Of a stretch of DNA of 64,000 nucleotides, positions 1-64,000 are shown piece after piece; positions within the stretch are counted from its first letter, which is position 1; every line of letters begins with the position of its first letter. The notes beneath the pieces are model-generated. The model was not told where the DNA came from. It did no database searches and saw only the letters and a program-made list of their open reading frames with translations. The DNA is from Buxus sempervirens (lineage: Eukaryota > Streptophyta > Magnoliopsida > Buxales > Buxaceae), in NCBI GenBank assembly GCA_947561395.2, contig OX387190.1:33226858-33290857 (forward strand), given 5' to 3'. Made by a program: the position numbers and the translations under genes.

Positions 1-212
1 AAATACGCAATTAACAGTTTTCAGCCACAAGACACGTGATTGCATTCTGTGGAGGCTTCACTTAAGGGATGCAAATAAAGCCATCATAGGAAGTGATCCG
101 AGTTCAACCTAATACAGTTAATTGACATATAAATTAATAATATATTTATTATTATTAATTATAATACAGCGGGTCTGGTATGAATTACTGTTTGACATTA
201 CCTGCCTCGAAC

Positions 213-346
213 GAGTGGGCATCGTCTACAGCCCCCGCTGTAAACAGCCCCTCACATGTATGGTGTGGGGCCTCCCAAATGAATGGTGGGGCCCACACGG
301 AATGTGAGAGGCTGTTTACAGCCCCCGCTGTAGAGGATGAATGCTC
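213..346. mobile_element. Hairpin MITE, Mutator-like, 9-bp target duplication
   Basis: The two halves form a long imperfect hairpin: TCTACAGC..GCTGTAAACAG on the left pairs with CTGTTTACAGC..GCTGTAGA on the right, around a loop rich in GGGGCC. It is flanked by GCCTCGAAC (204-212) and GCCCCGAAC (347-355), a 9-bp direct repeat with one mismatch, the target-site size of Mutator-type elements. The ends begin GAG. It codes for nothing. A related copy lies at 42164-42315. The class assignment is inferred from the target duplication length. Confidence 0.72.
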
Positions 347-2787
347 GCCCCGAACTATGGCCGGTAGATACCCGAATAAGGAATACTACTCATGAGCCCG
401 TAAAAGGCCTAGATAGACTCTGCTATCCAAGATACAGAAATGGGCCTGGATATAATTTAAAGACGCCCCAAAATCCAGTCTGAGCTAGCTGTCCTTTCAA
501 GTTTGAAAATTAAAGACAGGTGTGATACAACATAGGACATCCGATTCATCAGTTACTGTCCGCATAATCAGGTCACCGATCGAAACTCCCAAATGAAAAG
601 AATGACAATTTAAAGGCGGCCGTGAGCCATGACACAGGAACCGCAGACGGTGGCGTGTTTGAAGGTGCGGGACGCTGTTTCAGAACTTAAAAAAGAAAGA
701 AAGAAGACAAAGTTGGTGATGGGATGAAGGCATTTTTCTCGTTTGGGAGGCTTTCCCACCGTTGAACTTTGTCGTCACCTCAAACAAAACAAAACGATGG
801 CTGGGTGTGTCGTTTCAAGTTAATTAATTAGACGAAAAGGCTTCACACATGATCATGGCGTGCCCTTCTGTAGATCGATAGATAGAGAGAGAGAGAGATT
901 CCTCTCCTTTCCTTCAACATAACGGTCACACACACCCCTACACAACTCCCTCTTTCTTTCTTCATCTTCTAACCCCCAAAAGGGTGACGTACGCAGATCA
1001 TCAAGTTGTGGGGTTAGTTCTGGGGAGGGTCCCATCATCTACTGGTAGTGGGTTCTTCGTCCCTTCCCTTACATCTTGGTTACAGAGATCATATGATGAA
1101 GAGCGAGCACCTTATAATTTCTCTTCATGTCATGGGGTTCTCGCAGTGGGTACGTAATTTGACAGTTGACACAACACATGTCGGTCCACCATGAACAAAA
1201 TTTTCTACTTTTTCTCCCAGTGGAGATTTCACGTAAATCACGCGGTCAGCTTCTTCAATCTTGAGAAGTGACAACCAAACTCCTCTCTCTCTCTCGATGC
1301 TCAGAGTTAATTAACTAGCCTAAAGTCAAAAAAAAGCTACTGAGATGGATGGATATAAGCAACGATGGAAACCAAAAGCTTTGCTGTAGTTTGGAAAAAA
1401 AATATATAAGAAGGATTTGTTTCATCTTAAGTTTTCTTTCAAGAAGCTTGGACGTAGAGGACTCAAAAAGATTTGAAGTAGGTCCATGAGGAGGTCTTTA
1501 CCTACTATATATGAAATAAATGGAATGATATTTTGAAGGTGCGTGGGACCGCCGGTGAACAAGCAGAATATAGGATATCAATAAATAGAGATGGAGGTGA
1601 GAAAAGGAAGACAGTCTGGTGGAAGGCAGGAAACGGTTATTGCTCGCTAGAGAATATAATGGCTTTTTGCAGTGTTGTGGGCCAAAAAAAAAGGTGACAT
1701 GCATGGATAGTCTGGCTTTGTACTCTCTCAACAGTAATACAAGCAATAGTGGCATGGCAGTAATGATCTATGTGAGATATTGTAGTCTTTGAAACGCCAG
1801 GTTAATAAAGAGACGACGACAGAAAGAGAACAACGAGAAAGAAGAAAAATGTTTCACAAGTTTGTCTAAAGATTCCAAAGCAGAAATCACTTCTATGCAG
1901 GACCTAACTCAATTTGTGAGAGAACAATGATTCCACAGACTGAAAGAGCCACACCCAAGAACTTACGAGAATTAACATGCCTGGTTCATTGTGCCAAAAA
2001 CCTATATATCAAAGCACAAGTTCTTTTTTTTTTATTTTTTTTTTTCACATTTTCTTGGGGTGAAACCCAGATCAAAAAACCTAAATAAAAGGAACAAAAG
2101 GAGGTTGGATATATCATGGAAAAGTAAGGAAAATGTAGAATGGATCAATTGAAATGCAAAGATCTTACTTCCCTTTATCATCACTTTGGGTGAATGAGAT
2201 GCTGGGCAGCGTGGAAGGCTCTTTCTTCGAGGCTAGCTTAAGATGCCAAAGCCACCCCTCTCTCTATCTCTTTCATATTCATTCATTCATGTGTCGACAG
2301 TCCTGCATTCAATCCACTTTCAAGCCACCACTTTTGCAGACACCACCAAATCATGCTACCCTGAAACTAATTATTACAAGGAGCCCTAGGCAGAGATCGC
2401 CAGGTAGAAAAAGAGGGCAAGCTAACTAGAGATCATCTTACTCAGCTATACTGCTCTAGTGTTGTGCTTTAGATGCTTCTGTAGATGAAGAGCCTGTGAC
2501 CAAGGCTCCTGGACTGACTGGTGCGAGAGAGAGACACACACACAGATAGAAAGAGAGAGAGAGAGGGAGAGAGTTCTGATTGAAGACTGACTGAACATAA
2601 AACAAATCAAATATATGCCATTAAATGCATTGAATAACAGCTTCGAATCTATACAGATCCCAATATGGAGATTGAGAGAGATAGAATATAAACCCACATG
2701 AATAAAAGAATTAAAAAATGAAAATTAAAGCTCAAAAAACCTTCTTGACACGACCGAAAGAAGAAAGCATATATACAAGCCATGCCT

Positions 2788-2856
<69 letters not shown>

Positions 2857-3120
2857 TATGTATAAACTGTGGTTAATTAGTTTCTCTTTTATTGCCACCA
2901 TAAACAGCAATGATCCTGCGTCTTAGTAGAAAGAGAAAAAAAAGCATATATAATAGATTTAGAACATCTCGTCGTTATAAAAAAAACAACAAAAACTACA
3001 AGAACATCAACAACTACAACTTTTTTTGTTGAGCTGCATTCGAAAATTAAGGGAGAAAAAAGGGAAGGGTTTTGATCTTTTTAAGTTATCTTTCCACATC
3101 TATTTAAGTTCTTTCTTCCG
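347..3120. other. Non-coding flank downstream of the Dof gene
   Basis: I see no coding gene here. Open frames are short and come from low-complexity CT/GA runs. The part next to 3120 must hold the 3' UTR of the minus-strand Dof gene. Short GA/CT runs occur near 880-895, 1281-1295 and 2550-2575, and a T-rich run lies near 2022-2045. Confidence 0.6.
2792..2854. repeat. (AG)n microsatellite, about 31 units
   Basis: This is an uninterrupted AG dinucleotide array about 63 bp long, some 270 bp downstream of the Dof stop codon and so possibly in or near its 3' UTR. The minus-strand open frame across it encodes only Leu-Ser repeats and is an artefact. Confidence 0.95.
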
Positions 3121-4152
3121 CTACGGCAACCCACTGTAGTGCTGCAAATCAGTACTCCACCCTTGAATTCCATTCCAGTGGCTGGTATGATCATTGCCGT
3201 TACTGCTACTCCTGGTAGTGCTGGTTGTTGTTGGAGTGTAAGGATTCTCAAAGAACCACTCCGTTGTATTCCCACTCATACCACTTTTTCTTGGATTGTT
3301 GACGGTGCAAACCTCCGGTTTTGATATCTCCAGATTCTGAAACAATATCGGTTGTGGTTTCTCTATCTGGTTTCCCAGTAGAGTTGCAGAGACAGATGAA
3401 GTGCTTCCACTTTCTTTATGGTTTTCCCCTCCAAAAAGCATAGCAATTCTTTGTTGCTGCAACTTCCAGTGCAGATCTTGATTAATAGAACTCAAAGACT
3501 CGATTGATGATGCAAGGCTACTGTGAACGTTCATGGAAGCCATCTCCGGAATTCCCCCTGTAAAACCCCCACTCTCTGGTTGCCTTAGAACCGAGGAAAC
3601 GGGGTAATTAAAACCCATCAAAGATCCAGTGTTTGCCGCTGTATCCACATCGAAGGAAGATGGATTAGTAGCAGTTGTTGCAGAAGCAGTAGCAGCAGAT
3701 GTGATATCTCCAAAGGAGACTAGCTGATTGTAAACACCAGTCGACGATGAATGCAACCTAGAGAAAGGGAGACTACCAAGATGATAATCCATGGATGGAG
3801 AAAGCCCATGAAAGAACTTCAATCCAGTCTCCGACGATGCACCGGCATCCTTTGCCTCACCGGAAGTCCTCGAACCCGATTTACTCTTCTTGTTTTTCCT
3901 ACACCCGCCGCCGATCGGAACATTTCGCAAAGCTCCTCCTTTTGTCCAGTATCTTCTACAGGTCTTGCAAAAATGCCTAGGCTGTGAGAGACTGTAATTA
4001 TTGTAATAACAAAATTTGGTGTTGGACGAATCGCATCTTGGGCATTTTAGGGTTTCTTCCGGAGGACGGAGAGATGCAGTCTTACGGCCTCCAGAGCTTT
4101 GATTGTCATCAGAAGCGACCGGCTTTGCCTGAATATTATCCGACGACATCAT
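3121..4152 (-). CDS. Dof-type zinc finger transcription factor
   Basis: This is a plant-specific DNA-binding transcription factor expected to act in the nucleus on AAAG-core promoter elements. The 343-residue frame is uninterrupted. The Dof domain covers residues about 35-89, with the CX2CX21CX2C zinc ligands at C37, C40, C62 and C65, followed by the conserved [19 protein letters not shown] segment and a basic [10 protein letters not shown] tail that probably carries the nuclear localisation signal. The rest is Ser/Thr/Asn-rich and low in complexity, as usual for Dof proteins, and is the likely activation/interaction region. A short C-terminal segment ([10 protein letters not shown]) may be subfamily-specific. 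Two Met codons in tandem (4152 and 4149) could each start the protein. The frame stays open upstream of 4152 without another Met, so an extra 5' exon cannot be excluded. The N-terminal layout resembles DOF5.7-like proteins, but I do not assign an orthologue. Confidence 0.95.
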
Positions 4153-7100
4153 ATCTATCTCTAGAGGGCGCAGAAATTGGAGGGAGACAAAAGTCTGGAG
4201 AAGAGAACTGAGGAAGATAAGAATAAAATAAGATGAGGAGTTGTGTGGGCTGCTCAGTTTCCTCTTTCAGAAGCAAAGATACAAAATTCAATAGTTTCAT
4301 GCATGGCACTGAGAGATGGGGAGATGTTGATGGGTGCTTGTGATCTTCATCAAAGAGGGTTTGATAAATCAAAACTAAGTCGTCCCAAGACACTTTAGAT
4401 CTGATGGATGGAACAAGTAAAAGGAGACACGAGAGCTAGAGGGAAAACATGCTTCACCCAAAAAAAAAAAAAGTATCTATATATACATATATTCAAAGAG
4501 AGAGAGAGATAGACGATCTAAACTGAACTGGCAGAGAGAGAGAGAGATCCACTCTTACAACGACATAAATGGATGATATGTGCATAGATGGTTGATGATG
4601 GCTATGTGGGTAATGGTGGATCAAAAGTGCATGGAAACCATGTGAAAAGAAAAGCTAGTTAGGACACAAGGTTAAGTTACTTTGATCTGAGAGAATGATC
4701 CATGTCGGTTTGGTTGATGAGTTTATCATATAAATCCCACAACCTAGGATCTATCTCAAAGTACTGTACCCCATCTGATTTATCCATAACCCGAACCCGA
4801 TTTTCCGGACCTATAAAATGACAGATGGACCATGTAATGGACCATGAATGTGATTGGTTGGATGTATTGTAAGTAAATTAGAGCAGAAAGGACAGGGATA
4901 GTAGTAGGGGAGGGAAGGGTTCAGTCAGTCAGGCAAACAGTATCAATGGAGGCTGCCAGGCACAGCAGCCTTGTCTGTTCCCTCCTCTGTTATGTCCCTT
5001 TTAACAAAACCCCTCCTCACTTACAAGGCCACATGAGGACTCACACTTGTAAAATCCTCTCTCCCCCCCTCTCTCTTTCAAGCTTGGTTAGTACTCCTAG
5101 TGAGATGTAACTATATGCAATAAAAACAACCCAAGTTTCAGAAGACTCACACTAACGACCTGTCTCTATTAACATGTACGTACGTGGAAGACGAAAACAA
5201 GGCTATGGCACAGCTATGTTTAGAGGGCGAACCTATACCACACGCACGCTATACGATGGAGCTGAAGGGATCGATGGAACTCTCTGATGTGTTTTATTTC
5301 TGCTTTTGTTAATTTTCTTCCAGTTCCAGCTTGAATATATAAAAGGATGTAGATGAGCTTGATAGATGTGTGTTTAGTTCCTAGGATCTCAAGAAGATTA
5401 TGACCCTTTAGCCAAAGAAAGAGAAGGAGATCAGAGATCAGAATTAGATGCTTAGCATTTTATGGTTACATGGGTCAGAGAGGACAAAGAAAGTACACTT
5501 GAGAAGACCCTTGAAACTGCAACTATATCCTTCAAACCATTTCTAAAATTGGAATTTAATGACCCTGATCATCCTTCGTTTATTTTTTGCCCTTTTAACG
5601 TTTTAGTGAAATAAATTCTTGAAGTACAGGTGATCTTATTTTACTTGCAAAGATATTGAGAGTTAAATGAGTTTGTATTTCCTGAGAGAGATCTAGCCAG
5701 GTGGAGACCTCGATCGGCCTTGGTATAGCCGACAAAATCTAATTAATTTGCACTACGAACAGACCCTTTAAACGTTTTTATATGCTAATCAAATGCAGTG
5801 CAAAGGCAAAAAAACCAATTACTCCATTGGTTACTTAACCCGCCTAAACAGCTTTCAAAAATCATCACAGAGGAGGCGCAGAGATATCTTTGACTGTAGT
5901 TTGTGGCCGGAAATGGTTGACGTGGTGGGTGGAATTGTAGAAGTTGGTAACGCTGTGAAGATCAAAGCCACTGATTTTGGATAACTAAAAGGATAGAACT
6001 TTGTAGAAGAAGCTTAATTACTAACAAGAACCAAGCATCTATTTACCCATTAATCATTTAATGCTGTGAATAGACGAGGAGATCATGAAGGACAAATGTG
6101 CCCAATCTTCCGGTGAATCGTTTGGTTAGTAAGTAAAGAAGTTAAGTTTGCCTTGGAATCATTGTTTATATTATATATAGATGTAAAGCAAAGGTTGCTC
6201 TAAAATTATTTTTCAAAGAGAGAGATACTGAATCCGAATTCCCCCATCACAATGCCAAAGACAGCACCGCTATTAAGCCAGTTAATAATAAAAGGGGCCG
6301 GACTTCTAAAGAATGCGCCGGAACGAAATACGCAGCGGCATTCAACGAAACAGCTAAGTCCAGATCAGAGCGAGTGAGGTTGAGAGAGAGAGAGAGAGGT
6401 GGTGAGGTGAGCTCGTGAGAAGGTCGCTGGATACCCGTGAGTGCCAAGCAAGACAACAACTCGGCGCGCAAGTGCACACACACATAAAAAAAAATGATAA
6501 TAAATTAAAAATATTTGGGTCGTTTTTTTCTAGTTGCTTCGTGAATCCACGCCAACGTATGTCAATAACCCACTCCTTTCGTCTGAAGCTCCTCTGTGCT
6601 CGGGTTTGTGGCGGATTTCGTTTATTACCCTTCTCTCCGGCGCTTATCCGGCAAGGAAGACAGCTTTCCCTTTAATGGGATTTTTAATCCACCTTCGAGT
6701 GGATCCTTTATCATGCATTCCTGTTGTTTACCATTAGTGGTTGTGGCTCCGGCCCTTGGCCTGAAGCTTATATTTGCAGGAGCAGATGTTGTTGTGGGCG
6801 GTAGGGATTATGAGTCTCAATTTCTTAGCATCACTTTTGTAATGTTTTGTGCATTTGGTTTCCCTATGGCTACGGCCTTAAAAGTTGTACTTCAATTTTA
6901 TCTCAATGAAATTGCATAGGCCTGACCATTACCAAAAATAAATAAATAACCAAGTGAATCTATAAAAGGGGGAGTTTTTTAAGTGCTTTGAAAGGCAGCG
7001 TAGGTAATGCATAATATCACAAAATGAGAGGGGGTTTTTCGGAAAATGACTTCAAGTAGAACATAATGGTCACAAGAAGTGAGGCATGAGCATGTATCGT

Positions 7101-7725
7101 CCACACCCAATTTCTCGTATACACCCATGCACCCATACATTGTGATTGGTGTATTAATTTGTTATAAATACGGGAAAAAAGTAAAAAAGATATAAATGTA
7201 GGATCCATCATTTGAGAAAATGTGGGATAAGAAAAACCTAATTTTTCATCCCACTCCTCAGGTCTAAAAATGAAAGAAATTGTGTTGTTGATAGTTTCTT
7301 AGTTGCCAAACACAACATTCAAGAATTATTATTATTATTATTATTACTACTTTGTAGCAATAATTCACCCTATTGCTCCTGCTGTTATACCCCTTAAAAA
7401 AGGATATACATGACAAGACCAAAATAGGTAGTGTGGATGTATCATTTCCATAAGGTTTACTTTCTTATTGGAAAGACAACTCAGTATACCATTCTACCAA
7501 AAAAAAAGGACAAAAAACAAAGACTTGGGCAATATCACTTCTCAAGAATATTGACAAATTAATCTTCTATAAACAGTCAGAGGACAAAACTTGATCATTT
7601 TGCAAACCCTCCATGCTTTCAACGAGAAATGCTCCATCATGCAAGCAAACAGTTTCCAAATCCATCAAATAGTCACATGTGTTTATATAACATAATTGCT
7701 TATACTTTTTTTTAATGAGCTTGTT

Positions 7726-7776
<51 letters not shown>

Positions 7777-8931
7777 GCTTGTTGTTACAATATTATGACG
7801 CGGATTGTGGTAACTCCATTTTATTGAGTTTTTACGGACGCAGTTAAAATAATATGCCAAGAAACAACAAGATTGTGCTATAAAAGAAATTTCTGGGCGG
7901 AAATATGTGCAAAATAGGATTACAAATGCACGTAATTCATACAGGTGTTTCTTTCTCATCACACGCAGACGGCGGAGTACGGAGACAGCAGCGTCGGGGT
8001 TGTCTAATGTTGTATCGCTGTCAAGTCGGGTCAGATCAAGTGAAAATTGAGTTTTGAATTTAACGTTTAACGGCTCGATTATCTGCTCAGCTGCTCTTGG
8101 CTGTAAATAATACAAGCCTGTGCCTGACGAGATCTGTGTACGGACGGACGACAAGTCTCTCGACTGGTCATCGTGCTTTGCTTGTGCTTGTGTGTGGTCG
8201 TATCTACAATCTAATGCTCACAATACACCCACTCAGTCCTCTCTTCTCATCGTGATGTCGCTTTCACCTGAAACCAGACCGGGGGGGATGCCTCATGCGA
8301 CCGCTTTTATTGTCCGCCGGGTTTGTCTTTCTGCTGGGGCTCAAGCTAAATAAGTACTTGGTCATTATCTGACACGCATGTCAAATTATTGTCAACCGCT
8401 CAATCATCAACACCCACCGTCTCGGTTGGATCCTAATCCTGATTTTTCTACCACTTAAAAGTCAAAAAATTCCTATCCATTCGTCCTCAAACCCAGTTTT
8501 GCTTGGAGGTTACTAGGCACCAAGCCCAATGCCTATAGTGCTTAAAGATTACGGACTTTGATAGATATTCCCACCTTTCAAGTTTGGTTAGACTACCAAA
8601 AATAAAATGTTTGGTTAGTATCATCAGGTGCATCTTGGACGCTCTATGTTCAAGAAAATAAAAATAGATTGCGTACTTGATGAATGATAATTTTAAAAGT
8701 GAAAGCAGGAGATAAAATGGCGATTGCAAAAACGCCAGGAGCATTTGGCACTAAAATATACACAAATATAAAAATATTTACTGTACAGAAGATTAACATA
8801 TATCCAATTGGATCCTCCCCTCATCCTCGCAACACGCCAACTTCTTTTCTCTCGCCAATTCCCAATTTCCCTTTCCCACTCTCCTTTGAACACTATTATC
8901 TACACAACTGGGTTTGATGCCGTCACTTTTG
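4153..8931. other. Intergenic region between the Dof 5' side and the UPL 3' end
   Basis: The part near 4153-5500 is the likely promoter and leader of the minus-strand Dof gene. It holds CT/GA runs, often seen in plant leaders, near 4498-4550. The part just below 8932 is the UPL 3' UTR. In between there are only short frames that I cannot match to any family. The longest (6596-6919, plus, 107 codons) has hydrophobic stretches but no recognisable domain. A plus-strand TATA-like string (TATATAAAAGG, near 5336-5346) has no identifiable gene after it. Confidence 0.55.
7732..7770. repeat. (TA)n microsatellite
   Basis: This is an uninterrupted TA array of about 39 bp in the intergenic DNA downstream of the UPL gene. 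Confidence 0.95.
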
Positions 8932-11900
8932 TTAACCGAAACCAAACCCTTCACTCGCTTCATGAATAGCCAGAAGCAGTCTCTCCTCAAGTTGTTCTTT
9001 CGAGGGGTATTCTGGTAGGTCTAACTGATTGAAACTGCATCATCAAGGTACAAATGGGAGCTGATGAATTTTCTATCCATGAATTATTGTTGACAAGAAG
9101 AAATAAAACAAGAAGCCAAGATACATGGACATGGCGTAAACTGAAAAAGATTCCAGTAGAGCAGAACATTACCAAGTATGAGCAGAGGGCAAGTGATCAG
9201 CACTGCCGTAGGCTTTGTGAATTTGAAACCTCTGTGAACCTGAAATCCCCTGGAGAGCACTGAAACCTTCCAAAGGTACCTGCAAGAATGAATGTAAGTA
9301 TATTTTTTGGTTCACCATAAACCTCATCTACTGTGTGTGAATCCACAAGCTACCAATACTAAAGTGGAAATACAGAGATTTCAAAAAGAACAAACACTTC
9401 TCCAGACCTACACCCGTAGACACATATACACAGCTGGATTTAAAATACTCCAAACTTTGAAAAGCAGGATATGAGAAATATGGCTGAAAAATTATCATTA
9501 GCTGCAACAAAGTCCATGTCTTAGACTCTACAGGTTCCTATACAACTCCGAATAAATGAAGTGACTTCACAATTGGGAGGGAAAGGTGTAGAAAAATAAC
9601 GCTTTGACTGGGAAAGGGGTTAAAAACACTCCATCATCAATCATCAACATAAGCCAGTTCCCCCAAACCACCAAAGTGGGGTCAGCGAAACAAATCTTGT
9701 CTCTCCATCGTGTTCTATCAAAAATCATATCTTCAGTTAATTTATGTTTATGTAAAAAATAAAATAAAATAAAGATCTGCAGTAAAACATTTGATTTAGT
9801 TGATAGTCAACTTCCAACACAAGTTTTTCAGCAGCCAGCATTTTCTTCATAAATCAATTTAGCAGCAATGTTCAAGTCTGTTTTATTTTCTTTTCTGCTT
9901 ACAAGATAACCTGAACTGCTACTCAAAGCATCAACAACCCCACCCCCCCCCCGAGGAATTGACACAAAAGTGAACCTAAAATTTTGAAAAACATTATAGA
10001 AATAATTTTGAAGGTAAGAGGAACCTTTTTTCAAGAAATTATCAATAAAGACACTAGAGAATATCACATATATAAATAAGTAGTGTGCAAATATTCATGG
10101 GGTCATAGGAAGCCGCATAACAAGATGCTTTTTGAAGACAAAGGAGAGGAGTTAAGAAAAATGCAAGTGAAGAAGTCCCCTACAATTGTCATTGATCTCC
10201 AATTACTAGACTTCAATGAGTTGGGATCAGAAATAAAAAATATTTTATCTATTGAAGAGAGTATTACAATCGGAAGTTCACTTCATCTGCTTCACAGTGA
10301 CAACTTCGGTATCTTTCCATAAGATGAGGGGTAAAAAATACGAGGCAAGTTTACGTTGAGATGTTTGTCCAGTTCTACATGCTATTTAGCTGGACATTGC
10401 TTTTTAATGCTGGACATGAAAGGCATTGCTCAATAGGTATGAACATAAAGATCTAGCTCAGCATTGTAAAATAACCAGAAAAGAGATGAGGTATCATTTG
10501 GATTGACTTATGATAGCTAAATTTCTTGCTTTTGAAAGAAAACACAGGATCTAAAGTGGGGAAGTACCATTTGGTAAGACGCAAGTTTTTCTTTGTTCCT
10601 CCCATTCTCTTATAGGATATTTTTTGTTTGGCATAATCATGCAGTCCTTCCCTCCTTTATTCCTTTTTCCAGCTATATGGTTCACAGTCAGTCCTTCCCG
10701 CCTCCAACACCCCCCTCCTTTTTTCCCTTTTCCCCTTCTTCTATTACTGGCAATCTTGCATGATTTATAATCCATTTTTTATGTGATTTTTCAATACTCC
10801 TATAACATTTGTTTTGCACTGTAGCAATATATACTCTATGGCCTACTGAAGTATTTGTGACTATAGATACTGTTTCTAACAAACAGGGCAATACTTGATC
10901 ATATGGTTTCATCAAAAGAGAAATTAATAAGATTGATCCCAAGCACATCGTATAATTTATGTTTGCATTTAAAACACTAGGAATTATAGAGTAGCAAGCC
11001 AATTGCCTTTCACTATTCCAAAGATAAGTAATAATTTGATTCCCAATCATGGCAGAAAACAGGTGTTCCATCTTCGACAATCATGAATTGAAGTAATTAT
11101 GGTAATCCTAAAATTTACGTAAAGAATTAGGTTCTAGAGATGTAGATAAGTTTTTAAAATGTAGGAAGGTATTAGGCATCTAGTGACAGGATGTATGGTC
11201 ATAATACAGACTGTGAGCCTTATAGCTGGAAGTGAATGGAATAGTAAAGGTACAACCATAACTAACTTTCAAACTTTAATGTAATATAGTGATATGTTCA
11301 GACTTCAATTTGGAAAAAAAACCAGTTCTATGTTCTACCAAATATGCTCATCTGTTTTTCACTAGAAAGAAAATGTCAAAAAAATTTCATCAAACTTTTA
11401 AATTTAACAAAATAAAACAGGAGAGCAAATAGGTTTTGAAAGTTGTTTTTCTAATTTTAATCAACTCTCACAAAAGTCGATCCAAATGCTGCCTCATTTT
11501 GTGCAAAAGTATTGTATCACAATATGTGCTAGGCATTTGAAATTTAGCACAAACAGCCTCCATTTATCATGTTGTATATGCATACAAATAAGGTATGTTA
11601 TAAGATGTAGGCAAAACGACACCGAAAAAAATATCCACAGCCAACCTTTTTGAAAACTAATGCATGAAATAAGGCCTTCTACATGACCCAGCATAAAACA
11701 TAAGCCTCAAGCCATAAAACATAAGCCTCACAGCATGCAGTTAAATTGAATAAATAATAACATAAATACATAATTAACCAAGAAGAATATAAAAGGCAAA
11801 AACTGTAAATTAGATCACGAATCCCTTCAATGTCTAAAAGAACCAGTTAATCTGAAATAAAGTCTCAAAATTGTTAACAAAGTGTGAACACATTGATCTG

Positions 11901-14900
11901 AATTATGAATTATTGGTTTTAAAATACAAAATTGAAGTGTTACTTAACACATGTAGCATAAGGCTTAGATTGAGATTATTAATGAAGAGATAAGTGTTGA
12001 TGTTTCCTTCTTTTTTTCTGGGATTATTAATGAACATCATTAAAAGGGGGAGAAATGCATATACAGAAGAAGAAAATCCAGATTCTGACAAGGGGCCTGT
12101 CTAGGAAAAATAAGCAGATACAACATAAATCCATATATAAGATCATATTATAACCCTCCAAAGAACAAAATAACAACAAAATAAGCGTGTTACCTTTGAG
12201 GTGCCAGTCACAAACTGCAGAAGGCGAGCTTTGTCCTCCTTGCTGAAACCTTGAACAACCTCCCAAAACCACTGGATAACAGGAGATGCAGCACTGTATC
12301 CTGAATACTCGGTATTTGCCCTCATATCATCCACTGAAAGATAGAAATGTAAAAGCAGTTACAAGAATATTACTGCATAAATTTTGGAGATCTTAAAAGC
12401 AATACAATTCTCATTCATCCGCATTAAAAATTGGAACTGCTCAAATCAATTAAAGAACTCACAATCAATGTCAGGAAGCCCACTTATCAATAACTCCAAT
12501 TCCTTATCATTAAAGATAGATATCAAATCGCGTAGGATTAGTTCATTGAAACCTTCCAAAAACGCATTTATCTGAGGACGAATAGCAGTTGTTAGCCGAT
12601 GCCCGGCAACAAGATTAACATACTCATGTTTATTCTCCTCAGTTACTCGGATGTTTCGGCCACCAGGTATCAGCTCATGGTCAGTTACCTGCATTATGTT
12701 ACCATGTAAACAACACTCTAAATATTTCAGCACATCAAACTATCGATTTGAATTCCATTACAATATTGTATAAAAAGTACTTTACCTCTGCCCTCTCATA
12801 CAATATCAGCTTCTCCTCATCAGCATCCATGCTGAAAGTGAGGTCTAAGATATCACTTATATCATTCTGCATAAATCAACAGTCATTATCAAAAAGTAGT
12901 TCACACAGACATTCAAGACAGTTAAATCAAAAGGATGGTTTTGGGTAATAATAAGAAACAATTCATTGAAATTTACGATAAACATGCAGCATACCTCAAG
13001 CAACCACTTAAGGTTTTTAAAGTAATCAGGATCAATGGCTTCAATGTCGTGATAGGTAACTTTAACCCCTAGGATATGCTTGTAGAAAGAACGAGTAAAA
13101 TGAACATCCAAAAGTTGGCCGTCAAAAAGTGCTTTGCCAACCTAAAAACAAATCAAGAAATAAGTACACAGAACATGTCGTATATTAAGTCCAACAAGGG
13201 CAATAGAGAAGGTACACACCACTCGCCCAACAAACTTAAAGTATGAGAGATGTTCTGTCTGGTAAACAGAGTTGGGATTTGGTTGAAATGTTGATTCATT
13301 GCCCACTGTTGTGAAAAGCAGCGCTCCCTTATCAAAAATCACTCTAGACAACAACTGATACCATTCTCTTGTGAGTCCACCAGCATCAATACCTTCCTCT
13401 CCTTGGAAGTTAACAGTTAATCTCCCCTTCAGATCTTGAGTTGATCGCATACGCAGTTGGTTATAGGAATCTTCAAGAATGTAGGCTCTTCTCACTGAAA
13501 TTCTCAAGGGACTATGATGATGATCATGTTGATGCTTTATTTTCGATCTGAAGTGAGAACGTTTGTTATCAAAATCAATGAACCGTGGAACCTTAAGCAT
13601 GAGAGAGAATGACTTCTCAAGCAATCCAGGATTCTGCCGGATAAAAGCATTTAAAAGCTTCCGATGCTTTTCTGAGAACTTCACAAAAGCTATGTGCTTC
13701 TCATCAAATTTTGCAGGGGACCCTGAAGTCTTCTGTTGGCCTGCAGATGTAGTGGCATCTTCCACTTCAGAAGCCGCAGCAATACCAATATCATGACTTG
13801 CACCTGGCTGTCCAGGATGAAACTTCTCACATGTCACAAAGAAAGACTCTATGTATGGCAAGATGTTCTGGGTACCCGCTGGAAGTGGGGGCATCAAACC
13901 AGCACCTGTAGGTGAGAAGGTTTTAGAGGTGGCGGACATGTCAACAGCTGAATCTGAGTAACTCTCTATTTTGCTTATGCAAGTGCTCAATTCCATCCAT
14001 AAGGGATCCAATGCAGCATTTATCTCCCATACATGAGAAAGAACAGCAGTATGCTCCTTTTCAGGAAGAGCTTGATGTTCCTTATCTTTATCGTGTAAAG
14101 ATGCAACAAGGGAGCTTAACGCCTGTAGAACCCTAAGGATTGCAGTTCCATCAGTAGAGTTTGTACTTAGCAGTTGCACGGCTTCACCAAATATTTTCAA
14201 CTCATCCATAGCAGATCTAGTTAAACTTTGCACAGATGCTGCCAGCTCAGTAATAAAAAGATGACAATGAGTTGGAGAAATAGCAACCAACTTCTTCAGT
14301 ACGTCAGCAACAAGAACATATGCGTTATCTGACAAACTGAAGGAAAAAAATATCGTCACTAAAAGCTCAAAGAGCTCAGAAGTATTCAGAAGCAGACAAC
14401 AGGACTCAAAAACATTCAAATAGCACAAGAAATCGAAGGAGTGAATATTTAGGGTACTCCATATGCTGGAATGAAATAATAGAAAAGTATTGATATAAGT
14501 TGGGGACAAAAGAAAGTCCAAGAAGCAAAAGTAATATCCTGATCATACAATTATTTTCAAAGTTGGGCATCAAGTTCAGATTAATTGCCCAAAGCCTGCT
14601 TTAACATAGCACGTGCATAAAATAATTGAAAAAGAAAACTTAATATACGATGACAGCATCATACAATTCAGAGTTGACAGAGAACAATATCATAATGAAG
14701 ATGCTTCTTTTGGGGTGGGCAGATAATAATGGGGGCCACCGGTAGTTCAATGATAGGTGAATAACAAAATTGGCATCAAGGATATCCATTTCAGTGGGTA
14801 TTATCAGAGCCTTGGTTTGAAATATCAAGAACTTTTCGGCTGCTGACCTCAACAAGGAAGAATTGATTTAAATGTTGGCCAAGAACTCTATGGAGGCCAT

Positions 14901-17900
14901 TCATGGAACAACTAAATATCAGTTTTTGAAGATAATTGAAACAACAGCCAAGACTCTGGTAAAGCCTCTTGAGCTGTGGAGCAAGTAGAAAGAACTCAAT
15001 AAATAAATCAATATTGAACAAAACAGGACATGTGGGACATGTGTAAACTATGCTTTATATGAATTTACATCATAACCACGAGTTCAAATTGTATGGAAAT
15101 TTTATGCCATATAATACATAAACATCAACAAGATCTTCAAAGGGGCTTACAAACCGGTTACTAAAGTTGAAGACATTTACAACACATTGACCACTCAAAA
15201 TAAATAAGTAGGCTATTAATACTTCCCAAGGTGCATCTGGCATCTTTTAGCCATTTCAGTTTGAACAAGAGCCTTATAACCATGACCAAGACTTCATTTC
15301 ACCGAATCCTATGTTTTACATCAATGAAAAATTGTAAAAATAATTTAAATTTAAAACACTGCAGCATGCATGATCCCAAGGCAAATTGGCAATCTTCAGG
15401 AGGAAATGCCTATGCCCCTCAATATTCTTAAGTCAACTTTTTTTAGCAAACAAGACATATGGGCAACATCCTATTACCTTTTCTATTCCTTTTTTAAAAT
15501 GAAATAATCCTTCTGTACCTTTCACTTGATCCAATATGCTACATGAGTTACATAATATTAATGGTCAATTTTAAGCGGAGAATACCGCTACGTAGACGGC
15601 TCACAAGAAATTTTATACGAAAGTAAGGACGAAAGGGGAAAATGATGCACTACTCAAGCAGAAATCTAATAGATGATATATCACCACATATTGATAGATT
15701 TGTTTATAACAAACATAACTTGTTAAAATCATGTAACAGTTATAGTTGAGGAAAACGCAACAGCAACATAAATGGCTTATCAAATGAAATCCAGAATTCC
15801 CAATAGTGTTTTTAAGAACATAAAAGAAAGAAAAATGAACTATAATTATATTGCAGTAATAAAGCAAAATAACCGGAAATAAACATAAAAATTCCCAATC
15901 ATACCCTTCCCTCGCAAGCAAGGAGCATAAAAGCCTCAGCTCAGCTTGTGGCAGGCTGAGTAACACAGCTTGAGTGCCACATTCTCTATTGGCACCAGAA
16001 ACAGGGTTGGAACTTTCATCAGGCTTCAACGATTTAACATCATCACCAGAAATAGAACCACTAGGGTCAACATTCATCTCAGCATCAGGCACAGAACTCC
16101 GAGAACTAGATGGCTGTTCAGTAAGGGATGCCTCAGACTTATTGGATGAGCTTGAGTTGTATTCGACATCATTGATAACAACCTCCAAAAGATTCAGCAA
16201 CTGAAATAGTAATGGGAGAGAAAAAGAAAAAATGGGTTGTTAAAACGTATTAGTGTACTAAACAATTCCAAAAAACCACCAAAATATCATCCTGAGAGAA
16301 GCATTACTTGTTCAAGATGAGCTACACTCCTCAAATATAGTGGTTGATTCAAGAGATTCAAAAGCAGGACGATACAAAAGTCATCTCTCTGACACTGCTT
16401 ACTTTCCATGGCCTCCTCGTTAATTATCACAGCTTTGCCACGCTCATTGTCCGACATCTCAATCTCTTGTGCATGTGACTGCAGCAGTTTAAGCTCGAAC
16501 AAAAGCTTTGCTACAGAGGGATGATTTCGGGCCAAGTATGTCAAAGTTTCCAGGATACGCCGAGATACAAGTGGAGGGACGCCTAAGAAGTAGTGTGCAT
16601 TGGGAGAAAAAAATAACATGGTATTTTAGTTACATTGTCCCAACTGCTAACATGGTACTCAAAATTGCAATTGCCAAAAACATCTCCAGTCTATTCTATA
16701 ACTAAGTCACAAGGTTATACTTTTTTTTTATCAGTCATTCATAACTTGTACTACACAGTGTATTACTTATTGGTCAAAAAACTTTCTGATATTATTACAT
16801 AGTGAAGCTTCATTGAAAAACATATGCAAGACAACGCATGCCTTATCTGTACATTTATTTATTTATTTCTTACAAGTATCTATGCATTTATTACTTGTCC
16901 AATATCCTTATCTATACTCTATATAACGAAAATAGGCTCCTTGGGAAGCTTGCCAATAACTATGCACGACTTTCCCAAAAAGGCCTTACCATTCATTGTA
17001 AAGGCTTAATTAATATAGGGGTAAAATAGTCAAAACTCTACCTATCATTTAAAATTTAACAGTTATAAAACTGCACGTGCACCCTACTAGTAGTTTTTCA
17101 AAGAGGGGTAAGGTAGGGTACATTTTAATCTATTTGGGTGTAAACATATCTAAATCAGCACTGCATATATTTCCATTCCAATTTCCGTAGATTTCCATTC
17201 AAAACTTCCACCTTGCTTGAATGTTTCCCTCATGGCTCTAACTTTGTTTAACATTATCAATATTTTCCAAAACATATTCCTTGAGGCCTTGATTCTTCTC
17301 TATTTTGGTGAGTAAGGTGGAAGTTTGGGGTGGGCAGTTACAACGATTGATAGTTGTGGTGGGAAACAGCTGGTGATAGTAATGTCCTTGAGGGATAGTG
17401 ATGGCAGTTACAACTTACAACAATTGATAGTTGTGGTGGGCAACAGTCCGTGATCAACAAGTGGAGGCAGTCAGTGGCAGCAAAAGTAATCAATTGGTCA
17501 CTGCTAATTGGTCAAGGCATCTGTGGTAACAGCCAATAGGTCACTGCTATGATGGCCACTGATTGTGGTTGTGGCTGTTCGTTGTCATAAGAAATGTCTA
17601 GAGTGGTCTATATGTTGGCCTACTAGGCCATCTCCAAGGTGGGAATGGTGGATTTTGGGGTTGATAGTTGTCATAAAGCAACGATAAAAAGGACGATGAA
17701 TAAGGTGGTTGATTTATTGGCCTTGAAACTAAAAATAGCATTCCTCCACCTGGGAATTGAGGTCTTCAATTTATATCTAAAATAGATTCTATCAAATTGG
17801 AGAGGAATTATAATTTCAATTCTATGGGTGTCAGTAAACAGAAGAACTGGAATACAAACCCCAACCCCATGTCCTATTTCAAACATGCCTCTAAGGGACA

Positions 17901-20900
17901 TCTGAACAGTAAATTAACTCCAAAAACGTTATTAACCTTGGAATTAAATTTACGTTAAGGACCTCTATTCCTCTTGGCCAAGCATTAAAATTAGAGGTGT
18001 AAGTAAAGCGGGTTGGGTCGTGTTATGAGAGTTCGAGCTCAACCCAATCAAGGATTTATTAGCCCAAACTCGTCGTTGATCCGCCCTAACCCAAACCCAA
18101 CCCAAAGATTATTGTTTGAGTTCAGGCTAGGTTTGGGTTGGCCCAAACAAAATGTAAGATTTTGAATTTTTTTAAAAATTTTTGTTATAATTACAAAATG
18201 TTGGAATATCATTCATTAATTCGTCTATCAACATGCTTTTATGTTTGTTTGTTATAAATGCAAATATTACAAATTCCTCTTGATTTATCCCTTGAATTTG
18301 GGAAAAACACACTTAATTTATTTCTTTAAAAATTTTAAAATATAATACTAGCTCACAATATTTGTGGTTTTGCACAATCTTTCTTGTAGAGTATGTGCTC
18401 CCAAATATCACATTCATTGTAACATATATGTATATGTATGGTAGTATTTATTTGACAAAAATTCACAAACTTATTATTACATGTTAATAATTTATGCTTA
18501 ATAGTTGAATGCATAAATACAATGACAATATAAAAGGAAAAGAAAACAATGATACATATATATACAAATAAATATTCACTTATATATCTATATGAGAGCG
18601 TATACATAAAGTCAACATTAAGTTCGGGCTTTTCGAGTTGTATAGCTTGAACCCAAGCCCAACACAAACTCAACTTCGGGCTTGAAATGAAACCCAAACC
18701 CAAACTCAATGCTCACTTCGGGCAATTATTCGGGTTGGGTTGGGCGGGCTTTGGGCGGTCCACTTTAGATTTACAGCTCTAATTAAAATATCATGCTTTC
18801 CACATACAAAATGAATTTTCAAAACTAGCTGTCCAAAATCAAAGTGGAGCCTTACCATCCAAAAATGGTGGACGAGAATACATAACATGGCTCTGGCAAG
18901 CATACAGCCGATGTGATGACCCTGCAGAATCACTAGAGTAATTGACAGGCTTCCGCATATCAAGCATCAGCATGTCCATCAGTATGTGAACCAAAGAAGT
19001 TCGGGTTTCGTGGTGTGCACATAAATTCAGCAGGAGCCTCTGCAGCTGGCCTTTATACAGGGGCTGCAAAATTTCAGGCATAAGTAAGCAGATCCCTACA
19101 GAACTTTATTAACGATGAAGCTATTATATCAAACAGTACCTGAACTACACGGAGCAACCGAATCATGGCTTTCAGAGCCTCTTCATCAACCAAAGGAACT
19201 CCATCAGCTTCAACAAGCTTACCACCCACTGATCTACGTGAAACCATGCCCCCGCTAGCTCTGTCCAGGCCAGACCCAGCAGCTTCACCTCGTCTAGAGG
19301 ACTCACCTCTTCTGTTTCTAGGGTACATCCCAAAAAGTGTACGGCCATGGTAACGATGTGCGAATCTTTCACGTAACATGTTTGCCTCCGCAACAAGAGC
19401 AGGTGTTAGATTGGCCAATATAGCATCAGATGATGTTAGGAGCACCTAAGATTGCAAAGATTTAGAAACTGCGAAAAAGATGAAGATTAAGAAGGAGCAA
19501 AGGAAAAAGATGATTTATTTACCTCTTCTCGTAAATCTGAGGGAAATGTTGCAATGATCGAGACAGTATCCATCTCAACAGGTTGCCCTTCCAGTTCCTG
19601 TGACTGATGTAGCCTCTGAGCTTGCTGTTGTGCTAGAACCTCATCACGTATTTCTGGGGGAAGAGCAGCAAGGAATTCAGGGTCAATATCTCCAGAATTC
19701 TGAGGTTGCACATTTGATGGCTGAGCGGAGTGACCCTGCTGAGCTGAAAGAACTTCAGCTCGCAGTTCCTCAGGAAGGGCATCAAGGAATGCAGGATCAA
19801 TTGATCCCGAATTTGCTTCCCTGTTGATTTGCTGTTGCTCAGCTGAACCTGTCTGATCTGATTCTTGATTGGTGTTTTCAGAGACTTCAGTAACACTGTG
19901 AAGAGCTGCGTCTCTGCTGTTTACTGGCAGAGCATTCCCCAGTGAAACAGTTGTTCTTCTTCCTCGAGTTGACTGCAGATCACCCAGAGGCAATCTATCA
20001 GCAGAACCTTGTCTTTCTCCTCCCTCATCATGACCATCAACACTTCCGATTTCAACTTCCAGACTGCGAAGGCTTTCACCCAAAGTTGCACCACTTCCAC
20101 TACTTTCTTGGCTCACAGCTTCAACATCCCGCACAATCGCATCATTGCGCTCATATTGCATTTCAACAGATTGAGAATGTGTGTCTGATGGCTCTGTTCC
20201 TTGAATAAAACCACTAGATGCAGGTCCCATATCACAATTTCCTGAGCCATCCACTGCTAAAGAACTGGGGGGAGCAGCAGAAACGCTTTCTGTATTTACA
20301 TTGTTTGCCACATATGTGTCAGGCCTTACTTCTGCTTCTGACCCTTGCAACTGACTAACCTCCCCTATACCTTGAGATTCCACTGTAGTCATATTCTGGT
20401 CAGAAGATTTATCAGAGGCTGGCCGTCTCAATTGGGAAACAAGTAATTCCTCAAGGCCTTGGGGAATTGCAGGTGCACTTGATCCACTGCGTTGCTGGCT
20501 ATCATCTAGCCACATATTGAAACGATGTCCATGCCGTCCATTCCTTAATGACCGGAATATAGTATCCAGCCTGGATGAAGCATTGTCCAAGTTTCTATCT
20601 AAAAAGTTGACAATATCCATGTTATTTAAGATTCTCAGAGTTGAAACAAAAGAAAATTAATGAATGAGAATATCAGATATTAAAAAAACCTACAGGAGGT
20701 ATCCCTGAAATACTAACCTGATTGTTCAAGTGGGGCTGGGTGCAGTGTGGAGGAAGGTGCCATCAGAAATGGATGTTGAGCAGGAGCACCATGATCAGCT
20801 CTTCCCAATAGACTGTATATGGATGTTGTGCGTCGTCTAGAGCCAAAAACTTCAACAGGCATCACATGGAGAGTATCATTTGCAAAACTATTTTCTCTAC

Positions 20901-23900
20901 CAAAAACTTCAATCTGGTCAAAAGCATTTATTCCATTGATGCCATCCTCAAGCCTAAGGATAACTCCATCTTCATCGTCCTCATCATCTTCATCTTCCTC
21001 CAAGACATCCTCATCAAACTCATCCCCATCCATCTCATGATCATCCTGATCTGTATCATGATGTGACAGGTGGTGAACTTCTTCTTCCAGATCATTATGT
21101 TCCTCATCATCCTCATCTTCATCTTCATCAATATCATCAGCATCATCCCCAGAAAGATCATCATCATCATTATCTTCATCTTCATCAATGTTGTCTCGAA
21201 CATTGTGTTGAATGTCAAATCTTATCCCCACAGTTTCCACACCATTTTCAAGGCCCCCAGTTTCCTCAGAAGTTTCATGCATATACTCATCTTCAGTTGC
21301 AGGAGCAAAATTTCCACCAACATCCCGATCATGCTCCATATCATCAGTTACTGACTCAGAGTTGCCAGAGGTCTGGACTGCGTTGGAAGGGTCAATATGG
21401 TCAGTTGCAGCTGTATTATGATCAGGCTGGGATGTAGTTTCCAAGGATTGGAATCCATCATCATGACTATCCGTTCCTCCAGGTTGGTTCTGAGCCGCAA
21501 GCTTCTCTGAGTTCTCACCCCTTCCTTTACTAGGATCAGCAGAATGGATATGCTCTTTTGTTACCAACTCCAAAGCTTTGATAAGCCCAGTAACAACTTT
21601 AGGCGAGTCAGCATGATCCAAGTCCAAGATTTGGAGAGTTCGTGTCAATGACCGAATGAGTCCAACATCTATAAAAGTTGCTGAAGCTTCTGCTGAAATA
21701 TATGAACCTGTAGGTGAGCGAGCAGCAAGGACGTCATTGATCAGATCAAGAAAAGCATTGATATTGCTGTTTGGAGGCTTGAAACCATCAGATGAATCAA
21801 CAAAGTCATTGAAAACATTATTGATCTCCATAAAAACTCTTTTTCGTGCCTCTGCAGAGCGAATGCAAGATGCTACCAAGAATTGGCTAGCCCTTGTAGC
21901 TAATTTCTGCTTCCAATCGCCATCTACCTTCTTTTCTTTCCTGTGAGTTCCAGAATATGGAAGAAACCTGTGAATAATATGATGAAAAATTCCAACACTG
22001 TAGCATCCAGCAGTACCCCGCTGAGGAGGGACATGGCAGCTACTAAGTTCAGCATCTCTCCGGAGGACAACATTTATGGACGAAGCGTATGTCAACAGAA
22101 TCTCACTCAGTAGCTTCAGAATGAATACAATCTTTGCAAGAGATGCAGAAGCTTCCTGGTTATTGGTTTCACTCTCTTCAGATACAACGGCTATGGCTTT
22201 CCCTTTCCCCTTATTCACTGCAGTGTCAATATCCATGTCTACTAAAGATGGAGTATCGAGGACCCCATCCATCAAAGTGTCATTTTTCATTGAAGGAACA
22301 AATGTTATCACAGAATCCAAGAGAAGCTCAATCACACTTACAAAACTTTGAGGAGATTTCCTATGAATTTTGACATTCTTGGGATGAGTCTCTGAAGGTT
22401 TTCCATGCCCATTACCAGGAGCTATTGAGCTCATATCACCTGAAGTGTTCTTTCCGTCAATATGATGTTGTTGCTTATTTTTCTCTGATGCTTTCTCCTC
22501 CTTTTCCTTCTCCTTGTACTTTTCTTTGTCACGATCTTTCACTATGACAATGTAAGGTCTATCACCTACCATCTCAATTTGGCAGACAGATTGAGCAGCT
22601 TGCATAAAAACCACAGGATCCCTGGAAATGACAGAAGCCAAATTTAGAAGGAAATTGCGAGGAGTAAGCCTTCCATTGGAATGCCTAGTTGTTGCCGCCA
22701 CAACGAAATGCCGTATCTCAGATTCCATTGCTTGCTGGAGAGTATGAGGATCTTCAAGAATATGATGAATTATTGTGGCAGCAACAGTATCAAATCCAGA
22801 AAAAAGGCTGGTTGTGGGCAAAGAAAGCAACGCAGGCAAACCACCAGATTCAAGGAAACTCACGGCAACAGAATGATTTCTGGTTAGTGTAGCGCATAAC
22901 TGCAGAACAGCATGGATTGTTTCGGATGGAAGTTGATTTTTTATGCACATACAAGCAATCTCAACAAGTCTCCTCTGCTCATGTAAATCCATGAATCGTG
23001 AAGCTAACCCCAAGGTAGATTGAAGACTGTTTTGCTTGCCTTCTTCAATAATTACAGGTGACTGTTGACAACTAGTATCATCCTTACTGACCTGCTCTGG
23101 TAAATTTAACTTGGGCTCCAGTTGCAACAGCTGATCAATTGCAAGAAAAGCTGCTGTCACCCATTTTGGAACTTGGAGTGTCCCCCGCGTATGCACACCC
23201 GATTCCCATTGAGAAAGCAAATCCGTAGCAATCTTCACCAGCCCATTTTTTAAGGCAACTTCACGTGCCACTGCATCTTCATGAAGAACCAATGCAAGAA
23301 CATGAAAAAGCGCAGAAAGCATAGAACCATTTCCACTATCGCAAATCGAACCACAAAGCTTCACATTTTCAATGATAAAGGAGATTATTTTTGGTCTGTA
23401 TTGACCGTCATTTTGGGAGCATAGCATCATAAGCAGGTCCCTAACTGGAAATGCTAATGGTTCCTTCATCTGCAGAAGCCTGGTACATGTTGATAACAAC
23501 TCATCAATAGGAGGAAGCTGGACCAGTTCTTCTTCCGGTTCTGGATGACCAGCATCTGCAACATCTTCCTTTGTGGCTGTCCCTGAATTCCCAAGGGACA
23601 TGGCAAGAGCACGTGCAAGTTCATCATCTTCTTGTGCTTCCTCTTGATGTGAGAATAACCACTCCATTGCCATCTCCACGCTGTTTGTCCCCACTTGCCT
23701 CAAGGCTTCTTCAGCCCTAGATCTGGAAAAGCCCATCTCTACAATCGTTGAGATAGATGATTCATTTGGAGGAGGACCATTTAGACGACCTCCCGTATTG
23801 CTATTCACATTTTTCACTTCAACTCCAGAATATATGTGCCGCATGATAGATATAATCATGGTAATAAACTCATAGCTGCAGTCAGTAAACTGATTATGAG

Positions 23901-26900
23901 TCCAAATAGGAAGAACAACCTTCAATACCATTGACTGAAGGACCTTTACAAATGTCTCAGCATCACGTGGATATGGAACATCTCCATTTGTTATAGGTTG
24001 GGCAAGTAAGTGCTTCGTAAAAGGAGATAAGATGAAGGATGAAGTCACTATGTGATCCATGAGTGTACAATAACTCACCAAGGGACCATATATCCACGAA
24101 TTATCATCTGTTTCTTCCTTCATATCCTGCTTCAAATTTCCATCGTCTGTCTCCATTGGAGAAGCGGGGGCCTTGTTTACTGCAAATAGCAGTTGACTTG
24201 TAGCTTCAAAAGTGGTCAAAACTGCTTGAAGAACTCCACTGCCATAGAAACAATTCACAAGAATTGGATTACAAGAATCTGGTCTATCCAATATAGTGCC
24301 ATCAATGAAATCGATAACCTTTCCAAGATAGCGACATTTAGTTGATATGGACACCTCAGATCTAGAAGGATCCACGTGCCCGCCAAAATGTAAATGGTCC
24401 ATTGCAATAGATGCAAAAGCAGAAACAACAGATTTCGCAGAAGGGGACACATTTACAGAATCATCTCGCCGACGAGAAGGAAGCAACATTACTTTTCCCA
24501 ATTCCAAGAATAGATGTCTGATGTGGAAAGAAAGTGACCTCATCATGTCACAGCAGGATGCATAATAAGATTTATTCTTATCACCTTCCATTTTGCTAAC
24601 AGCACCAGCTGCATCAGAAGAACCAGAATGCTGCAACTGGTGACTGGAACCAACCCACGGGTTTGGTGGACCATCCATACCCAATCTCTGCTGGATGCCA
24701 GAAGCACGACCAAGATCACGGTACAGGCTTATGAGATCAAAAAACTGAGATTCAACACTCCATCCTGACATCCTTCTTCTCAGTAATGGATCAAGAAACT
24801 GCCTAAAAGAGTTGAACCTTTGTTCCTCAGTTTCATTTGCATTTGTCTCTGATTTCTGTGATTCAGAAGTAGAAACAGAGCTGTCATCTACAATCTCAAG
24901 CTTGGAATCTTCAAGCAAAGAAATCTGCCAAAGAACTTCTCGGTGGACGCGTCCAATGTTTTCAAGGACATCCTTGCTTCCATTTCCAAATTCAGAGAGC
25001 AATGCAGTTACCCAACGGTTGTCTTTTGAAGCAGCAAGAAATAGAAGGAATTCAACAACAAAGAGTGATGAAAATATTCTGCTATCAGGGGTCATCCTTG
25101 GATCCAGAAAAGGTGACCCAGGAACTGAGCTCAAACCTGATAAAGCTTTCTCCAGATTATCCCTGAGACATGAGCAGAAGGCATGTGCTAGAGGAGCAGA
25201 GTGATGCTGAGTAAAACCCTTAAAAACCACAGTGCTGTGCAAAGCAATAGACATCCCTTCAGATGATTGTGCAATACTAGGCCGTAAAAGAAGCTTCAAT
25301 AAAGCTTCAATACCCTTCTTCTCTACAAATAACCTACAAGTTTCAGAATTTTCCATTGTTCTGTGAACCAGTATCATCACATGAAAGATGCATAGTTGAA
25401 TGAAACGTTCATTACTGATACCTTCGGTATCTGAATCCGTAACTAGACAGCCATGCCCCAAACTATCTTTATCTTCAGAATCTGTTTCCATTGCAGCATC
25501 ATTCCCTATGGAGGCAATTCTATCAATAATTTCAATGATTATATCAACACCAGTGCTTCTTAAAGAAGACACATGACGCAAAAGCTCCTCCACAGCATTT
25601 GCCAATGGCACAACACCTTCATTCATTGCCACAACATATTTCCTGGTGGTGAAGATGTCGACAAGAAACCGCAATGCCATGGTTTCTTTTACTGCCTCTA
25701 ATCCCTTAACATTTAGACAGATAGCACCAAGACCACTGGGGACACATGTAATAGCTTTTGAAGAAGGAAGAATGCCAGCTACTACAGATGATAAAAAGGC
25801 TTCTGGAAGACCCAATTCATGCAGTGCAGAGAAACAAGTTGGGTCCTTGTGGATAATTTCACTCATAAGGGTCACTGCTGAGAAATATATGTCACCTCCA
25901 AACTTCCCAACATTCCCAAATATCAGCGATAATGAAGAAGATAAGGAATTATCATGTGAATTTTGGGACCTTGAAGAATTTGCAGGGGCATAAGTAGCAG
26001 ATCCAAGAGCCTTCAGTAAAGTCTTGATAAGCCTTTTCTGGGAGTATAACTGATCATCGTCATACCCTGAGAAGCTACCAGTAACCATTAAATTGTCATT
26101 TGTGGCCATACCAATAACTCTGTGTACTTCAATCTGTAGCCTGTGAGCCAAAAATTCCACACCCCCGAGATCTTTAAACAGGGATACAGCTGCATTACTG
26201 TAATCCATGAGCTTCTGTAGAGTTTTCACTGCAAGGCAGACAAGATGCATATGGCTAGAGTCGCTGTCCTGTAGAAGAGGTAAAAGTGTGGGAACCATCC
26301 CTGAACCCCTTATAGAACTTCCAGAACTCGAAGATGATATAACATGGAGAAGATAGAACTGTAGAAGTGCTTCAACAAAGGCAAGATGTGACTGATCAGT
26401 GGAATTGTTCAGTGACAATATTGCCTTCTGGAGAACATTCAGCAGTATCATTCGGTTCCCCCCAGCAGAAATGATGCTTGATCCACTCAGTATCCTTGCC
26501 CGCTCATTGGAAGACGAATATGCAGCTAACTGGGCCCCCAATGCAAGCATTGCATGCGTTCTCATGGTCTCTGGAGCAGCTTCTTCAGTACGCACAATTT
26601 TGATCAACTCATTTGTATACTCTGGCTCATTTGCAAAAAATGACACAAGTTCATCATGGGCATCATTAGACTGAACAAGTACAATGAATGCCAGAAGGCA
26701 AATCTGGCTGTAGAGTCTGCATATTTGAGGAGAACGATAAGCATGGGCATATCTGATTCGGGTCAGCAACGAAAATCTTTGATCTGGAGGTACACCGTAT
26801 TGCTCAACGCATTGTTTCAGAAGTACCAAATCGTCTTCCTTCCGCATATGCAGCTCTGGGATGTGTATAACACATATGTTGGAAAGTTGTGCCCTATCAC

Positions 26901-29900
26901 TTCTTTCCTCATTCCGGGAATGTACCCCATGATATTCAAAATATAAAGTTGAACCTAAACGACAGTGAGATTTGTCATATACATTCTGTACATCAGATGG
27001 GAATGAAGATGGCCCTTCTTCTTTGATTCTCTCATTTTCAGTAACACATGAATATAGACCCAGACCTTCTTCTTTGCTTCCCCATCCCTGTGCCAGAGAC
27101 AGGAGACAGCTGTTTATGGAGCCACATCCAATCAGCTTCCCACTGACATGTAGCTTGGAAGGGTTTATCTTCACTAATGCAGAAAGAGTCTCCAAAGTAG
27201 CAATCAGTATCTCAGGATCCGTTGATGCAAGTAGGAGCTTGAAATGCTGATGAAAAAACAGAATTATAGAAATATCAACAAATCAGAAGCAGAATCTTGG
27301 GAAGGAAAAACTATAATTTTTAGGGAATTACACGAGGAATATTTAAATTCAGCTTGTTAGATAACATCAGAATCCTACACATAATAAACCACAAATGATG
27401 ATTCTTGGATATCCTTACCTCTAGACCATCAAATGTACTCTTGTTATGGCAATTTTCTAAAATCACGCGCATCACTCTCAAGATTTGTAGAACATCATGC
27501 TTTGGAAATGGAACATCAACCTCTGTGATATCTGACAAAAGAAGATCTTTCCTACAAGACAGGTATGTCTTGAAGTATGTATCAAAATGTAGAAACAGTG
27601 GTCTCCAGTGATGAAAATTCCCCTGAAACCGAGGTGACAAATAAGGAGTGAATGAAGAATTGTGAAGATAAAACATATCTAAAGTACAAGTTCCAGCTCC
27701 AAACACAATAACATGGATTCCATGACCAAAGTCGAGTTGGCAAACACTACTTGTCCATATGCTCTTCTGCATAACTCCATGTAAAAAGTTTCAATTCCAA
27801 TCACAAACAATACGAAAAATACAAATCGCTTAATACGTCATCTTCTTGTTGAGAGTTATGTAATACAAAAACAAAAAATTGGATTGCCCAAAAGAAAGGT
27901 ATAAATTGGGTATAGTTGCACCAACAATTGTCTGTGTAGCTATCAAGTGGCTCCACCATGAGGTGGATGATCTATATTGCTACAAAGTCTCTCCATGTTG
28001 CCAATAAATCAATGTTCACAAGGAACTAGACCAGGGAAGGTAACACAATAAATCCCATGCACACATGTGCATATAAAGAATCCTTGCATCACAACTTAAT
28101 GTCTTAATACATTGGTAAGAATGTGTATGTATCTGGGCCAATCTTTATAAAAAAAATAAGTCATTAAGCAAGATGTTTCACTTCATTAAAGCATGAGATA
28201 TATGCCTTAAAGCATGAAGCCTCAGGCCTATGAACTATGTTGAAAAATGATAAATAAATTCATAAAATGTAAGTTAACAAAATGAAAAAAAGAAATATCA
28301 CAACCACACATATAGGAGTACTTAGTTTATCCTAGGAAATCAATGTATCATTACTCGGTTATCCTAGGAAACCAATGTATCATTACTCAATAAGCAAGAC
28401 CCATGTAAAAGACATACTACAGAAAAATCAGTTTTGCATTTTTTTTTCTCATGTCTCTTGCTAATCCAAGAATTATCAACTAGCTTATGTACAGCACCTA
28501 ATTGAGTTGCCTTTTGGTCTTCAAAATCTCAAGTAGGGATCAAATTCATCCACACCAAAAGTATAGTAGTAAAGGGAATACCTCATGACGCCTTATAAAA
28601 ATATAATATAAAAAAATGTAAGAGAATTTACAAAATTGAGTCTTATCATTTAAAAATTTAAAAGTGCATATTTATGATATCAAGAATTCAACTATTAAAT
28701 TAAGTTTCCAAACCTGTATCTGTGTCTAATTGTCCAATCAGACAAAAAAAAACTAAAGTAAATTAACTGACGCAGCAAACAGCTGCAATTAAGGCTTGCT
28801 TTTTGTTTGCATGCATGTAGAACAATTCTGAAATCACCATCAGTTCATCAAGATCCATAATTTTACTCAAAAGTTTTGAGGCATAGACCACAAGCCTACA
28901 ATAAGATTCAAGCACTGAAGCATAAGTCTCATAAGGGTTTAGATTTGAAGGCATCAGCACCACAATATCTGCACATCTACAGCCTGGAAGGTGTCTCCTG
29001 AGGGCTCAAGGTGTATACCTCATAGGCCTTAAAAAAACTACATATGCATGTATGTAGTTGAATTTTTTTGATGAATAATAATAAATCAATTAGTCATAAA
29101 ATGTGACTAAGTTAGTATAAGCTAGGGTACCTAGAGTCAATAAGCACAGAGAAAAAAGAAAACAAGATACCAGAAAGGCAAACGAATTAAAGACACAAGA
29201 GGGCAGGAAAAACTGGCAATCTCATCTCCAGCACCTATTATGTCATGGACTCACTTCCAGAAAACATAGACCTCCTCCCTAGCTAATTAAAATGTCATTT
29301 CATAAATGGAACTATGCGCCCAAGCATATTTATGCATTTGCTCATATGAGTAGAGGATGTCAAACCTTATTGTATTCCCACCGAAAGCTTGAAAGTGGTA
29401 TTGCTATATCATGTAGTGGACTCTTGATCACCTTGTCAATAAAAGCTTTAATTGTAGGAGGCTGCAAGTGACCAAAAAATAGTTATTAGTTAGAACAATC
29501 ATATAATTTATATTTTGATAACACAAAAAAAGGAAAAATATATAGAAGATGGGATGATTGCATCCTCTTTTCACTTTGTAATTTATCTTAGACTTTTGAT
29601 ATATTTAGGCCAGCTCCTCATGTTTAGTTCCTTCTGTAAAATTTTCACTCTTTTTTTCCCAACAGGTTGTTTTCTTTTGAATTGTGGTTTCTCTTTACAA
29701 CCATTCAATAAGATTATTTGCTAGCTGATCCCGCTTCCTGGAAAGGACTCACAGATCTGAACAAAGGCAATCCATAAACATAAAACAAAAATAAAAATAA
29801 AAGCATGTCAAAATAGCTTTCGGACAACACTCCAATTTATGAGCCTTTTTCCTTAAATCCCATAAAACAATACTTAAAAATAAAAATAAAAATAACATAG

Positions 29901-30797
29901 GGGCAGGGGGTGGATTTACTGCAATTCAATCATCTACAATTTACAAGACTTATAAAAACATGAAACATCATCACAGAAACAAACCACTGGTTTTGCAGAT
30001 TTTCCAGATGCCTTTCTCACACGTCATCACAGTGAACAAGATGGGGTAAAAGGATTACACCGCAGCTATCAATTTAACTAATCAAATCTTTAATGTCTCA
30101 CTATGATTATATATCATATGATCCCTTTTTAAGGAGAACAAAAAATCATATAACTCATAAATTATCTTCAATGAAGCAAGAAAACTCTTGTAACGGATCA
30201 GAGTAGACTTCAGTATCAAACATTTATGTACTCCACGGTCTCACTGTATGGTAAGTGAAACTGTATCAACATTCCCAATTAGCATCTTTGGGATTTCCAT
30301 TTGTATAAAGGTATTATAACCGAGGGCCAGATCCTGTTCATATTGGGGCTATTATCCATGTTTGTTTAGGCTTTTTAGGAAGGAAGCTTGGTTCAGGCAG
30401 AGTTAACAGCCATTCTAGGGGCCATTTGGGAGGAGATAGCTACTAAATTGATTGCACCTTTGTAGAGGGGACATTAGATGCCATCATTCCATTGTCAGAG
30501 ATGCTTCAGCTCTGCAATTTGAGACTAGTTCTTGTGGTTTTCTCTAGCTTTTCTTCGGAATTTTTTATGTGCCTTGCTCTCTAACATCCTCACTAACAGA
30601 TAAGCAAGAGTTAAAATAAAGATGGATCTGTGTTCAGAAGAGTTGTTGTTTCTTTGCAATTTTTTTTTTTTGGCATTTGCGTCATTATGGTTTGACTTTT
30701 GTATTCCTGGTTAGCTGTACTCAGCCTTTCTACATTTGCTTTCTTTTCTTGTCTTAACTAAAAGCTTTGCATTAATAATCAAAACCAAGAGGGGGGA

Positions 30798-30832
<35 letters not shown>

Positions 30833-33606
30833 GGGAGTCAAATGTATACAAGTTTCAATTTTATAAAAGCTTGAACTGCCATATTTCACATTTTCTGGTG
30901 GTCAATGGCTTGATGTAATGATTTTAGGAGCCTCTACACTAACTTAGCCAATAACTTTATATTTACAAGTATGCATTGCAGTGATAAGGAAAGCATAAAG
31001 CAAAAAAAAACGTTTAGAATTAATATACAGTATTCATGAACGAATCACATCACCTCCCGAAATGAACCACGTCCACAACTAGTTCTATCCGTCTTATGGT
31101 GTTTTTATCACTCTCTAAAATTATAAGATTGTTTAAAAATCAAGGGAAATCCCAATATAAGCCATTCACACAACTGGTTCTACTAGTCTCCATGAAGTTT
31201 ACCATCACATAAAGTTATAAAATTCATGTGGAATTCAATACCAAGTGATCATAGAGACGTTTAGTTCTACAAGTCTCATGGATGTTTTGTCCCCCCCTCC
31301 TTTCAAAATTCTGTGAATGTGTATATGATTCATTATTTAGTATTTTGATGCTAACTAAGAGGTCGAACTATTACTATTACTGCTACATTATTTTTTTATT
31401 ACAACCACTATTAATTTATCTTTCAATTGTTACTTGTACCATGTATACCTATCGTCACGTGACATGTCTTGATTTGTAGTGGTAGCTGAATCTCACAACC
31501 CATATTCGTTCTAACCCTGGAAACTTAATTGCACGTCCACAGATCATATATTATGAGCTACATGTCAATTTCTAGATGTGATTAGAGCAAGTCAGGCACC
31601 TAGATACCCACTTATTTCAGAAAATTTATTTCTAAGTGTAGGTATATTAACAGCAATCAGGTCAAGACTATGCATTCACTTAAAACTAGTTATCATGTGG
31701 CCCTATGAGCATCAAGGTGCATTTCCATTTGAACATTGTATTAACTACTCAATCCTGAGGGGTTCATCAATCCACTTCAGCTCAACTATTGTGGATCCCA
31801 ACCAAAGGCCAATTTTTTTAGTCACGAAAAATAGAGAATAATATCTAAATATATCCGTAAAAGAATGACTTTAAAAGATTTTATAACATTGCTAAAAATC
31901 AACTAAAATGTAGAAGTGCTGTATCAAGATGTATTGAGTTAAAAAATCTTAAAGCTCATTGACAAGTAAGAAAAGAATAAAAACTACTTTAATCAAATTC
32001 CAAACACCCTTATAGTCTATCCAAAGCACCCTTATAGAGTCTAACCTAATCCCACATAATCTCCATGACAAAAAACCAAGTCCCATCAAACATATGTGAA
32101 AAAGTGAGTCATAGGCGCTGATAAAATTTGGCAGCCAATCTGGCAATTCTTGTGAAGTCATTAGAGATAAGAAGTGAGAAACAGGAAGATGAGATAGACT
32201 TATTCATATAAAAATCAAATGGGACAAAACCAGTATATTAAATGATCACATGATACCTACAAAAAATCACATGAATTGTATAGACAATCCAAATTTACTC
32301 CAGGAACCTAAATTAAGCCAATCCTTTTTTACCAACTTTTTGCTTCTAATTGGAAATATGTTAACATAAGGAATATTGAATCTTCCATTCACCTCGGTTT
32401 AGATTTGATATTGACATCAAAACTTCACCCAAAAAAAAAATTTTCAATTGTCATTGTCAAAGCATATTGACCTTTTCTTTAGGTTCTTCATCTCATTATG
32501 TGAATGGCCATGAAATCTTAAGGCATTAGTACACACGCTTGATGTCCCAAATAAATTATAGCACTTTAAACAACCCCCCCAACAAAAAAAAAAGTAAGAG
32601 CAAAATATCAAATAACATATTTCAAATTCTACATCATTGAATCATAGACAGTAAACTGCCTTGATCAAGTCCCGAGAATGCAAGATCATCGACAAAGAAA
32701 ACTGGAACTTAGCAAGGTCCCTAGAAATTAAACACTTACTAAACCTTCAATTATAATAACAACATATTATATGGATAGAGTTTAAGCATCCAAGTCAATA
32801 TACCTGCAGTCAATTTTACTGCCACTACTTGAGTTGGTCGTCTGAGTGCTCAACTCTTTTTTTTTTTTCCTTCATCAATCATCGTGATATACCATAAAAT
32901 TGCAGCTTGAACACCCAAATTTTAACACCCTATTATGCAGTCAGTTTTTTACCCAAAAAAAAAATTCTCTCTGAATGGGATAATATGACCAAAATGTTTT
33001 AAGTTCGTGTGCTACATGAATTTTTGTGGAAAGAACAAACAAACCATATCGTAGCATGTCCCTGGTTGTGGTACATATATAAACTTATCACATAAATCTA
33101 CTTTTGTTTTCCAGGGCATATTGAAAACACCGAATAAAGCAAGCCCAGGTACTAATACAATTTAGGGAAACAAATATGACTAACTAAACCTAAACCTAAT
33201 AAACACAAATTCTCTAAACCTTAACAGCAAAGCAAAATCGACAAATCGTATAGGCGTATGCATCTAGATTCAACTGAAACTACCTCTACACGCTTTACGC
33301 TTCTAAATTTCAGCAATTAAAGGCGACTTTTTAATCTAATAGACAAACAAAGATAACAAAAAAAAACCCTTCAAAATCATTATCCATTCTCTGTGTCCAA
33401 AAGGGAAAAAATAAAAAAATAAATTCTACCAAGCAAATCCAGTAAACCCTAGCTCAAAAGAACCCGAAAGTCACATGCATGGAATTATAACCAGAGAAAT
33501 CGCAACTCACAGGCTCCGAGTCCAGTTTCAGGGAAGGACTGACGGCTCCTTCGCCGGACAAGAGCTGCCGCAGCCGCAACGGCAAGTTCGATCTTAGGGT
33601 TGCCAT
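8932..33606 (-). CDS. UPL1: UPL1/UPL2-type HECT E3 ubiquitin-protein ligase, 16 coding exons
   Basis: This giant ligase accepts ubiquitin from E2 on a HECT cysteine and passes it to substrates. Coding exons, in transcript order: 33511-33606, 29366-29461, 27419-27622, 20718-27246, 19523-20598, 19140-19445, 18856-19063, 16308-16582, 15905-16200, 13220-14336, 12995-13141, 12786-12866, 12463-12688, 12194-12333, 9173-9279, 8932-9034. All introns are GT..AG. The summed length is 11007 nt, giving 3668 residues with every phase consistent; family members are about 3650-3680. Domains: N-terminal DUF908/DUF913 armadillo-like region (starts [16 protein letters not shown]); UBA at about 1290-1330 ([18 protein letters not shown]); a UIM just after ([13 protein letters not shown]); an acidic Asp/Glu run at about 2150-2230; DUF4414 ubiquitin-binding repeats at about 2575-2660 ([36 protein letters not shown]); HECT at about 3300-3668. 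The catalytic Cys is residue 3635 in SAHTCFNQLDLP, and the protein ends GFGFG. UPL1 and UPL2 are close paralogues, so which one this is remains open. No break is seen, so it is probably functional. Confidence 0.96.
9280..12193 (-). other. UPL intron 14 (2.9 kb)
   Basis: This intron separates the exon ending GTSK from the exon VPLEGF... of the HECT C-lobe. It contains only short unassignable frames, a C/G homopolymer run near 9942-9953, and a 22-bp imperfect tandem repeat (CATAAAACATAAGCCTCA) near 11692-11730. I recognise no nested gene. Confidence 0.8.
14337..15904 (-). other. UPL intron 9 (1.6 kb)
   Basis: This AT-rich intron lies between the ...LLAREG and LSDNAY coding segments. The flanking exons join across a glycine codon (GG + T). 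No nested gene or transposon with clear ends is visible. Confidence 0.8.
16906..17095 (-). repeat. Dispersed repeat with CACGTGCA head and TATAGATA tail (minus copy)
   Basis: Read on the minus strand, this begins ACTAGTAGGGTGCACGTGCA and ends TATAGAGTATAGATA. The plus-strand copy at 37175-37401 has the same head (GGGTGCACGTGCAGT) and tail (ATATATAGTATAGATA). A related internal segment (AACTATGCACGA..) recurs near 47056-47160. The transposon class is unclear. Confidence 0.6.
17332..17600. repeat. G/T-rich degenerate repeat tract in UPL intron 7
   Basis: A segment starting GGCAGTTACAAC and continuing ATTGATAGTTGTGGTGGG occurs at 17332 and again, with a small insertion, at 17403, about 71 bp apart. 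Further degenerate pieces built from GGTCACTGCTA and TGTGGT follow to about 17600. It is non-coding. Confidence 0.65.
17992..18781. mobile_element. hAT-like non-autonomous TIR element in UPL intron 7
   Basis: The terminal inverted repeats are TAGAGGTGTAA on the left and TTACAGCTCTA on the right (one mismatch). An exact 8-bp target duplication, ATTAAAAT, lies at 17984-17991 and 18782-18789. Eight-bp duplications and short TIRs are typical of hAT elements. The sub-terminal regions are rich in GGGTTGGG / CCCAACCC strings and the centre is AT-rich. No transposase remains. The element is 790 bp and sits wholly within an intron. Confidence 0.88.
27623..29365 (-). other. UPL intron 2 (1.7 kb)
   Basis: This AT-rich intron lies between the second coding exon ([18 protein letters not shown]..) and the third ([14 protein letters not shown]..). 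It carries a 32-bp tandem duplication at 28327-28390. I see no nested gene. Confidence 0.8.
28327..28390. repeat. 32-bp tandem duplication
   Basis: There are two adjacent 32-bp copies beginning TTATCCTAGGAAA and ending CATTACTC plus two bases. They differ at a few positions. The duplication lies inside UPL intron 2. Confidence 0.9.
29462..33510 (-). other. UPL intron 1 (4.0 kb)
   Basis: The first coding exon ends ..LKLDSEP with donor GTGAGT at 33510, and the second begins PPTIKAF after a CAG acceptor. The 4-kb intron is AT-rich, has a GA tract near 30792-30830, and shows no recognisable coding or transposon remnant with defined ends. Confidence 0.8.
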
Positions 33607-33970
33607 CTAAACGCAAGTCACCGCCTTCGGAACCGCGTAGCTACATCAAACATTGGACAATATGTGAGTTCGCACACTTAAAAGGCACAAATACGGCATA
33701 AATCTGTTCGAACAAACAACGATTTCGATGTTAGAAAGGATACACAGGGAAAAGAGACGAAGAAAAGAAATACAGACACAGAAATTATCGAGAAAAGATC
33801 GAGACCTTGTTTTGGAGGAAGAAGAGAGGGAACGATGGATGCCTACACATCCGATGCTCGACCATAAAAAGAGAGAGAAGTAGAAAAAGGAGGCGAGAAA
33901 GAAAATACGTGAAACCCCAGAGGGTCGGTTTCGATTTTAATCCCTTCCCTCGTGGAGGTGGAGACAACGT

Positions 33971-33978
33971 TTTATATA
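33971..33978 (-). promoter_or_regulatory. Candidate TATA box of the UPL gene
   Basis: TATATAAA reads on the minus strand about 365 bp upstream of the start codon. This leaves room for a leader of about 330 bases, possibly with a 5' UTR intron whose acceptor would be the TAG just before 33645. This is motif-based only, with no transcript evidence. Confidence 0.5.
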
Positions 33979-34786
33979 CGAGAAGAAGAGAACGCACACT
34001 AGGCCTGCTGCGTCCGGCGAAAGCCGAAGGAACAAAAACACGTAACTGCCAAGTTACATTAATACCCTTATGCGGAATGTAATGGACGCATGTGTCCTCG
34101 TATTTATCATTTGACCATCATGGGATGAAATCTTCTACGATTTTTTGCCGTATAGGATTATGCTATCATCGTGAGATGCTGTCATGTGGAGTATCGCACA
34201 ATAATAGTTTTTCAAGTAGGCGCTACGCAAAACTTTTACAAGAAGTAAAAAAACATTAATCCATCTCACGCCGACAACATCCACCAACCATTATAACCAC
34301 CCTCTTTTTTTTTTTTGGGAAAAAGAAAAAGAGATAAATTTCGTTACTGGATATAAAATGCGCATCTGAATACATTCCAAAAATGAAGGGATTCATCTAG
34401 TGCGGTTCCATGATCCCATCCATGAAACTCAACCGTTTCCATAAGGGAACCCACACCTCAAACGGAATCCTAGTCGGTGGTACGATGCTCTGGAGGCAAT
34501 GCAAATCATATTAGATAATTGTTCTCTCCATATTCTACTTCTTTACCACTTAGAAGAACATGTATTTTCTGTATCTAAAATCATGTATAGTTAGGGATGG
34601 CAATGGAGCAAGTTACTCATTTAACCCGCCCCCAGTTTTTATGGTTTGGTATTGTCAAACTCGGATTTGGGTTTAGCCCAACCCACTCGAACTCTAACTT
34701 ATTGTATTGAATGTATTATTAATTGATATATTATATTAAAAGTGCTTTTGTTTGCATGTTTGTAATACAATGGGTCAACCCCCAAC

Positions 34787-35834
34787 CAGGGGCGGCTCAA
34801 ACTTTTTGGGGGCTTTAGGCAAGGTCAAAAAAATGACGCCTTTTAATTAAAAAAAATTAATATTAAACCAGAAATTTATTTCTTGCCATTTTAGATGCAA
34901 AATTATATATTATTAAACTTTTGTATTCAAGTTTAGCTAATAAATCATTTTTTTTTATAGATAAAATTGTTAAACTGTTTAATCTATCTTGAAAAATAGT
35001 TGTTCGTAAATCATTTTTTATAATCTTTAGTTTTGAAAAACTTCTTTCTACAGATACAACTGTAACATGTATGGTAAGTAAAATTCTATATGCAATAAAA
35101 CAATCGAGTTCTTTTATTAGATTAAGTGTTTCAATTGGAGTATTAATTTCAATTTTTGCAACTTCTTTTAAAACCTTTGATTCTAAAAACAAATCCAAAC
35201 CATCAATATTAGAATGCATGTCATGCTTCAGAAAATTTTCAAGATCAAGACATTTTTTTTAAATCACAATCAACAAAAGAACTTAATCTGTGAAGACCAA
35301 ATAAAAAACCAAATATATCATCATACTTTGAAAATAATTCAAATCTATCCTACATTGAAGATATTGTATGATTTACTAAGAAGAGAAGATCAGCAATGCC
35401 ACTCTTTGATTTCAAAAGTAAATAAGAAGAGAAGATGGGTGTTTCATTTTTTACAAAAGATAGAAACCCTAAGCCCCTTTTCAATTTTTAAAAAGTGAGA
35501 GAGAGAAAGTAAATTGGTTTCTCTAAAAAATGAGAGAGAGAAAGTAATCTATTTGAGAAAGTAATTGACTTTGTTGCATACTTTAGTAATAATGGTAATA
35601 AAAAAAATGGAAAAACCAAACAAAATGATGTAAATAATAACATTAATAAAGAAAAAACATTAAAAAACATTTAAAAAATGGGGGCCTTTACTCCTTAGAC
35701 AATAGTAGCCTTAGTAAGGGGTGAGGTTCACAAAAAAAAATTTTTTGTCTTGGTATGGGGTGTAGGCGGGGGCTTTCATGGTTGGGGGGCCTTAGGCGGT
35801 GGCCTTAGTGGCCTACCCCTTTGAGCCGCCCCTG
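34787..35834 (-). mobile_element. hAT deletion derivative with perfect 8-bp target duplication
   Basis: The terminal inverted repeats are CAGGGGCGGCTCAAA at the left and its exact complement at the right. CCCCCAAC is duplicated exactly at 34779-34786 and 35835-35842. The 1048-bp element keeps only the 3' end of a transposase gene (34863-35219, minus). It has no DDE/RNase-H core and no BED finger, so it cannot mobilise itself. Confidence 0.92.
34863..35219 (-). pseudogene. hAT transposase C-terminal dimerisation fragment
   Basis: This is a 118-codon open frame lying wholly inside the hAT element. Residues about 48-115 show the hAT C-terminal dimerisation signature: AYRILLTI, VERSFSKLKIIKNDLR, QDRLNSLTILSI. 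In the TTF/zinc-finger MYM-type hAT proteins common in plants, this block is the extreme C-terminus of a protein several times longer. Everything upstream, including the catalytic domain, is missing. The Met at 35219 is internal and not a real start. The stop matches the usual end of the family, so this is a 3' remnant. Confidence 0.85.
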
Positions 35835-36711
35835 CCCCCAACCAACCCAATAAATCACAGGTTAGGGTTTTGTACTAGCTAAACCTCTTTTCGGGGTGGG
35901 TTCTGGTTCACCAAAACCCTCCTCTGGACCGAACCCTTGCCATCCTTGGCTACGGTTGGTACATTCACTTTAATAAAACAAAATTTTATCAAATGAAATG
36001 TTTTCTTTAAGTAATTACCAACCATGGCACCTATGCAATCATCCGCACATGGTTTTGAATGCAGACAATATGCATTTCGTTTGGAACAATGAATGATAAT
36101 TTTCTTTATTATCAATAGCCTTTCCTACTATTTGATTAAGTTCCTTGCTTTCTGTGTTCTTTTGCTCTAAATGTAGATGCATGGTCTGTTTTGTTCCTTC
36201 AAACTTGGTTTCTAGTATGTACTAACAATTTGTGACTTAGCTTGAAAGCGCATGATTAATAAGCAACTAATACTTTAGGGGGGTTTCCAAGTTTTATTTA
36301 TTTATTAACTTTGATGTTAATTCTTTCAATTGGTTATTACATTTTCATGATTTTGATCTTCAAGAGAGAGTTTTAATGATTCAACGAAATACAATGACTC
36401 TAATATGATCAAGTGTTTATGTTTTCAAAATTTATTATCAGTTTTTAATGTGATGTTAGGGGAAATGGCACTAAGTTGACATTACTTATCTCTTTTTTAA
36501 TTAACCTTAACATAATTGCTTATTATCTCTTCCTCCTAACATTCTTTTAGGCTAATAAACTTCTAAATTAACCTAATTAAGGCAATTATTAACTATAGTT
36601 AGAAGGATAGTATGGGCAAAACATTTTGAAAGCAGCTTCTTTGGAGATTTAAAGATCTAAGCTGTACAAATTAATGAACTTTGAAATTATATGTAGCAAG
36701 TTTCAACCCCA

Positions 36712-36935
36712 AAGGGGAGGCCTAGTGGTCAAGGCTTGGGGTTTGGGGGTATACTCCCTCCAAGATCTCAAGTTCAAAACCTATTAGGTGCTATCAATTC
36801 TTTGGGGCTACTTACATAAGGTTTATGGGCCTTAGACTTATCCCGGTCATGTGGGTTGCAAGGTCTTGCATGAGCCTTCAAGGATTAGTCGGTTGAGCGC
36901 AAGCGGGCCTAAATACCCTGAGTTCCAAAAAAAAA
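36712..36935 (+). mobile_element. tRNA-derived SINE with A-tail
   Basis: The 5' part looks like a degenerate tRNA: GGGGAGGCCTAGTGGTCAAG matches an RNA polymerase III A box (TAGTGGTCAAG), and about 40 bases on AAGTTCAAAACC fits a degenerate B box (GGTTCRANNCC). The element ends in an A9 run at 36927-36935, as expected of a SINE. I found no convincing target duplication (GTTTC occurs at both sides). Confidence 0.65.
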
Positions 36936-37174
36936 GGTTTCCTCTCCTTTTGTGTGCTTCATTGGTACTAAAAAATACATATATTTTGTAACAATAATAA
37001 ATAATATTTGCAAGCATACATGTGAAGCTTCTACATACTTAAAGCCTTTATATTCTTGCTTTATAGATCATTTTTACATGTCTTCGCAAATCATTAGAGA
37101 TTACATTAGACCATAGAATGAATCATTTGTGGTGCACACTCTTATGCACACACAACAATTCATTTTAAACTTCA

Positions 37175-37401
37175 CTAGCCGGGTGCACGTGCAGTACTGC
37201 ACATAGGAAGAAAGAGGGAGACAAAGAGGGAACAGTTTTGAAATTGATTATCAATTTTTAAAAAATCGAGGTATTTTTGAATATTGTACCTTTCTATTAA
37301 TGAATTTTCATGACAATGTGTAAGGGCTTTTTTCAAAAGTTCCACATTTTGGTTGGTACAATTCCCAAAGGGGCACTCACCCTAATATATAGTATAGATA
37401 G
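37175..37401 (+). repeat. Dispersed repeat with CACGTGCA head and TATAGATA tail (plus copy)
   Basis: It begins CTAGCCGGGTGCACGTGCAG and ends CCTAATATATAGTATAGATA. The same head and tail are found inverted at 16906-17095. There is no coding capacity. The class is unknown. Confidence 0.6.
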
Positions 37402-37407
37402 GATTTA

Positions 37408-38566
37408 GGCTCCGTTTGGTAACGCTTTTGCTTTCTTGCTTTTGAAAGCAAAAAAGTACTTTTCTGCTTTTCAGAAGATCTTTTGTTGAAGTAAAGTTGT
37501 TTGGTAAACTTTTTCTTTGTTGCTAAAAAACAAAAAGCATGTTTGGTAACTACAGTAGCATATAAATTGCTTTTATATTATCATATAAAACTACCGTAAA
37601 CAGTTGATGCATTCTACTTAAAAATATACTCGACGTATATTGTAACGGGTTGAGCAATAATCGGGTCGGTTCAATTGAATCTATTTATTGGTGGGTTGGG
37701 AAAACCCAAAACCAAACCCAACTCGCCAATAATCGAGTTCAATCCACCAACCCGATTAAAATTTTTTATTTTTTAATTATAAAAATACACCAATAGAAAA
37801 TAACATGAATTTGTGATACAATTTAGGGTTAAACGGGTCATTATCGAGTTAATGGGCCATTGTCCAATTAAACGAGTCATCATTAGATTAAACGGATCAT
37901 TATTGAGTTAAGCAGGTCATTATCAAGTTTAACGGGCCATTACCGTGTTAAACGGGTCATTATCGGGTTGAACGGATCATTATCGGATTAAGCGGGTCAT
38001 TATCAGGTTAAATGGGTCATTATTGGGTTGAGCAGGTCATTATTGAGTTAAACGGGTCATTGTTGGATCGAACAGATCATTATTGGGTTAAGCGGGTCAT
38101 TATCGAGTTAAACATGTCATTATCGGGTTTAATGGGTCATTATTGGGTTGAATGGATCATTATTGGGTTCAACAGGTCACTATCAGGTTAAACGAGTCAT
38201 TATTGGGTTAAACGGATTATTGTCAGGTTAAGCGGGTCATATCGGGTTGAACGGATCACTATTGGGTTAAATGGGTCATTATCGGGTTAAGCGGGTCATT
38301 ATTGAGTTAAACAGGTCATTGGACATGATGGGTCAATTTTTTCCCGGTTTAGTTTTGTGCATAGGTTTTAGAAGCAAGAAAGCAAATTTATGATTAAAGT
38401 GAGAAGCAACATTTCTATGCTTCTTTTGAAAAGCAATGAAATTGCTTTTTTGCTTCTTATAAATTGTTTCATGTGTACATAACCAAACAACACTTTTGCT
38501 ACCGAAAGCAATTTTTTGCTTTCAAAAGCAAAAAAGCACTCCTGAAAAGTGTTACCAAACAGTACC
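37408..38566. mobile_element. PIF/Harbinger-like TIR element with TTA target site
   Basis: The left end GGCTCCGTTTGGTAACGCTT mirrors the right end AAGTGTTACCAAACAGTACC. A TTA trinucleotide precedes the left end (37405-37407) and follows the right end (38567-38569). This 3-bp target and a TIR containing GTTTGG fit Tourist/Harbinger-type MITEs. Sub-terminal GCTTTTGAAAGC palindromes occur at both sides. The centre is filled by a 20-bp minisatellite. No transposase is present. Confidence 0.8.
37831..38320. repeat. 20-bp minisatellite, about 24 units
   Basis: The consensus unit is approximately AACGGGTCATTATCGGGTTA. The TCATT core recurs every 20 bases, with one 19-bp unit near 38241. Units differ at several positions, so the array is not freshly amplified. 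It lies inside the Harbinger-like element. Confidence 0.92.
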
Positions 38567-39686
38567 TTAGTATATTCAATTAATTATTTCTATCATGATT
38601 TATAGTTAGACTGAACATTCTTTGGTGGCTGGGATCCTTGAAAAGAAGGATCAAGTTGGCACAATGCAAAAAACTTAAAAAAAAGGGTTTTGTACTGTCT
38701 TTGAGGTTCGAATTGTAATGATACCGGTTTCATGTAAGGCGTGAAACCAGCCTCGTGCCTTGGTCCAGAGTTGGTCAAAAAGATTTTTTTTTTTTCTTTT
38801 CTGATCTTTCTCTTTTTTCCCTTTCCATTATTTTTGGGCATTTTTGGCCTTAGATCAATGTTAAGCTTAAACTCCAATCTGGGGAGCTGTTTGGCTTGAA
38901 GATTCATCTCTTATACGTAAGATAATTTGGATAAGCTTATTTAGCGAAACACTTGATAATTAGAGACACTAATTTCCCATATAAAAAACCTATTTGATAC
39001 GTCCCTCCTTTGATTTTTTTTCCCTTTTTTAATATGCCGTAGTTGGAACACTTAAGAAGTTATTTGGAAAAGTCTAAAAAACAAAAATTTTTTTTTGTTT
39101 TGTTTTTTACAACAAGAACCACCACAAATTTATGTTTGGCAAGGACAAATTTTAAATTATCTTTAGAAAAAAAAAACAATCCAAATAAACAGCTTTGGTT
39201 TAAGAAGCTGAAAGTTTCCACTTTTAAAAAGGAAAATTTTATTTCTAGTTTCTTTGTGGCGTTTTTTTAGCTTTTTATTTGATTAATGTGATTACTTAAG
39301 GCTTCATTTACCACCACCAATACAATCAGAGAGCCGCTGCCAATACAATCATACCAAATAATTTTTAGATCGTAATAATTATAATTACCAAACACATTTC
39401 TTAATTTTAATCATAATTGATTTTTATAAATTATTACCAAACAGGAATTTTCTTCTAATGTCTACAAAATAACAAAAATGAATTTGAAAAATTGTTGGTG
39501 GTTAGTGTTCTTGTTTTGAACTTTTCCAAACAGCCCCTTAAATTTTTATGCCCCTTAAATAATGATTATCTTGTGTGAATACAATTTTGGTAGTTGAATT
39601 GGCAAGAGCCAAAGGAAAGGTACACCTGATGGTTTGATGATGCCAATTGGAGCCGGAACAAAAACTCACTGCATTAGAATACATGG
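38567..39686. other. Intergenic, no gene recognised
   Basis: The region is T-rich and A-rich. The 104-codon minus frame at 38593-38907 is Lys-rich and matches nothing I know. I see no defined transposon ends. Confidence 0.5.
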
Positions 39687-39985
39687 TAGGGGTGCAACGC
39701 GGGTCGGTTTGGTTCGGGTTGAGGTCAACTCAAGACCAAACCAAAAATATATATAGTCAAACCGAACCGAATTGAAAACCGAAACTACTAAACCGAAAAT
39801 ATAGAGAAAAGCCGAAACCGAACCAAACTACATGAAAACTATTTGGTTTGGTTCGGTTCGGGCTAGACCAATATATTCTTATGTTCAAACAAGGGTTTTT
39901 TTTTGTAATATCCTTAAAGTTTAAAGGTAAACTTTGAAAGTTTAACATATATTATCTTTTATATATATAAAATATAGATTATATG

Positions 39986-40044
<59 letters not shown>

Positions 40045-40250
40045 ATAAATTCGGTTCAGTTCGGTTCGGTTTAGGGAAAAACATGAATTCGGTTCGGTTC
40101 AGTTTAACCGAACATGCAATCCAAAACCGAACCGATTTAGTTCAGTTTAGGGATATTGGACCGAAACCGAACCGAACCACTATAAAACCAAACCGAAGTC
40201 AGTTTGGGTCGGTTCGGGTTCAGTTTTAACCAGACCGAGTTGCACCCCTA
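39687..40250. mobile_element. TIR element with TAGGGGTGCAAC ends
   Basis: The left end TAGGGGTGCAAC and right end GTTGCACCCCTA are exact inverse complements. Sub-terminal GGTTCGG / CCGAACC strings face each other and a (AT)n palindromic core sits at 39990-40036. The architecture is like the hAT-type MITEs at 17992 and 40610. No matching octamer flanks the ends: TTGGCAAG follows the right end and occurs 80 bp before the left end, so the left flank may have been rearranged. Confidence 0.7.
39990..40036. repeat. (AT)n core
   Basis: This AT dinucleotide array forms the centre of the TIR element at 39687-40250. Confidence 0.92.
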
Positions 40251-40609
40251 TTGGCAAGACCTGGACCTAAAAAGAAACGGAAACAAAAGATTGCTTGCTA
40301 ATATGATCCCTCTGAGTTGCATTCTTTGTCAATCATGATGCAATTGAGTCCTTCCCATTTCCAATATCCATTGCTATGAGGGGTTTTTGTCTTGGTTTTG
40401 CTTGGAGAGACCGGTGCTAAAGCTTGGTGATGCTCAAATTCAACGCCTGCGTTCTAAATGTGTCTTTAGCAAATCTAATGGGTTCAAAACCTATCCCACC
40501 AAATCAAAGGAAATGTGATCGACAACTTGCGTCTAGTTGCCACCTTGTTGGTCGCTTGAGCTGCCGTTGTATTCTAAGCTGTAGTTCCCCTCTAAAGCCA
40601 TGCTCCAAG

Positions 40610-41328
40610 TAAGGCTGGCAATGGGTCGGATATATATCCGAATTCGATCCGAAATTGGCGAATCCGATCCAAAATCTAAGATCCGTGGTTCGAATATGAA
40701 TCTGAAATCTAAGATCCGAAAAAATTCGGATTCAAATACGAATATACATATATCTGATTCGAATAAGATCCGACCGAAATCATATATATCTTATACATAA
40801 ACCCAAGGCAGACATTGGTTAGAATGTAGACCATTTATAAACTACGGTTGAACCATCATAACTAAAACCAAAAACCTTTAGAGAACGATTTGCCCTAAAT
40901 CTAAACTTTCTATCCTCTTTGTCGTTGTCACCCTCTGGAGACTGGTACCTGCAAACCCACTTAAAGAACCAATTACAAAACCCCCTATTTTGAAACCTTT
41001 TTTGCTCTGAAATTCCATTGTCCAAAACAAGCCGGTTGTTCTAAGTTCCGGGGAACGATTTTTTTTGTCAGTCGCTCAATATCCACTGTTGCGTGGTGCT
41101 TCAAATTTGAAGTTCAAACCCATTTCTCATTTAAATCCCTCTCTGAGTAGGGCTAGCAATGAGTGGGATATATATCCGAATTCGATCCGAAACCGAAATT
41201 GGTGAATTCAAATATAGGATTTAGATCCGTGGTTCAAATACGGATCCGAAATCTAAGATCCGATAAAATTCGGATTCAAATACGAATATACATATATCCG
41301 ATCCGTATTCGACCGATTGCCACCCATA
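40610..41328. mobile_element. hAT-like two-headed TIR element, exact 8-bp target duplication
   Basis: The left end TAAGGCTGGCAATGGGT faces the right end ATTGCCACCCATA. GCTCCAAG is duplicated exactly at 40602-40609 and 41329-41336. A second copy of the left head and its CCGAATTCGATCCGAA sub-terminal block starts at 41148, in the same orientation, after about 350 bp of unrelated sequence. The element therefore carries its left arm twice. Confidence 0.85.
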
Positions 41329-42139
41329 GCTCCAAGTACATGTGTAATAGATTTGTGTATACTGGTAGTCAAAGCCAATGTATCCTAAAAAGAAAAAAAA
41401 AGGGAAAATTGGGTTTGAGTGATATTTCTTAGAAATAATTCAGACTCAGTCACCAAATGTTCATTAATTAGAAAGTAATGACACTTTGTTAAAATAATTG
41501 AGAACTAGTGTTATTTTGTTGTTTTTTCCAAAAATGCCTTTAAAAGACTTAAAAACCTCACTTGTAACAAACCAAGTAACAAAAGGTTCACATGTCGTTT
41601 GAGGGTATTTTTGTAAAGAGATTTTTATTTATGAACAGTAAAATAAAATGACACTAATTTTCAATTATTTTTAAGAAGTATTACTCTTTCTCAATTACCT
41701 AGAATTGGGTCATTGAATCTGAATTAGTTTTTAAAAGTAACACTAAAAACCAATTTCCCCATGAAGAAAAAAGAAAAAAGAACACGAAAAAAAGATTGGC
41801 GCAAAATCCGCTCTCATGCATTATCCGATTCAAATCATGCTGAATCGCTGGCGTAGACGGTGGAGTCGTAAGCCCAATTTAGTACTTAAGTGGGCTGGAC
41901 CATGGGGCAAGGCTACTGTGGGTTGGATCTGGACAATTAAGTGATGGGTGACTTTGTTTATGCGAAAATTTAGGCCCAGTTAGGGGGTGGGCCTAAATTA
42001 ATTTTAAGTGAGCCTATTTGGAGTCTTTCACCCAAAGTGAGAAAAGCTTTTTAAATTTATTTTAAAAAATAAATATCTAAACTATCCTTCCATTACTTCC
42101 CACATTGCCCTTCTTTTTTTTAAAAACACATTTTTGATC

Positions 42140-43126
42140 CTTGGGGTGGGTGAGACAAGAATAGAGCAATGGGCATTGTCTACAGTGCACGCCGTAGACA
42201 TCCCCTCAAATTCATTGTGTGGGGCCCCCCAAATGAATGGTGGTCGTGGCGGCCGCCCGCCCCGCTTCAATGAATGTGAAGTGGTGTATACAACATGAGC
42301 TGTAAGGAATGTGAATCAAGAACAGAGGGGGAAAAATTACCAAAAAAACAAAAGAACAGAGGGGAAAAGTGATTTGGGCGTTTCCCTTTAACTTGGGGGC
42401 TGAGACAAGCCACGATTGGATTACAAAAGATTCCCCTGTTTCTTTTGCTCTAACTTTCCTTGCCTTTTATTTTGTGACTTTTGTGATGCATTTGTTGGCT
42501 GCATGTTTGTGGTACACCACTTTACTTTCTCACTTTGTTGATGGTAGAAAGAGGTAATGCAAAACAAACCTGGGAAGATACAACATGAATGAAAACCATA
42601 CATCAGCAAGCTTCTTCTTTAGTTCCAATCAATCTCAACCATTCTCTTTGATTGGAGGTGAGACGAGAACTCCTAGGTAAAGATTCAGCCCACCTGAGTC
42701 TTCTTTCTCCTTTCTATGTAAATCTTTTTAAAGAGCATTGTGGGGTTAGGTTTTAGTGAGGTTATGTAGTTTATTTAAGTACTTATGATTATTTGGAAAC
42801 ATGGTGCTTTTAGAAATCTTAAAAGAAATCAGAAAAAATAAAAAAACAAAATCTGAAAAAAATTTGCACAATGACGTGCTGGGTGTGGGGTTGAAGGTGG
42901 GGATATGTATGTAATTTCATTATTTCTTTTTTAATTAATCAATTAATTTTAATTGTTTTGAGAGTTTTAGAAGTCCCATCAGGTAAAATTTTTTTTTGTT
43001 ATTTTTTCTAAATTCGTGCTCTTTAATTTAGGATAATTTTAGGAATTATTTGATTTTGGCAAAAGTAAACCAAAGGGAAACTCCCAAATCCCTTTACCCC
43101 TCTGTGCTTGTCTCACCCCCAACGAT
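42140..43126. mobile_element. Large TIR element, host of a nested MITE
   Basis: The left arm (TTGGGGTGGGTGAGACAAG, then after the inserted MITE ACAGAGGGG..TTTGGGCGTTTCCCTTT) is matched, inverted, by the right arm at about 43070-43126 (AAAGGGAAACTCCCAAATCC..CCCCTCTGTGCTTGTCTCACC). The outer boundaries are approximate. No transposase is seen in the roughly 700-bp middle. Confidence 0.6.
42164..42315. mobile_element. Hairpin MITE, same family as 213-346, nested insertion
   Basis: It shares GGGCATTGTCTACAG, the CCCCTCA block and the GTGTGGGGCC loop with the copy at 213-346. ACAAGAATA (42155-42163) and TCAAGAACA (42316-42324) flank it as a diverged 9-bp duplication. The uninterrupted version of this site is visible in the opposite arm of the host element (GAGACAAGCACAGAGGGG, read inverted), which supports the insertion. 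Confidence 0.72.
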
Positions 43127-45540
43127 AAAAAAAAAAGTGCTTTTGAAAAAGAAAGGCAAGCAACCCAAGAAAGCAAGAAACCCAAGAAAGCAAATTTTCA
43201 AAATCAAGATCTGATTACCCTGTTAGTTTGTTTCATATCCATTTAAGGTTAATGGCATGATCTCCTCCAACAAATTATTAGCTTTTGGGTCAAAGAAAAG
43301 AATAATAATACATAAAAAATAGGTTTAACCACAGGCACATGTGAAGCATTTTTCTCCTTTAGTCCAGCTCAATGGTTCAAATGTCAAGTAGAACAAGTCT
43401 TGCAACAAGTTGAAGCTCTTGGGACTTGATCATCCCTTAAAACTCACTCAATGTGGGATCCCAGGAAGATTTAAAAGGACAAATATAAATTTTGTTTAGA
43501 GGGCCCAATGGGATTGCTGAAAGCTAAGTTTCTCCTATCTTATGACTCTCAAAGCAAGCTTGAATTGCAAAGATTCTAGAGAAATTAAAACAATGCAAGC
43601 TCCACAAGGTGAAAAATCATGACATGATAAAAAACAGCAGCACCTTAATAGAAACTTGCCATTAAGTAATCTAATTCTGTTTTGATGCTAGCTTTTCCGA
43701 CAAAAAAAAAAACGAGAAGATATGATTTCTATTAAAAAAATAGGAATTTTATAATTTTTCATAGTGACAATGTCAATTCATTATCCAAGAGTTCATATAA
43801 TTTCTGGTTCTTGACATTCATCATAAAGATTTTATTGTTTCAATGGACCTTGAAACATCCTCTGCTTTTGCTAACCTTTGCCTGCAAGCTAGTTGTTAAT
43901 GGCAGTCTGAGTTGTTTTGAATTTGTCCTAGTAATGCAACTTGCCATCAAAATGGGGATTTCCATGAGCATTATAGCCTCTCCAAAATACCAAGTTTGCA
44001 AAGACCTAGATGGGTTATCTCTACTGGACAGACTAAGTTGAGCTACTTCAGATTGTTGGAGTAACATCTAAGTTATTTCACTTTGTAATATAACTTGAAG
44101 TGAAATTTCATTGAAAACAGACACTTTCCCCCATTTCAAGAGTGAGATGTGAGTTCAATATAATTTGAAATCAAATTTTGTAGAAAACAGACACTTCCTC
44201 CCTTCAGGAGCAAGAACATGATATGTGAGCTAGGGACTGTTATCACTGTAAATTTTAGAGGAATGTCAGTCACTGAGCTATTAGACAAATCCACTAATAA
44301 ATATAATGTTTAACCAAATAAAAGATGTCATATAGATGTTTCTTTTCAAAAACCTGCATATATGCCTCCTCACTAAGAAATTGCTATACTCTGTAGTCTC
44401 TACCACTCAATGCTACAAATCTTCTGCTGCCAGAACCCTAGAGAACAATGTCCATTTTACACTTTAAAATGGTTAATCTCAACAACCGGCAAATGCCTGT
44501 AAATAAACCAAAATACTGAAATTTATCCCATTTTGCAGAAAAGGGGACAAAACAGGCAATTAGAATCTTTTATGTGTGCATTGGATCTTGGGCAGCAAAA
44601 GTTTTTCCAAGAAATATTTCCTGATTATTCCTACCTTTTCTTGAAAGATGTACCACTTCAGTGACTGATTCAAGTTCTATATTTGGCATAAACATGAACA
44701 TATTGTCAGGGATTTATGAAATTAAAACAAAAACATTAGCTGAGACATTCTAGGTGACAAAAAAAAACAAAGAAGAAAAAGAAAGAAAGAAAAAAAACAA
44801 ACTTATTGAGCTACATCAATGAAAAGAGTGACATAACACTCAGAATTTCATGAAATACAAAGAGAAATGACAATTAGAAAATGGAAAAGATATACTATCT
44901 TATGTTGATGCTCACGCGCCATGCTTGATCTCCAGACAAGAACCATTAAGATGAAAGGGGAGCCCTTTTAACTTAATGGTCTATCACATATCAAGTTATC
45001 CAATCATTAACCTCTCTCTCTCTAACTCTCTATAGAAGGAACACAACAATAATAACATGTCTTATCCAAACTCGTTTAGGCAGGCAATGCAATCAGTTAC
45101 CAAGGTTATTTTACTATTCATAAAATCAAATTTGGGGTCACCGAGTCAAGGAAAACACTACTGTCATGCAACCGAAATATGGATTTGTCATAAGATAAAA
45201 TAGAGATGAAATTGTAGACTACTAAGAATATGAATTCAGATTGTAGTAAGAAAAGTAGGCTTTTGTTATAACAAGCATAAGTTACAGTGTACCAAGATAA
45301 ACAGGATTTTGTGAGGATATGCATTGCTTGATACAAATCCTCAATTCTCAACTAATTACTTCATTTGAAATGAATTTACAGAATTTTACTGGAGGGAAAC
45401 TCCATCAGACAAAATATTCACTTCAACTCCAAAACACTGCTCAAAATGCCTAAGTATGAAGTTCGTGTTGGCATGGAATAATATACACAATCAGAGAAGC
45501 TATGTGCATGCATTGTTTTCCATTGAATGTGCCCCAGTAC
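43127..45540. other. Intergenic, no gene recognised
   Basis: This AT-rich DNA lies downstream of the GTD-binding gene, and the part next to 45540 holds its 3' UTR. The open frames at 43811-44041 are short and unassignable. Confidence 0.55.
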
Positions 45541-46479
45541 TTACATTCGTGAGGAATCAATGTCAAGAGAACTAATTAGCAGATCTTCAAAATGATCCTC
45601 CATCGTAAAAGGAGAGATATCTAGAGTTGGATCATCTCCATCCAATTGATCACCTTCATCAGAATTCACATAAATCTTCAGTCTTTGCCTACACAACTTC
45701 AATTGGTTCTGAAGGTGAATCCTGTCTGATTCAAGCCTGAATATAATCCAGTGTAGAGATTGAATTACTTCATCGTCATGGATTTGCTTCTGCTTGGCCA
45801 ATCTACGATATTGATGGGCCTGTATTTCTGCTGAACTCTTCTCGTTCTGAAGACGAAAGATCATTGACATTGCTTCCTGGGCAGCAGTTGCAGCTGCCGC
45901 CCTCTCTTTCTCGAGTTCTAAATGAGCAGCATTTGCCCGTTCGCGTTCAATTTTGATCAGTTTCTCCAATTCAATTACATCCTCTTCTGGGTCTTCTGGA
46001 TAACACTGTAGTTCCTCCTCCTCTTCTTGGCATTCACTTTCTTCTTCCGAGGATTCATTCATGCTAACATTATTACAAATATTTAGAAGCTCTTTCTTTC
46101 TCCCTGAATTATCCACGCTAGATGGGCTCAAATTCGTCAATAAACCCAGTAACCCACTCTTGCAAGCAAAAATCTTTGAATCTCCCAGTTCACCAACATC
46201 ACTTGCATAAAACCCATTTATCAAGAAACCTGATTTCCCTCTAATTTCACACAGAAACTGAACTAATCCCCTGCCATGGCAACTAGACAGCAGAACCCTC
46301 AACCCCAAACCAAACACCAAGAACAAAACCAAAACGTTACAAAATAACGTATAAAATTCAAATAGCAAATACCCAAATCCCAAATCTCTGTTACAACTTG
46401 GAAAATTCAAACATAAAGAATAGTCCATTATCAGGAACACCACAAATTCCTCAAAAGGATCTCCAAACATAGAACTCAA
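45541..46479 (-). CDS. GTD-binding (DUF593) membrane-anchored coiled-coil protein
   Basis: The 312-residue frame has a hydrophobic membrane-spanning segment at about residues 34-66 (LLFEFYTLFCNVLVLFLVFG). An acidic Glu-rich stretch follows at about 140-170, then a GTD-binding coiled coil at about 170-270: ELEKLIKIERERANAAHLEL, KERAAAATAAQEAMSMIFRL and QNEKSSAEIQAHQYRRLAKQ. In this plant family the domain binds the globular tail of class XI myosins (maize zein-binding protein, Arabidopsis MyoB proteins), so an organelle- or vesicle-bound myosin adaptor is likely. Alternative starts are the Mets at residues 1, 4 and 18. A 5' UTR intron is plausible at 46533-46603 (GTAAGT..TAG). The last codons read GAATGTAAGT, so a perfect splice donor overlaps the stop and a longer C-terminus is possible. 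Confidence 0.85.
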   Translation of the reverse strand: MSSMFGDPFEEFVVFLIMDYSLCLNFPSCNRDLGFGYLLFEFYTLFCNVLVLFLVFGLGLRVLLSSCHGRGLVQFLCEIRGKSGFLINGFYASDVGELGDSKIFACKSGLLGLLTNLSPSSVDNSGRKKELLNICNNVSMNESSEEESECQEEEEELQCYPEDPEEDVIELEKLIKIERERANAAHLELEKERAAAATAAQEAMSMIFRLQNEKSSAEIQAHQYRRLAKQKQIHDDEVIQSLHWIIFRLESDRIHLQNQLKLCRQRLKIYVNSDEGDQLDGDDPTLDISPFTMEDHFEDLLISSLDIDSSRM

Positions 46480-46881
46480 AGAGAGAGCAAAAAATATAGC
46501 AAACGAAAGAAATGAAGATTGCGAATAAGGGCCTAAAGGGTTTAAGTAATCAATCTTTTTTTTTTTGGTAATATTAAGTAATCAATCTAACCCTGGAACT
46601 TACCAACTCAAGTAGTAATAGTGAGGAGAAAGGAGAATAGAAACGCGAAGGAAGGATTGTGTCCATGGAGATATTGGGAAGCGGAAAAGGTTGCGGAGAA
46701 AACGAGGCTTCAATCGGTCATTTGGATTTCCAAAGCTGATAAGCTGAACGAATAATCCCCGCGACTCCCACGACTTACCCTCTACGGAAGAGAGAGAGAA
46801 AATGCTACGCCCTACCCAGAAACGGCCACTTCAAAAAGAACACTAAACGCGCTACTTCATTGGTGGTTGCTGTGGGACCTC

Positions 46882-47059
46882 GCACCTCAAAAATGTTACC
46901 GTATGTCTGTAACACATGGTCTGGTCTGGTTATAATCTATACCAAAATTAATTCTTTAGGTAACATGCCAGCACCTCAAAAATGTTACCGTATGTCTGTA
47001 ACACATGGTCTGGTCTGGTTATAATCTATACCAAAATTAATTCTTTAGGTAACATGCCA
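46882..47059. repeat. Exact 89-bp tandem duplication
   Basis: The segment 46882-46970 is repeated base for base at 46971-47059. It starts GCACCTCAAAAATG and ends TAACATGCCA. It lies about 400 bp upstream of the GTD-binding coding start, in its promoter region. Confidence 0.95.
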
Positions 47060-50000
47060 ACAACTATGCACGATTTCTCAAAAAACCTTTATTATTTATT
47101 ATAAAGTTCAAAACCTTTATTATTCATTATAAAGTTCTCATTAATATATTGTTAAAATAGCCAGAACTCATTTTAATTGAAAGCATTTCCTTTAGAGCCA
47201 AAATTCGGTGGTTCTATGAAACCACCAACTGGGATGGAGTTTGGATGTGTGGGGCCTCCTCCTGACATGGCATCTATCCGTGCGTTTCATGCTGGCACCA
47301 CTGTATGGCACTAGATAAAACGCTTTCATTTTACATGAATTGGTCGGTAACATTTTTGGTCTTAAGAATACTTTTGTCCAATATTAATTCCACATCAACT
47401 CGGAATATAAAAAATTTCCCAACAAATGCCTTGTAAAATGAGGCATTCGTCTTAACAAATCAGGCAAGAAAATAACAATAAATTTTTTTTTTTAGATTAT
47501 TAATATGAATTTAGATCACACATTCATAGGAGCATATTCAAATTTGATAATAATTGAATTCAAATTTAAAGATCCAATCCGTCGAACAAATATTTTCAAT
47601 CGCCTTTCTAAATTTTAATCAAAATCAAGATAAAAGTTCAACCCATTAAGAGTCCTAAAATCAATCAAACCTAAAAAACCATTCTACTAAGATTGTTTGG
47701 TTTTGAACCCAAACCTAAAAGCCAGTTGGTGGGCTTGTGAACGCAAACCTAGTTGGGACTCATGTTGTTAAGTCTGGATTGGTTTTGGGCTGAACAAAGT
47801 AAAATTTTGTCTTTTTTTTTTTTTTCACACTGATGGAATTTGAGGAAAAAAATTTATCAAACAATAAGCTACCATTTGAATTGCTATGATAACTAAATTT
47901 AATAACTTTACTTCAAATTTCGTTTAAAACATCATAAATTTTAGAAAAAAAAGAAGGTTATATTGCTTGTGCGCTTTGCTCTATTATATATCAAATATTT
48001 ATCAAAATAAAAAAGTGTGTAATAACAATTGATACTAGGCTTGTAAAGAGGGTTGCTCACGCAAGATTGAATTCAATTTTGGTTGAAATTTGCCACGAAG
48101 GAAAGAAAAATCTTAAAAGAATAAAGCAAATCATTATTGAAAAAAGGAAAAAGGCAAGAAAGGAAAAAAATTTAAAAGAAGAAAGCTAACTCATTATTCA
48201 AAAAGGAAAAGGAAAGAAAACATTATTTGCTATAAATGAAAATAACTCTAACCAGATATTTGGGTTCAAAGCACTTAAATTCTAACCAGCATTAAATAAT
48301 ACTAGTGTATGCACATGTATAATGTAGGCACATAAAATTTTTGAGCAATTATTTAAAGGATATGATAGTCTTTTACAATTTTTAATAGACATTAAAAAAA
48401 AAAAGAAGAGCACAATGGGTTTTTAGGGGATATTAAAGTTTAAAATCCATAGAATATAATGAGAGATTAAATGTTAGATAAAAACCCTTTATAATAGTAA
48501 TAAAATAAAATGGTTAGGATTTAGAGTCTTAAAAACCCATAATAGTCTTTAACCTATTCAGATTGATTTAATTTAAAATCTGATAAGTGCTTTTCCAATA
48601 ATACATTACCATTCACACCAAAAAAACAAAAAGAAAGTAAACCAAGGTAGCGAGGCGAGTTAAACTGGTAGCTTGCCCTGCTCCACCCCTAATGGTTGAG
48701 GTTTGGTCTGGGCAAAGTCAGATTAAGAGCAGGTACAGGTTTAGCCAACTCGCAAACTTCAACCTTAATTTATGAAAATATTATTTTTATATGTCAAAAA
48801 GAAAATTTTTTTTCGTATGTATAAAATAAAAAAAATATTTTATTAATAAATATATTATTAGTTTATATATATTCTATTTTAAAAACACCATTTTCATTCC
48901 TCAATATAATCGGGATAAACCTGACCTGAACGATCACCCCGTTGCCATTCCCACAGTGGCACAGGCCTTCAATGATTTTTCGGCAATTTTTGAGAATAAA
49001 TGTTGAAAGTATATAGCAACTATCAGCTGGTCACAGGAATAATCCAACACAAATTCCTTTGTTCATCCGTGGACCGTGGGCACACTGCCACAGAAAATCA
49101 AAATTTAGGTGCTGAGGGAAGAAGATTCAAGTCATGGTTGTATTCCTAGAGTTTGGGAGCCATCACTTGATGATTCCTACCTAAGAAGCCAGCCAGGTCA
49201 AAAACTATATAATTAAGAAAACGAGCGAATGGACAACTGCCCAGCTTTTGTTCTGGTTACCACCTACGTAGGATCAATGCAGTGGTAATGATCCTCTGTA
49301 TGGTGCACCGCAGGTGGACAGTCCTATTCAACCAAATGATTTATAGGCTTCTGTTGTTTATGCCTTTTCAATAAAATGGTAGATTTCCTTTTCTTGTAGG
49401 CTTATTCTAAGCAACTCCATCAAACTAAGAACTTACATAGATGATGAACAGGAGATCATAATATTAGCACACCACAGCTCAGCAATACCACCCTTATAAG
49501 TAGAGAGACGTTGGGAGAGATAATGAAGTTAACAAATATGGGAGTTTAACAAAAGAGGAAACTCCAGCAATGCAGAGTCTAACAGAGGTGGAAACTCCAG
49601 CAATACAATCCAAAAATATCGGTACAAGATTAAACAAATCAACAGCAAACCAATTCTTGCTAATGTATAAAAAGTCTCTTCTAGTTTAGGTGCATTAGAA
49701 ACAAACCAATCAAGGATATGAAGAGTATATTAACCTGCTCATTTTATGGCATTCTGTTGGCTGTCTTTGTAATTAAATGTGTTGTGTATTGCCTTGTACT
49801 CACGTTCTCAAGGAAATAGAAAAATATACAGCATCCTTTTTTGTCTTTTTTTTTTTTTTCATATTCTCCTCTCATAACAAACCTGTCATAGTGCCTGGCA
49901 CCTGCATATCCTTTCAAGTCCTCACCATTGGAGTCGAATCTAAAAATAAGGGATCTTTGAATATATAATCCTACTCGCTTTGATGACCATAAATCTGCAA

Positions 50001-50332
50001 ATTGATGTCAAATTGAATGTTTAAAACAGAGGAACATAATTAAAAGGTTTTTTCATCATTATTCTCTTTGGTGTTGGTAAACTGAGATTGGGTCAACATC
50101 CTCATATTTGTACTTGGAATACCAACCTAGTGAAATATGAGCTCAAGCCCTTAGTCAATTAGTTCCTTGATGGGAACAACCAGGACTTGAACAAACCCAG
50201 AATTAAAATGAGGCTACAAGTTAGTTCCCTGATGCCATTACATTTGCGTTTGCAACATTGTAGAGCTGATGCACAGAGCAAAATGTGTGACACAAGTATG
50301 AATAAGGGAATATGCATATAAGAAAATCTTAC
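47060..50332. other. Intergenic, degenerate repeats
   Basis: No gene was recognised. At 47075-47135 a 28-bp unit (AAAACCTTTATTATT..AAAGTTC) is tandemly duplicated inside a partial copy of the dispersed repeat also found at 16906. Low-complexity A-rich DNA near 48100-48200 and a GTTGCCATTCCCAC end near 48940 suggest further decayed TIR elements whose partners I could not place. Confidence 0.5.
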
Positions 50333-50594
50333 AATTTGGGGTTTTAGATCACTCCTTTTTGTAATTAAGCTCATGGCTTGTCCAGGGTAGGCTCCAGCCA
50401 AAGCCTCTCCTAAAACTTTGACAATCTGTTCTTGCACCATGGAAGCAAATCATGAGTAAGTCCCTGGAGCAGAACAAAATGATCAGGTGACTTACCTCTG
50501 TATAAATTTCTGAGGTGTCACCCAATATGGGGTTGCTTGTGTGAATCACAAAAGCGTAATCAGAATTGCTTACTTCTTGAACCAAGAGAGCCAT
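50333..50594 (-). pseudogene. Two-exon fragment of alpha-glucan water dikinase (GWD)
   Basis: Two short exons keep consensus splice sites. Exon 50496-50594 encodes 33 residues (MALLVQEVSNSDYAFVIHTS.., ..GDTSEIYTE). Exon 50333-50425 encodes 31 residues (IVKVLGEALAGAYPGQAMSL, ITKRSDLKPQI). Both are exact multiples of three and match adjacent segments of the PEP-synthase-like nucleotide-binding domain of GWD, the plastid enzyme that phosphorylates starch glucans (family pattern DYAFVIHT..EIYAEVVKGLGETLVGAYPG). The neighbouring conserved segments (GYPSKPIGLF.., FRSDSNGEDLEGYAGAGL) are absent on either side, so this is an isolated piece of a gene of over 1400 residues. It cannot make a working enzyme but could be spliced into a chimeric transcript. 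Confidence 0.8.
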
Positions 50595-51249
50595 CTGAAG
50601 GTTGGCTGATCTATTATGCTGGAGAAATTACTACAATTTATTTCTTTTCTGCCCTAAAATAGGAAAATTGGTTTTGGCATGGTTTATATAAGTGCAATCA
50701 TAATTGAAACATGACAACATGCTTTTGCATAAAAAAATCACCAGTTTTTAATAAAGTATTTTGTTTCTAACAATATTGTAAATATAAATTGCCAAAGCCA
50801 CTGATAGAGAAGAGCAGAAGGCAATCAAAATGGACATTATTATCAAGCGGCAGAGACTTTAGGTTGATATTCCAAGGGATTTAGGAAACTTCCTTAATCT
50901 AGAACTCTAGATTATGGACTTCAAGAGAAATGCATATCATTTTCTAATTCAAATGGCATGTAATAAAGAGGCATATCAGATTCAGAAATGAGACTCTTAA
51001 CACCTGATTAGCTCGGGCTCCACTGTATAAACATTACTGTCAAAAATGGTTTGGATGGTAACCAATAAAAATGAATATATACATCAAATTACATTATTTT
51101 ATGTCATTGAACGAGTGAGCACACAAGCAAAAGAGTTACTGAGGAAGATTCTGTATCGTTTTCTATTTCTAATTAAAAAAATTCTCAATACAGAAATAGG
51201 GATGTCACTTGGTATGTGGTAAAAAACTTGGGCTGCTGCATGAACATGC

Positions 51250-51936
51250 AGCTTCTCGTCCAAGTTTGACCACTTTACACAAATTTGCTGAAGGTGAGGT
51301 GCAGCAGATATAAGTCATGTCCAAATAAATTTGCAGTCTACATTGCATTAGGTGTGGAAATGTAAGCTGGACATCAGCAAAGAAGCCCTCTTTATTTGAT
51401 TTTGAACTTGAAGCCTGGAAAATCAAGCTTCCAAATTAGATTCAAAAAGAAAAAAAGATGAATTCAAAATTGAAACTCCCAGCTATACTTACTAGTTTTG
51501 GGAGAAGCAATGCTGTTGCCTGGGAATATGTCTTATGAAATGAAGGCTTGTCTACCTCTCCACATTTCTCAGCATTGTTAACGAATTGTTGAAGTGGCCT
51601 TACAAACTTTGCAAGAAGAATCTCATTAAAAAATTCATTTTCAGGCTGTGGTTCTTGAGATAATCCAGATCTCAGCCCCTGAAGACCAAGACCAAAACCA
51701 AAGCCCGTTGGGTTAGTGCCAGACTGAATACCAACAATGCTGTTATACAACCTTCCTGTGTCAGAAATTCCCTCAACATGGTTGCATTTCAATGTTGCAC
51801 TGACTACATCAGTGCTGAGCATCTCTAAGTTGAATGATTTTGTCAAATTAGGTTTTTCTCCTGAAGCTGCAGGTACAGCAGCTACAACTGCAGGAACATT
51901 TGTAGTTTGTATGCCCATCCAACAATCATTTATTTC
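51250..51936 (-). pseudogene. Decayed fragment of phosphatidylinositol 4-kinase alpha
   Basis: The upstream piece (51493 to about 51936) runs CWMGIQTTNVPAVVAAVP.. to KPSFHKTYSQATALLLPKL and ends at a GTAAGT donor. The next piece starts after a CAG at 51414 with ASSSKSNKEGF. It then matches the plant PI4K-alpha motif LLCWCPAYISTPDAM as C-stop-CPAYISTPNAM in a shifted frame, and further on IWTWLVSAAPQLG as IWT-stop-LISAAPHLQ. Two Trp codons have become stop codons and at least one frameshift is present. PI4K-alpha is a plasma-membrane lipid kinase of about 2000 residues. Only an internal non-catalytic stretch is present here, so it is a pseudogene fragment. The identification rests on family sequence memory. 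Confidence 0.7.
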
Positions 51937-54900
51937 CAGTACTGACCCACATCTCAGACATAAGAGAAATCATATCAGTTGTATGCTGTGCTCTCTGCCA
52001 TGTGTTTGACTCACAAAAAATCAAAATATACATGTATACCATGTAGATACTTGAAGGCATATGATTAAAATGAAATCAACAAATAGAAGTTCTGTAATTG
52101 AAAAAAAAAATACCAAACAGACTTCTAAAGCATCAAAATTCAAGAAATTTTTGGATTGGTGATTCCAGCATACCAAAGCATCAAAATTCACAACTACTTA
52201 CTGAGTCATGGTGTGGGCAATGAATATCTATACAGTTGCTCCTCGGCAATGATAAAGGAAATCATGAAGCTAACACAAATTGCAGACAATAAAGATGATT
52301 AATAAATGAAACATGCATAAAGTTGAACTCTGTTCTCTATTCACACACACTCAAAATCTTCAGTTATTGAAAGGAAAAAATAAAAGCCAAACATCCTTCA
52401 AGTAAACATAACAATTGAAGACCATCATTTTTCTCATTAAACTGCCTGCACTTTGATGAAAAACCATAATGGAAATATCAGACATACCATGTCAGATGCA
52501 AAAAAAATTCATCCAGAGGTAAGAGATGACAATAATATGAGGTATCGACAAATAATTAGAGCTTGTTATATAATTTTTTGCATGGTACTGCTTCACAAAT
52601 GATCACAATACAATGAATATGCTAGGAGCTCAGACTAGAGAAAACACACACCCACACACAAAAAAAAAACCACCTCACACAAACTTACAGCAGCGCTACT
52701 GTGAATTCTGCAGGCATACTTATAGAAGACTGTGGCTGGTGCATAGAGCATATGAAAGAGCACTCGTAACTCATTCTCGGGCTATCCGTTGATATAATGA
52801 ATGAATTGTAGCCACCCAGGTAGGATCATTGACGTACGTAAAAGGCATATCATTATTAATTGAACAGAACAGTGAATCCAGACAAGCGGAATTCCACAAT
52901 ACGTGCATGCATTTTCATACACATTTTCAAGTGTAACAGCCAGAACATCCCAATAAATAATGCATTATAGAAAATAATATTATTGAACATAGTTTAACCT
53001 TAGGAACCATGCTCTTGACTTGTATCAACAAGTTAACTGAGATATCCCGAATGGATTCCTCCCACAGGGGCATACACAATATTTAATGGAAAAAAAACAC
53101 AAATACAGAAAAAAACAATATTTTTTAAGATTTTAATTGCACAGAAAATAGTTTAAAAGAAATAAAAATCCTAAGAAAAAGATAAATAAGAATAGAAAGA
53201 TTCATACAATTTTAAGCATGAAAGAATTAGTACAACTATTAAAAACAAATAAATATAAAATTATCAATTCCATAAGAACAAATAAATAGTGAAAATATAG
53301 AAATATTAAATCTACGGAACTACGGTTCAAATAATAGCTTCCACCACGGGAGAAAAAGTCAAGGGGATAACATTAAAATTGTCTGAAGAAATATCAATAA
53401 ACATAAAAGATTAGAGAAATGGCAAATTAAAATTGAATCACAAAAGATATAAGGAAAAAAAAAAATGTCTGGTGGGAACTGCAGCAAAAGTAAAATACCC
53501 TAATGACAGAAAATTGGAGTAAAAAGAGAAATTACATATGACAAGTAAGAATAATGGAACATACTAAAATGAATTTAAAAAGTAAATGTGAATTAAGTAT
53601 TTCAAAAGAAAGCTAAATTATAGTAAATGAGGAAGAGTAAACACTATTCAAAAACATGTAAAAAATTAATAACAATACAAAATAGAAATAAATATCAAGA
53701 AATTCAACAAATGAAATCAAATTAAATACAAACCTGAAAAGTGAAAATATGAAAACAAATAAAAAATAGTTTTAAATAAACGGTGGTTCATTGTTAAAAA
53801 AATTGATGGTTTTTCAAATAATTCAAAAATTAGGCGTACTTTCAAAAAATATTTAAAAACAAATGGTAGTTCACTGTTATATTTTTTTCTTGGACTGAAT
53901 TACCCCTTAAAAGTCTATTTCCTAACTAGGTGTGTGCCCTATGATGATGTGGTATGTACTACCCTATTGTGACATGGTGGATACCCTATCATAATATAGT
54001 GTGTTCCTTGCAATATTGTGGTGTGTGGCCTATGATACTATGGTGTGTGACCTATGATGATTCAATTCAATGTGTGTCTATGACAAATATGCAATTTAGC
54101 TAAGATAAAAATTATAACAATAAACCACAACTTGTTTAAAAATATTTTTTTAGAAGTATTGTTGTTTTTTAATTATTTAAAAAAAATCACTTAAAATCTC
54201 TATGCATTTGATAAATTGTGACCAAACTCTAATTTTGCATTTAAATAGTCGCACAAAAAGTTTCCAAATGCCTTCAATAAAATTAAAGAATAGGAAGATG
54301 AGCCTGCACATTGTTTGCAACGCAGATCCCATTTACAGCATGTATAACAAGAGACATTGATGTAGGGCCACCAAAGTGAATATTCTGTGGGCCCGACATC
54401 ACTGTGTCTTATTGTACATGCTGTAAAGTGAATTTGCGTTGCAAACGATTATTAATCAAAAGATGAGAAATTCATTAATACTTAAAAGTAAGCAAAAAAT
54501 GGTTAAATTATAAAATACAAATAAATATCTACAATTAATTTAATGAAAATAAAAAAATCAAAGAAACATAAAGATCAAACAATTAAAAAAAGAAGAAGCT
54601 AAAAGTATATATTAAGATAAAGTAACAAAAACAACAAAAAAAGCAACAAAAAAAAAAAAGAAATTAAAATGGCAAAGGCACACGACAAAGTATATCTAAA
54701 TTGAAAGGACAAAGGCATGAAAAATCAAAATTGACAAAAATGCTCAATTAAATGAGAAAAAAATAAAAATAAAACATACAATTACTGGGATCAACTTTGA
54801 ACAAAATGCTTAAAGAAAGAAAACCTAGAGGAAGAAAGTAATAAGAATCAAATTAAATGAAAAATAAAACTAAATCAACCTAAAGCATAAAATTAAATCA

Positions 54901-55017
54901 GAGTAAAAATTTTAGCAAAATGAACTTAAAAAATGTAAATAAAAATTCAAAAAAAAAAAAACTTCATAATAGAAGTTGTAGTAGTAATAATAATAATAGC
55001 AAAGAAACAAAGCTAGA
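51937..55017. other. Intergenic, A-rich and repetitive
   Basis: No gene was recognised. From about 53090 to 55010 the plus strand is strikingly A-rich. A degenerate tandem tract built on GTGTGNCCTATGATNATNTGGT lies at about 53928-54060. A hairpin MITE lies at 54303-54458. The eIF3d fragment begins at the right border. Confidence 0.5.
54303..54458. mobile_element. Hairpin MITE, probably Mutator-like
   Basis: GTTTGCAACGCA..TTTACAGCATGTA on the left pairs with TACATGCTGTAAA..TGCGTTGCAAAC on the right, around GGGCC..GGGCCC. GAAGATGAG (54294-54302) and AAAGATGAG (54459-54467) form a likely 9-bp target duplication with one mismatch. The layout resembles the MITEs at 213 and 42164, but the sequence differs. 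Confidence 0.65.
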
Positions 55018-55493
55018 GGCTTAAGTTCAATGGGTCTTTCCCAAAAACATATCTTCCTTCGTTTAATTTCATGCATGAGTCAACAATTGACTCCACGACG
55101 CCCCACTTATTTGAAGTGTTTAGATTGATCGATGTAGCAAATTCTCTCGGTTTATAAATCGCTAAAGCCAAGATGACATTGGTAAAATGATCCTAAGGAT
55201 GAACCCTAGAAACATATCCCAACTTTATCACATCTGCTCTTGCTAACAATGCTTGAGCAGCCCATTTTGCCAATTCTTTCGTATTTTTCTCAATTCAGTA
55301 GCCAAGACTGCACCTCTTTGCATCTCCAACTTCTGACTCCAATCAACACACAAATACTTTGGATCAAACTCATTAAGCACATTCACAGTCATAAATGATC
55401 TCAGCCCTTTCAACTTAGAAATACTTCGAACCTCACACTTGGCACCTAGATAAATCTTGTTATCAAGCTTACACCGATAATACCACTACGAAA
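55018..55493 (-). pseudogene. eIF3d C-terminal fragment, frameshifted
   Basis: Minus-strand translation gives YRCKLDNKIYLGAKCEVRSI, then VLNEFDPKYLCVDWSQKLEM and QRGAVLATEL. A frameshift follows, then AKWAAQALLARADVIKLGYV, DHFTNVILALAIYKPREFAT and SINLNTSNKWGVVESIVDSC, ending MKLNEGRYVFGKDP. This follows plant eIF3d (FDPKYSGVDWRQKLETQRGA, ..LGYVSRVHPRDHFNHVILA.., KPREFATQINLNTSNMWGIV), the mRNA cap-binding subunit of the eIF3 complex. At least one frameshift and an in-frame stop (after RVHP) break it. Its 5' side stops exactly where a CACTA-like end begins (55494). The N-terminal part of an eIF3d gene occurs 5 kb upstream at 60545-60900; the middle is missing. Confidence 0.8.
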
Positions 55494-55720
55494 AATTACA
55501 CTTTCTACTGGCATTCTCTCCAAACATTGTTAAAATTTAGCGTCTCAAATAGCATTAAAGGTGCTTTATCCAATGTTTTTTGGCTGCTGCTGTTTCAATA
55601 TTTATTGACGGTTTTTGGATTTTTGTTACAGGCGATTATTTCGTAGAGACACTATTTACCGGCGGTTTTAATACTTCTTGGTATTCCCCCCCAAAAAAAA
55701 TATTTGCATCCTCGTGAATG
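55494..55720 (+). mobile_element. Possible CACTA (En/Spm) terminus
   Basis: It begins CACTACGAAAAATTACAC, close to the CACTACAAGAAA-type end of plant CACTA elements. Sub-terminal motifs GACGGTTTTTGG and GGCGGTTTTA follow within 200 bp, as is typical of such ends. It abuts the broken eIF3d fragment. I did not find the opposite GTAGTG end with a matching 3-bp duplication, so it may be truncated. Confidence 0.5.
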
Positions 55721-58700
55721 TTTCACTGCCCACACACCCTGCTTGACTACCCTTGCTCGTCTCTACTCTCACTCACTAGAAAAAAAACCATGACTTACAT
55801 CAAAATTACTACAAAGTCCATCCCTAAAACATTAAAATCTAAATCGTGTATTCCTGTAACCGTCCTTAAGCCAACACACTTTCAACTTTTGCTACCACTT
55901 GATTTCTCTCAGCTGATAAGAAAAGCTAACTCCTTCAAAATAGAGAAACCCACCTCTAGAAGAGATCCCTCTTCAAAAAAATCTCCAACCATACTAGCTC
56001 TTCACCAAAAGATTTTCTTGGACCGTCATAAACAATGTGTTTGTTATATTACTTAAAAAGACTTCGACGCATAAAAATTCAGCCTAATCACTTATTGTTG
56101 TGATTCTTGTATTACTTAAAAAGACTTCAGTATACTAAAATTCAGCCTAATCACTTATCCTGCAAACTTTAGTAGGGTTCAAAGAACACAAACTGCTTTA
56201 TATAGCATAAAAAATATTTGGGATGCCCACTAACAAAACTACCATTTATTAGACCCTGCATTGACTGATTGTTATTGTGATTCTTAAGTTACAGCTTTTA
56301 TCAGAAATTTATACGATTACAGTGCTTAATTTTATCTCACATAGTGAGACTTTTGCCCATCTCAAGGCCCCGCATTCACCTGCTAACCCAACTCACTACA
56401 TAATCTAATGGAAGTCATGACAGAGCTAGATATGAAACACATGCTAAACTTCTAGAAATCATAAAACTAAAGGAGCAATTAAAGCAGAAAAGGTCCAATG
56501 AAGGAATTCAAAAACCAGTTCTATCATGTTAACTGAAAAAGAGAAAACATTGAATTAAAATATAAAAAAAATTACAAATGTTATGGGTAGTCATAGTGGT
56601 CAGAAAAAAATAACTAGTGGTCTCATTCAATTTATAGGTCCAAAATTTGGTAGTGCAGGAACTATGTTACTTACTGTTATCAACATCTCTAAAACCAAGT
56701 GCAGAATGAGGAAGGCATAAAGGTGGATTCTCTTTGTAATAACCTGACATGCACTTCCTAGTCTGCACAAATGTTTACCAACATATACTGTCCATCAGAT
56801 TCAAAATCGCCTAACACCCCTAAGACATGATCAATTCCCAACCAATTGACTTCCCTCACAACCATCCAGAATGAGGAAGGCATAAAGGTGGATTCTCTTT
56901 GTAATAACCTGACATGCACTTCCTAGTCTGCACAAATGTTTACCAACATGTACTGTCCATCAGATTCAAAATCGCTTAACACCCTTAAGACATGATCAGT
57001 TCCCAACCAATTGACTTCCCTCACAACCATCCAGAATGTTTAAGCAGTAGATATAACTCAAAGAAGCATGAATATTGGATAGACAAAAGACGTATCAAAA
57101 TCTACTTTGGCTTCGACGCTGGCGTTGATTCTTCTTCACCTTTTACGAAGGTAATTGGCCAGAAAATGCACGTATCAGTGTGGTAGATTCAAACATTGAT
57201 AGAAATACATAAACATATATATATATACATAAACATATATATATATATATATAGAAATCGGAGAAAGTTTTAACTCCACTGACATCTTTCCTGACCCTGG
57301 TCTAACAAGACCTAGGTTAAGATGCAGATTCAAGTCAACAAAACAACCAGAAGGAATCTACAGAGCATATACAATAGAGTGATACTCCAAGGCCCATTAG
57401 CTAGTCTGAAGAACTTGGCCATATTAAGAAGAAAAAAGGAACAGCACAAAGTTTCCTTGCATTAGGTTATAGCCATGAAACACATGAACATCATCAACAG
57501 AGCAAAAGACACTAAATCTGTATATATAGGGTCCGAATGGATAATAATTACATGTAATTTTTAATAGAACTACTACTTGGATTGCCCTGGCCTTACATTT
57601 GTTCCTCATTTTATTGAATGAATGCATAGTAATCACAAATACAATCTTTTTTTAGTTTTTTAAACAGATTTATATCAATTTCCATGCTGTGAAAATATGC
57701 AACAAAGTAATGAACCCCTAACAGGTCGTTTGGATGGGTATTTGTAGACGTCTCAATTTGGAATGGATGTAGAACTGAGTGCGTAGCTCTTAAGGTAGGG
57801 CTGCAAATACAGCAGGTAGAGCTCAGTTTCAATCAGTTCAGACTAATTGATCCAAACTAAAATCAGTTGCCTAAAGCAAGTCTTGTGTGAACTAAAATAG
57901 AAAATAATTAATGAGCCCAACCCAACTCAAAATCAATTTCAGGCTGAGTTCAGGATAACCTAAATCTAACGCATTTTTCATGAAAAGATTGATATTAAAT
58001 TAAAAAATAAATAAATTTTGTAAAAACAACCCAATAATTGAGTTAATTTTCTATTGACAGTAAATTTAAACTATATTTGGGTTGAAAGATAGAGGTGAGT
58101 GGGAAAGAAAAGGGTGATACCATTTCCATGTAATGAGTACCATATCCAAAATATGTATAAGTAACTTAAAAAAAACCAACCAAATAACTCAACTAAACTT
58201 AACATAAGGATATAAACCAATCACTTGCAGAGGCATGGCCTAGACTTTATGGATCCCATATCTTTAAAAAGATTAAAATTGAAATTAAAATATCCAAAAT
58301 TAGAAAAACAAGAAAAGGAAAAAAAAAACATAAAAAATAACTACAAGCTTTTATACCACACAAAAAAAAAAAGAAAGATTTAAAAGAAACACAACACAAA
58401 AAGGAAAGGGAGGAGAGAGGGGTTGGGGTGGGGTGTGGAGAGGAGAGGACTGATTCATGATTCATGTGACAACTATAAGAAACAAGCAAAAGCCATCACT
58501 TAGAAAATATTATACAATCTCACTGTAGATAAACAAGAGCCTAGCCGGAACAATATACTGAAACTATATATGAAGTGACCTCACTTACCCGTCGGATCTC
58601 TCTCCCTTTCTAATGTTAATGCTCACTTTTCTTCCACTTAGCCATTTGGTGCAGAAACAAAAATACAAGTAGATTAGGATGGAAGAATTAAAAATGTAAA

Positions 58701-58977
58701 GAATCAGTGACCCAATAAATGAGACTAGATTTGTGCTTAAAAGCTTGACAACACATTTTAGATATATAGAGGCCATCAATCAAGTGCCTGATCTATCCAT
58801 AACAGAGCCAGTAACTACAAGTTTCCTAGTTCACCAAACTCATATAATGAGTGAACAAACATTTGTGCACTTGCTTTTTAGTGCATAATTGCGTATATGT
58901 TTCAGAATGCAAATTTACATACAAACATATGCTCAAGAACAGGAAAAACTACCTTCAGATAAATATTTACACATTAC
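55721..58977. other. Intergenic between gene fragments
   Basis: Apart from the 165-bp tandem duplication at 56702-57031 and short (TA)n runs near 57215-57252, I see no recognisable gene. The plus frame at 55718-56056 (112 codons, Ser/Lys/Thr-rich) has no known domain. A TAGGGCTGCAAAT string at about 57797 resembles the head of a TIR element, but I could not place its partner. Confidence 0.5.
56702..57031. repeat. 165-bp tandem duplication
   Basis: Copy 56702-56866 and copy 56867-57031 both start CAGAATGAGGAAGGC and differ at only about four positions. A partial third start (CCAGAATG) follows at 57031. Confidence 0.93.
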
Positions 58978-59110
58978 CTGTAAATCCTTCACTTTCTCTT
59001 CTTTCTGTTCAGGTTTGGCTTCAGTCATAACACTATCAATTCCAAATTCCTTGGCAATGGAATTTGCAGTGTCCTTATTGTCACTGAATCCATCTATTCT
59101 TCTATACCTA
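58978..59110 (-). pseudogene. Single-exon fragment of a copper P1B-ATPase (HMA5/RAN1-like)
   Basis: The segment reads GFSDNKDTANSIAKEFGIDS then VMTEAKPEQKEEKVKDLQ and ends at a GTAATG donor. A TTTTATAG acceptor lies just upstream. It matches the part of plant copper-transporting ATPases between the P-domain TGDN motif and the hinge (TGDNWGTANAIAKEVGI.., AEAKPEQKAEKVKELQ). The next conserved segment (VAMVGDGINDSPAL) is absent, and the TGDN signature itself is altered (the aligned residues read SDNK). Such a piece has no transport function. It is one exon-sized fragment of a roughly 980-residue membrane protein. Confidence 0.7.
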
Positions 59111-59121
59111 TAAAATAGAAA

Positions 59122-59425
59122 ACAACTGCACATTCAAAAGAGTCAAAAAATGGCTCCACGAGGAGATTAAATAAACTATTGTGAGATTAAATAAAGGGAA
59201 CTCAGTTCAGTTGGTTTCGACAGATTAAATACAGTCCACAATTACACCTGTGAAAAGTTGTATGCTGGTGTAAACAACTGCACATTTGAAAGAGTCAACA
59301 AGTGGCTCCACTAGGAGATTAAATAAACCACTAGGAGATTAACTAAAAGGGAAGTCAGTTCAGTTGGTTTTGACAGATAAATTAGAGTCCACAATTACAC
59401 CTCTGATAACGTGTATGATGGTGTA
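59122..59425. repeat. About 152-bp diverged tandem duplication
   Basis: A unit starting ACAACTGCACATT and containing GGCTCCAC, AGTTCAGTTGGTTT and TCCACAATTACACCT occurs at 59122 and again at 59274, with scattered substitutions and small indels. It lies directly upstream (on the minus strand) of the ATPase exon fragment. Confidence 0.85.
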
Positions 59426-60544
59426 ATTTGGACAATCGAATAGTTGAAGGAAAACCAAAAAGGACCCAATTTGCGTCTGGGAGAAAATTTCTAGGCACAT
59501 TATATAATTGAAGATTGGTTGGACGCATATTACTGGCCCAGTTAGTTGAGATTGGATATTATTATTGTTGTTTGTTGTGTATCTTCATACATCTCAACTT
59601 TGAGAAGATATATCAATAAACATAAATGCCAAATGCTACATACATGCTCATCAAATGTAAGAATATGAATAAACTCTCCCAAAGCTATATCTATATATAT
59701 GATAGGAAATTGGTGAAAAATGAACCTGAATGGATAGGCAATGCTGCAAGATTCATCAGAAATATAAAAATGGAATTGCATGATGTAAAATATTCAATTA
59801 ATATCTTCCATTGCAGCATTTTCAAGCATTTCAACTGTTACAAATTGAGATCAAACATGTAGTTTTCTCAAACTTTCTGTTTACAGGATGTGCAAGATTT
59901 ATCAATGATAATTCAGAACTGCCTCCAGATATGGGATATATAATAAACCTTCTTTTGGGTTATAAGGTATATTTCTAACCAGTACTTGTAAAAAAAATAA
60001 AATAGAGTCAGATGATTAGAAAATGGAGATCCCCTCCTATCTAATTTCATAACGGGGCCAGATTAAAGCATCTTTCTATGGAGCCAGAATCATATGAGGT
60101 CACAATTAAAATCATAAATATAAAATTAATTAAACAGATAATCTCATATACCAAATAAAATTTACTAAAAATACTGCGCAAAAATTAACCATGGATAATA
60201 AGACGCAGTTCAAGTCCAAAACCAAATTCGAAGTCAATTGAAAACCAAGGAATCTAAAAGGAAACACGTACACACAAACCTCAAAACCAAAAACTGCCAG
60301 ATCAACAAAGAACTACAAATTTCGAGCTAAAAGTACCATCCAGTTCAAGCAGAAAACGAGAAAAGAATCGAATCAAAGGCGTACTTGATTCTTATGATAA
60401 ATGATCCCGATTGAGGAAAATTGCAGATACTCGAAGCAAGCTTCGTATGGCCATTCTCGTGATTCACGTAGCTATAGATTTTTTAGGTAGGGTTCTAAAG
60501 TGGGTGAAAATTTCAACCATATGAAGCCAACCGACTGGAGAGAA
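59426..60544. other. No gene recognised between the ATPase and eIF3d fragments
   Basis: This DNA is AT-rich. A short minus-strand frame starting near 60455 (MAIRSLLRVSAIFLNRDHLS) looks like a presequence but stops after 20 codons and has no supported continuation. Confidence 0.45.
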
Positions 60545-60900
60545 TCAAAAGACGGCAGCCTGCCGTCGGGGCATATTGGCGCCGGAACGGTTGAGGTTAT
60601 AGAGGCGGTCACGGCGACCACACTCCTTCTCGGATTCGCGTTCCCCGGGCTTCAACCTCTTCCTCTTGGCGCTGAGAGAGTTGGCGTTGTTGCTGCAAAC
60701 GCCATTTGGGACCGAACTTAGGGCGTGGTGGAGGTTTCCAGTCGACAAGGCGGAAGGAGGAGTCGTAATCGGTTGCGAGGGCGGCGGAAGAGTCATCGAG
60801 AGCGAAATCGAAGACGGCGTCGGATGTGTTGCGGGGATTGTTGGTGCGAGAAGGTTGTTGTAGTTGCGAGTGCAGTCCGCAACAAGGCCTAGTGTTGTAC
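60545..60900 (-). pseudogene. eIF3d N-terminal fragment, frameshifted
   Basis: Successive pieces in different frames are LVADCTRNYNN, then SDAVFDFALDD, DSSFRLVDWKPPPRPKFGPK, QRQEEEVEAR and finally RRDRLYNLNRSGANMPRRQA ending AVF. These match the N-terminal region of plant eIF3d (GRIADWTRNYNN.., ..SFRLVDGKPPPRPKFGPKWR, ..DRLYNLNR). Homology starts abruptly inside the protein, skips frame at least twice, and stops after RRQAAVF, where the normal protein goes on with VDIQPEW. It is a pseudogene fragment. It has the same strand and order as the C-terminal fragment at 55018-55493, so both may derive from one copy. Confidence 0.78.
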
Positions 60901-62181
60901 ATTACACTAGAAATGGAGCAATAACCCAAACCCTAGAAACGAACAAGGTACATTACATACCAAAACACCGCTTAAAATAAAGAATCAGAGCGGGAAGAGA
61001 GTCCGTTTCCTCTGTTACGACTTACGAGCGCGAAACTAGTATTGTAATTTTAATCTTTAAATTTTAAAAATGATTTTTAAGTCAAGACAGCTGTTGGCTC
61101 GGTCCAAGATCCAACGGCTAGTTGGTGGGCGATGAGCGTCAAGGGCCGCACGTGTGATTCCAGCCGCGCCCTCCCACGCTGGCCCAGGCCGTGCCTTTCT
61201 CAAGGCCTAGCCCTAGCATGCTCCCAGCCAAACCCCAGCTCGAACCGACTGCGCAGCCGCAAAATCTCTCAAAGCCCACCAACGATCATTTGCCACAATT
61301 TATTAAGGGAAAATTATGAAAATGGTCGCTTTTTTAAAATATTTATGAAAACAGTCCACTCAGATGTTGAATTGCGAAAAAAGATCACTTTTAAAAAATA
61401 ATTGATTTGGGTCACTTCTAAAAATAGTTAAGAAAATAATATCTTTTTATTACAGATACCTGTGTTCACATGTGATGCGTTCGTAAAATGTGTTTGTGTC
61501 CATGTAAAATGCGCTCATGTCTCATGTAAAACACTTGCGTCCCATGTATAATGAGTTTGTGTCTTTAAGCAAAGTGATCTTCAAATTTAATTATTTTTGA
61601 AAAGTGATCTTCTAATTTAATTTCATGACAAAAAGTGACCCTTTTGTGTAATTTAACATCTTAATGGATGTTTTTATTAATATGTTTAAAAACTGATCCT
61701 TTTTCATAATTATCCCATTTATTAACAAGTCGTGAACAGGACTACAATCTGAATGCCTCTAATATTATAACAGGGCGACTTTTTCTAGCTGCAAGAAAAT
61801 TCTGCCCTAAAAAATATTTTATTGGTGGTAAACGTAATTCCAGCCTTTAAAAGTTAACAAAAATTTTTTTTGAGGCAAGGTTTTTACGCGTGATGTATCC
61901 TTTGCCGACAGTTGCTTCTGCCGGAATTATCACGAAATACTGGCAATATAATCTTGACACCGGCCGGTTAATAAGAGGAATTATTATATATTAATCCTCA
62001 AAATATGTCTTGCCTTAATTGAAAATAATCACGAACTCATAAATCAACAGAAAGAATATATACACTGCGTCACTGCCATAAGCGTACAAGCCTAGTGTAG
62101 AATGTAGAGTGATCACCTATACATATAACCAGGATCTCATCACCATCATAACTCATAAATATTAATCAAAGCCCCAACTAA
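60901..62181. other. Intergenic downstream of the CAD-like gene
   Basis: This includes a short GC-rich stretch at 61085-61290, the MITE at 61307-61716, and the 3' UTR of the CAD-like gene next to 62182. No gene was recognised. Confidence 0.6.
61307..61716. mobile_element. Mutator-like MITE with exact 9-bp target duplication
   Basis: The left end GGGAAAATTATGAAAATGGTC mirrors the right end GATCCTTTTTCATAATTATCCC with few mismatches. ATTTATTAA is duplicated exactly at 61298-61306 and 61717-61725. Inside are degenerate repeats of a TGTCYCATGTAAAAT-like unit (about 61480-61565). It is 410 bp and non-coding. Confidence 0.88.
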
Positions 62182-64000
62182 TTAAGCATGTTTCAAGGAG
62201 TTGCCAATGTCGATGACGAATCGATATCTAACATCACCCCTGGCAAGTCGCTCCATGGCGGTGTTGACGTACTCCATTGGAATAACTTCGATATCCGCCG
62301 TTATGTTGTGTTTGGCCGCAAAATCTATCATCTCTTGGGTCTCCCTCATTCCACCCATGGCACTCCCAGTGACAATCTTTCTCCCTGTAAATAAATACAC
62401 AAACGCAAAATCACTCTTTAGCATACCTCATTGCGAGGTTATGGCAAAGAAACTAACTTATTGTTGGAGTGTTGGACCAAATTAAGCCTAGCGTCATACT
62501 AATGGTATAAGAAAATAAAATTACGTTCTCACTAATGGTAAACACTTATCTTACAAGAACTTACCGAAAATCAAAGGAAACACTGGCACCTCCAATGGCC
62601 GGTCTGGTAAACCTATCATAACCAACTTCCCTTGCATCTTCAGAAGACCAATCAATGGTGAGAGAGGGTGAATAGCAGAGACAGTATCAATGATACCATC
62701 AAATGTTCCCGCTGCAGCCTACTCAAAATAACAGAATCATAAACGATCATTAGCATAAACACATTCAAAATCTGTACCACTTCCAGAAGAAATTTATATC
62801 TAGCTAGTACCTGCATTTGTTCAGGATTGCGACTGACCAAGAATGCATCAGCACCCAGACGTTCAAGGGCTTCTTTCTCCTTGCTAGGTGAGGTACTGAT
62901 AACAGTCACCTTCGCTCCAAAGGCCTTTCCAAACTTTACAGCGACATGGCCGAGACCACCGAGCCCCACCACACCCAGGTTCACACCAGGCTGGCTTAGT
63001 CCGAAATGCTTCATGGGGCTGTACACTGTTATACCAGCACACAACAACGGAGCGCCTGCGTCCAAAGGCAAGTCGTCTGGGAACCGGACTATGTAGCGCT
63101 GGTTGGCGACCATCATGTTGGAGTAACCACCGTAGTTCCTGGTTCCGTCGTAGTAAATGGAGTTGTAGGTGAGAATCATTTTGGGGCAGTAGTTCTCAAG
63201 GTCATTGGCGCAGCTTTCACACGAGTGACAAGCTCCCACCATGCACCCCACGCCTACTCTGTCTCCCACCTTCACTTTTCCCACCTTGCTTCCCACTTCC
63301 GTTACAATTCCAACAATCTCGTGTCTGCGTTGTGTTAGTTGCAAATAGTACCAATTAGAAAGAAGAATTATACCCCATAAAATATCGTTTGGCTACTTAA
63401 ATTAATCTAACTTTTTTCAAATAATATATATATATTATTTGAAATAACTTAATCTAACTTGAGAGTTCAAGTTAGATTAAAAAAGTGAAAAGAAATATTT
63501 TACTTTCATAGTAGGAAATAAAAAGTGACATATTTCTTTTCACTTTTTTTTTAAATCTAGCTGCTTGCCCATGCTATTGGGGACACTTAAACCCTCTTAC
63601 AATTTCAACCATAGATGATCTCAATCCTTTATCTCGATCATTAATCTTTTCTAATATCCAAGGAATAACTCTGCTGATTTGATAATAGAGAAATAATCAC
63701 TTTTGAATCACCCTCCTGAAATCATATTTCAGGTAAGATGGATGATCATAAGAACTATAAAAGTTCTTTCGTCCTTTCAGGTAATTAAGATAGACGATCA
63801 TGAAAAGTCCCTGGCAACAACAAAAACTCAAATCCCCAAAACAAAAAATAATAACAAGAAAAGGTGGACTTTACCCAGGTACCAAAGGGTACATAGTGTT
63901 GCCCCAATCATTCTTGAGTTGATGGAGGTCGGAGTGGCAAATTCCACAATAAAGCACTTTGAAGGTGACATCGTCGTCGCCGGTTGCCCTGTATGTGTAC
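62182..64000 (-). CDS. Cinnamyl-alcohol/mannitol dehydrogenase-type enzyme (5' end outside window)
   Basis: This is a zinc- and NADP-dependent medium-chain alcohol dehydrogenase that interconverts alcohols and aldehydes. Exons in transcript order are >64000-63875, 63324-62811, 62718-62565 and 62384-62182. All have GT..AG borders and join in phase; the stop is at 62182. Visible motifs: CGICHSDLH (catalytic zinc Cys) and the GHE motif assembled across the first intron (..VPG|HEIVG). Next come the structural-zinc cysteines [15 protein letters not shown], the third catalytic-site Cys in [11 protein letters not shown], the nucleotide-binding [17 protein letters not shown], and [10 protein letters not shown], whose Ser favours NADP. 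The C-terminus is [15 protein letters not shown]. The pattern fits the CAD-like clade annotated as probable mannitol dehydrogenase, ELI3 or 8-hydroxygeraniol dehydrogenase rather than the lignin-specific CAD clade, but the substrate cannot be told from sequence. About 40 N-terminal residues lie beyond the edge. Confidence 0.93.

Follow-up and report, generated by a model that had tools for sequence, protein, structure and literature searches.

The window analysed here comprises 64 kb of Buxus sempervirens DNA (C12:33226858-33290857; genome 676.5 Mb), and positions within it carry the prefix W. Its minus strand holds a block of gene fragments (W48955-60922) derived from eIF3d (two parts), PI4-kinase alpha (PI4K), one exon of a copper P1B-ATPase and a GWD-type dikinase (Table 1). 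A preliminary description had recognized these four genes and their common strand. We confirm both observations: Pfam identifies PI4K and eIF3d, searches of PDB and NCBIfam identify the Cu-ATPase, and the dikinase is recognized from its resemblance to a gene on C6. The earlier limits, 50333..60900, have to be extended because the dikinase part begins at about W48955. Where tested, the gene pieces of the block are broken by stops and frameshifts.

Table 1. Features of the block and its edges, listed from high to low window coordinates.
Feature	Position	Strand	Basis
eIF3d N-terminal pseudogene part	60549..60922	-	BLAST match over 60549-60880, weak protein similarity as far as 60922; frame changes
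Non-coding piece with donor-like site	59798..60425	-	sequence comparison with sister copies
4.3-kb insert between eIF3d parts	55490..59798	-	comparison of copies
Cu P1B-ATPase (HMA) exon piece, donor and part of next intron	58847..59084	-	gene match, PDB, NCBIfam
Old fragment of dispersed ~3-kb repeat family	56031..56570	-	78-79% to five fetched copies
eIF3d C-terminal pseudogene part	55026..55490	-	BLAST, Pfam
T-rich dispersed repeat (carrier candidate)	53078..55015	-	genome search
PI4-kinase alpha fragment, exons and introns	51291..53075	-	Pfam, exon matches; stops present
Non-coding sequence between PI4K and GWD	50603..51300	-	7/7 candidates scored; other match only C4:8.020 Mb
GWD-type dikinase 3' part with introns	48955..50604	-	match to C6 gene, sister copies
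Dispersed short repeat adjoining GWD end point	48654..48914	.	repeat search

Minus-strand frames of W48001-55998, with stops read as X, match the PI4K_N family (PF19274, E 8.9e-64), and four segments (W53061-52993, 52848-52723, 52018-51493 and 51385-51291) align with exons of a C10 gene located at 41.228 Mb. This gene is the only full-length PI4K among four matches (8 of 8 candidates scored, the query being taken from C10 itself). Several PI4K segments of the window contain in-frame stops; one stretch of 133 residues is open (121.5 bits). The fragment joins the T-rich repeat near W53070, inside a PI4K exon, at a point where related loci at C4:17.9 and C19:0.14 Mb stay T-rich. The locus at C4:8.0 Mb lacks ∼350 bp across this join, so that identity of the join cannot be demonstrated there. 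Further PI4K-like pieces are found at C4:57.003 and C22:2.359 Mb, with no T-rich match within 3.1-3.4 kb.

The eIF3d parts match PF05091 (eIF-3_zeta, E 1.7e-32, minus-strand frames). The N part (W60880-60549) aligns at 86% with nt 1501-1829 of L025, the locus of the intact eIF3d gene, and the C part (W55490-55026) aligns with the same gene at 84%. Both parts have changes of frame, and in-frame stops lie in several of their segments. The intact gene is one uninterrupted frame of 567 codons, the first ATG of which is at nt 1363. Additional eIF3d-N-like places are seen on C4, C10, C15, C19, C21 and C22 (best 40 of 50 candidates).

Two segments of the dikinase part, W50594-50493 (79%) and W49957-49878 (76%), match a gene at C6:50.738 Mb, an exon of which belongs to the PPDK_N family (PF01326, E 5.1e-9); the gene is presumably a GWD. 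The window's own GWD peptide returned no Pfam match and no meaningful PDB match. A close parent was not found, the nearest other gene being 61% identical at the protein level. The part is split by a dispersed repeat at 49460-49872 and ends beside another one at W48914.

The ATPase piece lies within the 4.3-kb insert that separates the two eIF3d parts. W59084-58919 (86%) and 58941-58847 (81%) match a Cu P1B-ATPase gene at C9:46.0997 Mb. Searched against the PDB, the encoded peptide of 43 amino acids matches HMA4, a copper-transporting ATPase (E 3.4e-4). It finds nothing meaningful in Pfam, and in NCBIfam it finds ATPase-IB_hvy (E 4e-7) with a score far under the whole-protein cut-off of that model, as expected for only 43 residues. 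The insert also contains an old piece of a ∼3-kb repeat family, five fetched copies of which are 80-99% alike to their reference copy. The splice sites mentioned in the preliminary description can be read in the sequence for PI4K (donor GTAAGT, acceptor TTCCAG) and for the ATPase (donor GTAATG); they say nothing on eIF3d, because its gene is a single uninterrupted frame.

The non-coding 5' piece has a donor-like site that reads CAG/GTACGCC in five aligned sister copies and CAA/GTACGCC in the window. It recurs at C11:15.964 Mb upstream of an ORF, with no eIF3d within 3.3 kb. A reading of the piece as part of a PIF/Harbinger ORF1 leader, which it may resemble, was set aside; the ORF linked to this resemblance gave nothing meaningful in Pfam. 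The T-rich repeat yielded 471 first-look candidates in the genome, the best 40 of which were scored. Plus-strand frames between T-rich copies at C3:1.155-1.162 Mb had no Pfam match at E 0.01.

A search of the same genome, as the preliminary description had proposed, returned the full-length PI4K gene on C10 together with further copies of the chain or of parts of it. When the entire window is aligned with C4:8014001-8044000, ten pieces reach at least 60 bits; all ten fall within W50009-60882 and are in one order and one orientation with 73-86% identity. At C4:8.019-8.041 Mb, the plus strand carries GWD, PI4K, the T-rich repeat, the eIF3d C part, the non-coding piece and the eIF3d N part, with extra sequence between parts, some of which reads like a LINE, a name that we assume from its ORFs. 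A second comparison, with C12:27310001-27320000, yielded eleven pieces. Ten of them keep the orientation and position that they have in the block, two of these ten being short-tandem-repeat overlaps; the eleventh is an inverted match outside the block. Here, eIF3d N, GWD and the ATPase insert are present at 27.312-27.318 Mb and there is no T-rich match. The third locus, at C4:17.917-17.923 Mb, aligns in 8 of 8 collinear pieces with eIF3d and the T-rich repeat; as far as 17.927 Mb, neither PI4K nor GWD is matched. Its T-rich repeat is broken by an element lying between repeated flanks, presumably again a LINE. Finally, C19:0.139-0.1485 Mb has the T-rich repeat and the non-coding 5' piece without eIF3d.

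A common strand by itself is weak evidence (1 in 8 for four genes); it is the collinear second copy on C4 that argues against chance, and the earlier view that the fragments are not a random heap is borne out by it. Repeats of several families are nested in the region, as would be expected if independent insertions had come to lie together by chance. We regard such an origin as hardly credible for eIF3d, T-rich repeat, PI4K and GWD, given a second copy collinear in 10 of 10 pieces; only the ATPase insert is likely to be a separate, later arrival. A decayed tandem of full genes, the alternative raised in the preliminary description, is also a poor fit, since PI4K meets the T-rich repeat in the middle of an exon and another locus carries the same joined-up arrangement. 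As the eIF3d/T-rich/PI4K/GWD chain occurs elsewhere in the same order between unrelated flanks, it has moved or been copied as a unit. The pieces are not four independent arrivals, and we infer that the block was probably built stepwise and copied at least twice.

Of the parts, eIF3d with the T-rich repeat is the pair shared most widely by the composite loci examined (window, C4:8.0, C4:17.9 and, with eIF3d N, three fetched loci on C21, C22 and C11). GWD is present in the window, at C4:8.0 and at C12:27.3, and PI4K in the window and at C4:8.0. Apart from the window, only C12:27.3 and C12:39.4 carry the ATPase insert. The insert is largely common with C12:27.315-27.317 Mb and in part with C12:39.422-39.424 Mb. 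The latter locus (39.418-39.427 Mb) matches only W57163-59393; its main piece, of 2033 sites, has a K2P distance of 0.051. The non-coding piece directly adjoins eIF3d at C4:8.0 and C4:17.9. Missing from these two loci and present at two other C12 loci, the insert is probably later.

In BLAST alignments, homology to L025 begins at nt 1501 in the window, 1486 at C4:8.0, 1470 at C4:17.9, 1471 at C12:27.3 and 1497 in each of three fetched copies from C21, C22 and C11. The eIF3d start thus falls within ∼30 nt of one point in five contexts, an agreement of BLAST starts alone, and the opposite end is variable. Three copies (C4:8.0, C4:17.9 and the window) show weak similarity for up to another ∼100 nt upstream, so the true edge may be the 5' end of the gene. 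The statement that all fragments are internal is wrong for the family: GWD at C12:27.31 Mb reads, by eye, to a stop codon at ∼27311612, and the eIF3d alignments at C4:8.0 and C4:17.9 pass the stop codon into the 3'UTR. An eIF3d retrocopy (processed pseudogene) was considered and rejected, there being no poly(A) tract after the 3'UTR; in both copies the UTR is followed by shared sequence that is not eIF3d. Matches to eIF3d N and to the T-rich repeat occur together at seven C21/C22/C11 loci, which have an outer 297 bp in common. In the three that were fetched, eIF3d N and T-rich repeat keep the same order, with an LRR fragment next to them in antisense. The sharp edge seen at C22:30533764 was rejected as an element end, since sequence on its far side is common to the C21 and C11 copies; the edge may instead be a break in C22.

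Distances were computed for pieces of at least 150 bits. Between window and C4:8.0, K2P is 0.132-0.138 for PI4K and GWD and 0.145-0.221 for T-rich repeat, eIF3d and 5' piece; without CpG-type sites, the values are 0.083-0.111 versus 0.094-0.200. This unevenness means that separate histories of the parts, or gene conversion, may apply. The other pairs span 0.120-0.204 (window to C12:27.3), 0.161-0.236 (window to C4:17.9) and 0.159-0.233 (C4:8.0 to C4:17.9). Once CpG-type sites are removed, 28 of 33 pieces lie at 0.076-0.151 and the remaining five (three eIF3d, one GWD, one T-rich) at 0.160-0.200. We read the copies as an old, nearly star-like set with uneven rates. For PI4K, the distances window-C4 (0.132), C4-C10 (0.153) and window-C10 (0.173) make window and C4 sisters, and PI4K would have been captured shortly before these two split, if rates were alike.

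The preliminary description had failed to locate Helitron or terminal inverted repeat (TIR) ends, and our scans likewise gave no shared end. The best flank-to-flank inverted matches around the window block, C4:8.0 and C12:27.3 are 12-14 bp long (E 0.036-0.76), none above chance; TIRs may be present in degraded form. Two candidates were discarded. An inverted match of W47182-47322 to the right flank of C12:27.3 proved to be a short repeat, which occurs twice there and is weakly palindromic in the window. The first nine bases of GGCCTTGTTGCGGA at W60889 are missing from this edge in the other copies that were searched, although C12:27.3 has them once, inside the eIF3d part; no second exact 14-base match is present in the window. 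Self-comparison of the window detected no LTR pair around the block, and neither a target-site duplication nor a transposase could be tied to the block. The 3' edge differs between copies. In the window, a later repeat directly borders it, and given the age of the copies the true ends may be lost.

Helitrons insert between A and T (or two Ts). They begin with TC and end in CTRR, and almost all have a GC-rich hairpin ∼10-12 bp upstream, according to the part of PMC4683698 consulted. A scan for CTRR plus hairpin in six flanks (both sides of window block, C4:8.0 and C12:27.3) gave a single candidate, at C4:8.0, and none shared. Capture of all fragments by a single Helitron that then inserted here is thus improbable, even though several features fit such an element: the fragments come from unrelated genes, retain introns and lie on one strand, and growth would have been at the 3' side. 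Stepwise capture is also reported for maize Helitrons (PMC3288121, in the excerpt available). The ATPase insert, missing from C4:8.0 and C4:17.9, and the antisense fragment in the related C21/C22/C11 copies also speak against it. Of the earlier proposal, a capture element or nested insertions, what stands is a chain moved or copied as a unit, with order kept and flanks unrelated, and the ATPase piece as a probable later insert; a single carrier with common termini and membership in the Helitrons are not supported.

The flanks of window block, C4:8.0 and C12:27.3 (1.5-49 kb compared) share nothing save one short repeat. Right of the block, W62124-63992 holds a gene or pseudogene of the dehydrogenase family (ADH_zinc_N, under the Pfam cut-off). 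The best 40 of 1190 candidates include relatives on C12 (33.300 Mb) and C14 (9.09-9.15 Mb). Left of the block, a Zein-binding-domain gene (W45700-45972), sought for an empty site on C14, had no C14 match among 10 matches (13 of 13 candidates scored). C4:8.0 adjoins a tandem gene cluster, which we take to be of the DUF247 type, with a relative at C21:1.92 Mb (best 40 of 1630 candidates). The eIF3d/T-rich copies of C21 are 0.1-1 Mb away from this relative, a nearness that may make the eIF3d/T-rich part an old position shared by C4 and C21, not one inserted there. Such synteny would suit remnants of a gene cluster left by whole-genome duplication and decayed in place, as would a copy divergence within the range of the dehydrogenase C12/C14 relatives (79-81% identity). 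We nonetheless think this origin quite improbable: the flanks have one short repeat in common over the stretches compared, the nearest flank relatives of window and C4:8.0, among the matches listed, are on different chromosomes (C14 and C21), copies sit at two or three places on C12, and the T-rich/PI4K join is in mid-exon. The flank contexts, on few anchors, argue against one shared duplicated segment for window and C4:8.0.

The explanation that we favor, as a whole with slightly more confidence than doubt, is a composite built stepwise and copied by a duplicative, transposon-type mechanism. Judged from the pattern of shared parts, growth would have been mainly at the 3' side, with copying that acquired flanking DNA past the 3' end, either by Helitron-like read-through or as another non-autonomous DNA element, and the ends of the composite would have decayed since. 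The principal rival involves no transposon: filler copied in double-strand-break repair, or small segmental duplications, may have moved the block. The differing 3' edges, the retained introns and the lack of a TIR or Helitron end in our scans are consistent with it, and the portion of PMC3445842 consulted describes the mechanism as a route by which genes move in cereals, with stretches of gene pieces at non-collinear places, as here. The block differs from these in its apparent shared 5' edge and repeated copying; since a similar eIF3d-start edge recurs in five contexts and many eIF3d/T-rich copies suggest a repeatedly mobile unit, we consider break repair possible but unlikely. More doubtful is a reading in which the eIF3d-start/T-rich composite is a non-autonomous mobile family of its own, its 5' edge fixed and its 3' end free to grow, bearing different host fragments in each branch (PI4K and GWD, or the Cu-ATPase insert) and neither TIRs nor Helitron ends; this would be a one-ended capture element of undescribed type.

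Several plant systems resemble the block. Maize Helitrons hold several gene fragments per unit, gained stepwise, in the excerpt of PMC3288121; the block is alike in both respects, but has no CTRR/hairpin ends to be seen and is old and decayed. Tgm-Express1, a soybean CACTA element, unites exons and introns of fragments from five unrelated host genes (PMC1947982, part available); the block shares such fragments, whereas Tgm-Express1 is bounded by inverted repeats, which we did not find around the block, and its insertion is known. Pack-MULE and other Pack-type TIR elements carry captured, usually non-functional host gene fragments (PMC13317346, in its consulted part), as does the block, which lacks a TIR pair above chance.

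Taken together, the block is an old copy, now decayed, of a composite repeat made of gene fragments. Such repeats are of a known kind, and plant units with several gene fragments are already well described in the parts of PMC1947982 and PMC3288121 consulted. The PI4K and eIF3d reading frames of the window are closed by in-frame stops in several segments; the block encodes no intact protein, and its putative output could at most be a chimeric or small RNA. Taken alone, this DNA is decayed, shows no sign of a product and today looks like ordinary genome litter. Its interest lies in the branch copies, which share some parts and differ in others, so that one can propose, and test, the order in which the parts were captured. 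They provide a test case for the growth of gene-fragment mosaics, and the block is also a fair test of whether one end stays fixed.

PI4K-like pieces on chromosomes C4 (57.003 Mb; L014/L017) and C22 (2.359 Mb; L015) are 76-84% identical to the PI4K fragment of the window, and the 3.1-3.4 kb compared around them contain no T-rich matches. The non-coding 5' piece recurs at C11:15962667-15965983 (L030), where no eIF3d match is found and an ORF lies downstream of the piece. This ORF, which has no meaningful Pfam match, presumably resembles a PIF/Harbinger-type Myb-like protein. On C19 (0.139-0.1485 Mb; L032/L039), a long stretch of T-rich sequence is enclosed by a 1.35-kb direct duplication (88%).

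Features within and beside the block (W, positions within the window)
Feature	Position	Strand	Remarks
Zein-binding domain	W45700-45972	minus	in 346-codon open frame
165-bp tandem unit	W56702-57038		two copies, 97% alike; inside the 4.3-kb insert
Dispersed repeat	W61290-61722		~430 bp; parts self-inverted
Zinc-binding dehydrogenase pieces	W62124-63992	minus	gene or pseudogene; outside block

The tandem pair is probably a recent local duplication, as its copies are so alike while the rest of the insert is old. The dispersed repeat, which has more than 30 relatives among the matches listed, is close to the block's eIF3d end. Beside the block, the Zein-binding-domain frame is probably a real neighboring gene, and among the matches listed, other members of the dehydrogenase family are found at C12:33.300 Mb and at C14:9.09-9.15 Mb.

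In a younger sub-family (L051 at C21:2.361-2.3705 Mb, L052 and L053), with a mutual likeness of ∼95-97%, the eIF3d piece and the T-rich sequence are accompanied by an LRR fragment in antisense orientation. This sub-family occupies five places on C21, all inside 0.5 Mb.
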